This document shows positions 1-64,000 of a stretch of 64,000 bases of DNA, piece by piece. Under the pieces are notes generated by a model. The model was not told where the DNA came from and made no database searches. It saw only the letters and a program-made list of their open reading frames with translations. Each line of letters begins with the position of its first letter. Positions within the stretch are counted from its first letter, which is position 1. The stretch comes from Georgenia muralis (GTDB lineage: Bacteria; Actinomycetota; Actinomycetes; Actinomycetales; Actinomycetaceae), in NCBI RefSeq assembly GCF_003814705.1, contig NZ_RKRA01000001.1, forward strand, positions 3,478,776-3,542,775, in the 5' to 3' direction. The translations under genes and the position numbers were made by a program.

Positions 1-879
1 GAGGAATCGGTGGACGCCGTCACGCGGGTCCCGCTTGAGGTCGACGTTGGCGAAACCGCGCCACCCGACGTGCTCGAGCAGGCGCCGGGCCTGGTCCACC
101 GCGTCGGGGTGGACCCCCGTCACCTGCGCGACGGAGTTCCCCAGGGCCCCCGGCGTGTGCTCCTCCAGGAGGACCCGGCCGTACTGGGCGAAGCGCCACA
201 CGCCGTCGGCGTCGAAGAAGAGGTTGACTGCGGCCATCTCCCCGTCGCCACCCGGCACGAGCTCCTGGACGAGGAGGTCCCCGGGGAAACCGGCGGCGGC
301 GATCCGGGCGAGGACGGCCTCGAGCGCCGCCGGGTCGTCCGCGTGGTCGACCTTGCGCTTGCCGTCGAAGGTCACCTCGTGGAACGCGCTCGTCGAGGCC
401 GCCTTGACCACGACAGGGAACGTGAGGTCACGCGCCGCGCCGGCACCGTCGGCCGCCTTGAGGACCACCGTGCGCGGGACCGGCAGGCCGAGCTCCTCGC
501 ACAGGGCGGTGAACCTGCCCTTGTCGGTGATCCGCGCCATGGCGGCGGCGTCGGCGTAGGGCACGACGACGGTGGGCTCGAGCTCGCCGCGGCGGGCGAC
601 GACGACGTCGACGAGCCAGTCCGCGCTGGCCAGCACCAGGTGACGACGGCCCGGCTCCTCGGCGGCGACCGCACGAACCGCCGCGACGACGGCGTCGGGG
701 TCGGACATGCCGGGGATCTCGCGGTGGTCCACCGCGACCGAGCGGCGCACCGCCCAGGTGATCACGGCCGAGAGGACGACCGAGCGCACGCCGTAGCGCT
801 CGTGGAACGTCCGGGCGGTGGCGTAGGCGCCGAGGTCGCCGCCCAGGATGATCGGGCGGACGTCGGAGGTGGGGGCCAT
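1..879 (-). CDS. ATP-grasp carboxylate-amine ligase family protein (3' end outside window)
   Basis: The first 293 codons are visible; the C-terminus lies beyond base 1. The protein opens with a Rossmann-like segment (PIILGGDLGAYATARTFHER) and continues into an ATP-grasp fold (KGRFTALCEELGLPVP, then FPVVVKAAS and LLVQELVPGGDGEMAAVN). Such proteins join a carboxylate to an amine using ATP; the substrate cannot be told from sequence. It resembles the actinobacterial family annotated only as carboxylate-amine ligase. The ATG at 879-877 has a purine-rich GAGAGGA about 4-10 bases upstream. A -10-like TATGCT lies at 916-911, so this gene has a short 5' leader. D-aspartate ligase is an alternative within the superfamily. 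Confidence 0.8.
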   Translation of the reverse strand, partial: MAPTSDVRPIILGGDLGAYATARTFHERYGVRSVVLSAVITWAVRRSVAVDHREIPGMSDPDAVVAAVRAVAAEEPGRRHLVLASADWLVDVVVARRGELEPTVVVPYADAAAMARITDKGRFTALCEELGLPVPRTVVLKAADGAGAARDLTFPVVVKAASTSAFHEVTFDGKRKVDHADDPAALEAVLARIAAAGFPGDLLVQELVPGGDGEMAAVNLFFDADGVWRFAQYGRVLLEEHTPGALGNSVAQVTGVHPDAVDQARRLLEHVGWRGFANVDLKRDPRDGVHRFL

Positions 880-1041
880 GCGGTCCTCTCAGGGATGGGC
901 TGCAGTGGCGAGCATAGGCGGGGTGCGCACCCAGGGCTGTGCGGCAGCCGACGGTGCGGCACCCGGGCAGCGACCTGACGCCGCGGCCGAGGGACGGCGC
1001 GCCCTCCTGACGCCCGACGGCGGGAGACCTAGCCTGGGGTG

Positions 1042-1620
1042 GTGAACGGTGACCGGGTGGCACCACCCGACTTCGAGGCGGCGCTGCTGAGCCTGCGCGG
1101 GCACCGCCTGCGCCCGGAGCTCCACCTCGAGGAGATCCCCGCGCCGTCCCGGCTCGCCCCCTACGCGCTCGCCCTGACCGGTGAGGTCAACCCCGACCCG
1201 GGGTCGGACCCGGACTCCTTCCTCGGGCACGGCCGGTTCGTGGTCCTGCACGACCCCGCCGGTCAGGACGCCTGGCACGGCACCTTTCGTGTGGTCGCCA
1301 TGGCCAAGGCACGCCTCGAGGACGAGCTCGGGGCCGACCCGCTCCTCGGTGAGGTCGGCTGGAGCTGGCTCACCGACGCGCTGACCGACGCCGGCGCCGG
1401 GTACCACCACCTCTCCGGCACCGTCACGCGGGTGCTGTCCGAGACGTTCGGGGGTCTGGAGCTGCGCGGCGGTGAGGTGGAGATCGAGGTGCGCGCATCC
1501 TGGACCGCGACGACGCCTGACCTCGGCCCCCACCTCCGCGCCTGGGCGACGCTGACGTGCACCGCGGCGGGGCTCGAGCCGCTGCCGGAGAACGTCACCG
1601 CGCTCACCCGGCGGCACTGA
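1042..1620 (+). CDS. DUF3000 family protein
   Basis: A 192-residue protein of the actinobacterial DUF3000 family, whose function is unknown. Recognisable features are the N-terminal PPDFEAALLSLRGHRLRPEL and the central EVGWSWLTDALTDAGA segment. Members usually sit immediately upstream of ribonuclease D; here an enolase gene lies between the two. There are two in-frame GTG codons (1039 and 1042). I chose 1042 because the -10-like TAGCCT at 1030-1035 is then exactly 6 bases upstream, matching many other apparently leaderless genes in this window. No Shine-Dalgarno sequence is present. Confidence 0.88.
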   Translation: MNGDRVAPPDFEAALLSLRGHRLRPELHLEEIPAPSRLAPYALALTGEVNPDPGSDPDSFLGHGRFVVLHDPAGQDAWHGTFRVVAMAKARLEDELGADPLLGEVGWSWLTDALTDAGAGYHHLSGTVTRVLSETFGGLELRGGEVEIEVRASWTATTPDLGPHLRAWATLTCTAAGLEPLPENVTALTRRH

Positions 1621-1882
1621 GCGCTCAGGTGCTCTCGCGCCAGAAGGCGCGGACGCTCGGCTCGGCGCACGGACCGCCCTTTGGTCCCGCTCGCCGCCCC
1701 CGGGGCGGGGATAGCGTGATGGCTGTCACGGCGGTGGGGCTCGCCTTCAACCGCGGCAGCGATGTCGCCAACGGTCCCTGGTCTTGTCCGAGAGGGCGAG
1801 CGGCTGCGGTGACCCACGGTCTCTTCCCCTCGTGTTCTGGGACCGCGCCCCGGGTGGGTGCGGAGGAGAGGTGGAGATCCAC

Positions 1883-3151
1883 ATGGGTGTTGACGAGTTC
1901 GGCGTCGCCGACCTGAGCGCACTGGAGATCCTCGACTCGCGAGGCAATCCCACGTTGCGCGTGTCCGTCAGGCTGTCCGGCGGACACCAGGCCTCGGCCG
2001 GTGTGCCGTCCGGTGCCTCGACCGGAAGCCGGGAGGCGGTCGAGCTGCGCGACGGCGACGCCGACCGGTACGGCGGCAAGGGTGTCACCCGCGCGGTCAG
2101 CAATGTCAACGGCGAGCTGGCCGAGCTCTTGCGGTCCAGGACCTGGACCTCCCTGGCCGAGGTGGACCGGGCGATGAACGACGCCGACGGCACCGCGAAC
2201 AAGGGCCGCCTCGGGGCGAACGCGATCGTGGGCGTCTCCATGGCGCTGGCTCGCGCCCTGGCAGGCACCGGCGAGCTCTACTCGTTCCTGCGCCTCGACG
2301 GTGCCGCACCCCGGCTGCCGGTCCCGCACTTCAACGTGCTCAACGGCGGCGCGCACGCGCCGAACTCGCTCGACTTCCAGGAGTTCATGATCGCCCCGAT
2401 CGGCGCCCCGTCGCTGCCCGAGGCGGTGCGTGCCGGAGCGACCGTGTACGCCAGGCTCCGGTCGTTGCTCAAGGACCGCGGCTTCGCCACCGGCCTGGGC
2501 GACGAGGGCGGTTTCGCCCCGGACATCACCCGGCCCGAGGACGTCCTGTCCCTGCTGGTCCAGGCGATCGAGGGTGCCGGGTACACCGCCGGCCGTGACG
2601 GGGTGGCCATCGCGCTGGACCCGGCGGCGAGCGAGTTCTACGACGGCGGCTCCTACCGGGTCGCCGGGGAGAGCCTGACCAGCGCTGACATGATCGAGCG
2701 GTACGCCCGGATGGTCAGCGACTTCCCCGTGTGGTCCATCGAGGACGGCCTCGCGGAGAACGACTGGGACGGCTGGGTCGACCTGACCGAGCGCCTGGCC
2801 GGCCGCGCGCAGATCATGGGCGACGACATCCTCGTCACCAACCCCGCGATCATCACCGAGGCGATCGGGCGCAAGGTCGGTAGCTCCGCCCTCATCAAGC
2901 TCAACCAGATCGGCTCGGTGTCCGAGACCCTCGAGGCGATGCGCCTGTGCCGGGAGGCCGGCTACACGCAGATGGTCTCCCACCGCTCCGGCGAGACCGA
3001 GGACAGCTTCATCGCCGACCTCTCCGTCGGCACCGGGTGCGGCCAACTGAAGTCCGGTGCGCCCGCGCGAGGTGAGCGGGTGGCGAAGTACAACCGGCTC
3101 CTGCAGATCGCCGCCACCACCGACCTGCCGTACGGGCTCGGTGGACAGTGA
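1883..3151 (+). CDS. eno: enolase (phosphopyruvate hydratase), probable second copy
   Basis: A 422-residue enolase converting 2-phosphoglycerate to phosphoenolpyruvate. Catalytic and Mg-binding segments look intact: ILDSRGNPT, the flexible loop VPSGASTGSREA, GGAHAPNSLDFQEFMI, GDEGGF, SIEDGL, GDDILVTNP, LIKLNQIGS and SHRSGETED. The ATG at 1883 has GGTGGAG about 7 bases upstream; a GTG at 1871 is a weaker alternative. The housekeeping enolase of actinobacteria normally lies beside a FtsB-type septum protein and Ppx/GppA. This copy instead lies between DUF3000 and rnd, so I infer a paralogue or an acquired copy. ALDPAASEFYD replaces the commoner ALDVAASEFY. Confidence 0.93.
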   Translation: MGVDEFGVADLSALEILDSRGNPTLRVSVRLSGGHQASAGVPSGASTGSREAVELRDGDADRYGGKGVTRAVSNVNGELAELLRSRTWTSLAEVDRAMNDADGTANKGRLGANAIVGVSMALARALAGTGELYSFLRLDGAAPRLPVPHFNVLNGGAHAPNSLDFQEFMIAPIGAPSLPEAVRAGATVYARLRSLLKDRGFATGLGDEGGFAPDITRPEDVLSLLVQAIEGAGYTAGRDGVAIALDPAASEFYDGGSYRVAGESLTSADMIERYARMVSDFPVWSIEDGLAENDWDGWVDLTERLAGRAQIMGDDILVTNPAIITEAIGRKVGSSALIKLNQIGSVSETLEAMRLCREAGYTQMVSHRSGETEDSFIADLSVGTGCGQLKSGAPARGERVAKYNRLLQIAATTDLPYGLGGQ

Positions 3152-3269
3152 GGATTCCGCTCGCAGCCTGCTGGGCTGTGGCCTGCGTGCGACCCCTCGG
3201 CTGGGTGTAGCCGCGGACCGGCGAGGCGGCTGAACGCCCGAGTCACCGGTCGTTGCGGCGGACGTCACC

Positions 3270-3301
3270 GGCGCGGCACCGGGACGGCGCGGCACCGGGA
3301 C
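3270..3301. repeat. two tandem copies of a 16-bp unit
   Basis: GGCGCGGCACCGGGAC occurs twice head to tail (3270-3285 and 3286-3301), followed by a partial third GGCGCG. It lies between the enolase stop and the RNase D start. Probably replication slippage; no function is evident. Confidence 0.9.
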
Positions 3302-3341
3302 GGCGCGACGCCGCGCACGGGTGGGCAAGTAACGTGGGGCC

Positions 3342-4613
3342 GTGCCCCAGACGCCCGACGCCGCCGGACCCGCCCGCCCCGAGGGAGCCGCGACGTCCGT
3401 GGCCGAGCCGGAGCCGCCGGCCGCCGAGCCGCTGACCGAGCCCACCGGCGGGGTGCCGCCCGTGACCGACACACCGTCCGCGCTCGAGACCGCGGTCGCA
3501 TGGCTCGCCGGGGGCACCGGCCCGCTCGCCGTCGACGCCGAGCGCGCCTCGGGCTACCGGTACGGCCAGAGCGCCTACCTGGTCCAGCTGCGCCGCGCGG
3601 GTGCCGGGACGGTGCTCCTCGACCCCGTCCCGCTCAACGACCTCGGTGACCTGGCCCGGCTCATGGGTGAGGCGGAGTGGGTGCTCCACGCGGCCGACCA
3701 GGACCTGCCGTGCCTGCGCGAGCTCGGGCTCGAGCCGCCGAGCCTGTTCGACACGGAGCTGGCGTCGCGGCTGCTGGGCCGCCAGCGGGTCGGTCTGGCC
3801 GCCGTCGTCGCCGAGAACCTCGGCTACGCGCTCGCGAAGGAGCACTCCGCCGCCGACTGGTCCACCCGGCCCCTGCCGGCGGCGTGGTTGCGCTACGCCG
3901 CTCTGGACGTCGAGCTGCTGGTGGAGCTGCGCACCGTCCTCGCCGACCACCTCGACGACGCCGGCAAGCTCACCTGGGCCCTGGAGGAGTTCGAGCACGT
4001 CCGCACCGCGCCGCCGCCTCCCCCGCGGCCGGACGCCTGGCGACGCACCTCGGGGCTCCAGGCGGTGCGGTCCCCGCGCGGCCTGGCCGTGGCGCGCGAG
4101 GTCTGGCTGGCCCGGGAGGAGCTCGCCCGGCGCCGGGACCGCTCGCCGGGCCGGGTGCTGCCGGCGGCCGCGGTGGTCGCCGCCGCCCAGGCGCAGCCCA
4201 GGACCGTCGAGGACCTCCTGCGGCTCCCCGAGTTCGCCGGCAAGGGCACACGCCGGCACGCCCCCTACTGGCACGCGGCCGTGGCACGCGGCCTGCAGCT
4301 CCCCGAGAGCGAGCTACCACCTCGGCGCGCACCCCTCGAGCCCGACCACCTGCCGGCCCCCCGGTCGTGGCCGGAGCGCAACCCGGAGGCCGCCGCACGC
4401 CTGGAGGTCGTGCGGGCCGCGGTGCGGACCCGCGCGGCCGAGCTCGAGCTGCCCCAGGAGAACCTCCTGGCCCCCGCCCTGCAGCGCCGCCTCGCCTGGG
4501 ACGGCACGGAGACCACGGCCGCGGCGGTCGGCGACCGGCTCCTCGCCCTCGGCGCGCGCCGGTGGCAGGCCGAGCAGGTCTCGGGGGTCCTCGCGGCCGC
4601 GCTCGGCGGCTGA
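3342..4613 (+). CDS. rnd: ribonuclease D-like 3'-5' exonuclease with HRDC domain
   Basis: A 423-residue protein with a disordered Pro/Ala-rich N-terminus (about 1-45), a DEDD exonuclease domain (VDAERASGYRYGQSAYLVQL, HAADQDLPCL, FDTELASRLLG, ALDVELLVEL) and a C-terminal HRDC helical domain (about 235-310). RNase D trims 3' ends of structured RNAs such as tRNA precursors. The GTG start is preceded by TAACGT at 3330-3335, six bases upstream, with no Shine-Dalgarno sequence, so translation is probably leaderless. It is longer than E. coli RNase D (375 aa), mainly through the N-terminal tail and a C-terminal extension. Confidence 0.93.
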   Translation: MPQTPDAAGPARPEGAATSVAEPEPPAAEPLTEPTGGVPPVTDTPSALETAVAWLAGGTGPLAVDAERASGYRYGQSAYLVQLRRAGAGTVLLDPVPLNDLGDLARLMGEAEWVLHAADQDLPCLRELGLEPPSLFDTELASRLLGRQRVGLAAVVAENLGYALAKEHSAADWSTRPLPAAWLRYAALDVELLVELRTVLADHLDDAGKLTWALEEFEHVRTAPPPPPRPDAWRRTSGLQAVRSPRGLAVAREVWLAREELARRRDRSPGRVLPAAAVVAAAQAQPRTVEDLLRLPEFAGKGTRRHAPYWHAAVARGLQLPESELPPRRAPLEPDHLPAPRSWPERNPEAAARLEVVRAAVRTRAAELELPQENLLAPALQRRLAWDGTETTAAAVGDRLLALGARRWQAEQVSGVLAAALGG

Positions 4614-4758
4614 GGCCGACGGTCCCCGGTCGGGGTGACGTTCCCCGGTTGGGGTCGACGGTGATGCGCCGACCGCGACGGTGATCGGCAGCTGACGGAG
4701 GGACCCGGTAGGCTCCGCGGGTACCTGATACCGACAGTGCCGTCTACCAGGAGGTCTC

Positions 4759-6912
4759 GTGCCCGCACCGTCCTACACCGAGCGCGTCACCGTGGTCCGC
4801 CCCTCCGACGTCGAGGTCCCCGGCCTCGGCACCGCCGCGCTCCTCGTCCTCGTCGCGGAGGACGGCTCGGACCGGCCGTGCTCGCTCGGCCCGACCGGTC
4901 TGGCCAACCTCGAGGCCGCGGTGGCCGAGGCCGGGTCCCGGGCCGCGCGTGGGGAGGTGGGCGCCGTCGTCCTCACCGGCGGCGGGCGGACCTTCCTCGC
5001 TGGCGCGGACCTGACGATGATGCGTGCCGCCACGACCGCCGACGAGGTGCGTGCCCTGGCCGAGGCGGGCCACCGCCTCGTGGCGGCGATCGCCGACCTG
5101 CCGGTGCCCACCCTCGCCCACCTCAACGGTGCCGCGCTCGGCGGCGGGCTCGAGATCGCCCTCGCGTGCGACCACCGCACGGCCGCCCCCGGGGTCCGCG
5201 CGATCGGCCTGCCCGAGGTCACCCTCGGACTGCTTCCCGGCTGGGGCGGGTGCACGGTGCTACCCCGGCTGGTCGGCCCGGACGCCGCGCTGACGGTCAT
5301 CCTCGACAACCCCGCCCGGGCCAACACCCTCCTCGACGCCGCCGGCGCGCAGCGGCTCGGCGTCGTCGACGTCGTCGTCGGCAGCCTCGAGGCCGCCCTG
5401 GAGCACCTCGGCGCCACGGTCACCGCGGGGCGGGCGGGCGGCCCGGCCACCGCAGAGCAGGCGGGCGGCCCGGCCGGAGCCGAGAGCATCGCCCCCGCCG
5501 GCGGCGCCGTTCCGGTGCCGGCAGACGAGGCCGCCTGGTCGGCAGCGGTCGGGGCCCGGCGTGAGCGCGCCCGGGCCGCCGCCGCGGGCGGGGCACCCGC
5601 CGCCGCGCGCGCCCTCGGCATCGTCGAGGCCTCCCGCACCCGCACCCGCGCCGAGTCCTTCGCCGCCGAGGACGACGGACTCACCGAGCTGGTCATGACC
5701 GACCAGTGCCGCGCGAGCCTCTACGCCGCGGACCTCCTCGGCCACCGCACCGCCCGTCCCGGCCGGCCCGAGGGCGTCGAGCCCCGTCCGGTCACCTCCG
5801 TGGGCATCGCGGGGGCCGGGCTCATGGCCGGGCAGCTCGCCCTGCTCCTGGCCCGCTCCCTCCGCGTGCCGGTGACCATGCGCGACCTCGACGACGAGCG
5901 CGCCGCCCGCGGACTGGCGGCGGTGCGGGCGGAGATCGGCCGGATGCGCGAGCGCGGCCGCCTCGACGAGGCCACCGCCGAGGAGCTCACCGGCCTCGTC
6001 ACCGTCACGACCGACCTCACCGACCTCGCCGGCGCCGACCTCGTCGTCGAGGCGGTGTTCGAGGAGCTGGAGGTCAAGCGCGCCGTCCTCTCCGAGCTCG
6101 AGGGCGTCGTCTCCCCCACCGCGGTGCTGGCGACGAACACCTCGGCCCTGTCCGTCACGGCGATGGCCGAGCACCTGCGCCACCCCGAGCGGGTGGTCGG
6201 CCTGCACTTCTTCAACCCCGTCGCCCAGATGCCCCTGGTCGAGGTGGTGCGGGCACGGCGCACGGACGACCCCACCTACGCGACGGCGTTCGCCGTGGCC
6301 GACCGCTGCCGCAAGACCTCCGTCGCCGTGGCCGACGCGCCGGGCTTCGTCGTCAACCGGTTGCTCGTGCGCCTCCTCGGCGAGGTCCTCGGTTCCCTGG
6401 AGGAGGGCACCACCGTGGCCGAGGCCGACGCCGCGCTCGTACCGATGGGCCTGCCGATGGGGCCCTTCCAGCTCCTCCAGCTCGTGGGGCCCGCCGTCGC
6501 CGAGCACGTCCTGATCACCCTGCGTGAGCAGCTCGGCGAGCGGTACCCGGACTCGCCGGGCCTGCGCGCGGTGGTGGCGTCGGGCCGCGCGTTCGTCACC
6601 GGGGGCGGTCGGCCCACTGCTGCCTCGCCGGTCGACCCGGCGGTCGAGGAGCTGTTCGGCTCCCGGAGGTCACCCGAGCCCCTGGACGCCGCCGGGGTGC
6701 TGCGCCGGGTGCAGCTGGCGCTGGCCGAGGAGACCCACCTCCTGCTGCGCGAGGGCGTCGTCAGCGGCGCGGAGGACGTGGACCTGGCGATGATCCTCGG
6801 GGCGGGGTGGCCGGCGCACAACGGCGGGCTGACGCCGTACCTGGACCGCACCGGTGCCGCCGAGGAGCGCGGCGGGCGCTTTCACCCCCGGGGGGTCGCG
6901 GACCTGCCGTGA
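4759..6912 (+). CDS. fadB: 3-hydroxyacyl-CoA dehydrogenase / enoyl-CoA hydratase (FadB/FadJ type)
   Basis: A 717-residue multifunctional beta-oxidation enzyme. The N-terminal enoyl-CoA hydratase (crotonase) half has TGGGRTFLAGADL and LNGAALGGGLEIALACD. The C-terminal half is an NAD-dependent hydroxyacyl-CoA dehydrogenase with GIAGAGLMAGQLA, an altered form of the usual GAGxMGxGIA, and LHFFNPVAQMPLVEVV. The GTG start at 4759 has AGGAGG at 4749-4754. In many relatives a thiolase gene (fadA) precedes it, but none is present in this window. A strong hairpin follows the stop. Upstream is RNase D, 145 bases away. Confidence 0.93.
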   Translation: MPAPSYTERVTVVRPSDVEVPGLGTAALLVLVAEDGSDRPCSLGPTGLANLEAAVAEAGSRAARGEVGAVVLTGGGRTFLAGADLTMMRAATTADEVRALAEAGHRLVAAIADLPVPTLAHLNGAALGGGLEIALACDHRTAAPGVRAIGLPEVTLGLLPGWGGCTVLPRLVGPDAALTVILDNPARANTLLDAAGAQRLGVVDVVVGSLEAALEHLGATVTAGRAGGPATAEQAGGPAGAESIAPAGGAVPVPADEAAWSAAVGARRERARAAAAGGAPAAARALGIVEASRTRTRAESFAAEDDGLTELVMTDQCRASLYAADLLGHRTARPGRPEGVEPRPVTSVGIAGAGLMAGQLALLLARSLRVPVTMRDLDDERAARGLAAVRAEIGRMRERGRLDEATAEELTGLVTVTTDLTDLAGADLVVEAVFEELEVKRAVLSELEGVVSPTAVLATNTSALSVTAMAEHLRHPERVVGLHFFNPVAQMPLVEVVRARRTDDPTYATAFAVADRCRKTSVAVADAPGFVVNRLLVRLLGEVLGSLEEGTTVAEADAALVPMGLPMGPFQLLQLVGPAVAEHVLITLREQLGERYPDSPGLRAVVASGRAFVTGGGRPTAASPVDPAVEELFGSRRSPEPLDAAGVLRRVQLALAEETHLLLREGVVSGAEDVDLAMILGAGWPAHNGGLTPYLDRTGAAEERGGRFHPRGVADLP

Positions 6913-6930
6913 GCAGGCGGGTTGCCCGGT

Positions 6931-6955
6931 GTTCCGGCGGGTGCACCGCCGGAAC
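6931..6955. terminator. hairpin between convergent fadB and pflA
   Basis: A perfect 10-bp stem, GTTCCGGCGG (6931-6940) and CCGCCGGAAC (6946-6955), with loop GTGCA. It lies 18 bases after fadB and 9 bases after pflA on the other strand, so it can serve both. There is no U-tract, as is common in high-GC actinobacteria. Confidence 0.75.
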
Positions 6956-6964
6956 GCCGGACGG

Positions 6965-7852
6965 TCAGAAGACCGTCAGCCCCCGGTCGCGAAACTGCGC
7001 ACGGATGCGCTCGACGTCGGCGGGCTCGGGCGCCGGGGTCTCCCCGAGCTCGTAGGGCAGGTCCAGCCGCTCCCACTTGTCCCGGCCCATCTGGTGGAAG
7101 GGCAGCACCTCGACGCGCTCGACGGTCGCCAGCGACGCCACGTGGTCGGCCACGGCCGCGACGTTGTCGGGCGCGTCGGTCAGGCCCGGCACGGCGACGA
7201 ACCGGATCCACATCGGCGTGCCCCGCGCGGCGAGGCGACGCGAGAAGTCCAGCGTCGGGGCCAGCTCGCGGCCCGTGGTGCGCAGGTAGGTCTGCGGCAG
7301 GCCCGACTTGACGTCGAGGAGGACGAGGTCGACGTCGTCGAGCAGCGCGTCCGAGGCGTGGGTGCCGAGGAAGCCCGAGGTGTCGACGGTCGTGTGGACC
7401 CCCATCTCCTTGGCCCCGCGCAGGAGCCGGCCGAGGAACGCCGGCTGCATGAGGGGCTCGCCGCCGGAGACGGTGAGCCCGCCACCGGTGGCCCGGAAGA
7501 CCGGCAGGTAGCGCCGGACCCGGCGCAGGAGCTCGTCCACGGCCACAGGCTCGCCGTCGCGCATCCGCAGCGTGTCGGGGTTGTGGCAGTACAGGCACCG
7601 CAGGGGGCAGCCCGCCAGGAAGACGGTCATCCGGGTGCCCGGCCCGTCGACGGCCGTGACGAGCTCCCAGGAGTGCATGGAGCCGATCTCGCCGGCCCGG
7701 ACCGCCGCGACGTGCTCGCCGTGGCTCATCTCGGCCGTCGTCGCGATGCCCGCCGTGCCCGCCGAACGGCGCAGGCGCGGCACGGCGTCCTCGGGGACGG
7801 CGACGTACTCGCCGTTGATCCCGTCGGGCGCGACGACGGCCGGGGGCCTCAC
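6965..7852 (-). CDS. pflA: pyruvate formate-lyase-activating enzyme
   Basis: A 295-residue radical-SAM protein. The CxxxCxxC cluster motif is in FLAGCPLRCLYCHNPDT, followed by GGLTVSGGEPLMQ. It uses S-adenosylmethionine and a 4Fe-4S cluster to place the glycyl radical on PflB. It starts at a GTG one base after the pflB stop, so the pair forms an operon. The N-terminus is about 40 residues longer than E. coli PflA; an internal ATG (residue 42) would give about 254 residues, close to the usual size. Related actinobacterial proteins carry a similar extension, so I kept the longer form. Confidence 0.93.
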   Translation of the reverse strand: MRPPAVVAPDGINGEYVAVPEDAVPRLRRSAGTAGIATTAEMSHGEHVAAVRAGEIGSMHSWELVTAVDGPGTRMTVFLAGCPLRCLYCHNPDTLRMRDGEPVAVDELLRRVRRYLPVFRATGGGLTVSGGEPLMQPAFLGRLLRGAKEMGVHTTVDTSGFLGTHASDALLDDVDLVLLDVKSGLPQTYLRTTGRELAPTLDFSRRLAARGTPMWIRFVAVPGLTDAPDNVAAVADHVASLATVERVEVLPFHQMGRDKWERLDLPYELGETPAPEPADVERIRAQFRDRGLTVF

Positions 7853-7853
7853 C

Positions 7854-10121
7854 TCACAGGCCGCCGTGGAAGGTGCGGGAGATGACGTCGAGCTGCTGCT
7901 CCCGGGTGAGGCGGACGAAGTTCACCGCGTAACCGGACACCCGGATCGTCAGCTGCGGGTACTTCTCCGGGTTCTCCATCGCCTCGTAGAGGGTGTCCCG
8001 GTTCAGCACGTTGACGTTCATGTGGTACCCCTGCGAGCCCATGTAGGCGTCGAGGAGGCCCACGAGGTTGGTGGCCTGCTCGTCGGGGGTCCGGCCCAGG
8101 CCCGACGGGACGACCGTGTTGGTCAGGGAGATCCCGTCCTGCGCCTCGTTGTAGGGCAGCTTCGCGACCGACAGCGCCGAGGCCAGCATGCCGTGCGTGT
8201 CGCGCCCGTTCATGGGGTTGGCGCCCGGCGCGAACGGCTCGCCCGAGCGGCGCCCGTCCGGGGTGTTGCCCGTGTGCTTGCCGTAGACGACGTTGGAGGT
8301 GATCGTCAGCACCGACTGGGTGTGCACGGCGTCGCGGTAGGTGGGCAGGGCCCGGAGCTTCGTCATGAACCGCTCGACGAGCGTGACGGCGATGGAGTCC
8401 ACACGGTCGTCGTCGTTGCCGAACATCGGGAAGTCGCCCTCGGTGACGTAGTCGACGACGAGGCCGGCCTCGTTGCGCACGGGCCGCACGGTCGCGTAGC
8501 GGATGGCGGAGAGGGAGTCCGCGGCGACCGAGAGACCGGCGATGCCGCACGCCATGGTGCGCAGCACGTCCTTGTCGTGCAGCGCCATCTCCAGGCGCTC
8601 GTAGGCGTACTTGTCGTGCATGTAGTGGATGCAGTTCAGCGCGTCGACGTAGGTCGCGGCGAGCCAGTCGAGCAGGGTGTCGTACCTGCCCAGGACGTCG
8701 TCGTAGTCGAGGACGTCACCGGTGATGGGCTCGGTCGCGGGGGCGACCTGCTGGCCGGTGTTCTCGTCGCGGCCGCCGTTGACGGCGTAGAGCAGGGCCT
8801 TGGCGAGGTTGACGCGGGCGCCGAAGAACTGCATCTGCTTGCCCACGGCCATGGGCGAGACGCAGCACGCGATCGCCGAGTCGTCGCCCCACGCGCCGCA
8901 GATCTGGGCGTCGGACTCGTACTGGATGGCGGAGGTGTCGATGGAGACCTGCGCGCAGAACTTCTTGAAGCCCTCGGGCAGGTGCTCGCTCCAGAGCACG
9001 GTGAGGTTCGGCTCCGGCGCGGGACCGAGGTTGTACAGGGTCTGGAGCATCCGGAAGGAGTTCTTCGACACCAGGGTCCGGCCGTCGTCGCCCATGCCGC
9101 CGATGGACTCCGTCACCCAGGTCGGGTCGCCGGAGAACAGCTCGTCGTACTCGGGGGTCCGCAGGAACCGCACGATGCGCAGCTTGATGACGAAGTCGTC
9201 GATGATCTCCTGCGCCTGGCTCTCGGTGAGGCGGCCGGCGGCGAGGTCACGCTGGAGGTAGACGTCGAGGAAGGTCGAGGTGCGGCCCAGCGACATCGCG
9301 GCGCCGTTCTGCTCCTTGACCGCGCCGAGGTAGGCGAAGTACAGCCACTGCACGGCCTCGCGGCCGTTCGCGGCGGGCCGGGAGATGTCGAAGCCGTAGG
9401 AGGCCGCCATCTCCTTGAGCTCGACCAGCGCGCGGATCTGCTCGCTGTTCTCCTCGCGGTCGCGGATGACGTCCTCGGTGCTGCGCACCGCGTCCATCTC
9501 GGCCCGGTCGAGCTTCTTCTGGGCGATGAGCCGGTCGACGCCGTACAGGGCGACGCGGCGGTAGTCGCCGATGATGCGGCCGCGGCCGTAGGCGTCGGGC
9601 AGGCCGGTGACGAGGTGGGAGCTGCGGGCGCGGCGCACGTCGGGCGGGTAGACGTCGAAGACGCCGGCGTTGTGGGTCTTGCGGTACTTGGTGAAGATGT
9701 CCCGCACGACCGGGTCGACCTCGTACCCGTAGGTCCTCAGGGAGGTCTCGACCATCCGCCAGCCGCCGTAGGGCATGATCGCCCGCTTGAGGGGGGCGTC
9801 GGTCTGCAGGCCGACGACGATCTCGGCGTCCTTGTCGATGTACCCCGGCGCGTGCGCGGTGATCCCGGCGGGGGTGACGGGATCGATGTCGTAGACACCC
9901 TTCTCCCGCTCGGCCGGGAACATCCCCGACAGAACCTCCCAGATGTGGGTGGTGCGCGCGGTGGGACCGGTGAGGAAGGACGCATCACCCTCGTAGGGGG
10001 TGTAGTTGCGCTGGATGAAGTCGCGCACGTCCACGCCGTCCTGCCACGGGCCGGCGACGAACGTCGCCCACGGGTCGGCCGCGCGGGCCTCGTCGACGGG
10101 CTCCTGGATGGTCGTGGCCAT
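7854..10121 (-). CDS. pflB: formate C-acetyltransferase (pyruvate formate-lyase)
   Basis: A 755-residue glycyl-radical enzyme that splits pyruvate with CoA into acetyl-CoA and formate under anoxic conditions. The adjacent active-site cysteines are C419/C420 (in IACCVSPM), matching the E. coli positions 418/419. The radical glycine is in RVSGYA near the end (G730). Full length agrees with the family (about 760). The ATG has AGGAGG six bases upstream on the minus strand. Together with the bcc-aa3 genes near 60-64 kb it indicates a facultative anaerobe. A promoter and an inverted repeat lie directly upstream. Confidence 0.97.
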
Positions 10122-10142
10122 TCCTGCCTCCTACGTGTGCCT

Positions 10143-10173
10143 GCGGCAGATCTTGCCGCCTGTCACAACAGTA
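10143..10173 (-). promoter_or_regulatory. putative pflBA promoter and operator-like inverted repeat
   Basis: On the minus strand a -10-like TACTGT lies at 10173-10168. Just downstream, near the expected transcription start, is an inverted repeat GCGGCA-N5-TGCCGC (10143-10159). TTGTGACA, resembling half of a Rex or CRP/FNR-type site, lies between the two. The position suits repression or an RNA hairpin in the leader. No regulator is identified. Confidence 0.45.
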
Positions 10174-10258
10174 CGAATCGGACACCCACTCGCGCGTGGG
10201 ACCTAGGGCTGGAGGTGGCCGTGCGCTCCCTCACAGCGACGTGCCCGCAGTCACAGGA

Positions 10259-12166
10259 TCAGACCTCGGTGGCGTCGACCCGGCTCGGCAGGGTGGGCAG
10301 GGACGCGACCGATGCCGCGGCCTCGCGGGCGATGTCCTGCCCGCGCAGGTGGAAGTCCTCGACGAGCTCGCCCCGGGAGGCGTGCTCGAGGAAGCGCAGG
10401 GGGATGCCGTGCGAGCGCACGGGGACGTCCGAGCCGGCCTCGGCCACGGCGTCGCGCAGGGCGGAGCCGACACCGGCGGTGACGAGGCCGTCCTCGACCG
10501 TCACGACGAGGTCGTGCCGGGCCGCCAGGTCGACGAGGTCGGCGGCCACGGGCAGCACCCAGCGAGGGTCGACCACGGTCGAGCCGATGCCCTGGGCGTC
10601 GAGCGCGGCACCGACCTCGACCGCGGTGCGGGTCATCGCCCCGACACCGACGACGAGCACCCGGGGCGTGCCGGCGTGCCGGGCGAGGACGTCCACGCTG
10701 CCCTGACGCGCGAGGGCCGGCATCTCCTCCGGGACGGCACCCTTGGGGTAGCGCACCACCGTCGGGCCGTCCTCGACCGCGACCGCCTCGCGCAGCTCGG
10801 CCCGCAGGGTCTCCGCGTCCCGGGGGGCGGCCAGCCGCAGGCCGGGCACGGTGCGCAGCAGCGCCATGTCCCACATGCCGTTGTGGGAGGCGCCGTCGTC
10901 CCCGGTGAGCCCGGCCCGGTCGAGCACGAACGTCACGCCGGCCCGGTGCAGGGCGACGTCCATGAGGACCTGGTCGTAGCCGCGGTTGAGGAACGTCGCG
11001 TACAGGGCGACGACGGGGTGGAGCCCGGCGAAGGCCATGCCGGCGGCGGAGGTCACCGCGTGCTGCTCGGCGATGCCCACGTCGAAGACCCGGTCGGGGA
11101 ACTCCTCGGCGAAGGGGGCCAGGCCCACCGGGGCGAGCATCGCGGCGGTGAGCGCGACGACGTCGGACCGGCGCCGGGCGATCTCGACGATCTCCTCGGC
11201 GAACACGCTCGTCCACCCGAACCGTGACGGCGCCACCGGAAGGCCGGTCTCGGGGTGGATGACCCCCACGGCGTGGAACCGGTCGCGCACGTCCTCCTCG
11301 GCGGGCGTGTACCCACGGCCCTTCTCGGTGATGGCGTGGACGATGACGGGGCCGCCGTAGGCGCGTGCACGGGTGAGGGCGAACTCCATCGCGCTGATGT
11401 CGTGCCCGTCGACGGGCCCGACGTACTTGATGCCGAGGCCCTCGAAGAGCCCCTGCGGGGCGATGACGTCCTTGAGGCCCTTCTTCATCCCGTGCAGGGC
11501 GTCGAACGCGACGCGCCCGGGTGTCCCCGAACGCTGGAGCGTCCGCTTGCCCCAGCCGAGGACCTTCTCGTAGCTCGGGGTGGTGCGCAGCGCGTCGAGG
11601 TGGTGCGCCAGCCCGCCGATCGTCGGGGCGTAGGAGCGGCCGTTGTCGTTGACGACGATGATGAGGGACCGGTCCTGGCCGTCGGCGATGTTGTTGAGCG
11701 CCTCCCAGGCCATGCCACCGGTCAGCGCGCCGTCGCCGATGACCGCGACGACGCAGCGGTCGTCGAGACCGCGCAGCTCGTTGGCCTTGGCGATGCCGTC
11801 GGCCCAGCTCAGCGCGGTGGAGGCGTGGGAGTTCTCCACGATGTCGTGGTCGGACTCGGCCCGGGACGGGTACCCGGACATCCCGCCACGGCGGCGCAGG
11901 CCCGAGAAGTCCTGCCGGCCGGTGAGGAGCTTGTGGACGTAGGCCTGGTGCCCGGTGTCGAAGACGATCCGGTCCACCGGTGAGTCGAAGACGCGGTGCA
12001 GCGCGATGGTCAGCTCGACGACGCCGAGGTTGGGCCCCATGTGGCCGCCGGTGGCCGAGACCGAGCTGACGAGGAACTCCCGGATCTCCTTGGCCAGGAC
12101 CTCCAGCTCGGGGGACGTCAGCCGTCGCAGGTCGGCGGGGCGGCGGATGCGCTCCAGCTGGCTCAT
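10259..12166 (-). CDS. dxs: 1-deoxy-D-xylulose-5-phosphate synthase
   Basis: A 635-residue thiamine-diphosphate enzyme condensing pyruvate with glyceraldehyde 3-phosphate, the first step of the MEP isoprenoid pathway. Visible features are the N-terminal [33 protein letters not shown], the ThDP/Mg motif [16 protein letters not shown], and the transketolase-like [11 protein letters not shown]. The ATG at 12166 is preceded by GGGGAAGGACC. A -10-like TACAGT at 12215-12210 gives a leader of about 40 bases. It supplies precursors for prenyl synthases such as the idsA-type gene at 42.9 kb. Confidence 0.97.
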
Positions 12167-12358
12167 GGTCGGTCCTTCCCCGGAGCGCGAGGAGACGCAC
12201 CGGTGCAACACTGTAGGACGCGCGGCGGCCGCGGGCGAGGTCTGAGGGCGTGCGGGTGGTCACCGTCGTGCCGCGCGACGGTTTCGGGCCGCGCCCGCAC
12301 GGCGACGGCGGGCCCCGCCCGGAGGATCCGGACAGGGCCCGCTGTCGGGGCTGGGGCA

Positions 12359-12450
12359 TGACGAGCCCGACGGGCAGTGACGAGCCCGGCTGGGCAGTGA
12401 CGACCCGTGCCGGGGCGTCGACGACCCGGGCCGGGGCGTCGACGGCCCGG
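12359..12450. repeat. degenerate 19-21 bp tandem repeat upstream of dxs and after acnA
   Basis: Four and a half imperfect units beginning TGACGAGCCC or TCGACGACCC (12359-12377, 12378-12397, 12398-12417, 12418-12438, partial 12439-12450). The array abuts the acnA stop codon. The units are GC-rich and can pair with one another, so a terminator role after acnA is possible, but slippage alone explains it. Confidence 0.75.
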
Positions 12451-15255
<2,805 letters not shown>

Positions 15256-15341
15256 ATGTGCTCCTCGGCTCGTGCTGGCGCGTGCGGTGCGCGTCTGTGC
15301 GCCTGCGGCCATCGTTCCACGACCGTCACCACACCCTCTTA

Positions 15342-15359
15342 TATCTCGATGTCAAGATA
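15342..15359 (-). promoter_or_regulatory. 18-bp palindromic operator in the acnA promoter
   Basis: TATCTCGATGTCAAGATA, a palindrome with one mismatched pair. On the minus strand it overlaps GATATAAG, a likely -10 for acnA. The spacing and TCTTGA/TCAAGA arms are typical of MarR-family sites. In Streptomyces the MarR-type regulator TamR controls aconitase; assigning TamR here is inference from memory of that system. Confidence 0.6.
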
Positions 15360-15392
15360 GTTCCTCGCCCGAGGTGTGTCCACCGACACGCC

Positions 15393-16640
15393 TCACGGGC
15401 GGCGCAGCGTGACGACGACCTCGAAGTGGTGCGTGTGCGGGAAGAGGTCGAACGCCCGGACCGCGGTGGGGACGTAGCCGTGGTCCCGCGCCGCCCGCAG
15501 GTCGCGGGCCAGGGCGGCGGGGTCGCACGCGACGTGGACGACCCGGTCGGCGCCCAGCGCGGCCACCGCCGCCATGACGCCGGGGCCGGCGCCGGTGCGC
15601 GGCGGGTCCAGGACCACGACGTCGGCCCCCGCCCCGGCCGCGACGGCCGCCGGGTCGACGGGCCCGTGGTGGAGCGTGGCCCACCGCTGGTCGTGGAGGT
15701 TGCGCCGGGCGTCCCGGACGGCGTCGGCGGCCCCCTCGACCGTGAGGACCCCGCCGGCCGGGCCCACGGCGAGGGCCAGCGGCAGGGTCAGCAGACCGGC
15801 TCCGGCGTAGAGCTCGAGCACCCGCTCCCCCGCCCGGGGCGCGGCGGCGGCGAGGACGGCGTCGACGAGGGTGGCGGGGGCGGCTCGGTGGACCTGCCAG
15901 AAGCCGGCGCCGCCCACCCGGTAGGTGAGCTCGCCGAGGGACGTGCCGACCCGCTCACGCACGCTGCGCCGCGGCGGCCCGGTGCGGCGCCGGGCGGCGG
16001 GCTCGCCGTCGACGAGGACGAGCGGGTCCCCGGCGCTCGGGGCGACCGCCTGCACGCGGGCACCCGGCGCCCACGTCGAACGCCACGGCGAGCCCGGGCC
16101 GAGCAGCCCGAGCCCGGTGATCCCCTCCGCCGCCAGGGGCATCGCCGCCAGGGCCAGCACGTCGTGGCTGCGGGAGCGGTGCATCCCGGCCTGGCCGGAC
16201 CGGTCGACGGTCAGCTCGATGCGGGTGCGGGTGGCCAGACCGTCGTCGTCGCCGGGCAGGGCCTCGACGTCCACCCCCTCCGGGCGCACCGCGGCGACGT
16301 CGGCGGCGACCTCCTCCCCGCCGATCCGGCGCAGCGTGTCGGCCAGGACGCGGGCCTTCCAGGACCGCTGGGCCGGCAGCGCCACGTGGGCCAGCTCGCC
16401 GCCGCCGACGCCGCCGGGACCGGCCTCGGGCCACACGGAGGGGACGCGCTCGGCGGCCGGGGTGAGGATCTCGACGGCGTCGGCCCGCCAGAAGCGCGAG
16501 CGGCGGTCGGTGACGTCCAGGACGACCTCCTCGCCCTCGATGGCGTGGCGGACGAAGACCACGCGGCCGTCCAGCCGGGCCACGCAGTGGCCGCCGTGCG
16601 CCGGCGGGCCGACGGTGACGACCGGGCGTTCCTCGCTCAC
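15393..16640 (-). CDS. TRAM-domain class I SAM-dependent RNA methyltransferase (RlmD/TrmA family)
   Basis: A 415-residue RNA uracil-C5 methyltransferase-like protein. An N-terminal TRAM domain (about 1-60) precedes the Rossmann SAM domain (ELYAGAGLLTLPLALAVG, VVLDPPRTGAG), with the family cysteine in HVACDPAALARD and the ending DLFPHTHHFEVV. The cysteine cluster of E. coli RlmD is missing (GPGGVGGGELAHVAL in its place), so no Fe-S cluster is expected. The exact target base is unknown. The GTG start overlaps the stop of the upstream permease by 4 bases (GTGA), so the two are translationally coupled. Confidence 0.9.
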   Translation of the reverse strand: MSEERPVVTVGPPAHGGHCVARLDGRVVFVRHAIEGEEVVLDVTDRRSRFWRADAVEILTPAAERVPSVWPEAGPGGVGGGELAHVALPAQRSWKARVLADTLRRIGGEEVAADVAAVRPEGVDVEALPGDDDGLATRTRIELTVDRSGQAGMHRSRSHDVLALAAMPLAAEGITGLGLLGPGSPWRSTWAPGARVQAVAPSAGDPLVLVDGEPAARRRTGPPRRSVRERVGTSLGELTYRVGGAGFWQVHRAAPATLVDAVLAAAAPRAGERVLELYAGAGLLTLPLALAVGPAGGVLTVEGAADAVRDARRNLHDQRWATLHHGPVDPAAVAAGAGADVVVLDPPRTGAGPGVMAAVAALGADRVVHVACDPAALARDLRAARDHGYVPTAVRAFDLFPHTHHFEVVVTLRRP

Positions 16641-18604
16641 TTCTTCTCCTCCAGGTGGTCGACCTCGTGCAGCTGGAAGGGCACCGACGCCATGACGACT
16701 CCCGGGGTGTAGAGCAGCCGGCCCTTGAGCCGCAGGGCGCTCTGGTTGTGCAGCACCTGCTCCCACCAGTGGCTCACGACGTACTCGGGCACGAAGACGA
16801 CGACGAGGTCGCGCGGCGAGGCGCGCCGCACCGCCCGGACGTGCTCGACCACCGGACGGGTGATCTCCCGGAACGGGGAGTCCAGCACGGTGAGCGGGAC
16901 GGGGATCTCGGCCTCCTCCCACGCCCGGCGCAGCTCGGCCGTGTCGGCCGGGTCGACGTTGACCGTCACGGCCTCGAGGGTCGACGGCCGCGTGGCCCGG
17001 GCGTAGGCCAGCGCCCGCATGGCGGGCTGGTGGAGCTTGGAGACCAGGACGACGCCGTGCACGCGCGAGGGCAGCGCGCGGGCGGCGGCGAGGTCGGGCA
17101 CGGTGAGGTCACGCGCGACCGTGTCGTAGTGGCGCCGGATGCCGTTCATCGCCCCGTAGAGCACCGCCATGAGGACCAGGGTGATCCACGCCCCGTGGGT
17201 GAACTTCGTGACGAGGACGATGAGCAGGACCGTGCCAGTCATGGCCAGGCCGAAGGTGTTCACCATCCGCGAGCGCCGCATGCGGGCGCGGACCGGGCCC
17301 GAGGTCTCCACCCGCAGCCGGCTGGTCCAGTGCCGCACCATGCCGAGCTGGCTGACGGTGAAGGAGATGAACACCCCGACGATGTAGAGCTGGATGAGGC
17401 GGGTGACCTGGGCGTCGAAGGCGACGACGAGGACGACCGCCGCCGCCGCGAGGAGCAGGATGCCGTTGGAGTACGCCAGGCGGTCGCCGCGGGTGTGCAG
17501 CTGACGCGGCAGGAAGCCGTCCCGGGCGAGGATGGAGCCCAGACCCGGGAAGCCGTTGAAGGCGGTGTTGGCGGCCAGGACGAGGATGAGGCCGGTGACC
17601 ACGGTGACGACGAGGTACATGACGGGCACGTCGGTGAAGACGGCTGCGGCGATCTGACCGATGACCGGGTGCTGCTCGTAGTCGTCCCCGACCGGCACCC
17701 CGTCGCGCAGGAGCTGGGTGCCGGGGTCCTCGACGTAGCGCACCCCGGTGGCCCCGGCGAGCAGGAGCACCGACATGAGCATGGTGGCGGAGATCAGCCC
17801 CAGGAGGAGCAGGGTGGTGGCGGCGTTGCGGGAGCGGGGTCGACGGAACGCCGGGACGCCGTTGCTGATCGCCTCGACGCCGGTGAGGGCGGCGGAGCCC
17901 GAGGAGAAGGCCCGTAGCACGAGGAACGCCCCGGCCAGCCCGACCAGGCCCTGGTCCAGCGCCGCCTCCGGCAGGACCTCCAGCCCGGCCGACTCGGCAC
18001 GGGCCAGGGTGCCGGTGGCGGACTGGACCATCCCGACGACCGCCATGAGCCCGATCGAGCCCATGTACAGGTAGGTGGGGATGGCGAAGCCCGTACCGGA
18101 CTCGCGGACGCCCCGCAGGTTCAGCAGCGCCAGCAGCGCGATGACGCCGACGGCGACCGGCACCTCGAGCCCGATCGCGGCCGGGAGGGCGGCGGCGAGG
18201 TACTGGGCGCCGGAGGAGATCGAGACCGCCACCGTCAGCACGTAGTCGACGAGCAGCGCGCTCGCCACCCCCAGGCCCGCCCGCGGGCCCAGGTTCTCCG
18301 TGGCGACCTCGTAGTCCCCGCCGCCGGAGGGGTAGGCGTGGACGGTCTGGCGGTAGGAGGCGACGACCGTGAGCATGACGACGACCACCGCCAGGCCGAC
18401 CCACGGCGAGATCGCGGTGGCCGCGAACCCGGCGAGGGCGAGGGTGAGGATGATCTCGTCCGGGGCGTAGGCCACGGACGACAGCGCGTCCGAGGCAAAG
18501 ACCGGCAGGGCGATCCGTTTGGGCAGAAGGGTCTGGCTCAGGCGGTCGCTGCGCATCGGGCGTCCGACGAGCATGCGCTTGAACGCCCCTGGGATGTCCG
18601 GCAC
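16637..18604 (-). CDS. APC-superfamily permease, KimA-like (probable K+ importer)
   Basis: A 655-residue membrane protein with about 12 predicted hydrophobic helices over the first 450 residues and a soluble C-terminal domain of about 170 residues. The start MPDIPGAFKRMLVGRPMRSD and LPVFASDALSSVAYAPDEI are typical of the family containing B. subtilis KimA, a c-di-AMP-controlled potassium importer. It lies back to back with two RCK-type regulators, which supports a potassium role; amino-acid transport cannot be excluded. The GTG start has TAGCAT eight bases upstream (18618-18613) and no Shine-Dalgarno sequence. Confidence 0.88.
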   Translation of the reverse strand: MPDIPGAFKRMLVGRPMRSDRLSQTLLPKRIALPVFASDALSSVAYAPDEIILTLALAGFAATAISPWVGLAVVVVMLTVVASYRQTVHAYPSGGGDYEVATENLGPRAGLGVASALLVDYVLTVAVSISSGAQYLAAALPAAIGLEVPVAVGVIALLALLNLRGVRESGTGFAIPTYLYMGSIGLMAVVGMVQSATGTLARAESAGLEVLPEAALDQGLVGLAGAFLVLRAFSSGSAALTGVEAISNGVPAFRRPRSRNAATTLLLLGLISATMLMSVLLLAGATGVRYVEDPGTQLLRDGVPVGDDYEQHPVIGQIAAAVFTDVPVMYLVVTVVTGLILVLAANTAFNGFPGLGSILARDGFLPRQLHTRGDRLAYSNGILLLAAAAVVLVVAFDAQVTRLIQLYIVGVFISFTVSQLGMVRHWTSRLRVETSGPVRARMRRSRMVNTFGLAMTGTVLLIVLVTKFTHGAWITLVLMAVLYGAMNGIRRHYDTVARDLTVPDLAAARALPSRVHGVVLVSKLHQPAMRALAYARATRPSTLEAVTVNVDPADTAELRRAWEEAEIPVPLTVLDSPFREITRPVVEHVRAVRRASPRDLVVVFVPEYVVSHWWEQVLHNQSALRLKGRLLYTPGVVMASVPFQLHEVDHLEEKK

Positions 18605-18642
18605 GGGAGCCCATGCTAGGCCCCGCGCGGTAGCGTCGCCCC
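18605..18642. promoter_or_regulatory. compact divergent leaderless promoter pair (permease / TrkA)
   Basis: Only 38 bases separate two divergent GTG starts. The minus strand has TAGCAT at 18618-18613 (8 bases before its GTG) and the plus strand has TAGCGT at 18631-18636 (6 bases before its GTG). Both mRNAs would begin at or near the start codon. The two -35 regions must lie inside the opposite gene or leader. Confidence 0.6.
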
Positions 18643-19308
18643 GTGCACTTCGTGATCATGGGCTGCGGCCGTGTCGGCGCCACGTTGGCGGAGCAGCTGG
18701 AGGAGGGCGGGCACTCCGTCGCCGTCGTCGACCAGAACCCCGACGCGTTCCGGCGTCTGCCCGAGGACTTCCAGGGCCGGCGGGTGACCGGCCTGGGGTT
18801 CGACCGCGACGCCCTCGCCCAGGCGGGCATCGAGGAGGCCTACGCCTTCGCGGCGGTCTCCAACGGCGACAACTCCAACATCATCGCCGCGCGCGTCGTG
18901 CGCGAGACGTTCGGCGTCGCCAACGTCGTCGCCCGCATCTACGACCCGCGGCGGGCCGAGGTCTACCAGCGGCTGGGCATCCCGACGGTGGCGACCGTGC
19001 GGTGGACCGCGGACCAGGTGCTCCGCCGGCTCGTGCCGATGGGTGCGGTGGCGGAGTTCCAGGACGCCTCGTCCCAGGTCTCCCTGGCCAGCTTCGACCT
19101 GCACCGGCGGTGGGTCGGCGAGGACATGCGGCGCCTGGAGCGGGTGGCCGGGGCCCGGGTGGCCTACCTCACCCGGCTCGGGCTCGGGATCATCCCCGAG
19201 GAGGGCACGGTGCTCCAGGAGCACGACGTCGTCCACCTCGTCGTGGCGACCGACCGGATCGGACCGGTGCAGCGGCTCCTCGCCGTCGCGCCGGCGGAGG
19301 AGGAGTGA
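18643..19308 (+). CDS. TrkA/RCK family potassium-uptake regulatory protein (first copy, CeoB-like)
   Basis: A 221-residue soluble protein with an RCK_N Rossmann domain (VIMGCGRVGATLAEQL, then VVDQNPDAF) and an RCK_C domain in the second half. RCK proteins bind nucleotides such as NAD(H) or ATP and gate K+ transporters. The arrangement of two tandem TrkA genes matches ceoB-ceoC of mycobacteria. The stop overlaps the start of the next gene by one base (TGATG). No membrane subunit of TrkH type is nearby, so the divergent permease is the likely partner. Confidence 0.93.
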   Translation: MHFVIMGCGRVGATLAEQLEEGGHSVAVVDQNPDAFRRLPEDFQGRRVTGLGFDRDALAQAGIEEAYAFAAVSNGDNSNIIAARVVRETFGVANVVARIYDPRRAEVYQRLGIPTVATVRWTADQVLRRLVPMGAVAEFQDASSQVSLASFDLHRRWVGEDMRRLERVAGARVAYLTRLGLGIIPEEGTVLQEHDVVHLVVATDRIGPVQRLLAVAPAEEE

Positions 19309-19991
19309 TGCGCGTCCTCATCGCGGGAGCGGGCTCGGTCGGGCGCTCGATCGCCCGGGAGCTCCTCGGGCACGGCCACGAGGTGGCCCTCATCGACCGC
19401 AACCCCGCGGCCATGCGCATCGCCAGCGTCGCCGAGGCGGACTGGCTCCTCGCCGACGCGTGCGAGCCGTCCGCCCTGGCCGAGGCGCAGGTCGAGGACG
19501 CCGACGTCGTGGTGGCGGCCACCGGCGACGACAAGGTCAACCTCGTGGTGTCCCTGCTCGCCAAGACCGAGTTCGGGGTCCCGCGGGTCGTGGCGCGGGT
19601 GAACAACCCGAAGAACGAGTGGATGTTCGACGAGGCGTGGGGCGTCGACGTCCAGGTCTCCACCCCCCGGATCATGACCTCCCTGGTGGAGGAGGCGGTC
19701 ACGGTGGGCGACCTCGTGCGCATCTTCCGGTTCCACCAGTCCGGGGCGAGCATGCACGAGCTCACCCTGCCGGCGGACTCTCCGGTGGTCGGGGCGCTGG
19801 TCGGGTCCCTGCGCTGGCCCACGGACACCGTGCTCGCCGCGGTCATCCGCGAGGACCGGCCCTTCACGCCGACGCCGGACGACACCCTCGAGGCCGGCGA
19901 CGAGCTGCTCTTCGTCGTCGCCGCGGCGGCGCTGGAGTCCGACCTCAGCGAGCTTCAGCAGATGCTGGCTCCCGCACGAGGAGCCACGTGA
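19308..19991 (+). CDS. TrkA/RCK family potassium-uptake regulatory protein (second copy, CeoC-like)
   Basis: A 227-residue protein with RCK_N (VLIAGAGSVGRSIARELL, VALIDRNPAAM, VVAATGDDKVNLVVSLLAK) and an RCK_C domain. It follows the first copy with a one-base overlap and a GGAGG-like sequence inside the end of that gene, so the two are made together and probably form mixed RCK assemblies. Its last 47 bases overlap the 3' end of the convergent DUF3159 gene. Confidence 0.93.
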   Translation: MRVLIAGAGSVGRSIARELLGHGHEVALIDRNPAAMRIASVAEADWLLADACEPSALAEAQVEDADVVVAATGDDKVNLVVSLLAKTEFGVPRVVARVNNPKNEWMFDEAWGVDVQVSTPRIMTSLVEEAVTVGDLVRIFRFHQSGASMHELTLPADSPVVGALVGSLRWPTDTVLAAVIREDRPFTPTPDDTLEAGDELLFVVAAAALESDLSELQQMLAPARGAT

Positions 19992-20637
19992 GCCACAGGG
20001 TGAGCCCCCACAGGGGCAGGCCCATGGCGATCCGGGCGGTGCCGAGCCAGGCGACCTCCGCGTCGAGGTAGAGCGGGACCTGGACGAGCAGGCGCAGCGC
20101 GAACATCCCCACCCACAGCCAGGTGGCGACGGTGTAGCGGGAGCGTCGGGCGCGCTGGCCCGGGTCGGTCCGCCACGACATGTCGTGACCGCGCAGGAGC
20201 GCGACCACCACCCCGACGACCGGCCACCGCAGCGCGAGCGCCACGAGGAGGGCGACGAGGTATGCCGCGTTCGTCCACAGGCCCATCGCGAAGTAGTCCT
20301 CGGCGCGGCCGGACTGCCAGGCCCACACGACGCCGACGAGGACCCCGAGGAGGCCGCCGACCGCCTGGGTGACCGGGGTGCGCTGGACGAGCCGCAGGAC
20401 CGTGGCGGTCAGCGCCACGGCGAGGGAGGCCACGAGGGCCGGGACGAGGTCGCGGGTGGGGACGAACACGGCCAGGAACACGGCGCCGGGGGCCATCGAC
20501 TCGGCCACGCCGCGCCACCCGCCGATGGAGTCGGCCACGGAGAAGTCCTCGCCGACGAGCTGACGCAGGCTCGAGCGTGCGGCGGCCTCGGGCAGCGGGC
20601 CCGGCTCCGTCGCCTCGGCGTCCTGGGGCTCGGTCAT
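19945..20637 (-). CDS. DUF3159 family membrane protein
   Basis: A 230-residue integral membrane protein with at least five hydrophobic segments and a short acidic N-terminus followed by LRQLVGEDFSVADSIGGWRG, which identifies DUF3159. Function unknown. It is the last gene of a DUF3710-OB-DUF3159 operon with one-base TGATG overlaps. Its 3' end overlaps the convergent second trkA gene by 47 bases. The conserved link to potassium regulators suggests, without proof, a role in ion or membrane homeostasis. Confidence 0.88.
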   Translation of the reverse strand: MTEPQDAEATEPGPLPEAAARSSLRQLVGEDFSVADSIGGWRGVAESMAPGAVFLAVFVPTRDLVPALVASLAVALTATVLRLVQRTPVTQAVGGLLGVLVGVVWAWQSGRAEDYFAMGLWTNAAYLVALLVALALRWPVVGVVVALLRGHDMSWRTDPGQRARRSRYTVATWLWVGMFALRLLVQVPLYLDAEVAWLGTARIAMGLPLWGLTLWLTWLLVREPASAEAR

Positions 20638-21005
20638 CAGTCGTCCCCGCGGGCGCCGAGCTCGTAGGCCGGGTTGAAGATGGCCGGCCGGCCGTGGTCG
20701 TCGTAGACCACGCCCTCGGCGACGAGACGGCGCCCGGGCTCGATGCCCGGGACGTCCCGGCGCCCGAGGAAGATCAGCTCCACCGAGCCCGAGCCGTCGT
20801 ACAGCCGGGCCACGAGGGCGGGCGTCTCGCCCCGCGGGCGGTAGGTGAGGGAGGAGATGACCCCGGCCACGCGGGCGGGCCGGCGCGCGACGCACTCGGC
20901 GACGGGCGTGGCGCCCGAGGTCCGGGCGGTTCGCAGCTGCTCTGCGGCGTCGATCTCCTCGCGTGAGGCGGTGAGCCGGTGCACGGACTCCAGGAGCCGG
21001 CCCAT
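20637..21005 (-). CDS. OB-fold nucleic-acid-binding domain protein
   Basis: A 122-residue protein containing a tRNA-anticodon-type OB fold: RVAGVISSLTYRP, ALVARLYDGSGSVELIFLGR and LVAEGVVYDDHGRPAIFNPAYEL. Such folds bind single-stranded nucleic acid; the specific role of this actinobacterial family is unknown. I chose ATG 21005 (a GTG one codon upstream is possible) because it makes a TGATG overlap with the DUF3710 stop. It overlaps DUF3159 by one base in the same way. Confidence 0.88.
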   Translation of the reverse strand: MGRLLESVHRLTASREEIDAAEQLRTARTSGATPVAECVARRPARVAGVISSLTYRPRGETPALVARLYDGSGSVELIFLGRRDVPGIEPGRRLVAEGVVYDDHGRPAIFNPAYELGARGDD

Positions 21006-21760
21006 CACCGCACCTCCGTGATCTCCGGGCCGCGCCGCAGCGGGTCGAGCGGGGCGTCCGCGGGCACGGGTGCCGGCGGGGCGGCCCCCCGGCCGGGGGC
21101 GTGGAGGAGGAGCACGTCGCGCGGGGCCCGCGCCTCACCCCCACGGACGACGACGACGTCGGCGAGCAGCGCCTCGAACGTCGCCGCCTCGTCGGGCTCG
21201 ACGGCGGCCCGGCCGGTGAGCACGGCCCGGAGGAACCAGCGGGGGCCGTCGACGCCGAGGAACCGCGCCGGGCGGTGCCCGACGCCGCCCTCGGGGGTCT
21301 TGACGGGCAGCCGGGTGACGAGCTCGGTGCCGAACGGGCCGGTGGCCTCCTCGCTCGTCCCGCCCTGCTTGGCCACGGACGCGGAGATCTCCTCGCGGAG
21401 CTCGTCCCAGATCCCGGCGGTGCGGGGCGCGGCGAAGACCTGCAGCTGCATGGCCGAGCCCTCGAGGCCCAGGGTCACCGCGACGACGTTGCGCGACTTC
21501 TTCTCCATCTCCAGGCGCACCTGGAGACCGCTGCGGGCCGGCACGCGCAGCGCGCCGAGATCGAGCCGGGCACCGAGCTCGGGCTGATCGGCGACGTCGT
21601 ACGGACCGCGGGAGGCGCCGGTGGGGTCCTCCCGGCGGACCGGGTCGGTCGCCGGCGCACCGGTGGCGGTCGCCGGCGTGTCGGCACGCTCGTCGGTCTC
21701 CGGCGCGTCAGCGCCGTCGGCAGGCGCCTCGTCCCGGCTGCGGCGCGAGAACAGGCCCAT
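21005..21760 (-). CDS. DUF3710 family protein
   Basis: A 251-residue cytosolic protein. About 60 low-complexity residues (basic MGLFSRRSRDEAP then acidic and Thr/Ala-rich) precede the conserved core GPYDVADQPE, LDLGALRVPA and PRWFLRAVLTGRA. DUF3710 is found almost only in Actinobacteria and has no assigned function. The ATG is preceded by a GGAGA-type sequence. It leads the operon with the OB-fold and DUF3159 genes. In relatives dUTPase (dut) often lies next to this gene, but it is absent here. Confidence 0.9.
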   Translation of the reverse strand: MGLFSRRSRDEAPADGADAPETDERADTPATATGAPATDPVRREDPTGASRGPYDVADQPELGARLDLGALRVPARSGLQVRLEMEKKSRNVVAVTLGLEGSAMQLQVFAAPRTAGIWDELREEISASVAKQGGTSEEATGPFGTELVTRLPVKTPEGGVGHRPARFLGVDGPRWFLRAVLTGRAAVEPDEAATFEALLADVVVVRGGEARAPRDVLLLHAPGRGAAPPAPVPADAPLDPLRRGPEITEVR

Positions 21761-21897
21761 CAGATCGTCTCCTCGGTCCGTGGTCGCCCGTGTGGTGGGC
21801 GCCCTCGACTGTACCCGCGCCCGCGGTGCCCGTGCTGACGGCCCGTGGGCGCGGGCCCGGTGCGAGGTGTCCGTGCCGAGGTGGCAGAGTGGGATCC

Positions 21898-22389
21898 GTG
21901 AGCTCTCGTGCACCGCTGGTCTACTCCGAACGGCTGAGCCCCTCGGTCCGCACGCACCTGGTGTCGGTGCTCGCCGGGCTGGGGACGGCCCTGGCCGTCT
22001 CCCTCTTCGGGACGGCGGCCGCGGTCGTGGCGGGCGTGGCCGTGACGGTCGGGATCTCCGCGCTGCTCGTCGCCACGGCACCGGTGGTCCGGGTCACCGA
22101 GGGGGGCGACCCGGCCGACGGTGGTGCCCCCGACGCGCGTCGGCTCCACGCCGGCGGTGCGGTCATCCCGGTCGACGCCCTCGGCGAGGTGCAGGTGCTC
22201 GACGCCGACGGGCTGCGAGAGGCGATCGGGCCCGGTGCCGACGTGCGCGACCACGTCTGCCACCGCTCGTGGGTGCGCGGCGGCGTGCGGGTGGCCGTGG
22301 TGGACCCGCGGGACCCGACGCCGTCGTGGGTGGTGTGCACGCGCCGGCCCACGCAGCTCATCGCTGCGCTGGGCCGGCGCGGGGGCTGA
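21898..22389 (+). CDS. DUF3093 family membrane protein
   Basis: A 163-residue protein with a hydrophobic region formed by two helices near the N-terminus (VSVLAGLGTALAVSLFG and VVAGVAVTVGISALLV), followed by a soluble domain containing CHRSWVRGGVRVAVVDPRDP and WVVCTRRP. It matches DUF3093, of unknown function. The GTG start is 7 bases after a CAGAGT hexamer at 21885-21890 and lacks a Shine-Dalgarno sequence. It is divergent from DUF3710 and convergent with DUF4193, with 5 bases between stops. Confidence 0.85.
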   Translation: MSSRAPLVYSERLSPSVRTHLVSVLAGLGTALAVSLFGTAAAVVAGVAVTVGISALLVATAPVVRVTEGGDPADGGAPDARRLHAGGAVIPVDALGEVQVLDADGLREAIGPGADVRDHVCHRSWVRGGVRVAVVDPRDPTPSWVVCTRRPTQLIAALGRRGG

Positions 22390-22394
22390 GCGGG

Positions 22395-22694
22395 TCAGGC
22401 GGCGCACTCGGAGCAGACGAGCTGTCCGTTCTCCTCGTACGCGAGCTGGCTGCGGTGGTGGACCAGGAAGCACTTGGAGCAGGTGAACTCGTCCGCCTGG
22501 CGCGGCAGCACCCGCACGGAGAGCTCCTCGCCGGACAGATCCGCGCCGGGGAGCTCGAAGCCCTCCGCCGCCTCGGCCTCGTCCTCGTCCACCGCTCCGG
22601 AGTTCTTCTCGGCGCGGCGGGCCTTCAGCTCCTCGATGGAGTCCTCGGAGAGGTCCTCTTCGTTCTTGCGCGGTGCGTCGTAGTCGGTCGCCAT
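22395..22694 (-). CDS. DUF4193 family zinc-ribbon protein
   Basis: A 99-residue protein beginning MATDYDAPRKNEEDLSEDSI and ending in a CxxC...CxxC zinc ribbon (CSKCFLVHHRSQLA, then CSEC). Acidic in the middle. DUF4193 is an actinobacterial family of unknown function and its position beside DUF3093 is conserved. Its small size and zinc ribbon resemble RNA-polymerase- or ribosome-associated adaptors, but nothing here proves that. Confidence 0.9.
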   Translation of the reverse strand: MATDYDAPRKNEEDLSEDSIEELKARRAEKNSGAVDEDEAEAAEGFELPGADLSGEELSVRVLPRQADEFTCSKCFLVHHRSQLAYEENGQLVCSECAA

Positions 22695-23083
22695 CTCGGC
22701 GTCACGCTCCGGTTTCCTCGTGGTGGTGTGGGTCGGGTCGGCCGATCGGCCGGACACCCCGGGAAAACGCCGTTGTCGCCGTTTTGTTCCCGCGGTCACC
22801 GGAGTATGAACCACCATGGCCGGGAGCGCAGCCCTTTGCGGGCCACATCGGTGCCGTTCGTGGCCGAACTCACAGGCGCCTGCCGTCGGGCCCGGTGCCG
22901 CTCGACGCCGGCACGCGACGGCCCTCGGCCCGTCTCGCGGGCGACGGGGGCGCGCGTCCACGGTGGCCCCCGGTTGGCGCACCGCGGCCCGGGCCGGGAC
23001 ACGTGGTGAACACACCGGGGGCAATGCGCGGCCCGGGCGCGGGCGGATGGCACCCTCGGGTGGAGAACCTCGAAGGAGGACCC
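22695..23083. promoter_or_regulatory. 389-bp intergenic region between DUF4193 and sepH
   Basis: No convincing gene. It must hold divergent promoters for DUF4193 and sepH. The notable element is an imperfect dyad GGGAAAACG (22761-22769) with CGTTTTGTTCCC (22780-22791), about 10 bases apart, in a locally less GC-rich patch. It could be an operator or promoter element. The sepH Shine-Dalgarno AAGGAGGA lies at the right end. Confidence 0.4.
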
Positions 23084-24235
23084 ATGGTTGAGCTCGAGCT
23101 CCTCGGTCTGCACGGCGACGGTGAGCACCTGACGCTGACCGACGACGACGGACGTCGCTACCGCCTGTCCATCGACGACACGCTGCGCGCCGCCGTCCGC
23201 CGCGACCGACCCCACCTGGAGGCGCTGCGCGCCGCCGGGGAGTCGCCCCTGCGCCCCAGGGACATCCAGGCGCTCGTGCGCGCCGGTGCCAGCGCGGAGG
23301 AGGTGGCCGAGGTCTCAGGCCTCTCGCCCGAGCACGTCCGACGGTACGAGGGCCCCGTCCTGGCCGAGCGGGAGTGGGTGGTCCAGCAGGCGCAGGGCCA
23401 CCGCGTCGGCCGGGAGAGCGACGCCCCGCGCCTGGGCGACCTCGTCCTCGACCGTCTCGCCGCCCGGGGCGTCGTCACCGGCGCGCTCGCCTGGGACGCG
23501 GTCCGCCGCCAGGGACAGGCGTGGGAGGTCGTCGTGACGTTCGTCGCCGGCGGTCGCGAACGTGAGGCCCGCTGGCAGGTGGACCTCCCGGCCCGGAGCG
23601 TCCACGCCCTCGACGACGAGGCACGGTGGCTCTCGGAGACCGAGGTCGGTCCCGGGGCTCACCCGCGCCGGCACCTGAGCCCTGTCGGCGCAGGCCGGGC
23701 CGGGGTCCAGGACCTCGCTCCTGAGCGGCGCCCGCGCCGCGACGAGCCGGTCGAGCCGGTCGAGCCGGTCAAGCCGGTCGAGCCGGCCGAGGAGACCCTC
23801 CCCGAGCGGTCCGAGACCGACTCGCTCCTGGCCCAGCTCGCCGCCCACCGCGGCACGCGCCTGGAGCTGCAGCCCGAGCTCGAGGCGGACGACGAGGAGG
23901 GGGGCGCCCTGTGGGACGCCCCCGGGGCGCACCCGCCGGCCTCCCGGCCCGAGGAGGCCACCGACGCCCACGTCCTGGCGCTGCCGCGCCGTGCCGTGAC
24001 GCAGGTGGAGACCGGCCCGGGGACCACGCCCGCCCTGCCGGCCACCGACCGGCCCGGCAGTGAGGACGTGCCCGGCGCGTCGGACGACCGCGAGGTCGAC
24101 GGCCCGCCCTCGGGAGGGCCCGGACCCGCGCCCGACGGCGGTCACGCCGGCCGGCAGCCCCGGCGGCAGCGTCGCTCCGCCCGCCGCAGCGTCCCGAGCT
24201 GGGACGAGATCGTCTTCGGCGCGCGGCCGGAGTAG
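23084..24235 (+). CDS. sepH: septation protein SepH
   Basis: A 383-residue homologue of SepH, which in Streptomyces binds FtsZ and promotes Z-ring assembly. The conserved N-terminal domain (about 1-190) begins MVELELLGLHGDGEHLTLTD and contains a helix-turn-helix-like part (LRPRDIQALVRAGASAEEVA). A long disordered linker follows, with five 9-bp repeats encoding Glu/Lys-Pro-Val units (23744-23788), and then the conserved C-terminus SVPSWDEIVFG, which fits the family. The ATG has AAGGAGGA five bases upstream. It is convergent with tdk. Confidence 0.95.
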   Translation: MVELELLGLHGDGEHLTLTDDDGRRYRLSIDDTLRAAVRRDRPHLEALRAAGESPLRPRDIQALVRAGASAEEVAEVSGLSPEHVRRYEGPVLAEREWVVQQAQGHRVGRESDAPRLGDLVLDRLAARGVVTGALAWDAVRRQGQAWEVVVTFVAGGREREARWQVDLPARSVHALDDEARWLSETEVGPGAHPRRHLSPVGAGRAGVQDLAPERRPRRDEPVEPVEPVKPVEPAEETLPERSETDSLLAQLAAHRGTRLELQPELEADDEEGGALWDAPGAHPPASRPEEATDAHVLALPRRAVTQVETGPGTTPALPATDRPGSEDVPGASDDREVDGPPSGGPGPAPDGGHAGRQPRRQRRSARRSVPSWDEIVFGARPE

Positions 24236-24249
24236 GCCGCGCTCGGCGC

Positions 24250-24302
24250 CCGGGCGCTCGGTCCCCCAGCGTCCGCGGGTCCGGGCGCTCAGTACCCCAG
24301 CG
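24250..24302. repeat. imperfect 22-bp direct repeat at the tdk 3' end
   Basis: Two copies (24250-24271 and 24281-24302) identical at 20 of 22 positions. The right copy contains the last tdk codons and stop; the left copy lies just beyond and has lost the stop. It looks like a short duplication of the gene end. Confidence 0.8.
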
Positions 24303-24975
24303 GCAGCGTCTGCGGGCTCGGGCTCGCCGCCCGGGCGACCGCGGAGGTGACGTGGCGCATGTGGTGACGGCGGCACAGCACCTCGTAGCCCACCTCGTCC
24401 TCCCGCTCGGGCACGGCGGTGTCGGCACCGTCGGGGCGGGGCGCCTCGGCGGTGTCGCCGACCACCACCTGCTCGCCCTCGGTGACCATGACCCCGCGGA
24501 CCGTGCGGGCGTTGTGGGTCGCGCGCGAGCCGCACCAGCACAGCGCCTCCACCTGGAGGACCTCCACCCGGTCGGCGAGCTCGAGCATGCGCGCCGAGCC
24601 CGGGAAGAGGCGCGTGCGGAAGTCGGTGGTGATCCCGAAGCCGAAGACGTCGACCCCCATCTCGTCGACGAGACGGGCGAGCTGCTCGACCTGGCCGGGG
24701 GTGTAGAACTGCACCTCGTCGCAGATGAGGTAGTCCACCCGCGCACCGTGGGTGCGCCGGCGTACCACCTCGGTCCAGAAGTCGGTGTCGTCGGTGACCT
24801 CCACGGCGGGGACCGCCAGGCCCAGGCGCGAGGACAGCATCGCCTGGCCGGCGCGGTCGTTGCGGGAGAAGCGGACGCCGTCGCGGCCACGGGCAGCGTG
24901 GTTGTGGTCCATCTGGAGGGCCAGGGTGGACTTGCCCGAGTCCATGGTCCCGGAGAAGAAGACGAGCTGGGCCAC
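24289..24975 (-). CDS. tdk: thymidine kinase (type II)
   Basis: A 228-residue enzyme phosphorylating thymidine for dTTP salvage. It has the P-loop SGTMDSGKS, the Mg-binding DEVQFY, and zinc-ligand cysteines in LCWCGSRATHNAR and VLCRRHH. The GTG start directly abuts the stop of the upstream phosphodiesterase gene (no intervening base), so it is translated as part of that operon. Salvage of thymidine is of interest because dut is missing from its usual place a few kilobases away. Confidence 0.95.
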   Translation of the reverse strand: MAQLVFFSGTMDSGKSTLALQMDHNHAARGRDGVRFSRNDRAGQAMLSSRLGLAVPAVEVTDDTDFWTEVVRRRTHGARVDYLICDEVQFYTPGQVEQLARLVDEMGVDVFGFGITTDFRTRLFPGSARMLELADRVEVLQVEALCWCGSRATHNARTVRGVMVTEGEQVVVGDTAEAPRPDGADTAVPEREDEVGYEVLCRRHHMRHVTSAVARAASPSPQTLPLGY

Positions 24976-26127
24976 CTAGACCACCGCCTGGACGAGGGGC
25001 ACCTCGAGCTCGTCGGGCGTCAGCGCCCCGTGCATGCCGACCAGGGCGAGCGACCGGGCCGGCTGGGTGCGTGAGTCCACGACCGCGTGCCGCCCGGTCA
25101 TGACCGCGACGACGTCGCCGATGGCCGCGGCGCGCTCGGGTGCCACGGGGCCGAGCAGGCCCGTGGCGACGAGCTCCTCCCGATCCACGACCCACGCCCG
25201 CTCGCCGAGCACCTCGCGCCACCGGCGGGCGACGTCGGGGGCGGCCCCGGGGCGGGTGTAGACGTGACAGGCACGCGGCTCCCCCGCGACCAGCTCCACC
25301 CCGGCCGCCAGGGCGGGGGTGGTGGCGACGTCGACCCGGTCGGTGACGTCGACCATGCCGTGGTCGGCGGTGATGACGAGGAGCGTGCCCGGCGGGAGCG
25401 ACCGCTCGAGACGGCGCAGCTCGCGGTCGGTGGACTCCATCTCCTCCCCCCACTGCCACGACCCCCAGCCGTGCACGTGCCCGGTGTGGTCGACGTCGCC
25501 CCAGTAGAGGTACACGGCGGCGGCGCCGCGGCGGAGCTGGGCGACCGCGGCGTCCACCCGCTCGGGGAGGAGCTCCGCCGAGACGTTGCGCACACCTCGC
25601 AGCGCCGCCTCGGTGAGCCCCGAGCCGACGAACCGGGCCGGGCCCACGCTGACGACCTCGGGCAGCTCCTCGCCCGCGGCACGCCGGCCCGCCAGCTGCT
25701 CGAAGAGGGTGTCGGTGCGCTGCCACTCCCGCGGGGTGACGCTCGCGCCGTCCCACTGGATGAGGTTGAGGACCCCGCCGTGCCCGGGGTCCCGCACGGA
25801 GTAGCCCAGCATGCCCGTGCGGCCGGGCAGCTCGCCGGTGCCGAGGGTGGTGATGGCCGCGGCCGTGGTCGAGGGGAACGTCGTCGTGAGGGTCCGGGCG
25901 CCGGCCGAGCGCAGGAAGGGTGCGTGCCCGCCGCGCTCGGCGAGCATCCGCACCCCCAGACCGTCGACGAGGACGACGCAGACCCTCGGGGCCGCGGGCA
26001 GGCCGAGGAGGGACCGGTCCTCCGCGGAGGTGCGACCGGCCGAGGTCGTGGCCAGCCCGACGGCGTCCAGCGCCGCGGGCATCACCGAGCGCAGGTGCGG
26101 GTGCTCGACCGGCACCGCCGCACTCAC
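24976..26127 (-). CDS. alkaline-phosphatase-superfamily nucleotide pyrophosphatase/phosphodiesterase
   Basis: A 383-residue protein of the type I phosphodiesterase/nucleotide pyrophosphatase family. Metal ligands and nucleophile are visible: [12 protein letters not shown], the Thr nucleophile region [33 protein letters not shown] and [10 protein letters not shown]. No signal peptide is seen, so it is probably cytoplasmic. It hydrolyses phosphodiester or pyrophosphate bonds; the substrate is unknown. Its GTG start overlaps the DUF5998 stop by 4 bases (GTGA) and its stop abuts tdk. Confidence 0.9.
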
Positions 26128-26690
26128 GCCCGGGCCGCGGTGGCCGCCGACAGCGTCCGGGCGAAGGACAGGGCGCCCTCGACGGCGCCCTTCCCCTCGG
26201 CCTCGACGCTCACCCGGACCGCGACGTCGTCCGGCGAGAGCATCCCGGTGTAGCCGTGGTCGGCCTCGCAGTCGGGGTCGCCGCAGGTCGCCGGCTGGAG
26301 GTCGACGCTGAGGACCGCCCCCCAGCTCACCGCGACGGTCAGCTCCTGGGTGCTCATGCCGCGGGCGTGGGCGGGCTCGCTGACACCGTGGGTGAGCGAG
26401 ACGGTGCGCACCTGGTGCAGCGGCACCGACTCGGTGGTCGCGGCGGCCGAGGGCCGGCCGTCGGCGCCGGGCATGTCGTCCACGTGCGCGACGACCAGGC
26501 GCGTGGGCGTCAGCACGAGGGCGGTGAGGTGGCGCCGGACCTCGGTGCTGTCGAACGTGGTCTCCGGGTGGACGAGGAAGGAGACGACCGGCTCGTCGGC
26601 CAGTGCGACGTCGATGACGCCGGCAACCAGCTCCGGGTAGTACCCGGCGTGGTCGAGGTCCGAGCGCAGCTGCTTGGCGAGGTTGGTCAC
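26124..26690 (-). CDS. DUF5998 family protein
   Basis: A 188-residue cytosolic protein beginning [20 protein letters not shown] and containing [20 protein letters not shown] and a Cys/His patch ([14 protein letters not shown]). It is recognised as DUF5998, function unknown, and is usually paired with the phosphodiesterase downstream. Two GTG codons (26696 and 26690) are possible starts; I used 26690. It begins 10 bases after the large GNAT/ligase gene and overlaps the phosphodiesterase gene by 4 bases, so all four genes to tdk form one operon. Confidence 0.85.
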
Positions 26691-26700
26691 GGGCACCCCG

Positions 26701-29496
26701 TCATTGTTCCACCCTCGCACCGCCGTCGTCCTCCTCCGACCCCCGGCCCCCCGCCGTCCGGGTGCCGGGGCCGTCCGCCACGACGCCGACCGGCGCCGGC
26801 TCGGCGGGGGTGGGCAGGCTACGCCGCCCGGCGTCCTGCCGCACCGGGTGGCCGACCTCGAGGACGGCGGAGGCCACGCACAGGCCGTCCTCGCCCACGA
26901 TGACGGGGTTGAGCGCCACCTCGGCCACCTCGGGCAGGTCGTCGACGAGCATCGAGACCCGGGCGAGGAGGTCCTCCAGGGCCGCCACGTCCGCGGCGGG
27001 CAGCCCCCGGTGTCCGAGGAGCCTCGGCGCGGCGCGCACCGACCGCACCATCTCCGCGACGTCGGTCGGGGTCAGCGGCGGGATGCGGTAGGAGACGTCG
27101 CCGAGCAGCTCGACCGCGTCCCCCGCGACGCCGAAGGCCACGACGGGGCCGTAGAGGTCGTCCTCCGTCCCCCGGACGACGCAGGCCACGCCGGGCGGTG
27201 CCATCGCCTGGACCTCGAAGGTGCTCGGCCGGCCCAGGACGTGCGCGGCCCGGGCCGACATGTGGACGAACGCCTCGCGCACGTCGTCGGCGTCCGCCAG
27301 GTCCAGGCGCACGCCGCCGAGGTCGGTGCGGTGGCGCAGGACGTCGTCGGCGACCTTGAGCGCCACCGGGTGACCGATCGCCGCGGCCGCCTCGACCGCG
27401 CCGTCGGCGTCCGTCACCGCGGTCGCGGGCAGCAGGGTGATGCCGTAGCAGCCGAGCAGTGCGGCCGCCGTCGCGGTCTCGACCCGGCGCCGCTCCCCGG
27501 GCACCACGCCCTCCAGGGCGCGGCCGATGACCCGGCGCGCCGCCGCGGGGTCGATCCCGGTCGGTGCCACGAGCTCCTCGCCGGCCCGCCGCCGCCACGC
27601 TGCGTGCTCCACGGCACCGACCAGGGCGGCGACGGCGTCCTCGACGGTCGTCGTGGACGGGACGGTCCGCCCCTCGGCGGTGAGCTCGGGAGTCAGGCCG
27701 TGGAGGCCGTGCACCGCCGCGACCCAGGTGCGTCCGTCCGCGGCGGCGGCCCGCGCCACGGCCTGGGCGACCTCGGGGTCGGTGCGTCCCAGCGGCGGGG
27801 AGTGTGCGACCACCACGGCGTCCCAGTCCGACCGTGCGGCGAGTGCGGCCAGCGCCTCCTCGTAGCGGTCCGGGCCGGCCAGCGGCGGCAGGACCACCGC
27901 CTCGCCGGCGACGCCGAGCCCCCCGGCTCGCAGCACCTCCCCGACGAGCCCGGCCAGAGCCGCGGAGGACGAGACGACCGCGGTCCGCGGCCCGGCGGGC
28001 AGCGGCTGGGCGAGGAGGAGGGCGGCGACGTCGAGCATCTCCCGGACCGAGGACGCGTGGACGACCCCGGCCTGGCGCAGCATCTCGGTGAGCACCCGCC
28101 GGGGCTGGCGCGAGGTGCGCACGGCGTGGCCGGGCGGGGTGGACTGACCGGTCTGCCCCGACACGACCGCCACGAGGGGCTTGGTCGAACTCAGGGCGCG
28201 CGCGACGCGCGAGAACTTGCGGGGGTTGCCGATCGACTCGAGGTACACGGCGCCCACCGCGGTGGGCTCGTGGGCCGACCAGAACTGCATCGTGTCGTTG
28301 CCCGAGACGTCCACCCGGTGCCCGGCCGAGAGGAAGGTGCTCACCGGCAGCCCGCGCCTGGCGGCGGTCGAGCGCAGGGCGAGCCCGGCCGAGGCGGACT
28401 GACCGAAGATCCCGACCCCCGGCCCGTCGGCGACGACGCCCTGCTCGGCCCAGAGCGAGGCGTTGTACCGCCCGGCCGGTCCCTGCCCCACGACGCCGTA
28501 CGAGGCGGGGCCGACCACCCGGATGCCGGCCTCGCGCGTGCTGCGCAGCAGCTCGCGCTGGCGGGCCATGCCGGCAGGTCTCTGCTCCCCGAAGCCGTGG
28601 GACAGCACGACGAGGGCCCGCACGCCCAGGGCCTCGAGCGCCGGGACGGCCGCGACGACCTCCGCGGGCGGGCCGGCGGCGACGGCGAGGTCGACCGGGC
28701 CGGTCACCGACCCGAGGCTGCCGTGGACCGCGACGTCGGCGTCCGCCGGCGGCGGGGCGGCCAGGCCGACGAGGTCCAGGCCCCCGGTGAACGCGCCGGA
28801 GGTCCGCGCGCCGGCCAGCTCACGGGCGACCGCGCCGGCGAGGACCTGGCCCTCGCCGCCCGGGGGGCCGGCGGCGAGGACGAGGACGGACCCGGCCTGG
28901 AAGAGCCCGCGCATGCTCAGCGCCTCGGCGTGCCGCTCCCGCTCGGCCATGACCCGCCACGACCGCTCGGTCTCCTCGATGGAGAACTCGACCGAGATGA
29001 CCCCGTCCTCGTAGTGCTGGGCGACCTCGTAGCCGGCGTCGGAGAAGACCCGGATCATCTTGGCGTTGCCCGGCAGCACGTCGGCGACGAAGCGGTCGAC
29101 CCCCACCTCACGCGCCGCGGCGGCGAGGTGCTCGAGCAGCACCGAGCCCAGGCCCCGCCCGTGCTCGGTGTCGGCGACGTAGAACGCGACCTCGGCCGTC
29201 CCGGGCTCGACGACGTCGAAGCGGCCCACCGCGCGCAGGTCGTCGCCGTGGACGAGGACGAGGGCGACCCGGTCGTGGTGGTCGACGTGGGTGAAGCGGT
29301 GCAGGTCCCGCTCCCCCAGCCGCTCCATGGGTGCGAAGAACCGGTAGTAGACCGACTGGGCGGACTGGCCCAGGTGCATGCGCTGGAGGGCGTCGGCGTC
29401 CTCGGGGCGGATGGGGCGGATCTGCATCGTCGCGCCGTCGCGCAGGACCACGTCCGCCATCCAGCGCGACGGGTACGCGGCGGCGTCGGCGTCCAT
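26701..29496 (-). CDS. GNAT acetyltransferase fused to NDP-forming acyl-CoA synthetase-like domains (Pat-type)
   Basis: A 931-residue protein. The N-terminal GNAT domain (about 1-175; [24 protein letters not shown]) is followed by CoA-binding and CoA-ligase domains ([28 protein letters not shown]) and a C-terminal ATP-grasp domain (about 690-900; [20 protein letters not shown]). This architecture is that of protein lysine acetyltransferases of the Pat type, which inactivate acyl-CoA synthetases. The phosphohistidine motif of true acyl-CoA synthetases (SHTG) is not seen, only PGHAVRTSR, so the ligase part may sense rather than catalyse. The ATG has TACGCT 8 bases upstream and GGGAGG. Confidence 0.88.
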
Positions 29497-29572
29497 GCCT
29501 CCCGAGCGTAACGGTGCGCCCCGCCCGCGCGGGTGCACGCGATCGCCTCCGCCGTCGGCGACAATGGCCACC

Positions 29573-32041
29573 ATGGCCCGGAAGACCCCGACGACCCCCT
29601 CAGAGCCCGTCGACGAGAAGATCGTCGACATCGACGTCTCCGCGGAGATGCAGGGCTCGTTCCTCGAGTACGCCTACTCGGTCATCTACTCCCGGGCGCT
29701 GCCCGACGCGCGCGACGGGCTCAAGCCCGTCCAGCGCCGGATCCTGTTCATGATGGACCAGATGGGGCTGCGGCCCGACCGCGGCCACGTGAAGTCCGCG
29801 CGCGTCGTCGGCGAGGTGATGGGCAAGCTCCACCCGCACGGCGACTCGGCCATCTACGACGCCATGGTGCGCATGGCCCAGCCGTTCGCGCTGCGGCTGC
29901 CCCTGGTGGACGGGCACGGCAACTTCGGCTCCCTCGACGACGGCCCCGCGGCCTCGCGCTACACCGAGGCCCGGCTCACCCCCGCCGCCCTGGCCATGAC
30001 GGCGGACCTGGGCGAGGACGTCGTGGACTTCGTCCCCAACTACGACAACCAGCTCACCCAGCCGTCGGTCCTGCCCTCGGCCATCCCCAACCTCCTCGTC
30101 AACGGCGCCACCGGCATCGCGGTGGGCATGGCCACCAACATGCCCCCGCACAACCTCGTCGAGGTGGTCGCCGCGGCGCGCCACCTCGTGGACCACCCCG
30201 ACGCCACGCTCGACGAGCTCGTCCGGCTCGTCCCCGGCCCGGACCTGCCCGAGGGCGGCAAGATCGTGGGTCTGGAGGGCGTGCGCGAGGCGTACGCCAC
30301 CGGCCGGGGCAGCTTCCGCACCCGCGCCACCGCCCGGGTGGAGAACCTGAGCCCGCGCCGCAAGGGCATCGTCGTCACCGAGCTGCCGTACATGGTCGGG
30401 CCCGAGCGCGTGATCGAGAAGATCAAGGACGCCGTCCAGGCGCGCAAGCTCCAGGGCATCACCAACGTGCAGAACCTCACCGACCGCCATCACGGGCTGC
30501 GGCTGGTCATCGAGGTCAAGAACGCCTTCAACCCCGAGGCCGTGCTCGAGCAGCTCTACCGGCACACGCCGATGGAGGAGTCCTTCGGGATCAACAACGT
30601 CGCGCTGGTCGACGGCCAGCCGCGCACCCTCGGGCTGCGCGAGCTCCTGGAGGTCTTCGTCGGGCACCGCCTCACGGTGGTCCGCCGCCGTACGCGGTAC
30701 CGCCTCGACCGGGCCACCGAGCGCGCGCACCTCGTCGAGGGCCTGCTCGTCGCCATCGCCGACATCGACGAGGTCATCGCGGTCATCCGCACCTCCGACG
30801 ACGCCGACGCCGCCCGCACCCGCCTCATGAGCGTGTTCGACCTGTCCGAGGCGCAGGCCGACTTCATCCTCGCCCTGCGGCTGCGCCGCCTGACGAAGTT
30901 CTCCCGGCTCGAGCTCGAGGCCGAGCGGGACGAGCTGGCCCGCACGATCGAGCTCCTCCAGGAGATCCTCGGCTCCGAGGCGCGCCTGCGCCAGGTCGTC
31001 TCCGACGAGCTCGCCGACGTCGCCCGCCGGTTCGGCACCCCACGGCGCACGGTGCTCCTCGAGCACGCCGGCGGCCCGGCCACCCAGGCGGCGCCGGGGC
31101 GGGCGGGCACCCGGACGGCCGCCCTGCCGCTGGAGGTCGCCGACGAGCCGTGCTGGGTGCTCCTGTCCGGCACGGGCCTGCTCGCCCGCACGACCGAGCC
31201 CGACGCACCCGTGCGCACCGGGGGACGGTCCGCGCACGACGCGGTCACCCACGCCGTGCCGGCGACGGCGCGCGGGCACGTCGCGGTGGCGACCTCGACG
31301 GGACGGGTGGTGCGGCTGGAGGTCCTCGACGCCCCCACGATCCCCCCGACCGGGTCGGCACCGGGGCTCTCCGGGGGCGCCCCCGTCCGCGAGCTCCTGG
31401 GCCTGGGACGCGACGAGGAGGTGGTCGGGCTCGTCCGCCTCGACGCCGGTGCCCCGCCGCTCGTCCTCGCCACCGCCCAGGGGGTCGTCAAGCGGGTCGT
31501 GCCCGACCACCCCGGCAACAAGGACGCCTGGGAGGTCGTCGGCCTGCGCGAGGGCGACCGGGTCGTCGGCGCCGGGCACGCCGCCGAGGGCGACAAGCTC
31601 GTCCTCATCACCTCCGACGCCCAGCTGCTGCGCTTCGACGCCGCGGCGGTGCGGCCGCAGGGGCGCGGCGGCCAGGGCATGGCCGGGATCAAGCTGGCCG
31701 CCGGGGCGACGGTCGTCCACCTCGGTGTCGTCGACGCCGACCACGTCTCCTCCAGCGTCGTCGTCACCGTGGCGGGCGCGTCCGGGGCCCTGCCGGGCAC
31801 CGTGGCCGGCAGCGCCAAGGTCACCCCGCTCGACCGCTACCCCGCCAAGGGCAGGGCCACCGGCGGCGTCCGCGCCCACCGCTTCGTCCGGGGCGAGGAC
31901 TGCCTCCAGCTCGCCTGGGTGGGACCGGAGCCCGCCCGCGCCGTGGGCTCCGGGGGCCAGGCCGTGCCCCTGCCCGACCCCGACGAGCGCCGCGACGGCT
32001 CCGGGCAGCCCCTGCCCGTCCCGGTCGCCGCGATCGGCTGA
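29573..32041 (+). CDS. parC: DNA topoisomerase IV subunit A (GyrA/ParC family)
   Basis: A 822-residue type IIA topoisomerase subunit. The breakage-reunion domain has [12 protein letters not shown]-like [38 protein letters not shown] and the catalytic tyrosine in [10 protein letters not shown]. The C-terminal half contains beta-pinwheel repeats. It works with the ParE-type subunit encoded on the other strand at 34.5-36.6 kb, which supports the ParC rather than GyrA assignment. I chose ATG 29573 because GACAAT at 29560-29565 is 7 bases upstream; ATG 29564 overlaps that hexamer. Confidence 0.93.
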
Positions 32042-32046
32042 GCCGG

Positions 32047-32068
32047 GGCGCCGTCAGGCTGCGGCGCC
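32047..32068. terminator. hairpin between convergent parC and GNAT gene
   Basis: Stem GGCGCCG (32047-32053) with CGGCGCC (32062-32068) and an 8-base loop, six bases after the parC stop and a few bases beyond the end of the convergent acetyltransferase gene. Confidence 0.65.
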
Positions 32069-32075
32069 GCCCACA

Positions 32076-33248
32076 TCAGATCTCGACGGTGTACATCGCC
32101 GAGGTGCGGGTGACCTCGTAGCCGAGCTTGGCGTACAGGCGCACCGCGCCGGTGAGGTTGTCGGTGTCGACGTCGAGGCCCGCGTACTGCATGCCGGAGT
32201 CCCGGTAGGCCCGCATCGCCTCGGTCATGAGGGCGGTGGCGACATGGCGCCCGCGCCACTCCCGCAGGACGCCGATGATCTCGGTGTACCCCTCCGTCCA
32301 GCCCAGGGCGGGCCAGTCCTGCTCGTAGCGGCCGGACATGAGGTACCCGGCCACCTGGGCGCGGTCGCTCGACCGGTCCAGGGCCACGAAGCTCCAGCCC
32401 GGGGCGAAGTGGGTGCGGCCCTGGCGCCAGGACTCGGGGGTGTGGGGCTGAGATCCCCAGTGGTCTCCGAACGCCCGGTTGTGGGCGCGGCGCACGGCGT
32501 CGTCGAGATCCGGGCTCCACGGCACCACGGCGAGGTGGCGGTCCAGGGGCACCTCGGGGATGGGCAGCGAGAGGTCGCGCCGCATCTCGGTGTACCACCG
32601 CCGGGGCTCGAACCCCCGTGCCTCGATCAGCCGGGTGAGGGCGTCCATGCCCTCGTCGACGTGGACGACGATGCGCGCCGGCGCCTCCTTGCCGGTCTCG
32701 ACGAGCATCTGCCGGCCCCGGGCGACCTGCCAGTCCAGCACGGCCGAGCCAGCCCCCCGGTGGCGCCACAGCGGGTCGACCCCGCCGGAGCAGAACGCCC
32801 GCAGCAGCGACGTGTCACCGTGGCGCACCCGGACGAAGCCGAACGCGCGCAGCGACCCGGTGGCGTCCCAGCCACCCATCGCGCTCCAGGCGTGCCCGGA
32901 GTCGAAGTACTCGACGATCTCCTCGGCCGAGGTGCGGTAGGGCGGGTCGTCGGCGTCCTCGATGCGCCCCACGAGGTCGGTGAGGCCGCCGATGTCCACC
33001 GCGCCGAGCGGGCGCCACTCCAGGCCGGCGACCGCCGCCGGCGGCGGCACGACCGCGGGAGCCCCGGCGCGGACCGCGAGGGGCACCGTCGCGCTGCCGG
33101 GCGCCGCCACGCCGCCGGGAGCCGCCACGCCGCCGGTGGCCGCGGTGGTGCGGGGAGCCGCCGCGGTGCCGGGCACCACCGCGGCGCCGGGCACCGTCAC
33201 GCTCTGGGACGGCGCACGGCTGTCCGGACGGGGTCGGGGGGCGGGCAC
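32076..33248 (-). CDS. double-domain GNAT family N-acetyltransferase (copy 1)
   Basis: A 390-residue protein. About 75 residues of Ala/Pro/Val/Gly low complexity precede two GNAT folds: a degenerate first one (SGGVDPLWRHRGAGSAVLDWQ) and a complete second one (VLREWRGRHVATALMTEAM) ending in TSAMYTVEI. The substrate is unknown; two-GNAT proteins of this shape include mycothiol synthase relatives, but the normal mshD context is absent. It is a paralogue of the next gene (shared AF-DHWG and DWQ motifs). The GTG has TATCGT 7 bases upstream (33261-33256), with no Shine-Dalgarno sequence. Confidence 0.85.
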   Translation of the reverse strand: MPAPRPRPDSRAPSQSVTVPGAAVVPGTAAAPRTTAATGGVAAPGGVAAPGSATVPLAVRAGAPAVVPPPAAVAGLEWRPLGAVDIGGLTDLVGRIEDADDPPYRTSAEEIVEYFDSGHAWSAMGGWDATGSLRAFGFVRVRHGDTSLLRAFCSGGVDPLWRHRGAGSAVLDWQVARGRQMLVETGKEAPARIVVHVDEGMDALTRLIEARGFEPRRWYTEMRRDLSLPIPEVPLDRHLAVVPWSPDLDDAVRRAHNRAFGDHWGSQPHTPESWRQGRTHFAPGWSFVALDRSSDRAQVAGYLMSGRYEQDWPALGWTEGYTEIIGVLREWRGRHVATALMTEAMRAYRDSGMQYAGLDVDTDNLTGAVRLYAKLGYEVTRTSAMYTVEI

Positions 33249-33391
33249 GGCCCCGACGATACGTGGTGGCGCCCGGGACCGTCACCTCGGTGCCCGGGTG
33301 CCTGGTGCCCGGCCACCCGGTGTGCGAGCGGCGCCGACCACGGAGGCGCCGGGCGCCCGGGCGTCGGTAGGAGCCTCTGGGCCGGTGCGCC

Positions 33392-34444
33392 TCAGATCTC
33401 GATGGTGTAGAGGATCCGGGCGCCCTCGCGCCGGTACCCGAGCTCCTCGTAGAAGGCGCCCGCCCCGACGGGCTCGACCGTGTCGACGGTCAGGCCGGCG
33501 GTGGCGACGTCGTCCTCGGCGAGGGAGCGCAGCACCGCCGCGAGGAGGGCACGGGCGACGCCGCGGCCGCGGTGGTCGGTCCGGACACCGAGCAGCTCCG
33601 TCCAGCCCTCGGCCGCGCCCGTGCGTGGGTGGGGGCGCCGGCAGGTCATGGCGTAGCCGACGACGGCGCCGTCGGCGTCGAGGGCGACCTTGGACCAGGC
33701 CGGCTCCCGGGCCTCGAGCAGGCGGGTCCACGACCCGGCGGTCAGCGGCTCGGCGCCCCAGTGGTCGGCGAACGCGGCGTTGTGGACCTCACGGACGGCG
33801 TCGTCGAGGGCCGGGACGAGGTCACCGATCCGCAGGTCCGGCGGCGGTGGCGCCGCGGGCACCGGGTCGGCCACGGCGCGGCGCATCTCGTGGAAGGTGC
33901 GCTTGGCGCTGAACCCGGCCGCGACGTAGAGCCGGCGCCGGTCGGCGTGGTGCTCGTCGACGTACGCGGCGAGCCGCGCCGGGCCCTGCCCGCCACGGGC
34001 GGCGAGGAGCTGCCGCGCCCGCCCGTCCTGCCAGTCCAGCAGGGCGCGCCCGATGCCCCGACCTCGCCACTGGGGGGCGAGGGACGCCACGAGCACCGCC
34101 TGGTGCACCCGCCCGGCGCCGGGCGGGACGTCCACGACCGCGACCGCCTCGAGCTCGCCCGCGCGGGAGAACCCGCCGAGGGCGTCGCCCGTGCCCCGGC
34201 CGAGGGCGTCGCCCGTGCCCCGGCCGAGGGCGTCGACGACCGAGCCGGGGCCGAGGGCGTCGACGACCGAGCCGGGGCCGGTCCCGGAGACCGGGCGGTC
34301 GACCTCGGCGCAGCGTAGGGCCAGGTCGCGGACGGCGTCGAGGTCCGCCGCCGTGATCGTGCGCCAGCTCAGCCCCAGGTGGGCGGCCGGGAGCTCGGCC
34401 ACCTCCGGCGCGCCCAGGCGGTCGGCGAGCGGTCGGTCAGGCAT
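33392..34444 (-). CDS. double-domain GNAT family N-acetyltransferase (copy 2)
   Basis: A 350-residue paralogue of the neighbouring acetyltransferase. The first GNAT domain has LAPQWRGRGIGRALLDWQDG and the second VRTDHRGRGVARALLAAVL, with AFADHWGAEPLT between and the ending GARILYTIEI. An insertion inside domain 1 is encoded by two 24-bp and two 27-bp tandem repeats (34177-34278). The ATG at 34444 has TAGGAT 7 bases upstream, lying within the 20 bases that separate it from parE. The acetyl acceptor is unknown. Confidence 0.85.
   Translation of the reverse strand: MPDRPLADRLGAPEVAELPAAHLGLSWRTITAADLDAVRDLALRCAEVDRPVSGTGPGSVVDALGPGSVVDALGRGTGDALGRGTGDALGGFSRAGELEAVAVVDVPPGAGRVHQAVLVASLAPQWRGRGIGRALLDWQDGRARQLLAARGGQGPARLAAYVDEHHADRRRLYVAAGFSAKRTFHEMRRAVADPVPAAPPPPDLRIGDLVPALDDAVREVHNAAFADHWGAEPLTAGSWTRLLEAREPAWSKVALDADGAVVGYAMTCRRPHPRTGAAEGWTELLGVRTDHRGRGVARALLAAVLRSLAEDDVATAGLTVDTVEPVGAGAFYEELGYRREGARILYTIEI
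34177..34278. repeat. coding minisatellite: 2 x 24 bp plus 2 x 27 bp
   Basis: Perfect in-frame tandem repeats: 34177-34200 and 34201-34224 (24 bp), then 34225-34251 and 34252-34278 (27 bp). All units start CGAGGGCGTCG. They encode GRGTGDAL and GPGSVVDAL-type units in a surface loop of the acetyltransferase. In-frame copy-number change would be tolerated. Confidence 0.95.
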
Positions 34445-34464
34445 GACGACGATCCTAGGGGCGC

Positions 34465-36600
<2,136 letters not shown>

Positions 36601-36642
36601 CTGTCGATACTAGGTTTTCTCACGCCCCGGCCCGTGCACCGA

Positions 36643-36654
36643 CCCACCGGTGGG
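36643..36654. promoter_or_regulatory. 12-bp perfect palindrome upstream of parE
   Basis: CCCACCGGTGGG lies about 40-55 bases upstream of the parE start, just upstream of the expected -35 region, in the 242-bp gap between parE and the DUF7455 gene. It is a possible operator, but short GC palindromes are common in such DNA. Confidence 0.3.
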
Positions 36655-36842
36655 CACCGTGCCGTGCCGCAGCGGGCAGTCCGGGGCACGCCCCGCGGCC
36701 GCCGGTGGGTGCCCGGTGGGACCCGCACCCGGTGCCCGTCCGACCGCGCCGGGACCTTCGGCCCTGGCGCCGGCGCTACGCCGGCAGCGTAAAGGGGACC
36801 ACCCGCAGCATATTTCCAGGGTCGGGGTGGTTACATGCTGAC

Positions 36843-37055
36843 ATGAGCACCACGACGACAGAGCCCACGCTGACAGCCCAGGACCGTTGCGACGCCTGCG
36901 GTGCGCAGGCCTACGTCCGCGTCGAGCTCGACGCCGGCGAGCTCCTGTTCTGCGCCCACCACGCCCGCCGTCACTCCGAGGCCCTCTCGGGTGTGGCCAA
37001 GACCATCCACGACGAGACCGAGCGCCTGCACGCGGAACCCGGCGCCCAGCGCTGA
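36843..37055 (+). CDS. DUF7455 family small protein
   Basis: A 70-residue protein with a Cys/His metal-site-like arrangement: DRCDACGAQAYVRVEL, then ELLFCAHHARRHSEAL. Members of this actinobacterial family lie near the principal sigma factor gene, as here. Function unknown; the CxxC plus CAHH pattern suggests zinc binding. A TTACAT hexamer at 36831-36836 sits exactly 6 bases before the ATG, again suggesting a leaderless message. Confidence 0.87.
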   Translation: MSTTTTEPTLTAQDRCDACGAQAYVRVELDAGELLFCAHHARRHSEALSGVAKTIHDETERLHAEPGAQR

Positions 37056-37200
37056 GCGACGCCACGGCGGCCGCCATCCCCTCGGGGTGGCGGCCGCCGT
37101 CGTCTCCTCGGGCGGCCCGGTCCGGCTGCCGCGCGTGCCGCGGACGGACCCGACGTGCGCTCGGCGTGCCCGTCGGGTCCGCCGGTGGTTCCCTTCACCC

Positions 37201-38022
37201 ATGAGCTCCCTGGAGAAGCACGCGCGGCAGGCCCGCGGTCACGTCCACGAGTCCGCCGAGTCGGGCTGGCTCCTCACCCTCGGACGGGTGGGGTTCGCCG
37301 CCATCGGCGTGGTGTGGTTCCTCCTGGGGTGGGTCGCCCTGCAGCTCGCCACGGGTGACGCCGGTGGCCAGGAGGCCAACCAGTCCGGTGCGCTGGCCCA
37401 GCTCGCCGGCACCACGGTCGGACGGGTGCTGCTGGTCGTCATGGCGCTCGGCCTGGTCGCGTACGGCCTGTGGCAGCTGGCCGCCGCCGTGTGGGGGTAC
37501 CGGTACGAGGAGGGCACCGACCGCCTCAAGAAGCGGATCGGCTCGGCCGCCAAGGTCGTCGTCGCCGGGGTGCTCGTCGCGACCATCGCCGACCTGGTGC
37601 TCGACGGATCCCCGGACGACGGGACGGAGGAGTCACTCACCGCCTCGGCCCTGTCCAACCCGGGCGGGGTCGTGCTCGTCGTCGCGGTCGGCGCGGGCCT
37701 GCTCGGGCTCGGCGGCTACTGGGTGTACCGCGGCATCACCGCGAGCTTCCGCGAGAAGTTCGAGCCGGGGGTCGACGAGCGGCTCATCACCTTCGGCCGG
37801 GTGGGCCACGTGGGCCGCGGGGTCGCGGTCGGCGTCCTTGGCGTCATCGTCGCCCTGGCGGCCCTGCGCCGTGACCCCGAGCAGGCCGGCGGTATCGACG
37901 AGGCCCTCACCGCCATCTTCCGCCTGCCCTACGGCACGGTGCTCCTCGGCGCGGTGGCGCTCGGTCTCATGAGCTTCGGCGTCTACCAGGTGATGGGCGC
38001 CCGGCACGCGGTCGAGGGCTGA
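37201..38022 (+). CDS. DUF1206 family membrane protein
   Basis: A 273-residue integral membrane protein with about six hydrophobic helices arranged as three repeated pairs, each beginning with a GR-G-A or GRVG motif (TLGRVGFAAIGVVWFLLGW, and FGRVGHVGRGVAVGVLG). This triple-repeat pattern is DUF1206, function unknown. The N-terminus HARQARGHVHESAES is basic and cytoplasmic. No strong Shine-Dalgarno sequence is visible. It is convergent with the small ORF at 38.0-38.2 kb (18 bases apart). Confidence 0.88.
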   Translation: MSSLEKHARQARGHVHESAESGWLLTLGRVGFAAIGVVWFLLGWVALQLATGDAGGQEANQSGALAQLAGTTVGRVLLVVMALGLVAYGLWQLAAAVWGYRYEEGTDRLKKRIGSAAKVVVAGVLVATIADLVLDGSPDDGTEESLTASALSNPGGVVLVVAVGAGLLGLGGYWVYRGITASFREKFEPGVDERLITFGRVGHVGRGVAVGVLGVIVALAALRRDPEQAGGIDEALTAIFRLPYGTVLLGAVALGLMSFGVYQVMGARHAVEG

Positions 38023-38040
38023 GGCCGGCGGCCGGGAGGG

Positions 38041-38208
38041 TCAGCGGAGCTCGCCGGGGAGCGGCCGCGTCGGGCTGACGAACGACGTCCCGCCACGGGT
38101 CGTGAGCCGCCACGGCGCGGTCCGTGCGCGTCGGGTGCGGAGCATCTCCTGCATGGGCACGCCCAGGCTGCGGGCGGCGAAGGCGTCGATGAGGCTGGGG
38201 TCGGTCAC
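38041..38208 (-). CDS. small protein translationally coupled to the ArsR-type regulator
   Basis: A 55-residue ORF starting at a GTG that overlaps the regulator stop by 4 bases (GTGA). It begins VTDPSLIDAFAARSLGVPMQ and contains a basic stretch (EMLRTRRARTAPWRLTT), with the ending SPTRPLPGELR. No family is recognised and no membrane segment or signal is seen. The tight overlap and third-position GC support a real gene; a remnant of a larger gene usually found after such regulators is also possible. Confidence 0.55.
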   Translation of the reverse strand: MTDPSLIDAFAARSLGVPMQEMLRTRRARTAPWRLTTRGGTSFVSPTRPLPGELR

Positions 38209-38846
38209 GGCTGGCTCCTGTGCTCGGTGGTGGCGGCGCCGTGCGGCGCGGTGGGGGTGGCTGCGGGGATGCTGCGGGGGAAGGCCCTGAGCTGCAGCTC
38301 GACAGGGCTCGTGCCGGGCTCGGTGCCGTCGCGGCCCTCGACCCGGTCGTGCCAGGCCTCGATGACCGCCTGGAGGTCGGCGACGAGCTCGGCGAGCTCG
38401 TCGGCGGTGGCCACGAAGGTGGTGGCCATCTCGACCGCTGCCCCGGCCCACGGGCCGGGCACGAGGTCCTGGCGTCGCATCTGCTGGTAGCGCGCCGCGG
38501 ACTCGAACCGAAGCTTGAGCCACTCGTCGCCGAAGATGGCCAGGGCCGCACGGCCCGACGGCGTGCTGACGGCGTCGCGGGTGATGCGGGTCTCCCGCTC
38601 CGTGGCCCGCCAGAAGCGCTCACGGGCGGTACCGCGGTCGGGGACCTCCTCGATGAAGCCGTGCCGGGCGAGCTGGCGCAGGTGGTAGCTCGTCGCGCCG
38701 GAGGACTCCCCCAGGAGCTGGCCGAGCTGGCTCGCGGTCGCCGGGCCGGACATGAGGGCGTCCCACAGGCGTGTACGTAGCGGGTGGGCGAGTGCCTTGA
38801 GGGCGGCGACGTCGAGGACGTGCTCCTCGTGGCGGGTGCTGCTCAT
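38205..38846 (-). CDS. ArsR/HTH_20-type winged-helix transcriptional regulator
   Basis: A 213-residue regulator. The N-terminal winged helix-turn-helix has LKALAHPLRTRLWDALMSGP, ASQLGQLLGESSGATSYHLRQL and a wing FIEEVPDRGTARERFWRAT. The remaining residues form a helical effector domain typical of the larger ArsR-like repressors that control exporters. No metal-binding cysteine motif is present. The ATG has TAGTCT at 38858-38853, six bases upstream. Just upstream are repeated CTTTGCAAG elements, so autoregulation is likely. Confidence 0.9.
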   Translation of the reverse strand: MSSTRHEEHVLDVAALKALAHPLRTRLWDALMSGPATASQLGQLLGESSGATSYHLRQLARHGFIEEVPDRGTARERFWRATERETRITRDAVSTPSGRAALAIFGDEWLKLRFESAARYQQMRRQDLVPGPWAGAAVEMATTFVATADELAELVADLQAVIEAWHDRVEGRDGTEPGTSPVELQLRAFPRSIPAATPTAPHGAATTEHRSQP

Positions 38847-38852
38847 GAGTCG

Positions 38853-38896
38853 AGACTAGTTCTCCAAAGACACCTTTGCAAGCATTTCTTTGCAAG
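38853..38896 (-). promoter_or_regulatory. promoter and repeated operator of the ArsR-type gene
   Basis: -10 TAGTCT (38858-38853). Upstream lie two identical 9-mers CTTTGCAAG (38874-38882 and 38888-38896), 14 bases apart, and a 14-bp dyad CAAAGACACCTTTG (38865-38878). The block is unusually AT-rich for this genome and covers the -10/-35 region. Confidence 0.65.
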
Positions 38897-39007
38897 GTGG
38901 TATTCGCGCCCTCCGGCGGCACGGATTCGGGCCCTCCCGCGGCACGTCGTCATCACGCACGCCCTGGTCGCTCCGCGCCGGTCGCACGGCTCCGAGCTCA
39001 GGCCGCT

Positions 39008-39083
39008 CCGGACACAGCGACGCCCCTCCGCACGGGAGGCAGGGACCCGGGCTCGGCGCAGCCGCGCCGGACACAGCGACGCC
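39008..39083. repeat. 17-bp direct repeat downstream of sigA
   Basis: CCGGACACAGCGACGCC occurs at 39008-39024 and 39067-39083, 59 bases apart. The 285-bp gap (38847-39131) between the ArsR-type gene and sigA otherwise holds nothing recognisable on the left apart from the regulator promoter. Confidence 0.8.
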
Positions 39084-39131
39084 GCCGCGATGGCTGGCGG
39101 CGGCGTCGACGATCGGTGCGTGGTGAGTTCG

Positions 39132-40421
39132 TCAGTCCAGGTAGTCGCGCAGCACCTGGGACCGGCTCGGGTGGCGCAGCTTCGACATCGTCTTGGACTC
39201 GATCTGGCGGATCCGCTCACGCGTGACGCCGTAGACCTTGCCGATCTCGTCCAGCGTCTTCGGCTGGCCGTCGGTCAGGCCGAAGCGCATCGAGACGACG
39301 CCGGCCTCCCGCTCGGAGAGGGTGTCGAGCACCGCGTGGAGCTGCTCCTGCAGGAGGGTGAAGCTCACCGCGTCGGCGGGGACGACCGCCTCGGAGTCCT
39401 CGATGAGGTCACCGAACTCGCTGTCGCCGTCCTCACCGAGCGGGGTGTGCAGCGAGATCGGCTCGCGGCCGTACTTCTGGACCTCGACGACCTTCTCGGG
39501 CGTCATGTCCAGCTCCTTGGCCAGCTCCTCCGGGGTGGGCTCGCGGCCCAGGTCCTGGAGCATCTGCCGCTGGACGCGGGCGAGCTTGTTGATGACCTCG
39601 ACCATGTGCACGGGGATGCGGATGGTGCGGGCCTGGTCGGCCATGGCTCGGGTGATGGCCTGGCGGATCCACCACGTGGCGTACGTGGAGAACTTGTAGC
39701 CCTTGGTGTAGTCGAACTTCTCCACGGCGCGGATGAGGCCGAGGTTGCCCTCCTGGATGAGGTCCAGGAACAGCATGCCGCGACCGGTGTACCGCTTGGC
39801 CAGGGACACCACCAGGCGGAGGTTGGCCTCGAGGAGGTGGTTCTTGGCGAGGTGCCCGTCGTTGGCGATCCACTGCAGCTCGCGGCGCAGCTTCGGCGCG
39901 AGGGACTCCCCCTCGCTGGCGAGCTTCTCCTCGGCGAACAGGCCGGCCTCGATGCGCTTGGCGAGCTCGACCTCCTGCTCGGCGTTGAGGAGGGCGACCT
40001 TGCCGATCTGCTTGAGGTAGTCCTTGACCGGGTCCGCGGTCGCACCGGCGGTGACGACCTGCTGGACGGGCGCGTCGTCGTCGTCGTTGTCGGAGACGAC
40101 GAAGCCGGACTCGTCGGGCTCGTCGTCCTCGGTTGCCGCGGCAGGCTCCGCCGGGGCGTCGGGCACGGCCTTGAGGGCGGTCTTCTTCGCGGTGGACCGG
40201 CCGGCAGCCGGCTTGGTGCCGGGAGCGGCCTTGGCGCGGGCGGGCGTCTTGGCGCCGGCGGCCTTGCGCACCGGCGTCTTCTTGGCGGGCGCTTCCTCCG
40301 CGGGGGCCTGGGTGGGCACCTCGGCCTGCTCGACCGAACCCTCGGCAGGGACGTCCGCAGCAGGCTTGGCGGCCCGGTGGGAGCGGGTGGTCTTGGAGGC
40401 AGACGTGGACGACACAGACAC
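39132..40421 (-). CDS. sigA: principal RNA polymerase sigma factor (sigma-70, SigA/HrdB)
   Basis: A 429-residue primary sigma factor. A Lys/Ala/Pro-rich tail of about 125 residues precedes region 1.2 ([21 protein letters not shown]), region 2 ([37 protein letters not shown]), region 3 and region 4 ([33 protein letters not shown]), ending SQVLRDYLD. The start is a GTG with AAAGG about 8 bases upstream; a second GTG two codons on is possible. A consensus TATAAT lies upstream. Its likely promoter preference matches the TANNNT hexamers seen across the window. Confidence 0.97.
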
Positions 40422-40477
40422 AGAGAACCTTTCGGCGGGGGTCGCGAGAGCCGACGATCGAGCGTGCCAGCCCTACA

Positions 40478-40483
40478 ATTATA
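40478..40483 (-). promoter_or_regulatory. sigA: consensus -10 TATAAT of sigA
   Basis: On the minus strand CTATAAT lies 57 bases before the sigA start, giving a leader of about 50 bases. It is the best -10 match I noticed in the window. No clear -35 is visible at the expected spacing. The rest of 40422-40670 contains only GC-rich dyads. Confidence 0.65.
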
Positions 40484-40670
40484 GCCTCAGCCGGGTCGGC
40501 GGGCCCGACAGTGGTGGGCGGGGCGCTGACGTGGGGCAGCGCCGCGGCAGCGCTGTGGTCTCAACGCCGCCGCGCCCCGAGGCATTCCACCGTCGGTGGT
40601 CAGCGCTGGGCGGTCCCGCCGATGCGGCCGCGACGGGCGCAGAGCCCACCCGGACGCGCCCCGACGGCGC

Positions 40671-41054
40671 TCAGGCGCCCTCGCCGGTCACGAGGGCGGC
40701 GTAGGTCTCCGCGTCGAGGAGGTCCTCCGGAACCGCGCCGACGCGCATGGTGTAGAGCCAGCCGTCGCCGAAGGGGTCGGTGTTGACCGTCTCCGGGGCG
40801 TCGACGGCGGCCTCGTTGTGGCCGAGGACCTCGCCGTCGGCCGGGGCCACGAGGTCCGAGACGGACTTGGTGGACTCGATCTCCCCGCAGCTCTCCCCCG
40901 CCGTGACCACGGTGCCCACCTCGGGCAGGTCCAGGTAGACCACGTCGCCGAGCGCCTGGGCGGCGTAGCTCGTGATGCCCACGCGGGCGACGTCGCCGTC
41001 GACGGTGATCCACTCGTGGTCAGGGGTGTACAGCCGGTCGCCGGGGTAGTCCAT
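40671..41054 (-). CDS. gcvH: glycine cleavage system H protein
   Basis: A 127-residue lipoyl carrier that shuttles the aminomethyl group of glycine between the P, T and L proteins. The lipoylated lysine is in IESTKSVSD, preceded by GDVVYLDLPEVG. Length matches the family. The ATG has GAAGGAG about 8 bases upstream. The gcvP and gcvT genes are not in this window, so it is a standalone copy here. Confidence 0.96.
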   Translation of the reverse strand: MDYPGDRLYTPDHEWITVDGDVARVGITSYAAQALGDVVYLDLPEVGTVVTAGESCGEIESTKSVSDLVAPADGEVLGHNEAAVDAPETVNTDPFGDGWLYTMRVGAVPEDLLDAETYAALVTGEGA

Positions 41055-41116
41055 GGCGTGCTCCTTCGGGGGGACGAGGCAGGCCGGCACGGGGGCGCCG
41101 GGGTCGTGGAGGCTCG

Positions 41117-41515
41117 CTAGGCCGCGGCGCCGGCGGGCTTGACCGCGAGGACCGGGCACGGGGAGTCGAGGAGGATGCGCTGGGCGTTGGAGCCCAGGAT
41201 GAGCTTGCCCACCGGCGATCGACGTCGCAGGCCGATGACGATGAGGTCGGCCCCGACCTCCTCGGCCACGGCGAGGATGTCCTCGGCGACGTCGCTGCCG
41301 CGGCGCAGCTGGCGCACCTCGTAGGCGAGGTCTGCCTCGTCGAGACGGTCGCGCACGGCGTCGGCCTCCGCCTCGAGCGCGGCGTGGTCACCGGCGTCGG
41401 TGCGACGCGAGAGCACGACGACGAGCCTGGTGTCGCGGCGCCGGGTCTCTGCCACGGCCGACGTCAGGGCGGCCTCGCCCTCCTTGGTCGACAGGAAGCC
41501 CACCACGATGGTCAT
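41117..41515 (-). CDS. universal stress protein (UspA family)
   Basis: A 132-residue single-domain Usp. The ATP-binding signature is partly kept in GLRRRSPVGKLILGSNAQRI, followed by CPVLAVKP. The N-terminal strand reads MTIVVGFLSTKEGEAAL. Usp proteins bind ATP and modulate stress survival; the specific role is unknown. It lies 62 bases upstream of gcvH on the same strand, with a separate Shine-Dalgarno for gcvH, so cotranscription is possible. Confidence 0.93.
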   Translation of the reverse strand: MTIVVGFLSTKEGEAALTSAVAETRRRDTRLVVVLSRRTDAGDHAALEAEADAVRDRLDEADLAYEVRQLRRGSDVAEDILAVAEEVGADLIVIGLRRRSPVGKLILGSNAQRILLDSPCPVLAVKPAGAAA

Positions 41516-41562
41516 CCAGCACCCCGTTCCCGTCCGCTCCGGCTCGTCGTGCCCGCGACGTT

Positions 41563-41612
41563 ACCCGATACCCGGGCGCGACGGCTCACCCGATACCCGG
41601 GCGCGACGGCTC
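41563..41612. repeat. perfect 25-bp tandem duplication
   Basis: Two identical 25-bp units, 41563-41587 and 41588-41612, each starting ACCCGATACCCGGG. They lie between DUF4192 and the universal stress protein gene, upstream of the latter, so they may affect its promoter spacing. Confidence 0.95.
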
Positions 41613-41669
41613 ATCCGGACCGGTCGGCACCACGGCCGGCGGGACGCGCTCGGTGGGGCAGGCGGTCGC

Positions 41670-42776
41670 TCAGTGCTCGTGGCGTTGCGGGTACCACGGT
41701 GGCGGCACCGCGGCGTCGAGCGCCTCGCGCACCAGCACCGCCAGGCGGTGCCCCGGCTGCTCCTGCAGTGCCTGCCCGGCCAGGACGTCGGCGCGCGCAC
41801 CTGCGGCGTCCCACCAGCACAGGTACGACAGCAGTCCGAGGGCCGGGGCCGCGGCGCCGTCCGGGGCGTGGGCCACGACGGCGCAGGCCAGACGGTCGGC
41901 GGCGACGATCGTGTCGCGTTCCGGGGGCGGCGCCACCGTGAGGACGAGGTCCACCGCGTCGACCGGGAGCAGGTCGCGGGCGACGACGTCGCCGCCGGCC
42001 AGCGTGGCGGCGAGGACGGCGTCACGCACGCGGGTGTCCTCCAGCGCCACGAGGAGGCGGCCCAGCGTGGCGTGCGCGGGAACCTCGCCGAGGGAGGAGT
42101 CCCACAGGTCGCAGTGCTCCTGCCGGAGGCGGCACAGCTCGGCCGACTCGGCCGGTGGTGGGCGGAACGCCGCGCCGACCGCACGGGCCGCGGCCACCCG
42201 GCGCCGCTCCTGCGCACCGGCCCTGGCGGCGGCCGCGCGCGCGGCGGTGTCCTGCGTGCGAACGACGGCGAGGTCCTCACGACACCGGACCGCGGCTCGG
42301 CCGTCGGCGACGAACGCGGCGCTGGCCACCGAGGTCTCGAGGTCGCGCAGCGGGCGCCCGCCGGCCGCGCAGCACCGGCACGGGTCGAGGTGGCCGAAGG
42401 CCTCGTGGCCCACGAACCAGGGACCGCGGAGCGACGCGGCCCAGGGCATCGCGTCGACCAGCGCCCGTCGGGCGTGGCGGACCCGCTCGTCGCGGGACAC
42501 CCCGCGCCGGCTGGTGGCGAGGTAGACCACGGCGAAGACGTCGTACGCGCCGTCGGCAAGGAGGTGTCCGCCCAGGGTCGCCGCGAGGGCCGGGCCCGCT
42601 GCGGGGTGGCCGAGGTCGGCCAGGTCGCAGCGCACGACCAGGCCGACGAGGTCGCGACCGCTCGGGCCGCGGCACAGGCCCGCGAGGACGACGGAGTCGG
42701 CGGGGTGGAACCCGAGGCGGTAGGGCAGGTGCGCGACGAGGTCGCGGGGGTCGTCGACGGTCACGGTGGTCGTCAT
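41670..42776 (-). CDS. DUF4192 family protein
   Basis: A 368-residue protein with the family opening DPRDLVAHLPYRLGFHPADSVVLAGL and a cluster of Cys/Gly residues (DPCRCCAAGGRPL). The C-terminal part is Ala-rich and contains ALGLLSYLCWWDAAGARADV, typical of DUF4192, an actinobacterial family without known function. No signal peptide. It is divergent from the polyprenyl synthase gene (142 bases between starts). Confidence 0.9.
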   Translation of the reverse strand: MTTTVTVDDPRDLVAHLPYRLGFHPADSVVLAGLCRGPSGRDLVGLVVRCDLADLGHPAAGPALAATLGGHLLADGAYDVFAVVYLATSRRGVSRDERVRHARRALVDAMPWAASLRGPWFVGHEAFGHLDPCRCCAAGGRPLRDLETSVASAAFVADGRAAVRCREDLAVVRTQDTAARAAAARAGAQERRRVAAARAVGAAFRPPPAESAELCRLRQEHCDLWDSSLGEVPAHATLGRLLVALEDTRVRDAVLAATLAGGDVVARDLLPVDAVDLVLTVAPPPERDTIVAADRLACAVVAHAPDGAAAPALGLLSYLCWWDAAGARADVLAGQALQEQPGHRLAVLVREALDAAVPPPWYPQRHEH

Positions 42777-42918
42777 GAGGGCATCGCACCGTCACGGAGG
42801 CAGGGCGGGCGCAGGTCCTGTGGACCGGCACCTCCCCGGCGGTCTGTGGACGGACCAGCGACGAGCCGTGCCCGGCGGCACGTCGGCGGACCGGGCGGCC
42901 GGACCGTAGGGTCGGTCC

Positions 42919-44001
42919 ATGCGCACCTCGACGCTGACGGACGTCCGCGACAACGTCTCGGCCCGAACGCTCGCCGCGCTCGGCGAGCACACCGCCCGCT
43001 TCGCGGAGGTGGGGGCACCCGTCGAGGAGTTCCTCCTCCCGGCACGCGAGCTGCTCTCGGGTGGCAAGCGGCTGCGCGCGCAGCTCTGCGCGGCGGGGTG
43101 GCTGGCGGCGGGGCACGAGCGGACGAGCGAGGCGGTCGTGCTCGCCGGGTCGGCCCTGGAGCTCTTCCAGGCGACGGCGCTGGTGCACGACGACGTCATG
43201 GACGGCTCGGCGACCCGGCGCGGTCTCCCGGCGGCGCACCGGAGGTTCGCCGGGCACCACACCACCAACGCCTGGCTGGGCGAGGCCGACTCCTACGGCA
43301 CGGCCGCGGCCATCGTCCTGGGCGACCTCCTCCTGGCGCTCTCGGCGATGGAGCTCGAGCGGGCGCGTGAGCTGGTGCCGCCCGCAGCCGGACGGCGGGC
43401 GCGGGAGATCTACGACGTCATGACCGCCGAGGTGGCGCTGGGTCAGTACCTCGACATCCGCTCCCAGGACCTGCCCTGGCGCGACGACGGCGAGGAGCTC
43501 ACGCGTGCCCTTCAGGTCGTGCGGCACAAGTCCGCCCGGTACTCCGTGGAGCACCCGCTCGTGCTCGGCGCGGCCCTGGGTGGCGGCGACGACGACCTGC
43601 TCGCGGCGCTGTCGGGGGTCGGGCTGCCCCTGGGTGAGGCCTTCCAGCTCCGCGACGACGAGCTCGGCGTGTTCGGCGACCCCGCGGTGACGGGCAAACC
43701 CGCGGGCGACGACCTGCGCGAGGGCAAGCGCACCGCGCTCGTCGCGCTCACCGCAGCGCGGGTCGACGCCACCGACCGGGCGGACCTCAGACGCCGGCTG
43801 GGCCGGGCGGACCTCGCTCCGGCCGAGGTCGGGCGTCTGCAGGACCTCATCGTCGCCAGCGGCGCCCTCGCCGAGCACGGTCGGCTGGTCGAGGAGCGAC
43901 GCGAGGCGGCCCTGCGTGCGCTCGACGACGCGCACCTGCCGGGGCACGCCCGCGCCGCGGTCGCCGGGCTGGCCGAGGCGCTGACGCGGCGGGACGCCTG
44001 A
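42919..44001 (+). CDS. idsA: polyprenyl synthetase (short-chain isoprenyl diphosphate synthase, IdsA-like)
   Basis: A 360-residue all-trans prenyl transferase. It has GGKRLRAQLC, the first Asp-rich motif DDVMD and the second region FQLRDDELGVFGDPAVTGKP, then DDLREGKRT. It condenses isopentenyl diphosphate with an allylic primer to make FPP or GGPP; the product length is not predictable by eye. M. tuberculosis idsA2 (Rv2173) occupies the same position relative to Rv2175c and pknL. The ATG at 42919 has TAGGGT at 42907-42912, six bases upstream, without a Shine-Dalgarno. Confidence 0.93.
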   Translation: MRTSTLTDVRDNVSARTLAALGEHTARFAEVGAPVEEFLLPARELLSGGKRLRAQLCAAGWLAAGHERTSEAVVLAGSALELFQATALVHDDVMDGSATRRGLPAAHRRFAGHHTTNAWLGEADSYGTAAAIVLGDLLLALSAMELERARELVPPAAGRRAREIYDVMTAEVALGQYLDIRSQDLPWRDDGEELTRALQVVRHKSARYSVEHPLVLGAALGGGDDDLLAALSGVGLPLGEAFQLRDDELGVFGDPAVTGKPAGDDLREGKRTALVALTAARVDATDRADLRRRLGRADLAPAEVGRLQDLIVASGALAEHGRLVEERREAALRALDDAHLPGHARAAVAGLAEALTRRDA

Positions 44002-44015
44002 GCCGTCCCCCTACC

Positions 44016-44387
44016 TCACAGGGCCAGCGTCTGCGCGACGCGACGGACCGCGTGGGTCCGGCGCTCCCGCAGCGCGCTGATGGGGGTGGTGCCGAGCTCG
44101 GCATCGGGGGTGAAGAGCCACCGGAACGCCTCCTGGTCGTCCATGCCGCCGTCCGCCAGCAGCATGAGCGTGCCCCGCAGGGCGGGCAGCGGTCCGGGCT
44201 CGTCCGACTCCTCGGGCAGGAGCAGGAACTCCCCCGGGATCGCGGCCGACCCGTTCGGGCCGTGCGGGACGGTCAGCAGCCGACGGTCCCGGACCAGGGC
44301 GCGGACGTCGCGCTGCCGGAGGCCGAGGATCTCGGCGACCTCGGGGACGGAGAGCCAGGTGGCGGGGTCCTGGGGCGTGTCACTCAC
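44016..44387 (-). CDS. Rv2175c family DNA-binding protein
   Basis: A 123-residue protein with an N-terminal winged helix-turn-helix (WLSVPEVAEILGLRQRDVRALV) and a C-terminal Rv2175c domain (ALRERRTHAVRRVAQTLAL). In M. tuberculosis Rv2175c binds DNA and is phosphorylated by PknL, whose homologue lies 1.7 kb away, here separated by a LysM gene. Candidate phospho-acceptors include Thr4 in VSDTPQDP. The GTG start has TAGGCT exactly 6 bases upstream (44399-44394). Its 3' end converges with idsA. Confidence 0.93.
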   Translation of the reverse strand: MSDTPQDPATWLSVPEVAEILGLRQRDVRALVRDRRLLTVPHGPNGSAAIPGEFLLLPEESDEPGPLPALRGTLMLLADGGMDDQEAFRWLFTPDAELGTTPISALRERRTHAVRRVAQTLAL

Positions 44388-44420
44388 CGCCCCAGCCTAG
44401 AGCCCGCTGGGACGAAGGGC

Positions 44421-44472
44421 TTGGCGGCGCACCACATCAGTCGCTACTGTCACAGCGTTAACACAAGTCACA
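44421..44472 (+). promoter_or_regulatory. promoter and candidate MtrA box upstream of the LysM hydrolase gene
   Basis: A possible promoter is TTGGCG (44421-44426), 18 bases, TACTGT (44445-44450). Overlapping it is GTCACAGCGTTAACAC (44449-44464), with a second GTCACA at 44467-44472. GTCACAGCG-like direct repeats are the reported binding motif of the response regulator MtrA at mycobacterial cell-wall genes and oriC. MtrA control here is inference. Confidence 0.5.
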
Positions 44473-44497
44473 TCATCATCACCAGGCACATGGTCAC

Positions 44498-44547
44498 GTC
44501 GGACGGCACCCACCCGGGGTCGGTACGCGGCCCCGGGTGAGACCGAC
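44498..44547 (+). promoter_or_regulatory. structured 5' leader hairpin of the LysM hydrolase gene
   Basis: Nested stems: GTCGG (44498-44502) pairs with CCGAC (44543-44547), enclosing ACCCGGGG (44512-44519) and CCCCGGGT (44531-44538). The structure ends 3 bases before GGAGG (44551-44555). It may control ribosome access. c-di-AMP riboswitches control similar genes in actinobacteria, but I cannot match that consensus. Confidence 0.5.
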
Positions 44548-44559
44548 GTTGGAGGATCG

Positions 44560-46035
44560 ATGAAGGCCGAGCACCGTTCCCAGCCCTCGGCGCGGGCACA
44601 CGCGGGACGGGCCGGCGTGGGCCTCGCCCTCGCCGCCACGACCGCCGTCGGGATGGCCGTCCCCGCGGCCGCCGCACCGGCACCTTCCGCGCGCCCTGCC
44701 CCGGCGCTCCACGGGGCTCTCGCGGCTCCGGTCCACGTCCAGCCGGCCGCGCCGGTGATGACCTACCGCGTGCAGGCCGGCGACACCGTCTCGCACATCG
44801 CCGCCCGCACGGGGTCCTCGGTGGGAGCCATCGTCGGGGCGAACGGCCTGGACGCCCGTGCGGTGATCCGCGTCGGCCAGATGCTGCGGATCCCGTCGGC
44901 TGCCGCCGCCGCCCCCACCGCCACGAAGCCGGCCGCCCCCGCGGCCGCGCCGGCCGCCACCACCCACACGGTCCGCAACGGCGAGTACCTCTCCGGCATC
45001 GCCCGGCAGTACGGCACGTCGGTCTCGGCACTGGTGAGCCTGAACTCCCTCGCCTCGCCCGACCGCATCTACGTCGGCCAGAAGCTACGCGTCGCCGGCG
45101 CGGCAGGCACCCCGACCCCCACGAAGCCGGCCGCCCCGGCCGCCGCGCCGGCCGCCACCACCCACACGGTCCGCAACGGCGAGTACCTCTCCGGCATCGC
45201 CCGGCAGTACGGCACGTCGGTCTCGGCACTGGTGAGCCTGAACTCCCTCGCCTCGCCCGACCGCATCTACGTCGGCCAGAAGCTACGCGTCGCCGGCGCG
45301 GCAGGCACCCCGACCCCCCCGAAGCCGGCCACCCCGACCCCCCCGAAGCCGGCCGCCCCGGCCGCCCCGGCCGCCACCACGCACACCGTCGTCGCGGGCG
45401 ACACCGTCTCGGTCCTCGCCGCACGGTGGGGCACCACGGTCGCGGCCGTCGCTCAGGCCAACAAGCTCGGACCCGCCGCGACGATCTACGTCGGGCAGCG
45501 CCTGACGGTCCCGGCCAAGGCGTCCGCCGCCCCGGCACCCACCACCCAGCCGCTGGTGCCCAGCAGCTTCCTGGGCCGGACCTACCCCGAGGCCACCGTC
45601 GCCTCGGCCAACGCCAACAAGGCGACCCTGCTCGCCACCGGGGTCCCCTCCCGGGCCGAGATGCAGGCGCTCGTGGCCTCGGTCGCCCGTCAGATGGGTG
45701 TCGACCCGGCCCTCGCCCAGGCGCACGCCTTCCAGGAGTCGGGCTTCAACCACGCCTCGGTCTCCCCCGCCAACGCGCTGGGCACCATGCAGGTCATCCC
45801 GTCATCGGGCCGGTGGGCCTCGGACCTGGTAGGACGCCCGCTCAACCTGCTGGACCCGCTCGACAACGTCGTAGCCGGCGTGGCGATCATCCGCTACCAC
45901 GTGCGCACGGCCCCCGACCTCGACACCGCGATCGCGTCGTACTACCAGGGCGCCGGGTCGGTGGCCCGCAACGGGCTCTACCCGGACACGAAGATGTACG
46001 TCGCGGCCGTGCGCGCCCTCATGAACCGGTTCTGA
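44560..46035 (+). CDS. secreted LysM-repeat protein with lytic transglycosylase (SLT) domain
   Basis: A 491-residue exported cell-wall hydrolase. A signal peptide ([20 protein letters not shown]) precedes four LysM peptidoglycan-binding domains (about 68-112, 134-180, 200-246 and 275-318) joined by Pro/Ala/Thr/Lys linkers. The C-terminal lysozyme-like transglycosylase domain (about 365-491) has the catalytic Glu393 in [11 protein letters not shown], then [10 protein letters not shown] and [11 protein letters not shown]. LysM domains 2 and 3 are recent copies. The ATG has GGAGG only 4 bases upstream and a structured leader. It lies between Rv2175c and pknL, fitting PASTA-kinase control of wall growth. 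Confidence 0.93.
44944..45318 (+). repeat. 198-bp in-frame tandem duplication (LysM domains 2 and 3)
   Basis: Two copies with a period of 198 bp (66 codons). About 177 bp are identical (44944-45120 versus 45142-45318), including synonymous positions; differences occur only in the linker edges. This implies a recent duplication or ongoing gene conversion. Confidence 0.95.
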
Positions 46036-46040
46036 GGTCC

Positions 46041-46064
46041 GGGCCCGGCACGCCTGCCGGGCCC
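46041..46064 (+). terminator. hairpin terminator after the LysM hydrolase gene
   Basis: Perfect 10-bp stem GGGCCCGGCA (46041-46050) and TGCCGGGCCC (46055-46064), loop CGCC, 6 bases after the stop. No U-tract. It separates the gene from the pknL promoter at 46081. Confidence 0.75.
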
Positions 46065-46093
46065 TGCGCCGCTGCCGGGTTAGGCTCGCGGCC

Positions 46094-48001
46094 GTGGACA
46101 CCGCGACCCTCGACCCGATGATCGGCCGTCTGGTCGACGACCGGTACGAGGTCGGCGCTCGCATCGCTCGCGGGGGCATGGCCACGGTCTACCGGGCCGT
46201 GGACCGTCGTCTCGAGCGCACCGTCGCGCTGAAGGTGATGCACCCGCACCTCGCCGAGAGCCCGGACTTCGTGGCCCGGTTCCGCCGCGAGGCGCGGGCG
46301 GCCGCGCGCCTCACCCACCCGGGCGTGGTGGCCGTGCACGACCAGGGCACCACGGGCGAGGCGAGCTACCTCGTCATGGAGCTCGTCGAGGGACCGAACC
46401 TGCGCACGGTCCTGCGCCGCCGTGGCGCGTTGCCGCTCGGCGAGGCGCTCACGGTCGTCGACCACGTCCTCGACGCCCTGGCCTCGGCCCACCGTGCCGG
46501 GCTCGTCCACCGCGACATCAAGCCCGAGAACGTCCTGCTCACCCAGGACGGGCGACCCAAGGTCGCGGACTTCGGGCTCGCCCGCGCCGTCAGCGAGGCC
46601 ACCGCGGCGACGACCGGCACGGTCCTGGGCACCGTCGCCTACCTCGCGCCCGAGATCGTGACCGAGGGCCGGGCGGACCAGCGCGCCGACGTCTACGCCG
46701 TCGGGGTCCTGCTCTACGAGCTCCTCACCGGCCGGCCGCCGTTCACCGGGGACGCCCCGATCCGCATTGCCTACCAGCACGTCACCGGCCGGGTGCCGGC
46801 CCCCTCCGCCCAGCTCTCGTGGCTGCCCGCCGAGGTCGACGAGCTCGTCGGGGCCCTGACCGCTCGGGAGCTCGACGAGCGCCCCGTCGACGCCGCGGCG
46901 GCCCTGGCGCTCGCGCGCCGGTGCGTCCACGACCTCGACCCCGCGGACCTCGTCCGGCGCGCCGACGTACCCCCCGCCGCCCAGCCGGGCAGCGAGGAGG
47001 CGCCCGACGCCCGCGGCACCGCCGCCGTCGACCTCCCCCGCCGGTACGGCACGGTCGCGCTGCCCATCGGTGCCCTCGCCGCTCGCGAGGAGGGTCCGGC
47101 CCGACGGGCGAGGGCCTGGCCGCGGGTGGTGGCCCTGCTGCTCGCCATCGCGCTGGTGGCGGGCGCGGGCGCCCTGTGGTGGTTCCGGGTCGGGCCCGGC
47201 GCCACCGTCCCCGTCCCGCAGGCGCAGGGACAGGCGGAGGACCTCGCCGTCGACGCCCTCCGCGACGCCGGCCTGGTTCCGGTGGTCACCCGCACCCACC
47301 ACGACGACGTCGCCGCCGGGGCGGTCATCGACACCGACCCGGACGGTGGTAGCGAGGTCCGCCCCGACTCCGAGGTCGCCGTCCGGGTCTCGCTCGGGAT
47401 CCTCACCGTGCCGGTGCCCGACGTGACCGGCCAGGACCGGGACGCCGCGGAGGACACCCTCGCCGTCGCCGGCCTGGCCGTGTCCGAGGTCCGGGAGGAG
47501 TTCGACGACACCGTGCCGGCCGGGGCGGTCATCTCCTCCTCCCCCGCCGCGGCGGAGGTCGTCGAGCACACCACCGGTGTGGTCCTCGTCGTCTCCGCCG
47601 GCCGGGAGCCGGTCGAGCTGCCCGACGTCACCGGTGCGTCGGCCGCCGACGCCGAGGCCGCCCTCACCGCCGCCGGCCTGGCCCTGGGAGGCACGACCGA
47701 GGAGTACTCCGACACGGTCGGCGCCGGTCTCGTGCTCGCCCAGTCGCCCGCGCCCGGCGAGGGCACGCTCTACCGCGGGGACACGGTCGACCTCGTCCTC
47801 TCCCGCGGACCGGAGCTGCTCGCGGTGCCCGAGGTGGTCGGCACCCAGGTGCGCGCCGCCCGGCAGACCCTCGTCGACGCCGGTTTCCAGGTGGAGGTCG
47901 AGGAGGTGCTCGGGGCCTTCTTCGGCACCGTCCGCGCCCAGGACCCCGAGGCCGGGTCGATGCTGCCCCGGGGCAGCGTCATCACCCTCACGGTCGTCTG
48001 A
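46094..48001 (+). CDS. pknL: Ser/Thr protein kinase with PASTA domains (PknL-like)
   Basis: A 635-residue membrane kinase. The Hanks-type kinase domain (about 17-280) has ARGGMATVYRAVD, VALKVM, HRDIKPENVLL, DFGLARA and APE. A basic juxtamembrane region, one transmembrane helix (VVALLLAIALVAGAGALWWF, about 343-362) and four extracellular PASTA repeats (about 370-635) follow. PASTA domains bind peptidoglycan fragments and control growth; M. tuberculosis PknL is syntenic. The likely substrate, Rv2175c, lies close by. The GTG start has TAGGCT at 46081-46086, 7 bases upstream. Confidence 0.95.
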   Translation: MDTATLDPMIGRLVDDRYEVGARIARGGMATVYRAVDRRLERTVALKVMHPHLAESPDFVARFRREARAAARLTHPGVVAVHDQGTTGEASYLVMELVEGPNLRTVLRRRGALPLGEALTVVDHVLDALASAHRAGLVHRDIKPENVLLTQDGRPKVADFGLARAVSEATAATTGTVLGTVAYLAPEIVTEGRADQRADVYAVGVLLYELLTGRPPFTGDAPIRIAYQHVTGRVPAPSAQLSWLPAEVDELVGALTARELDERPVDAAAALALARRCVHDLDPADLVRRADVPPAAQPGSEEAPDARGTAAVDLPRRYGTVALPIGALAAREEGPARRARAWPRVVALLLAIALVAGAGALWWFRVGPGATVPVPQAQGQAEDLAVDALRDAGLVPVVTRTHHDDVAAGAVIDTDPDGGSEVRPDSEVAVRVSLGILTVPVPDVTGQDRDAAEDTLAVAGLAVSEVREEFDDTVPAGAVISSSPAAAEVVEHTTGVVLVVSAGREPVELPDVTGASAADAEAALTAAGLALGGTTEEYSDTVGAGLVLAQSPAPGEGTLYRGDTVDLVLSRGPELLAVPEVVGTQVRAARQTLVDAGFQVEVEEVLGAFFGTVRAQDPEAGSMLPRGSVITLTVV

Positions 48002-48007
48002 CGGCCG

Positions 48008-48628
48008 TCACTCCTGGTAGGCGTAGCGCTCCTCGCGCCACGCGTCGCCGCGCAGGTGGTAGCCCCGCTCCTCCCAGAAGCCGCGCTCGACCTCGGTGAG
48101 GTAGTTCCACCCCCTGAGCCACTTGGGTCCCTTCCACGAGTACAGGTGGGGGACGATCAGCCGCATGGGCCCACCGCGCTCGTCCGGCAGGGGCTCGCCG
48201 TCGTGGTGCGTGGCCAGGAGGGCGCGGCCCGAGACGAGGTCCTCCAGGCGGACCGTGGCGGCGTAGCCGTACTCGGCGAACACGAGGACGTGCTCGACGT
48301 CGGGCCGGGGCGGGGCGAGCTCGACGACGTCGCGGGCGGCCACCCCGGCCCACCGCTCGTCGACGGCCGACCACCCGGTCGCGCAGTGCAGGTCGGCCAC
48401 GACCGTGCGCCGGGGCAGCGCGGTGATCTCGGCGAAGCCGAAGGCGTGCTCGGCGCCGTCCGCGGTGGCGCCGCCGACCGTGAGGCGCCACCGCTCGGGC
48501 CGCCGCGCCGGCACCGGCCCGTAGTGCATGACGGGGGCGCGGGCGACCAGGTGCTGGCCGGGCGGGAGGAACCTGTCCGCGGGCAGACGCGGGCCCGGGT
48601 CGACCTCCATCCGGTCCGGCACGACCAT
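48008..48628 (-). CDS. sulfite oxidase-like molybdopterin-dependent oxidoreductase
   Basis: A 206-residue protein with the single oxidoreductase molybdopterin-binding fold. The cysteine ligand to Mo is in VADLHCATGWS, followed by GYAATVRLEDL and GGPMRLIVPHLYSWKGPKWL, which resemble YedY/sulfite-oxidase-like proteins. No twin-arginine signal peptide is seen, so it is probably cytoplasmic, unlike MsrP. The substrate is unknown. It begins 5 bases after aroG on the same strand, so both are probably cotranscribed, and is convergent with pknL (6 bases). Confidence 0.9.
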   Translation of the reverse strand: MVVPDRMEVDPGPRLPADRFLPPGQHLVARAPVMHYGPVPARRPERWRLTVGGATADGAEHAFGFAEITALPRRTVVADLHCATGWSAVDERWAGVAARDVVELAPPRPDVEHVLVFAEYGYAATVRLEDLVSGRALLATHHDGEPLPDERGGPMRLIVPHLYSWKGPKWLRGWNYLTEVERGFWEERGYHLRGDAWREERYAYQE

Positions 48629-48633
48629 TGTCC

Positions 48634-49986
48634 TCAGTGCCCGCGGATCATCTCGGCGACGTCGAAGGCCATCTCCAGGGACTGCTGGTGGTTCAGCCGC
48701 GGGTCGACGAGGGTCTCGTAGCGCCGGGCCAGCGCGGCGTCGTCGACCTCCTCGCTGCCGCCGAGGACCTCGGTGACGTCGTCGCCGGTGAGCTCGACGT
48801 GCAGACCGCCCGGGACCGTCCCCAGGGCCTTGTGGACCCCGAAGAACCCGTGCACCTCGTCCAGCACGGTGGACAGCTCGCGGGTCTTGTAGCCGGACGG
48901 GGAGGTGATGGTGTTGCCGTGCATGGGGTCGCACACCCACGTCACCGGCCGCCCGTCGGCGGTGACCCGCTCGACCAGCGCCGGCAGGGCGTCGCGGATC
49001 CTGCCGGCGCCCATGCGGGTGATGAAGGTCAGCCGGCCCGGCTCGCCGTCGGGGTTGAGCCGGTCCACGAGCGCCAGGGCGTCGTCACCCGTCGTCGTCG
49101 GGCCGAGCTTGACCCCGATGGGGTTGCGGACGCGCGAGAGCAGGTCCACGTGGGCGCCGTCGACCTGCCGGGTCCGCTCGCCGATCCACACGAAGTGGGC
49201 GGAGGTGTTGTACGGCGTCCCGGTGCGCGAGTCGATGCGGGTCATCGCCGACTCGTACTCCAGCAGCAGGGCCTCGTGCGAGGAGTAGAAGTCCACGGTG
49301 CGCAGGGCGTCGAAGTCGACGCCGCAGGCGGCCATGAACCGCATCGCGCGGTCGATCTCCGCGGCGAGGACCTCGTAGCGGGCGTAGGCGGGGTTGGAGG
49401 TGAAGCCGCGGTTCCAGTCGTGGACGAGTCGCAGGTCCGCGAAACCGCCGTAGGTGAAGGCGCGGATGAGGTTGATCGTCGTCGCCGAGCGCGTGTACGC
49501 CCCGACCAGGCGCTGCGGGTCGGGTGTGCGGTCCTGCGGGGTGAACGCGTGGCCGTTGACGGCGTCGCCGCGGTAGGCGGGCAGGGTGACCCCGTCGCGG
49601 GTCTCGAGGTCGGAGCTGCGGGGCTTGGCGTACTGGCCCGCCATCCGGCCCATCTTGATGACCGGCATGCTGGCGCCGTAGGTCAGGACGGCGGCCATCT
49701 GGAGGATGGTGCGGATCTTGTTGCGGATCCGGTCCGCCGTGGACTCGGCGAACGTCTCCGCGCAGTCCCCGCCCTGGAGGAGGAACGCCTCGCCCCGGGC
49801 GGCAGCGGCGAGGTGGCCCTTGAGGTTGTCCACCTCACCGGCGAAGACCAGCGGGGGCCGCTCGCGCAGCTCCGCCGTGGAGGCGTCCACCGCGGCCTGG
49901 TCCGGCCAGGCGGGCTGCTGCGCGGCCGGCAGGTCGCGCCAGTGCTGCAGACCCGCCAGGACTTCCTCGGATGCCTCGATGCTCAC
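48634..49986 (-). CDS. aroG: class II 3-deoxy-7-phosphoheptulonate synthase (DAHP synthase)
   Basis: A 450-residue type II DAHP synthase, first step of the shikimate pathway (phosphoenolpyruvate plus erythrose 4-phosphate). Signature stretches are FLLQGGDCAETFAE, IKMGRMAGQYAKPRSSD, NPIGVKLGPTTT and WVCDPMHGNTITSPSGYKTR. It is syntenic with M. tuberculosis aroG (Rv2178c) near pknL. The GTG start at 49986 is 6 bases from TATCCT (49998-49993) with no Shine-Dalgarno sequence, so it is a strong leaderless candidate; longer in-frame starts upstream would be inside the promoter. Confidence 0.97.
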   Translation of the reverse strand: MSIEASEEVLAGLQHWRDLPAAQQPAWPDQAAVDASTAELRERPPLVFAGEVDNLKGHLAAAARGEAFLLQGGDCAETFAESTADRIRNKIRTILQMAAVLTYGASMPVIKMGRMAGQYAKPRSSDLETRDGVTLPAYRGDAVNGHAFTPQDRTPDPQRLVGAYTRSATTINLIRAFTYGGFADLRLVHDWNRGFTSNPAYARYEVLAAEIDRAMRFMAACGVDFDALRTVDFYSSHEALLLEYESAMTRIDSRTGTPYNTSAHFVWIGERTRQVDGAHVDLLSRVRNPIGVKLGPTTTGDDALALVDRLNPDGEPGRLTFITRMGAGRIRDALPALVERVTADGRPVTWVCDPMHGNTITSPSGYKTRELSTVLDEVHGFFGVHKALGTVPGGLHVELTGDDVTEVLGGSEEVDDAALARRYETLVDPRLNHQQSLEMAFDVAEMIRGH

Positions 49987-50070
49987 GCGCCCAGGATAGG
50001 TCTTCCCGGCACGTGAGACAGACGCCGTCCGGCACCCGGACGACGCCCGCCCCACCCCCGGCGGCGCGGG

Positions 50071-51297
50071 TCAGTGCGCCGCGGGGGCCGCGGCCTCGAC
50101 CGTCTGGCCGATCCCGGCCATGAGGTCCCCGAACCACGCCTGGCTGACGTCGAACGCCTTGCCGCCGGCGATGCGCGGGAACGGGACCGCCTTGAGCCGG
50201 TCGCCGTCCTCCTCGTCGTGCCCGATGACGCCGGACTCCCCGCGCAGCGCGCACTCCACGGCCAGGTCCGTCATGGACTGGATGAGGCGCAGGTCCTCGG
50301 CGTTCGCGCGGGCCGAGCGCGAGAAGTAGCCGCTCTTCTGCACCATGACCTTCTCGGCGCCGATCCGCTCCGCGAACTGCTGGGCGAACCAGCGGCCCGG
50401 GTTGATGGTGTCGAGCTTGACGTGGCCGAACGGGTCGCGCTGGACCTCCTCGCCCTTGGCCTCGAGCTCGGCGACGATCTCGGGGACGCCGGCCCCCTCG
50501 GACAGGAAGATGTTGACGTTGCCCTGGGCGTCCATGATGGCCCGGAGCCGGTCCGCCTCACCGTCGATGTCGAGGTGCATCTCGGGCAGGAACACCGCGT
50601 GGATGTCCCACCGCTCACGGCTCAGGCCGATGCTGGGGACCCACTCCTGCGTGTCGAGCCACGCGCGGTAGGACCTCGCGGCCGCGGCCGTCAGCCACCC
50701 GCAGTGCCGGCCCATGACCTCGTGGACGATGAGCATGCGGGGGTTGACGCGGTGCTCGCCGATGACGTTCTGCGCGAACTCCGCCGCCTCCTCGGCCGCG
50801 GTCCAGGCGCCCAGCGACTGGCGGATGGGCACGATGTCGTTGTCGATCGTCTTGGGCAGCCCGACGACCGTGAGGTGGTAGTCGTGCTCCTCGAGGTAGG
50901 CGGCCAGGTCGGCGGCGGTGGTGTTGGTGTCGTCACCGCCGATCGTGTGCAGGACGTCGATGCCGTCCTCGCGCAGGCGCTCCGCGGCGACCTCCAGCGG
51001 GTTCTGGCCCTCGCGGACCAGGCCACGCTCGACGAGGTCCTTGGCGTTGGTCAGCTTCACGCGGGAGTTGCCGATGGGGCTGCCGCCGAACCGGTGCAGG
51101 ACGCCCGCGTGCTTGCGCGCCTCGGCGTCGACGGCGACCTTCGTGCCCGTGAGCAGGCCGTGGTAGCCGTGCTGGTAGGCGACGATCTCGACGTCGGGGG
51201 CGATCTCGGTGTACCGCTCGATCAGCCCGCCGACGGCGGAGGAGAGGCAGGGGGCGAAGCCGCCGGCAGTGAGCAGCGCGACGCGTCGGACCGTCAT
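50071..51297 (-). CDS. pfp: pyrophosphate-dependent 6-phosphofructokinase
   Basis: A 408-residue phosphofructokinase. Phosphoryl-donor residues mark it as PPi-using: GGDDT at 120-124 (ATP enzymes have GGDGS) and PKTIDND at 148-154 (Lys where ATP enzymes have Gly). It also has RFGGSPIGNSRVKL, HEVMGRHCGWLTAAAA and HEEDGDRLKAVPF. It phosphorylates fructose 6-phosphate reversibly with pyrophosphate, saving ATP in glycolysis. The ATG has GGAAGG upstream and a -10-like TAGGAT (51381-51376) giving a leader of about 70 bases. It is divergent from the small membrane protein gene. Confidence 0.93.
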   Translation of the reverse strand: MTVRRVALLTAGGFAPCLSSAVGGLIERYTEIAPDVEIVAYQHGYHGLLTGTKVAVDAEARKHAGVLHRFGGSPIGNSRVKLTNAKDLVERGLVREGQNPLEVAAERLREDGIDVLHTIGGDDTNTTAADLAAYLEEHDYHLTVVGLPKTIDNDIVPIRQSLGAWTAAEEAAEFAQNVIGEHRVNPRMLIVHEVMGRHCGWLTAAAARSYRAWLDTQEWVPSIGLSRERWDIHAVFLPEMHLDIDGEADRLRAIMDAQGNVNIFLSEGAGVPEIVAELEAKGEEVQRDPFGHVKLDTINPGRWFAQQFAERIGAEKVMVQKSGYFSRSARANAEDLRLIQSMTDLAVECALRGESGVIGHDEEDGDRLKAVPFPRIAGGKAFDVSQAWFGDLMAGIGQTVEAAAPAAH

Positions 51298-51476
51298 CGA
51301 GAACCTTCCGTCTGTCCGGGCCCGCGACGGACGCCGCCGGGCCGGGCCGCCGCGGTCGCGGACGGACCCGGAACCATCCTAGGGGGGCGTCGTGGGGCGG
51401 CCCCGGGTCCTCGGGCGCCCGTCACCAGCGGCGGGCGGGGTGCCGGTGGCCGGTGGCGGCGATCTAGAGTGCAGGC

Positions 51477-52001
51477 ATGGCCGGACCGAACCGCGAGGGC
51501 GAGCCCCCCGGCGAGCCCCGGGAGCTCGACGACGCCGCCGTCGCCGCGCGGTGGGCGGAGCTGACCGCCTCCCTCGGTGAGCTGGCCGTCCCGCCGCCCG
51601 AGCACCCCACGCCCGGCGAGCCCGGGCCCGACCGTCCGGGACCCGGCGCCGTCCCCGGCGACGAGCGCCCCGCCCGCCCCGCGGACCTGCCGGGTGCTCG
51701 CGTGGTGCGACCCGCGGCGCCGGGTCCGCGCGACTACGTCCCGGACGAGGACGAGGACGAGGGCTACGAGCCGCCCGAGCCCGAACCCCTCACCCACGCC
51801 GATCCGGCCGTGACCCTGGGCTGGGTCGCCACGATCGGTGCCGTCATGCTGGGGGTCGTCCTCTCCGTCGTGTGGCGCCCGGTCCCCGACGGGGTGCTCG
51901 GGGCCCTGGCGCTCGTCCTGGCCGGCGGTGTCGGGCTGCTCCTGTGGCGCATGCCCGCCCGCCGCGACCGCGACGACCGCTCCGACGGGGCCGTCGTCTA
52001 G
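51477..52001 (+). CDS. hypothetical membrane protein with acidic Pro-rich cytoplasmic domain
   Basis: A 174-residue protein. The first 105 residues are Pro/Glu/Asp-rich and disordered, with an acidic cluster (DYVPDEDEDEGYEPPEPEP). Two transmembrane helices follow (TLGWVATIGAVMLGVVLSVVW and GVLGALALVLAGGVGLLLW), and then a basic tail RMPARRDRDDRSD. Function unknown; similar small actinobacterial proteins occur widely. The ATG is 6 bases after TAGAGT (51465-51470), without a Shine-Dalgarno sequence. It converges with the glucokinase gene, 4 bases apart. Confidence 0.85.
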   Translation: MAGPNREGEPPGEPRELDDAAVAARWAELTASLGELAVPPPEHPTPGEPGPDRPGPGAVPGDERPARPADLPGARVVRPAAPGPRDYVPDEDEDEGYEPPEPEPLTHADPAVTLGWVATIGAVMLGVVLSVVWRPVPDGVLGALALVLAGGVGLLLWRMPARRDRDDRSDGAVV

Positions 52002-52005
52002 GGAC

Positions 52006-52938
52006 TCAGTTCCGGGCGAGGTCCGCCGCGCCGACGATGCCTGCCTCGTTCTCCAGCTCGGCGAGCTCGATCGTCAGCTCCCCGCGGTAGCCCCGGGCGG
52101 ACAGGTGCCGGGCGAAGGAGGCGCGGATCGGCTCGAGGAGGAGGTCCCCCGCCGCCGCCACCCCGCCGCCCACGACGGCCATCTCGGGGTCGACCGCGGC
52201 CGCGAGGTCGGCGATGCCCACCCCGAGCCAGAATCCCAGCTGGGCGAAGAGCTCGATGGCGAGGGGGTCCCCGGCCTGGGCGGCCGCGGTGACGTGCGGC
52301 CCCTGGATCTTCTTGTCCCCGGCGAGCTCGAGCAGCGCACCGGCCCGGTCCGGGTACGCCACCGCCGCCGCACGGGCCGAGCGGGTCAGGGCCCGCCCGG
52401 AGCCGTACATCTCCCAGCAGCCCTCATGGCCGCAGCCGCAGTAGTGCCCGCCCGGGACGACCTGCATGTGGCCGATCTCGCCGGCGGCGCCGTGCGCGCC
52501 GCGCAGCAGCCGGCCACCCAGGACGAGGGCCCCACCCAGGCCGGTGCCGACCGTGAGCATGACCATGTCCTCGACCGCACGGGCCCGGCCGAAGCGGAAC
52601 TCCGCCCAGCCGGCGGCGTTGGCGTCGTTCTCCACCACGATCGGCAGGTCGATGCCGGCGGCGAGGCGCTCGCGCAGCGGGTGGTCGCGCCAGGCGATGT
52701 TGGGGGCGAAGAGCACCGCGTCGCGGCGCGGGCTGACGAACCCGGCGGCCGCCACGCCGACGGCGCCGACCGTGTGGGTCCGTCGCAGCTGCGCGACGGC
52801 GGAGATGACGGCCGCCTCGATCGCGCCGGGGTTGTCCGGGTCGGTGTCCAGCCGGACCTGCGAGAGCACCGTCCCGGCCTCGTCGACCACGCCAGCAGCG
52901 ATCTTGGTGCCGCCGATGTCCACGCCGATGGCGTCCAT
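52006..52938 (-). CDS. glk: ROK family glucokinase
   Basis: A 310-residue sugar kinase phosphorylating glucose. It has the phosphate-binding motif GVDIGGTKIAAG, the catalytic region VVENDANAAGWAEF, TVGTGLGGALVLGG and the ROK zinc motif CGCGHEGCWEMYGSG with GEIGH. The ATG at 52938 is preceded by GGAAGGACGG. Mycobacterial relatives can use polyphosphate, but this sequence is nearer the single-donor ROK glucokinases of Streptomyces. Together with the PPi-dependent PFK it makes the upper part of glycolysis here. Confidence 0.93.
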   Translation of the reverse strand: MDAIGVDIGGTKIAAGVVDEAGTVLSQVRLDTDPDNPGAIEAAVISAVAQLRRTHTVGAVGVAAAGFVSPRRDAVLFAPNIAWRDHPLRERLAAGIDLPIVVENDANAAGWAEFRFGRARAVEDMVMLTVGTGLGGALVLGGRLLRGAHGAAGEIGHMQVVPGGHYCGCGHEGCWEMYGSGRALTRSARAAAVAYPDRAGALLELAGDKKIQGPHVTAAAQAGDPLAIELFAQLGFWLGVGIADLAAAVDPEMAVVGGGVAAAGDLLLEPIRASFARHLSARGYRGELTIELAELENEAGIVGAADLARN

Positions 52939-53057
52939 GCCGTCCGTCCTTCCGTCGAGTGTCCGGGGTCCATGGTGAGGGGTCACGGGCCACGGGGCCC
53001 ACAGGTCCGCCCCTCGGCGCGCCGGACGAGGGAGGTGTCACCTCCGGCCGGCACCAC

Positions 53058-53063
53058 TAGGGT
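53058..53063 (+). promoter_or_regulatory. -10 hexamer of the acyl-CoA ligase gene
   Basis: TAGGGT lies 40 bases before the ATG, giving a leader of about 33 bases with GGAG near the start. This contrasts with the leaderless arrangement of many neighbours. Confidence 0.45.
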
Positions 53064-53103
53064 GGCGGCACGGGATCCCCGCCCCCCTGCCGATGGAGAC
53101 AGC

Positions 53104-54942
53104 ATGGACGAGTTCGCCACCCCTCGCGCCGTCGAGGTCGACCCCTCACGGAGCATCACCGACTATCTCCTCGACCACGCTCGGGAGACCCCGACGAAGG
53201 TCCTGTACGAGGAGAAGGTGGGCGACACGTGGGTCCGCCGGGACGCCGCCTGGACCCTCGCCCGGGTGGAGGCGGTCGCCAAGGGGCTCATCGCCGCCGG
53301 CGTCGGCCCCGGTGACCGCGTGGGCATCATGTCGCGCACCCGCCTGGAGTGGACGCTCATGGACCTGGCGGCCTGGCACGCCGGCGCCGTCCCCGTGCCG
53401 GTGTACGAGTCCAGCTCGGCCTCCCAGGCGCAGTGGATCCTCGCCGACTCCGACGCCGCGGTCGTCGTCGTCGAGACGGCGGCCAACGCCGCCACGGTCG
53501 AGGAGGCGCGAGCCGTCGAGGGCGGCCTGCCGAACCTGCGCGAGGTGCTCACGATCGACGCGGGCGCTCTCGACACCCTCGCCGAGCGGGGCGCGCAGGT
53601 CAGCGACGAGGACCTGGCCGCACGGCACGCCGCCGTCGGTCTGGCCGACCTCGCCACGATCATCTACACCTCCGGCACCACCGGGCGCCCCAAGGGGGCC
53701 GAGCTCACCCACGGCAACTTCGTCGAGCTCTCCCTCGAGGCCATCCGCGAGCTCCACGTCGTCTTCGACCCGCCCGAGGCGCGGTCGCTGCTGTTCATCC
53801 CGCTGGCGCACGTCTTCGCGCGCTTCGTCGAGGTCCTCGTCCTGCTCTCGGGGCGCACGCTCGGCCACACCCCCGACACCAAGCAGGCGGTCGCGGACTT
53901 CGCCACCTTCCACCCCACGTTCATCCTCTCCGTCCCCCGGGTGTGGGAGCGGGTCTACAACGGCGTGGAGGCCCGCACCGGCGGCGGCCTCAAGACGAAG
54001 ATCTTCCGCTGGGCGGCCAAGGTCGCCATCGTCTACTCCCGCGCGCTCGACACCGCGTCGGGGCCCTCCGCTGCGCTGAAGGCCCAGCACCGGCTCGCGG
54101 ACAAGCTCGTGCTGTCCAAGATCCGCCACGCCCTCGGCGGCCAGGCGCAGTACGCCGTCTCGGGCGGGGCAGCCCTCGGCGAGCGGCTCGGCCACTTCTA
54201 CCGCGGCGTCGGCCTCATCGTCCTGGAGGGCTACGGCCTCACGGAGACCACGGCCCCGACCAACGTCAACCGTCCCGAGCGCATCAAGATCGGCACGGTC
54301 GGCCCGCCGCTGCCCGGCACCGCGATCCGCATCGCCCCCGACGGGGAGATCCTCGCCAAGGGCATCCCGATCTTCCGCGGGTACCACAACAACCCCGAGG
54401 CCACGGCCGAGGCGTTCGAGGACGGCTGGTTCCGCACCGGCGACCTCGGCTCCCTCGACGAGGACGGCTACCTGCGCATCACCGGGCGCAAGAAGGAGAT
54501 CATCGTCACCGCCGGCGGCAAGAACGTGGCCCCGGCCCCGCTCGAGGACGCCATCCGCGCCCACCCGCTCGTCTCGCAGTGCGTCGTCGTCGGGGACCAG
54601 CAGCCCTTCATCGGCGCGCTCATGACGATCGACGCGGAGATGCTGCCGGGTTGGCTCGCCAACCACGGCAAGGACGCGATGACCGTCACCGAGGCGGCGC
54701 AGGACCCGTTCGTGCGCGAGCACCTGCAGATGGCCGTCGACCGGGCCAACCACAAGGTCTCCCGGGCCGAGTCGATCCGGGCCTTCCACGTGCTCGACGA
54801 CGACTTCACGGTCGAGAACGGCTACCTGACGCCGTCGCTGAAGGTCAAGCGCAACCTCGTCCTCGCCGACTTCGCCGACGTCGTGGAGAAGTTCTACGCC
54901 GACGCGGCGGCGACCCGGGCCGCCGGCCGGTCCGAGAGCTGA
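53104..54942 (+). CDS. fadD: long-chain fatty acid-CoA ligase (AMP-forming)
   Basis: A 612-residue ANL-superfamily enzyme. The P-loop is YTSGTTGRPKGAELTHGNF; later motifs are EGYGLTETTAPTNVN, GWFRTGDLGSLDEDGYLRI, GRKKEIIVTAGGKNVAP and a catalytic lysine in TPSLKVKRN. It activates fatty acids by adenylation and CoA transfer, consistent with the FadB-type gene at 4.8 kb. Length matches FadD15-like long-chain ligases. The ATG follows GGAG and a mapped -10-like TAGGGT. A strong hairpin terminates the gene. Confidence 0.94.
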   Translation: MDEFATPRAVEVDPSRSITDYLLDHARETPTKVLYEEKVGDTWVRRDAAWTLARVEAVAKGLIAAGVGPGDRVGIMSRTRLEWTLMDLAAWHAGAVPVPVYESSSASQAQWILADSDAAVVVVETAANAATVEEARAVEGGLPNLREVLTIDAGALDTLAERGAQVSDEDLAARHAAVGLADLATIIYTSGTTGRPKGAELTHGNFVELSLEAIRELHVVFDPPEARSLLFIPLAHVFARFVEVLVLLSGRTLGHTPDTKQAVADFATFHPTFILSVPRVWERVYNGVEARTGGGLKTKIFRWAAKVAIVYSRALDTASGPSAALKAQHRLADKLVLSKIRHALGGQAQYAVSGGAALGERLGHFYRGVGLIVLEGYGLTETTAPTNVNRPERIKIGTVGPPLPGTAIRIAPDGEILAKGIPIFRGYHNNPEATAEAFEDGWFRTGDLGSLDEDGYLRITGRKKEIIVTAGGKNVAPAPLEDAIRAHPLVSQCVVVGDQQPFIGALMTIDAEMLPGWLANHGKDAMTVTEAAQDPFVREHLQMAVDRANHKVSRAESIRAFHVLDDDFTVENGYLTPSLKVKRNLVLADFADVVEKFYADAAATRAAGRSES

Positions 54943-54961
54943 CCGCACGGCGCTAACGTGC

Positions 54962-54997
54962 GAGGGGGTCACCACCGGCGAGGTGGTGACCCCCCCT
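54962..54997 (+). terminator. strong hairpin terminator after fadD
   Basis: GAGGGGGTCACCACC (54962-54976) pairs with GGTGGTGACCCCCCTC (54982-54997) around a 5-base loop, 19 bases after the stop. It marks the native end of fadD and lies 34 bases outside the left end of the insertion sequence. Confidence 0.85.
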
Positions 54998-55043
54998 CGT
55001 CGTCGTCGGCGTGGGACGGCGCCGGTGATGCTCCTATTGGTTG

Positions 55044-56270
55044 TCAAGCTGCTTGGAGCCATTGGCGGTAGGCGCGGGCGAGGTCGTCGTCGCGGCGGGT
55101 GCCGCGTTCGATGGTGGAGATGTGCATGGGCCAGACGCCGAAGTGGGCGGCGGCCTGGGTCAGGGTGATGTTCTTGGCCTGTCGGGCGGGGCGCAAGTCC
55201 GCGGTCGCGGGGGCCGTGACGACTCGGGTGAGGTACTTGAACATCTCCCGGGCGAGGGCACGTTTGAGGGTGCGGAGGATCTCTTTGCTCGAGCGGCCTC
55301 TGGCGCGTTGTCGCTGAACGTAGGCGCGGGTGGTGGGGTCGCTGGACATGCGGACCAGGGCGACGCGGTGCAGGGCGTTGTTCGCGGCGCGGTCCCCTCC
55401 CCGGGAGAGCCGGTAGCGGCGGGTCTTGCCCGAGGAAGCGGGCACCGGTGCGGTGCCGCACAGTGCGGCGAAGGAGGCCTCGTTGCTGAGCCGGTCGGGG
55501 TTCGCGCCGGCGGTGATGAGCAGCTGGGCAGCGGTGTCTGGGCCGACGCCGTGGGCGGCGAGCAGACCGGGGTTCATGGACTCCACGACGGTACGGATGT
55601 CGCGCTCGAGGTCAGCGGCCTGACTAGTGAGGAACTCGTGTCGTGCGGCGAGGTCCTTCAACGCGCGCATGATGGCCGCGCCGACTGGGTCGTAGCGGGT
55701 GGTGCGGCTTCGGGACAGTGCGGTGACCAGCTTGGTGTTGGTCATGGAACGGTACTTCTGCCGGATCGAGTCCGGTGCGGTGACCAGGACTTGGTGGATC
55801 TGGTGGATCGTCGCCGTGCGTGCCTTGACCGCGGAGCGGCGGGCCAGGTGCAGGGCGCGCAGGCCGAGGATCTTCTCGTCCTTGGGTGGCGAGGTCGCCC
55901 GGCCGGAGAGCACCGCACGGGCGGCGTGATAGGCATCGATGGGGTCGGACTTGCCCTGGCGGCGGCGGACGGTCTTGTCGGGGCGCAGCACCTCTCGGAC
56001 CTCGAGCCCGCCGGCGGCACATGCCCGGGCGATCCCGGCCCCGTAGGAGCTGGTGCCCTCGATGCCGACCCGCTCGATCGCGCCGTGGCTGTTCAGGAAG
56101 TCGTACGCCGCCCGGTAGCCCGCCGGAGTGGTCGCGAACTCGGCGTCGGCGATCTCCCGCCCCAGCACGCTCACGACAGCCACATGGATGGTCTCGGCGT
56201 GGGTGTCGATGCCTCCGATGACCTCCTCGGCCCCGTCGTCACGGTCGTCATCTCCTGGTGCCGCTGTCAT
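55044..56270 (-). CDS. IS110 family transposase with XRE-like C-terminal extension
   Basis: A 408-residue DEDD-type recombinase. RuvC-like acidic residues are visible: D22 (GGIDTHAETIHVAV), E71 (GIEGTSSYG), D109 and D112 (KSDPIDAYHAARAV). The transposase_20 domain has HGVGPDTAAQLLITAGANPD, FAALCGTAPVPASSGK and RGGDRAANNALHRVAL, with the serine region proposed as nucleophile in IS110 recombinases. The last 50 residues (about 358-405) look like an XRE helix-turn-helix (ITLTQAAAHFGVWPMHISTI), unusual compared with the core family. It appears full length and intact. Confidence 0.94.
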   Translation of the reverse strand: MTAAPGDDDRDDGAEEVIGGIDTHAETIHVAVVSVLGREIADAEFATTPAGYRAAYDFLNSHGAIERVGIEGTSSYGAGIARACAAGGLEVREVLRPDKTVRRRQGKSDPIDAYHAARAVLSGRATSPPKDEKILGLRALHLARRSAVKARTATIHQIHQVLVTAPDSIRQKYRSMTNTKLVTALSRSRTTRYDPVGAAIMRALKDLAARHEFLTSQAADLERDIRTVVESMNPGLLAAHGVGPDTAAQLLITAGANPDRLSNEASFAALCGTAPVPASSGKTRRYRLSRGGDRAANNALHRVALVRMSSDPTTRAYVQRQRARGRSSKEILRTLKRALAREMFKYLTRVVTAPATADLRPARQAKNITLTQAAAHFGVWPMHISTIERGTRRDDDLARAYRQWLQAA

Positions 56271-56473
56271 GCTGGAACCGCCCTTTCGCTGGAGTCGATG
56301 GGGTCGACGCCGGTCGGGACGGTCAGACAGGACACTGGTGAGGAACTGCCAAGCTCTTATCAGGTCATGACCGGCCCGGCCGGTGCCATGCCCGAGGGGC
56401 CGGACAGATCAACTGGAAGGCAACCCAGCAGGGCGCCAGTCAGTAGGCGGGTCACGACCCCTCGGAACACGCT
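56271..56473 (-). ncRNA. candidate bridge-RNA region of the IS110 element
   Basis: About 200 noncoding bases lie between the transposase start and the right end, where IS110-group elements encode their bridge RNA. On either strand a hairpin CATG-N2-ACCGGC-N3-GCCGGT-CATG is present (56366-56390), one of the strongest in the region. Another segment, GCTCTTATCA at 56353-56362, matches 9 of 10 bases of the rebuilt target GCTCCTATCA. RNA production is not shown by sequence. Confidence 0.5.
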
Positions 56474-56515
56474 TCCTATCATCAGTGTCGGTGGTCGGCC
56501 CTAGCGTGACGGTCC

Positions 56516-58294
56516 ATGGCAGCCACCCTCCTCGACGTCGCCCCGGGCGGCCGTCTCACGCTGGACGGGACCACGCGCAACGCCGCCGGTACGGGGGTGC
56601 CCGTCCAGCTCGGCCTGGACGAGCTGGGCACGGCGCTGCACGAGGTGACCTTCGTCGTCGTCGACCTGGAGACGACGGGCGGCTCACCCACGGGCTCCGA
56701 GATCACCGAGATCGGTGCGGTGAAGGTCCGGGGCGGGGAGGTCCTCGGCGAGTTCCAGACGCTCGTCAACCCCGGTGTGGCGGTCCCGCCCATGATCACC
56801 GTCCTCACCGGGATCACCACGGCGATGGTCATGGCGGCGCCGCCGGTCACCGAGGTGCTGCCGGCCTTCCTCGAGTTCGCGGGCCTGGACCGGGGATCGG
56901 TCCTGGTCGCGCACAACGCCCGCTTCGACGTCGGGTTCCTCCGGCACGCGACCGAGCGCATGGGCCTGCCCTGGCCCCGGCCCGAGGTGGTGGACACCGT
57001 CGCCCTGGCGCGCCGGGTCGTCACCCGGGACGAGGCGCCCAACCACAAGCTGTCCACCCTGGCCGGGCTGTTCGCGACCGCGGTGACGCCCGACCACCGC
57101 GCGCTGCACGACGCACGCGCCACCGTCGACGTCCTCCATGCGCTCCTCGGGCGCCTCGCGCCGCTGGGGGTCACCCACCTCGAGGACCTGCGCACCGCCG
57201 CCGACCCGGTGCCCTCCGGGCGCCGGCGCAAGGCCGGCATGGCCGACGGGCTGCCGTCGGGCCCCGGGGTCTACCAGTTCCTCGGTCCGCGGGGCGAGGT
57301 CCTCTACGTCGGGACGGCGGTGGACCTGCGCCGGCGCGTGCGCCAGTACTTCACCGCCGCCGAGAAGCGGGCCCGCATCGGGGAGATGCTCGACATCGCC
57401 ACCGCGGTGCGCCCGATCCCCTGCGCGACGGCGCTCGAGGCGCAGGTGCGCGAGCTGCGCCTCATCGCCGAGCTCGACCCGCCCTACAACCGCCGGTCCC
57501 GCCGGCCCGACCGCCGCCCGTGGCTGCGCCTGACGGACGAGGCCTTCCCCCGGCTCAGCGTCGTGCGCAGGCTCCCCGCCGCCGAGCTCGGCTCCGCGAT
57601 CGGCCCCTTCCACTCGCGCGGGGCCGCCACCGCCGCGCTGGAGGCGCTGCAGGAGGCGGTGGCGCTGCGGCGCTGCTCGCCGCGCCTGCCGGTGCGTCCG
57701 TCCCCCACCGCGGCGGCGTGCGCCCTGGCGGAGATGGGCCGGTGCGGGGCACCGTGCACCGGGGGTCAGGACCGTGCGGCCTACGAGGTCGCGCTCGCGC
57801 CGGCCCGGGGCGCCCTCGGCACCGAGCTGGACCCGGTGGTCGAGGTGCTGCGCGCTCGTCTCTCCGCCCTCGCGGCCCAGCAGCGCTACGAGGAGGCCGC
57901 CACCGAGCGGGACCGGCTGCGCGCGCTCGTCCAGGGTGCGCGGCGCGCCCAACGGCTGCGCCCCCTGGTCACGACGCCGGAGCTCCTCGCGGCCCGGCGG
58001 GCCGACGACGGCGGGTGGGAGCTCGTCCTGGTGCGCTACGGCCGGCTCGCGGGCGCGGCGGTCAGCCCCGCCCGCACCGACCCCACGCCGGTGATGGACG
58101 CGCTGCGAGCCACCGCCGAGGAGGTCGCCGCTCCCGACCACGCGTGCGGGGCGGCGCCGGTGGAGGAGACCGAGCTCCTCGCGGGCTGGCTCGAGCAGGA
58201 CGGGGTGCGGCTCGTGGAGGTGGCCGAGGGCGGTCTGCCGCTGGCGTGGCCGGTGCGCGGGGCGGCACGACACGTGGTGCCCGGCAGGCCATGA
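56516..58294 (+). CDS. DEDD exonuclease fused to UvrC-like GIY-YIG nuclease (Cho-like)
   Basis: A 592-residue protein. The N-terminal DnaQ-like DEDDh exonuclease (about 40-215) has VVVDLETTGGSP, VAHNARFDVGFL and HRALHDARATVDVL. A GIY-YIG endonuclease domain follows (about 240-325; GPGVYQFLGPRGEVLYVGTA), then a UVR-type segment (QQRYEEAATERDRLRALVQ). Similar proteins (M. tuberculosis Rv2191) are thought to act in nucleotide excision repair. The ATG has TAGCGT 8 bases upstream (56502-56507). The IS110 element ends 36 bases upstream, near the expected -35. Confidence 0.92.
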   Translation: MAATLLDVAPGGRLTLDGTTRNAAGTGVPVQLGLDELGTALHEVTFVVVDLETTGGSPTGSEITEIGAVKVRGGEVLGEFQTLVNPGVAVPPMITVLTGITTAMVMAAPPVTEVLPAFLEFAGLDRGSVLVAHNARFDVGFLRHATERMGLPWPRPEVVDTVALARRVVTRDEAPNHKLSTLAGLFATAVTPDHRALHDARATVDVLHALLGRLAPLGVTHLEDLRTAADPVPSGRRRKAGMADGLPSGPGVYQFLGPRGEVLYVGTAVDLRRRVRQYFTAAEKRARIGEMLDIATAVRPIPCATALEAQVRELRLIAELDPPYNRRSRRPDRRPWLRLTDEAFPRLSVVRRLPAAELGSAIGPFHSRGAATAALEALQEAVALRRCSPRLPVRPSPTAAACALAEMGRCGAPCTGGQDRAAYEVALAPARGALGTELDPVVEVLRARLSALAAQQRYEEAATERDRLRALVQGARRAQRLRPLVTTPELLAARRADDGGWELVLVRYGRLAGAAVSPARTDPTPVMDALRATAEEVAAPDHACGAAPVEETELLAGWLEQDGVRLVEVAEGGLPLAWPVRGAARHVVPGRP

Positions 58295-58373
58295 TGGGCG
58301 TGCGCCCCGGCGGAGCCCGCGGGCGTGCGTCCCGCTCCGGTGGGACGGCCCGCCAGTCCCCGGAGGAGCCCCC

Positions 58374-58652
58374 ATGCTGACCGCCATCGTCCTCATCGAC
58401 GCCGACGCCGCCCGGATCCCGGAGGTCGCCCAGGAGGTGGCCGAGCTCGACGGCATCAGCGAGGTCTACTCGGTCACGGGCGACATCGACCTCATCGCGA
58501 TCGCCCGCGTCCGCGAGCACGAGGACCTGGCCTCGGTGGTAGCCGACCGCCTCGGCAAGGTCGAGGGCGTCGTGCGGACCCAGACCTACATCGCGTTCCA
58601 GGCGTACTCCCGCCACGACCTCGAGCAGGCCTTCCATATCGGCCTGGACTGA
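58374..58652 (+). CDS. stand-alone Lrp/AsnC ligand-binding (RAM) domain protein
   Basis: A 92-residue protein consisting only of the alpha-beta RAM domain of Lrp/AsnC regulators (MLTAIVLIDADAARIPEVAQ, EVYSVTGDIDLIAIARV, VEGVVRTQTYIAFQAYS). No DNA-binding domain is present, so it probably assembles as an amino-acid-sensing ring or partners with full Lrp proteins. The ATG has GGAGGAG 6 bases upstream. It lies 79 bases after the nuclease gene and converges with trpD (7 bases). Confidence 0.93.
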   Translation: MLTAIVLIDADAARIPEVAQEVAELDGISEVYSVTGDIDLIAIARVREHEDLASVVADRLGKVEGVVRTQTYIAFQAYSRHDLEQAFHIGLD

Positions 58653-58659
58653 GGCCCGG

Positions 58660-59718
58660 TCAGCGGGTGGCCGCCACCCAGCGGGTGAGCAGGTCGCCCG
58701 CGGCACCGGAGTCGACCGCCCGCGCCCCGTGCTCGATGCCGGCGCGCAGGCGGTCGATCAGCGTGCCCGCGCCCGGCTCGGTGCCCGGCAGGTCGCCCTT
58801 GGCGACCAGCGCCGCGGCGGCGTTGAGCAGCACGGCGTCCCGGACCGGTCCCGGCTGCCCGCCCAGGACGGTGCGGGCGACACCGGCGTTGTACGCGGCA
58901 TCGGCTCCGCGCAGGTCCGCCACGGTGGTCGCGGCCATCCCGAGCTCGGCGGCGGCGTCCAGGGTCGTGGCGACGACCTCGCCGTCGCGCACCTCCCAGA
59001 TCTCGTTGACCGCGGTGGTGGACAGCTCGTCGAGGCCGTTGCGCCCGCGGAACACCAGAGCGTCGGTACCGCGGGCCGCGAGGACCCCCGCCACCAGCGG
59101 CGCGGTGCGCGCGTCAGCCACGCCGATCGCCGCGGCGCGGGGCCGGGCGGGGTTGGTCAGGGGACCCAGGACGTTGAACGCCGTCCCGACGGCGAGCTCG
59201 CGGCGGGTCGGCGCGGCGTGCCGCATCGACGGGTGGAAGAGGTTGGCGAAGCAGAAGGTGATGCCCACCTCGCGGAAGACCCGCTCGACGCCGCGGACGT
59301 CGAGGTTGAGGTCGACCCCCAGCGCCTCGAGGACGTCGGCCGAGCCCGACGACGAGCTGGAGGCGCGGTTGCCGTGCTTGACCACGCGGATGCCGGCGGC
59401 CGCGACGACCAGGGATGCCATCGTCGAGATGTTGACCGTGTGCATCCGGTCGCCACCGGTGCCCACGATGTCGACGACGTCGTCCGACACCTCGATCGGC
59501 GTCGCGTGCTCGAGCATCGCGTCGGCGAGGCCGCGCAGCTCCTCGACCGTCTCGCCCTTCGTCGCCAGTCCCACGAGGAACGCGGCGAGCACGGCGGGGG
59601 CGGTCTCCCCCGACATCACCCGGTCCATCGCCCACGCGGTGTCCGCGGCCGTGAGGTCCTCCCGGCCGATCAGCCGGGCGACGAGCTCGGGCCACGTGCG
59701 AGCACCGGGTTCGCTCAC
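58660..59718 (-). CDS. trpD: anthranilate phosphoribosyltransferase
   Basis: A 352-residue enzyme of tryptophan synthesis transferring phosphoribose from PRPP to anthranilate. It has the PRPP motif DIVGTGGDRMHTVNIST, KHGNRASSSSSGSADVLEALG, FCFANLFHPSMRHA and LGPLTNPARP. The GTG start at 59718 overlaps the stop of the receiver-like gene by 4 bases (GTGA), so the two are coupled. Other trp genes are not in the window; a lone trpD in this place is common among actinobacteria. Confidence 0.96.
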   Translation of the reverse strand: MSEPGARTWPELVARLIGREDLTAADTAWAMDRVMSGETAPAVLAAFLVGLATKGETVEELRGLADAMLEHATPIEVSDDVVDIVGTGGDRMHTVNISTMASLVVAAAGIRVVKHGNRASSSSSGSADVLEALGVDLNLDVRGVERVFREVGITFCFANLFHPSMRHAAPTRRELAVGTAFNVLGPLTNPARPRAAAIGVADARTAPLVAGVLAARGTDALVFRGRNGLDELSTTAVNEIWEVRDGEVVATTLDAAAELGMAATTVADLRGADAAYNAGVARTVLGGQPGPVRDAVLLNAAAALVAKGDLPGTEPGAGTLIDRLRAGIEHGARAVDSGAAGDLLTRWVAATR

Positions 59719-60149
59719 GGCGCCGCGGTCGCGCGCAGCAGCCCCGCGACCGCCTCCTGCAGCTCGATGGGGTCCAGGGGTGCCGCGACGATGGCGTCGG
59801 CCTCCGCCCACGTCGCCAGCCAGGCGTCCTGAGGGCGACCGGTGAGGATGAGGACGGGCGGGCAGTTGTAGATCTCGTCCTTGAGCTGCCGGGCGATAGC
59901 CATGCCGCCGACCTTGGCGGCCTCACCGTCGAGGACCAGGACCGCGAAGGAGCCCTGCTCGACCTTGTTCACCACGCCGGCGTGGGTGGCGGACTCGGTC
60001 CACCGCACGCGCGGCAGGCCCTTGGCGGGCCGGCGCCCGACCGACTCGATCACCGCGCGCCGGGTGTCGGCGTCGTCGCTGTAGACGAGCAGGTCCACGG
60101 TGCGCTCGTCGTTCGCCGACGGGTCGGAGCCTGTCTCCGTGCTGGTCAT
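59715..60149 (-). CDS. response-regulator receiver-like protein (atypical)
   Basis: A 144-residue protein with a single CheY-like fold: LLVYSDDADTRRAVIESV (acidic pair), FAVLVLDGEAAKVGG (phospho-acceptor Asp), PPVLILTGRPQDAW (Thr), then IVAAPLDPIELQEAV where the usual Lys-Pro is Ala-Pro. Loss of the conserved lysine suggests altered or phosphorylation-independent signalling. No output domain and no kinase nearby. I chose ATG 60149; the preceding in-frame stretch is unlike coding sequence. Coupled to trpD by a 4-base overlap. Confidence 0.85.
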   Translation of the reverse strand: MTSTETGSDPSANDERTVDLLVYSDDADTRRAVIESVGRRPAKGLPRVRWTESATHAGVVNKVEQGSFAVLVLDGEAAKVGGMAIARQLKDEIYNCPPVLILTGRPQDAWLATWAEADAIVAAPLDPIELQEAVAGLLRATAAP

Positions 60150-60428
60150 CGTCGTCCTCTCAGGCGTGTGGGCGGTCGTGGTCGAGCCGGCCGCTCCAGG
60201 GCTGGGGAGCCGCGGGCGGGCCCCCGCCCATGCTAGTGCGCGGCCGGCGGCCGGTCCGTCCCTGCTCGCCGGCGCCACCGTCGATCCGGGCATACCGGGA
60301 CGGAGCGGTCCGCGCCCCCACCGGGACCTTCGTCATGGCCCGGCGATATTTCGGCGGAACTAGGCTACTTCTGGCGATCTCCGCGACTCACCACCGGGCA
60401 ATGTGGGCACGATTGGCCCGACCTGAGC

Positions 60429-60434
60429 CATAAT
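60429..60434 (+). promoter_or_regulatory. -10 CATAAT of the ctaE-qcrCAB operon
   Basis: CATAAT lies exactly 6 bases before the GTG of ctaE, implying a leaderless message. A second TAGGCT at 60361-60366 could serve a longer transcript. The 291-bp gap (60150-60440) also carries the promoter of the receiver/trpD operon; nothing else is evident. Confidence 0.6.
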
Positions 60435-60440
60435 GACGCC

Positions 60441-61076
60441 GTGTCGTCAACAACCGCTGCCCCCACGGCTCACGTGCAGGTGACAAGGCCGAACACCCTG
60501 TCGGTCGGCGTCATCGTCTGGCTCTCGAGCGAGCTGATGTTCTTCGCCGGGCTGTTCGCCATGTACTTCACCCATCGCTCGGTCGCCGGGCCGGAGGTGT
60601 GGGCGGCCGAGTCGAGCGCGCTGAACTTCCCGTTCGCGCTGGGGAACACCCTCATCCTCGTGCTCAGCTCGGTGACCTGCCAGATGGGCGTGTTCGCGGC
60701 GGAGCGCTTCCAGCAGTCCCGGACGGGGTCCCTGCTCAACCCCCTCCGATGGGGCATGAACGAGTGGTACACACTCACCTTCATCATGGGTGCGATCTTC
60801 GTGGCAGGTCAGGTCACGGAGTACGCCGAGCTCATCCAGCACGGCACGAAGATCTCGACGAGCTCGTACGGGTCGGTCTTCTACATCACCACGGGCTTCC
60901 ACGCGCTGCACGTCATCGGTGGCCTCATCGCGTTCCTCTTCGTCCTCGGCCGGTCCTTCACCGCCCGGCGGTTCGGGCACCTCGAGGCCGGCAGCGCCGT
61001 CGTGACGTCCTACTACTGGCACTTCGTGGACGTCGTCTGGATCGCGCTGTTCTTCGTCATCTACATCCTGCGTTAG
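60441..61076 (+). CDS. ctaE: cytochrome c oxidase subunit III (aa3 type)
   Basis: A 211-residue membrane protein with five hydrophobic helices and family motifs [49 protein letters not shown] and [20 protein letters not shown]. Subunit III stabilises the proton-pumping terminal oxidase. In Actinobacteria ctaE precedes qcrCAB because the oxidase and bcc complex form one supercomplex. The GTG start is leaderless-like (CATAAT 6 bases upstream). Confidence 0.97.
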
Positions 61077-61132
61077 CCCCGGCCCGCAGACCGACCACCT
61101 GCCCATCAACGACCCGAACGAGGACGACCATC

Positions 61133-61918
61133 GTGAAGGCATTCGCCGCCAGCAGAAGAAGCCGGTTCGCACCGGCGGTGCTCGTGCTGCTCGCCCTGCT
61201 CCTGACCGGAGCCATGTACGCCGTGCTGGCCCCGCGCACCGCCACCGCGTCGCCGGCCGCCGCCAGTGCCCAGACCGTCGGGGCCGGGCAACAGCTGTTC
61301 CGGGCCAACTGCGCCACCTGCCACGGCCTGAACGCACAGGGCACGGACCTCGCTCCCTCCCTCGTGGGCGTGGGAGCCGCGTCGGTGGACTTCCAGATGG
61401 CCACCGGGCGCATGCCGATGTCGAACAACTCCCCGCAGGCGGAGGCCAAGAAGCCGCAGTTCACGCCGGACCAGATCGCCCTCGTCGCGTCGTACGTCGC
61501 GTCCCTGGCCCCGGGGCCGGCCGTGCCCACCGCCGAGCAGGTGGACCCGGCCCTGGGCGACCCCGCGAGCGGCATGGCCCTCTTCCGCACCAACTGCGCC
61601 ATGTGCCACAACGCCGTCGGCGCCGGCGGGGCGCTGAGCGAGGGCAAGTACGCCCCGTCGCTGTACGACTCGACGCCCACCGAGATCTACGAGGCGATGC
61701 TCACCGGCCCGCAGTCCATGCCGGTGTTCAACGAGGCCAACATCGACCCCGAGGGCAAGCGCGACATCATCGCCTACCTCTACGAGCAGCGCGAGGCCTC
61801 CCCCGGCGGCATCACCCTCGGCTCGCTCGGGCCCGTGTCGGAGGGCCTGTGGGCATGGGTCATCGGCATCGGCGGTCTCATCGGCATGGGCGTGTGGATC
61901 GGAGCGAAGTCGTCATGA
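61133..61918 (+). CDS. qcrC: diheme cytochrome c subunit of the bcc menaquinol oxidoreductase
   Basis: A 261-residue exported protein. An N-terminal signal/anchor helix (FAPAVLVLLALLLTGAMYAVL) is followed by two cytochrome c folds with heme motifs CATCH (about 58-62) and CAMCH, and a C-terminal membrane helix (AWVIGIGGLIGMGVWIG). The two hemes pass electrons from cytochrome b and Rieske centre directly to the aa3 oxidase. The GTG start has GAGGA upstream. Its stop overlaps the qcrA ATG by 4 bases (ATGA). Confidence 0.96.
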   Translation: MKAFAASRRSRFAPAVLVLLALLLTGAMYAVLAPRTATASPAAASAQTVGAGQQLFRANCATCHGLNAQGTDLAPSLVGVGAASVDFQMATGRMPMSNNSPQAEAKKPQFTPDQIALVASYVASLAPGPAVPTAEQVDPALGDPASGMALFRTNCAMCHNAVGAGGALSEGKYAPSLYDSTPTEIYEAMLTGPQSMPVFNEANIDPEGKRDIIAYLYEQREASPGGITLGSLGPVSEGLWAWVIGIGGLIGMGVWIGAKSS

Positions 61919-62973
61919 GCTCCCTCGAGCGTCCTTCCACGGCCGGCACCTCGACCGTCCCGGCGCGGTTCGAGAACCCGGGGCTGGAGGAGCACAAGCC
62001 GCGCCTGAGCGACATCGACCAGCGCGCCGCCAAGCGCGTGGAGCGTCAGGTCGCCCTGCTGTTCGCGATCTCCGTGCTCGCATCGCTCGCGGCCGTCGTC
62101 GCGTACTTCGCCATCCCGTCCGAGGACACCCTGGGAACCGTGCGCGCGTCGACCCTGGCGCTCGGGCTGGGGCTCGGCATCGGCATGCTCGGCATCGGCG
62201 TTGCCGCCATCCACTGGTCCAAGTCGATCATGAACAACATGGAGCGCGTCGAGCAGCGCCATCCGCAGCGCTCCGACGCCCAGACGCGCGCGGTCGCCGG
62301 GCAGATGATGGTCGACGGGGTCGACGACTCCGGGATCGCCCGGCGGCCTCTCCTCAAGGGCGCCCTCGTCGGGGCCGCCGCCCTCGCACCGCTGCCGATC
62401 CTCGTCCCGCTGGTCGGCGGGCTCGGCGGCGACTGGAACGTCTCCAAGCTCAAGCACACCGTGTGGGGCGACCACCCCGAGGGGTTCGTGGGCACCCTGC
62501 CCGACGGCTCCGTGGGCCGCCGTCTCGCCCGCGACCCGGAGGACACCCCCATCCGGGCCACCGACGTCACCATCGGCTCGGTCTTCCACGTCATCCCCCA
62601 CGGCCTGTCCGAGGATGAGGAGTACTACGAGGAGAAGGCCAAGGCCGTCGTCCTCCTCGTGCGCCTGGACCCTCGGGTCCTCAAGGAGCGACCCGAGCGC
62701 GCCGACTGGTCCTACGACGGCATCGTGGCCTACTCCAAGATCTGCACCCACGTCGGCTGCCCTGTCGCGCTGTACGAGCAGCAGACGCACCACCTGCTGT
62801 GCCCGTGCCACCAGTCGACCTTCGACATCACGGACGAGGCGAAGGTGGTCTTCGGGCCCGCGGGTCGCCCCCTGCCGCAGCTGCCGATCGCCGTCGACGA
62901 CGAGGGATACCTCGTCGCCCGCAGCGACTTCACCGAACCCGTCGGCCCGACCTTCTGGGAGCGCCTGAGATGA
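61915..62973 (+). CDS. qcrA: Rieske iron-sulfur subunit of the bcc complex
   Basis: A 352-residue protein with three predicted N-terminal membrane helices (about 45-65, 78-100 and 150-170), typical of actinobacterial QcrA. The C-terminal Rieske domain has the 2Fe-2S motifs CTHVGC and CPCHQSTFD. Upstream of the third helix is ARRPLLKG, resembling the twin-arginine signal that inserts this domain. It accepts electrons from menaquinol. ATG overlaps qcrC by 4 bases and its stop overlaps qcrB by 4 bases. Confidence 0.96.
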   Translation: MSSLERPSTAGTSTVPARFENPGLEEHKPRLSDIDQRAAKRVERQVALLFAISVLASLAAVVAYFAIPSEDTLGTVRASTLALGLGLGIGMLGIGVAAIHWSKSIMNNMERVEQRHPQRSDAQTRAVAGQMMVDGVDDSGIARRPLLKGALVGAAALAPLPILVPLVGGLGGDWNVSKLKHTVWGDHPEGFVGTLPDGSVGRRLARDPEDTPIRATDVTIGSVFHVIPHGLSEDEEYYEEKAKAVVLLVRLDPRVLKERPERADWSYDGIVAYSKICTHVGCPVALYEQQTHHLLCPCHQSTFDITDEAKVVFGPAGRPLPQLPIAVDDEGYLVARSDFTEPVGPTFWERLR

Positions 62974-64000
62974 GCACCTCCTCGCACGGCCAGACGGGCT
63001 ACATCCCGTCCAAGCCGGTCACCGCGACCGCCGACTACCTCGACAACCGGGTCGGGGTGGCCAAGGCCGTCAAGTTCATCTCCCGCAAGGTCTTCCCCGA
63101 GCACTGGTCGTTCCTGCTCGGCGAGATCGCGATGTGGAGCTTCGTGGTGCTCATCATCACGGGCATCTTCCTCACGATGTTCTTCGAGCCGTCGATGGCC
63201 CACACGACCTACCCCGAGGACGCGCTGCCCGCGTCGATGGCCGGGGTAGCGATGTCCGAGGCCTACGCATCGACGCTGAACATGTCCTTCAACGTCAAGG
63301 GCGGTCTGCTCATGCGGCAGATCCACCACTGGGCGGCGCTGCTGTTCATGGCCGGCATCGTCGTACACATGTTCCGGATCTTCTTCACCGGGGCGTTCCG
63401 CAAGCCCCGTGAGATGAACTGGCTCATCGGCTTCGTCATGCTGCTCCTGGGTCTCGCGGCCGGCCTGACCGGTTATTCCCTCCCCGACGACGTCCTGTCG
63501 GGCAACGGGCTGCGGATCACCGACGGCGTGGTGAAGTCCATCCCCGTGATCGGCTCCTACGCCAGCTTCGCGATCTTCGGCGGCGAGTTCCCCGGGACCG
63601 ACATCATCGCCCGCTTCTTCACCCTGCACATCCTCCTCATCCCGGGCCTGCTCATAGCCCTGGTGAGCGTGCACCTGCTGCTCATGGTCGTGCACAAGCA
63701 CACCCAGTACCCCGGCCTCGGCCGCACCGACCACAACGTCGTCGGCTACCCGGCGTTCCCGCTCTACGTCGCCAAGATGGCGGGGTTCTTCTTCATCGTG
63801 TTCGGGTTCCTGGCGATCATGGGTGCCACGATCTCGATCAACCCGGTGTGGAACTACGGCCCGTACGACCCCTCACCCGTCTCGGCCGGCGCCCAGCCCG
63901 ACTGGTACATGCTCTTCCTCGAGGGCTCGCTGCGTCTCATGCCCGGCTGGGAGTGGGTGGTCGGCGGGTTCTCCGTGCCGCTCAGCGTGATCATCCCCGC
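62970..64000 (+). CDS. qcrB: cytochrome b subunit of the bcc complex (3' end outside window)
   Basis: The first 343 residues are present. Cytochrome b features include QIHHWAALLFMAGIVVHM with heme-ligand histidines, a second pair in RFFTLHILLIPGLL and VSVHLLLMVVHKHTQYPG, and GYSLPDDVLSGNGL near the quinol-oxidation site. Several membrane helices are visible, continuing past the window end. It transfers electrons from menaquinol and pumps protons; it is the target of the drug Q203 in mycobacteria. Starts with an ATGA overlap. Confidence 0.96.
   Translation, partial: MSTSSHGQTGYIPSKPVTATADYLDNRVGVAKAVKFISRKVFPEHWSFLLGEIAMWSFVVLIITGIFLTMFFEPSMAHTTYPEDALPASMAGVAMSEAYASTLNMSFNVKGGLLMRQIHHWAALLFMAGIVVHMFRIFFTGAFRKPREMNWLIGFVMLLLGLAAGLTGYSLPDDVLSGNGLRITDGVVKSIPVIGSYASFAIFGGEFPGTDIIARFFTLHILLIPGLLIALVSVHLLLMVVHKHTQYPGLGRTDHNVVGYPAFPLYVAKMAGFFFIVFGFLAIMGATISINPVWNYGPYDPSPVSAGAQPDWYMLFLEGSLRLMPGWEWVVGGFSVPLSVIIP

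What the first reader, a model, noticed from the sequence alone, without database searches (positions are those of the whole stretch)
55032..56479. Intact IS110 element with reconstructable empty target site
Both junctions carry TCCTAT (55032-55037 and 56474-56479), 1,442 bp apart, the usual size for IS110. Collapsing the element gives GATGCTCCTATCATC, a dyad with GATG/CATC arms around a CT-containing core. That fits the core-dinucleotide recombination known for IS110. The transposase has all four acidic residues and looks full length, so the element may be active. It lies neatly between a terminator and a promoter.
Basis: partly seen in the sequence, partly recalled or inferred. Interest (0 to 1): 0.7.

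Follow-up and report, generated by a model that had tools for sequence, protein, structure and literature searches.

The report
IS110 element targeting DNA-repair promoters
A small jumping gene in this actinobacterium appears to use its own guide RNA to insert exactly at the control switches of DNA-damage-response genes while leaving those switches readable, and relatives of it in other bacteria hit the same kind of switch.

Summary
The element is a real IS110-group insertion sequence, but its ends and target are not those proposed. Four near-identical copies in the genome all lie at one motif, TG|TCRGTGG-N7-TASNNT, which matches the published RecA-NDp (PafBC DNA-damage) promoter. Element-free matching sites in the closest relative show that the element runs 55028-56485 between a 2-bp TG core (CA when read with the transposase). 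GATGCTCCTATCATC is therefore not the native site; TCCTAT is only terminal sequence of the element. The genome has 185 TGTCRGTGG sites but only 8 with the -10 box at the promoter's spacing; all four copies sit at those, occupying 4 of the 8. The 5' non-coding region folds like a bridge RNA. Its target guides match the flanks locus by locus across homologues (left guide: 41 loci, 0 of 20,000 permutations as good), and its right donor guide matches the element's own end. Relatives in Marihabitans, Mycobacterium, Micropruina and Streptomyces sit at the same promoter type. Bridge-RNA recombination is known; an IS110 lineage whose guide reads the PafBC motif was not found in the papers searched here. 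Promoter function after insertion, and any promoter recognition beyond the guide, are untested.

The parts
55026..55027 (.). TG core dinucleotide at the transposase-distal (right-end) junction
   Evidence: shared by the flank and by element-free sites in G006
55028..56485 (-). IS110-group element proper, 1,458 bp
   Evidence: four copies in the genome aligned at both junctions and element-free matching sites in G006
55028..55038 (-). right end / left donor half (AATAGGAGCAT read with the transposase)
   Evidence: TAGGAGC[AT]T recurs at right ends of homologues
55044..56270 (-). transposase (recombinase), 408 aa, DEDD_Tnp_IS110 + Transposase_20
   Evidence: predicted fold matches IS621 recombinase
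55047..55199 (-). C-terminal extension, residues 358-408, helix-turn-helix-like
   Evidence: four predicted helices; HTH_31 E 3e-4, below its curated cut-off; absent from the two shorter homologues aligned
56306..56472 (-). predicted bridge RNA core, two stem-loops (target loop 5', donor loop 3')
   Evidence: single-sequence fold z -3.14; consensus fold of 10 left ends, 15 of 50 pairs with at least one both-side change kept
56439..56448 (-). left target guide GCCUACUGAC
   Evidence: guide-flank covariation
56410..56416 (-). right target guide CCAGUUG
   Evidence: covariation across homologues; the window's own match is poor, 4 of 7
56351..56360 (-). likely left donor guide AUAAGAGCUU
   Evidence: resembles the right end ATAGGAGCAT (by eye; the homologous stretches are)
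56333..56341 (-). right donor guide UCACCAGUG
   Evidence: 8 of 9 to the reverse complement of the left end; covariation with the left end
56486..56487 (.). TG core dinucleotide at the bridge-RNA-side (left-end) junction
56486..56507 (+). RecA-NDp/PafBC-type promoter TGTCGGTGG-N7-TAGCGT, kept intact by the insertion
   Evidence: L175; consensus in PMC5656591
56516..58294 (+). downstream gene: DEDD exonuclease (RNase_T) with GIY-YIG/UVR-like parts
   Evidence: GIY-YIG and UVR below their cut-offs
54964..54994 (.). terminator-like hairpin left of the element

Best explanation
This is an IS110-group insertion sequence, 55028-56485, that moves by bridge-RNA-guided recombination and whose left target guide encodes the upstream (-26) motif of RecA-NDp/PafBC promoters. 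The guide CUACUGAC pairs with the strand opposite CCACYGAC (other strand: GTCRGTGG), exchange takes place at the CA/TG core, and the element goes in between TG and TCRGTGG. Because the core is restored at both ends, the full upstream motif and the -10 box stay intact next to the downstream gene, while the DNA further upstream is displaced. Shown here by sequence: ends, core, target motif, guide-flank pairing across homologues. Inferred: RNA expression from a circle-junction promoter (TTGACA in the right end, GATGAT-like in the left end), actual recombination, and that the downstream gene stays inducible. That the copies are found at true promoters is most simply explained by guide match plus selection against insertions elsewhere.
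For: 4 of 4 own copies sit at TGTCRGTGG-N7-TASNNT; the pattern with N4-9 has 9 matches in the genome, reversed control 0, 8 of them at N7, 4 of the 8 occupied. Element-free matching sites in G006 fix the TG core at the window and jetA2-like sites, and at two HNH-type sites. Left guide versus flank: 206 of 287 identical in 41 loci, permuted mean 119, sd 6.8, 0 of 20,000; 30 distinct guides 151 of 210 versus 79.5, sd 6.4, 0 of 20,000; other registers 0.16-0.29 versus 0.72. Right target guide 96 of 140 versus 58.5, sd 5.1, 0 of 20,000 (20 distinct guides). Right donor guide 292 of 360 versus 259, sd 4.0, 0 of 20,000 (40 loci). -10 box at exactly N8 in 10 of 17 extension-bearing loci, at no other spacing 3-15, and in 0 of 24 other loci. 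Later check on plasmids: 4 of 4 records at 60% identity or more have TGTCRG flanks, 3 of 4 have the box (partly read by eye). Exactly two WYL-domain matches in the genome, adjacent, as expected for PafB and PafC.
Against: The right target guide of this element fits its own sites poorly (4, 4 and 3 of 7 in three own copies). L076 is a miss for the left guide (2 of 7). 7 of 17 extension-bearing loci lack TAnnnT at N8; L090 and L091 have TA only, and L094, L097 and L099 have TGTCGGT-type flanks without the box. Distant extension-bearing relatives use other targets. Permutations ignore relatedness. No expression or activity data.
Confidence: 0.82

Rival explanations
1. Promoter targeting is active and goes beyond the guide: the C-terminal helix-turn-helix extension, or a promoter opened by RNA polymerase/PafBC, helps choose the site, so that insertion is directed to working DNA-damage promoters.
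For: 185 TGTCRGTGG sites exist but 4 of 4 copies are at the 8 promoter sites, chance 1.5e-6 if sites were equal. The -10 box lies beyond the guide yet recurs at one exact spacing in 10 of 17 loci with the extension and 0 of 24 others.
Against: Selection against insertions in coding sequence would give the same pattern. L094 and L097 matched TGTCGGTR without the box. Extension-bearing distant relatives hit other targets, so the extension does not suffice.
Confidence: 0.13
2. One reading: ends at TCCTAT, CT core, native dyad site GATGCTCCTATCATC.
For: The letters are there.
Against: G006 has no such letters at the matching sites; all four copies carry them as element sequence; 1 of 10 aligned left ends has the repeat.
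Confidence: 0.02
3. The conserved TGTCRGTGG...TA stretch is part of the element, carried as an outward promoter.
For: It abuts the left end in every own copy.
Against: It is present at the matching element-free sites in G006, the spacer differs between copies, and unoccupied examples precede genes that read as recA and sbcD.
Confidence: 0.02

Closest known systems
IS621 (IS110 group) and its bridge RNA (PMC11208160, passages seen; PMC11208158, search listing only; PDB 8wt6/8wt9)
   Same: Recombinase domains and predicted fold, long 5' non-coding end with target loop then donor loop, guides on both strands around a core dinucleotide, core included in the pairing.
   Different: Core CA (CG in some relatives) instead of CT; C-terminal helix-turn-helix-like extension; target is a host promoter motif (that IS621 targets REP sequences is recalled).
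ISEc21 and ISEc11 with seekRNA (PMC11187229, passages seen)
   Same: Guide RNA from the non-coding region; circle-junction promoter; insertion without base duplication claimed for ISEc21.
   Different: Targets described in the passages are not stress promoters; ISEc11 is of the IS1111 group.
IS900 of Mycobacterium avium subsp. paratuberculosis (recalled; inserts near translation starts)
   Same: An IS110-family precedent for a regulatory sequence as target.
   Different: A translation signal, not a stress promoter; the paper search for it returned nothing.
RecA-NDp / PafBC promoter (PMC5656591, PMC6789036, PMC8223512, PMC11804915; passages seen)
   Same: The target site matches tTGTCRgtg - 8 nt - TannnT except for the first, lower-case t.
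   Different: Here it is also the insertion site of a mobile element.

Membership tests
IS110 family, IS110 group | DEDD transposase with DEDD_Tnp_IS110 and Transposase_20 domains | tested here: met
IS110 family, IS110 group | long non-coding region 5' of the transposase, short 3' end | tested here: met
   215 bp (56271-56485) versus 16 bp (55028-55043)
IS110 family, IS110 group | insertion at a dinucleotide core without longer target duplication | tested here: met
   element-free sites in G006; at the window the shared bases are ambiguous by one (CAC)
IS110 family, IS110 group | bridge RNA with target and donor loops that pair with target and donor | tested here: met
   by sequence only:
IS110 family, IS110 group | circular intermediate and RNA expression | not testable with these tools
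   TTGACA and a GATGAT-like box can be read across the junction by eye; needs experiment
IS1111 group | non-coding RNA region 3' of the transposase, subterminal inverted repeats | tested here: not met
   the 3' end is 16 bp
RecA-NDp / PafBC promoter (target) | consensus tTGTCRgtg - 8 nt - TannnT | tested here: met
   4 of 4 own sites, apart from the first lower-case t
RecA-NDp / PafBC promoter (target) | a PafBC regulator in the host | tested here: inconclusive
   two adjacent WYL genes, the only WYL matches in the genome; not tested further
RecA-NDp / PafBC promoter (target) | induction by DNA damage through PafBC | not testable with these tools
   needs expression data

The most novel reading that the evidence does not exclude
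A lineage of RNA-guided mobile elements has evolved to home to DNA-damage-response promoters, reading the -26 motif with its bridge RNA and the promoter itself (its open state, RNA polymerase/PafBC, or the -10 box via the helix-turn-helix extension) with its protein, so that transposition is coupled to the stress response and lands where it does least harm.
Probability: 0.13. Interest if true: 0.85.

Novelty: new variant of a known kind. Interest (0 to 1): 0.62.

Why it matters
It gives a natural case in which a bridge-RNA guide is matched to a conserved regulatory motif with several copies per genome (7-17 in nine genomes of the genus), so site choice by an IS110 element can be read as a strategy: a target that is dispersed, conserved, and left intact by insertion. 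PafBC promoters may be well suited because PafB reads the -26 motif while PafBC inserts itself between the promoter DNA and sigma domain 4 (PMC11804915, passages), so DNA upstream of the motif should matter little (inference). It also supplies natural guide-target pairs with CA and CG cores.

Tried and rejected
Rejected: the TCCTAT ends and the dyad target. Rejected: that L025 is an exception; its right junction is interrupted by a second insertion and the target reads normally beyond it. Rejected: a first guess that the window's right target guide pairs as GUUGAU with GTCGAT (wrong register once homologues were aligned). Rfam gave no relevant match. The 14 loci of other IS110 matches of the genome contain no TGTCRGTG-N8-TAnnnT within the roughly 3.3 kb held for each. 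The extension alone does not predict promoter targeting, and on the tree promoter-targeting rows fall in two places among other rows, so a single origin is neither shown nor excluded.

Rows dropped: of 94 loci placed by tblastn, 4 were second fetches of own copies; of the remaining 90, 41 passed the fixed LE and LTG rule and were counted, three of them own copies; L069 and L150 had an LE but no LTG by rule. The rule itself asks for GAC at the flank, and GAC was not scored. 'Extension-bearing' means that the best tblastn segment reaches residue 400; several of the 24 others are broken genes whose best segment ends early, so lack of the extension is not shown for each. Extension-bearing loci left out of the 17: L025 (nested insertion; its site carries the box), L068, L069 and L070 (no box, by eye), L071, L072, L098 and L101 (site not readable or too near the end of what was held). 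The plasmid set was a later check: 14 of 1,054 records fetched; 2 of 14 passed the rule, the others were read by eye.

Full report
What is there. The window lies in a complete 4.14 Mb chromosome. The transposase ORF 55044-56270 on the minus strand has both IS110 Pfam domains, is related in sequence to the solved IS621 and ISCro4 proteins (E 3.9e-10 and 7.4e-11), and is predicted to share the IS621 fold (mean pLDDT 81.5; Foldseek E 3.0e-12 to 8wt9). The genome holds four copies; the other three differ from the window copy by 1 to 3 substitutions inside the element.

The ends. In all four copies the left side reads TGATGCTCCTAT and the right side TCCTATCATC. The closest relative, G006, whose nearest transposase is only 51% identical, has none of these bases at the matching sites. 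At the window site it reads GGCGG-TG-TCGGTGGTCGG, against CCGG-TG-[element]-TG-TCGGTGGTCGG here. At the jetA2-like site it reads CACCGAC-TG-TCGGTAGGG, against CACCGACTG-[element]-TGTCGGTGGGG. At two HNH-type sites it reads TTCGAGGGCGA-TG-TCAGTGG and TTTGAGGGCGA-TG-TCAGTGG, against TTCGAGGTCGATG and TTCGAGGGCGATG before, and TGTCAGTGG after, the element; these genes are a paralogous family, so one-to-one correspondence is less certain there. The element is thus 55028-56485 with a TG core on either side. The fourth copy (L025) carries a second insertion, flanked by the 8-bp direct repeat CTATCATC, in its right junction, and the target continues beyond it.

The target. What follows the right core is TGTCRGTGG-N7-TASNNT in 4 of 4 copies. 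The RecA-NDp promoter is printed as tTGTCRgtg - 8 nt - TannnT (PMC5656591, one passage seen), the same motif apart from the first, lower-case t. The genome has 9 matches to TGTCRGTGG-N4-9-TASNNT and none to the reversed control; 8 have N7, and the ninth (N5) seems to lie inside a coding region. The eight precede frames that read as recA, sbcD and two HNH-type genes (named by eye from translations), and the four occupied genes: the DEDD exonuclease/UvrC-like gene, a Wadjet JetA2 (PADLOC E 6.6e-155) and two DUF222 HNH-type genes (one scanned; the other its close paralogue by translation). TGTCRGTGG alone has 185 sites in the genome (36 for the reversed control); that all four copies fall on the 8 promoter sites has a chance of 1.5e-6 if the 185 sites were equal. 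Nine genomes of the genus have 7 to 17 such promoters each, against 1 reversed-control match in all nine. Two adjacent WYL genes are the only WYL matches in the genome, as expected for PafB and PafC (the naming is inference).

How the site is chosen. The 5' non-coding region folds better than shuffles (-95.9 kcal/mol, z -3.14, 1 of 200 shuffles as good). Ten homologous left ends give a consensus of two stem-loops with internal loops; 15 of 50 pairs have at least one sequence with both sides changed and the pair kept. With fixed anchors, not fitted to the flank, I took the 7 bases before GAC in the first loop and the 7 bases before GAC in the left flank. In 41 loci 206 of 287 positions are identical, against a permuted mean of 119 (sd 6.8; 0 of 20,000 as good). 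With one row per distinct guide it is 151 of 210 against 79.5 (sd 6.4; 0 of 20,000), with 27, 27, 26 and 29 of 30 identical at positions 3 to 6. Registers one or two bases off give 0.16-0.29 against 0.72. The right target guide also covaries (96 of 140 against 58.5, sd 5.1, 20 distinct guides, 0 of 20,000). The right donor guide covaries with the element's own left end (292 of 360 against 259, sd 4.0, 40 loci, 0 of 20,000); four loci whose left end begins CGTTGA carry guides ending in TCAACG, though L103, whose left end begins CG, carries a guide ending in TG. These permutations ignore relatedness. L076 is a plain miss for the left guide (2 of 7). For the window the guide CUACUGAC fits CCACYGAC with G.U pairs, which also covers the R in TGTCRGTGG; its right guide fits poorly (4, 4 and 3 of 7 in three own copies).

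Other hosts. Among 17 extension-bearing loci with a readable site by rule, TAnnnT lies exactly 8 nt after TGTCNNNN in 10 and at no other spacing from 3 to 15. It is absent at all these spacings in the other 24 loci (Fisher 1.7e-5; 8 of 15 and 1.0e-4 without two of the own copies). Named hosts among the ten are Marihabitans, Mycobacterium, Mycolicibacterium and Micropruina. Against this, L090 and L091 have TA without the last T, and L092, L093, L094, L097 and L099 lack the box. Host genes scanned at relatives' sites: DUF222 in L067, L080 and L092, and below cut-off in L096; a metallophosphoesterase in L100; an F420-type reductase in L091; nothing useful in L060 and L089. As a later check I fetched 14 of 1,054 plasmid records. 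The four at 60% identity or more all have TGTCRG flanks; three (L223, L225, L226) have the box, and all four agree with their left guide (two by rule, two by eye). The ten under 50% identity do not show this target; in seven of them (L228-L234) the flank still resembles the guide by eye. The tree puts promoter-targeting rows in two places. So the targeting belongs to part of the lineage, and the extension does not suffice for it.

Reading. The guide match is well supported by sequence and belongs to the known bridge-RNA mechanism. The surprise is the target. Insertion keeps the upstream motif and the -10 box and displaces only DNA upstream of them. In the PafBC complex PafB reads the -26 motif and PafBC stands between the promoter DNA and sigma domain 4 (PMC11804915, passages), so the promoter may well remain inducible; that is inference. 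Why the element sits only at true promoters although 185 similar sites exist can be selection or active recognition; I favour selection and cannot separate the two. Paper searches for IS110 with PafBC (none) and for IS110, bridge RNA, DNA damage and three further terms (one review, listing seen only) gave no report of this in the library held here, which lacks most subscription journals.

Noticed in passing
L025 (G000:C1:3008500-3013500), right junction of the element copy: A second insertion of about 1.4 kb sits in the end of this copy between 8-bp direct repeats CTATCATC; which IS family it belongs to was not tested.
   Followed up: partly
L176/L027 (G000:C1:4008156) and L179 in G006: A Wadjet-type jetA2 gene stands behind a RecA-NDp-type promoter in two genomes, which suggests an anti-plasmid defence system under DNA-damage control.
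   Followed up: partly
L067, L080, L092, L096, L177: DUF222 (HNH-type) genes recur as the gene behind the targeted promoters in several genera.
   Followed up: partly
whole genome G000: TGTCRGTGG occurs 185 times against 36 for the reversed pattern, far more than the 8 promoter sites account for; not explained.
   Followed up: no
L001-L011, L016-L018: The genome carries further IS110-family groups, one of them with eight equal-scoring matches; their targets were not studied beyond a check for this motif.
   Followed up: partly
L060, L067, L080, L100: Relatives with a left end beginning CG carry a donor guide ending in CG, so the core seems to have changed together with its guide.
   Followed up: partly
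L228-L232 (Arthrobacter and Paenarthrobacter plasmids): A related IS110 group sits at A-rich sites with an A-rich left guide, in three records close to the start of parB-family genes.
   Followed up: no
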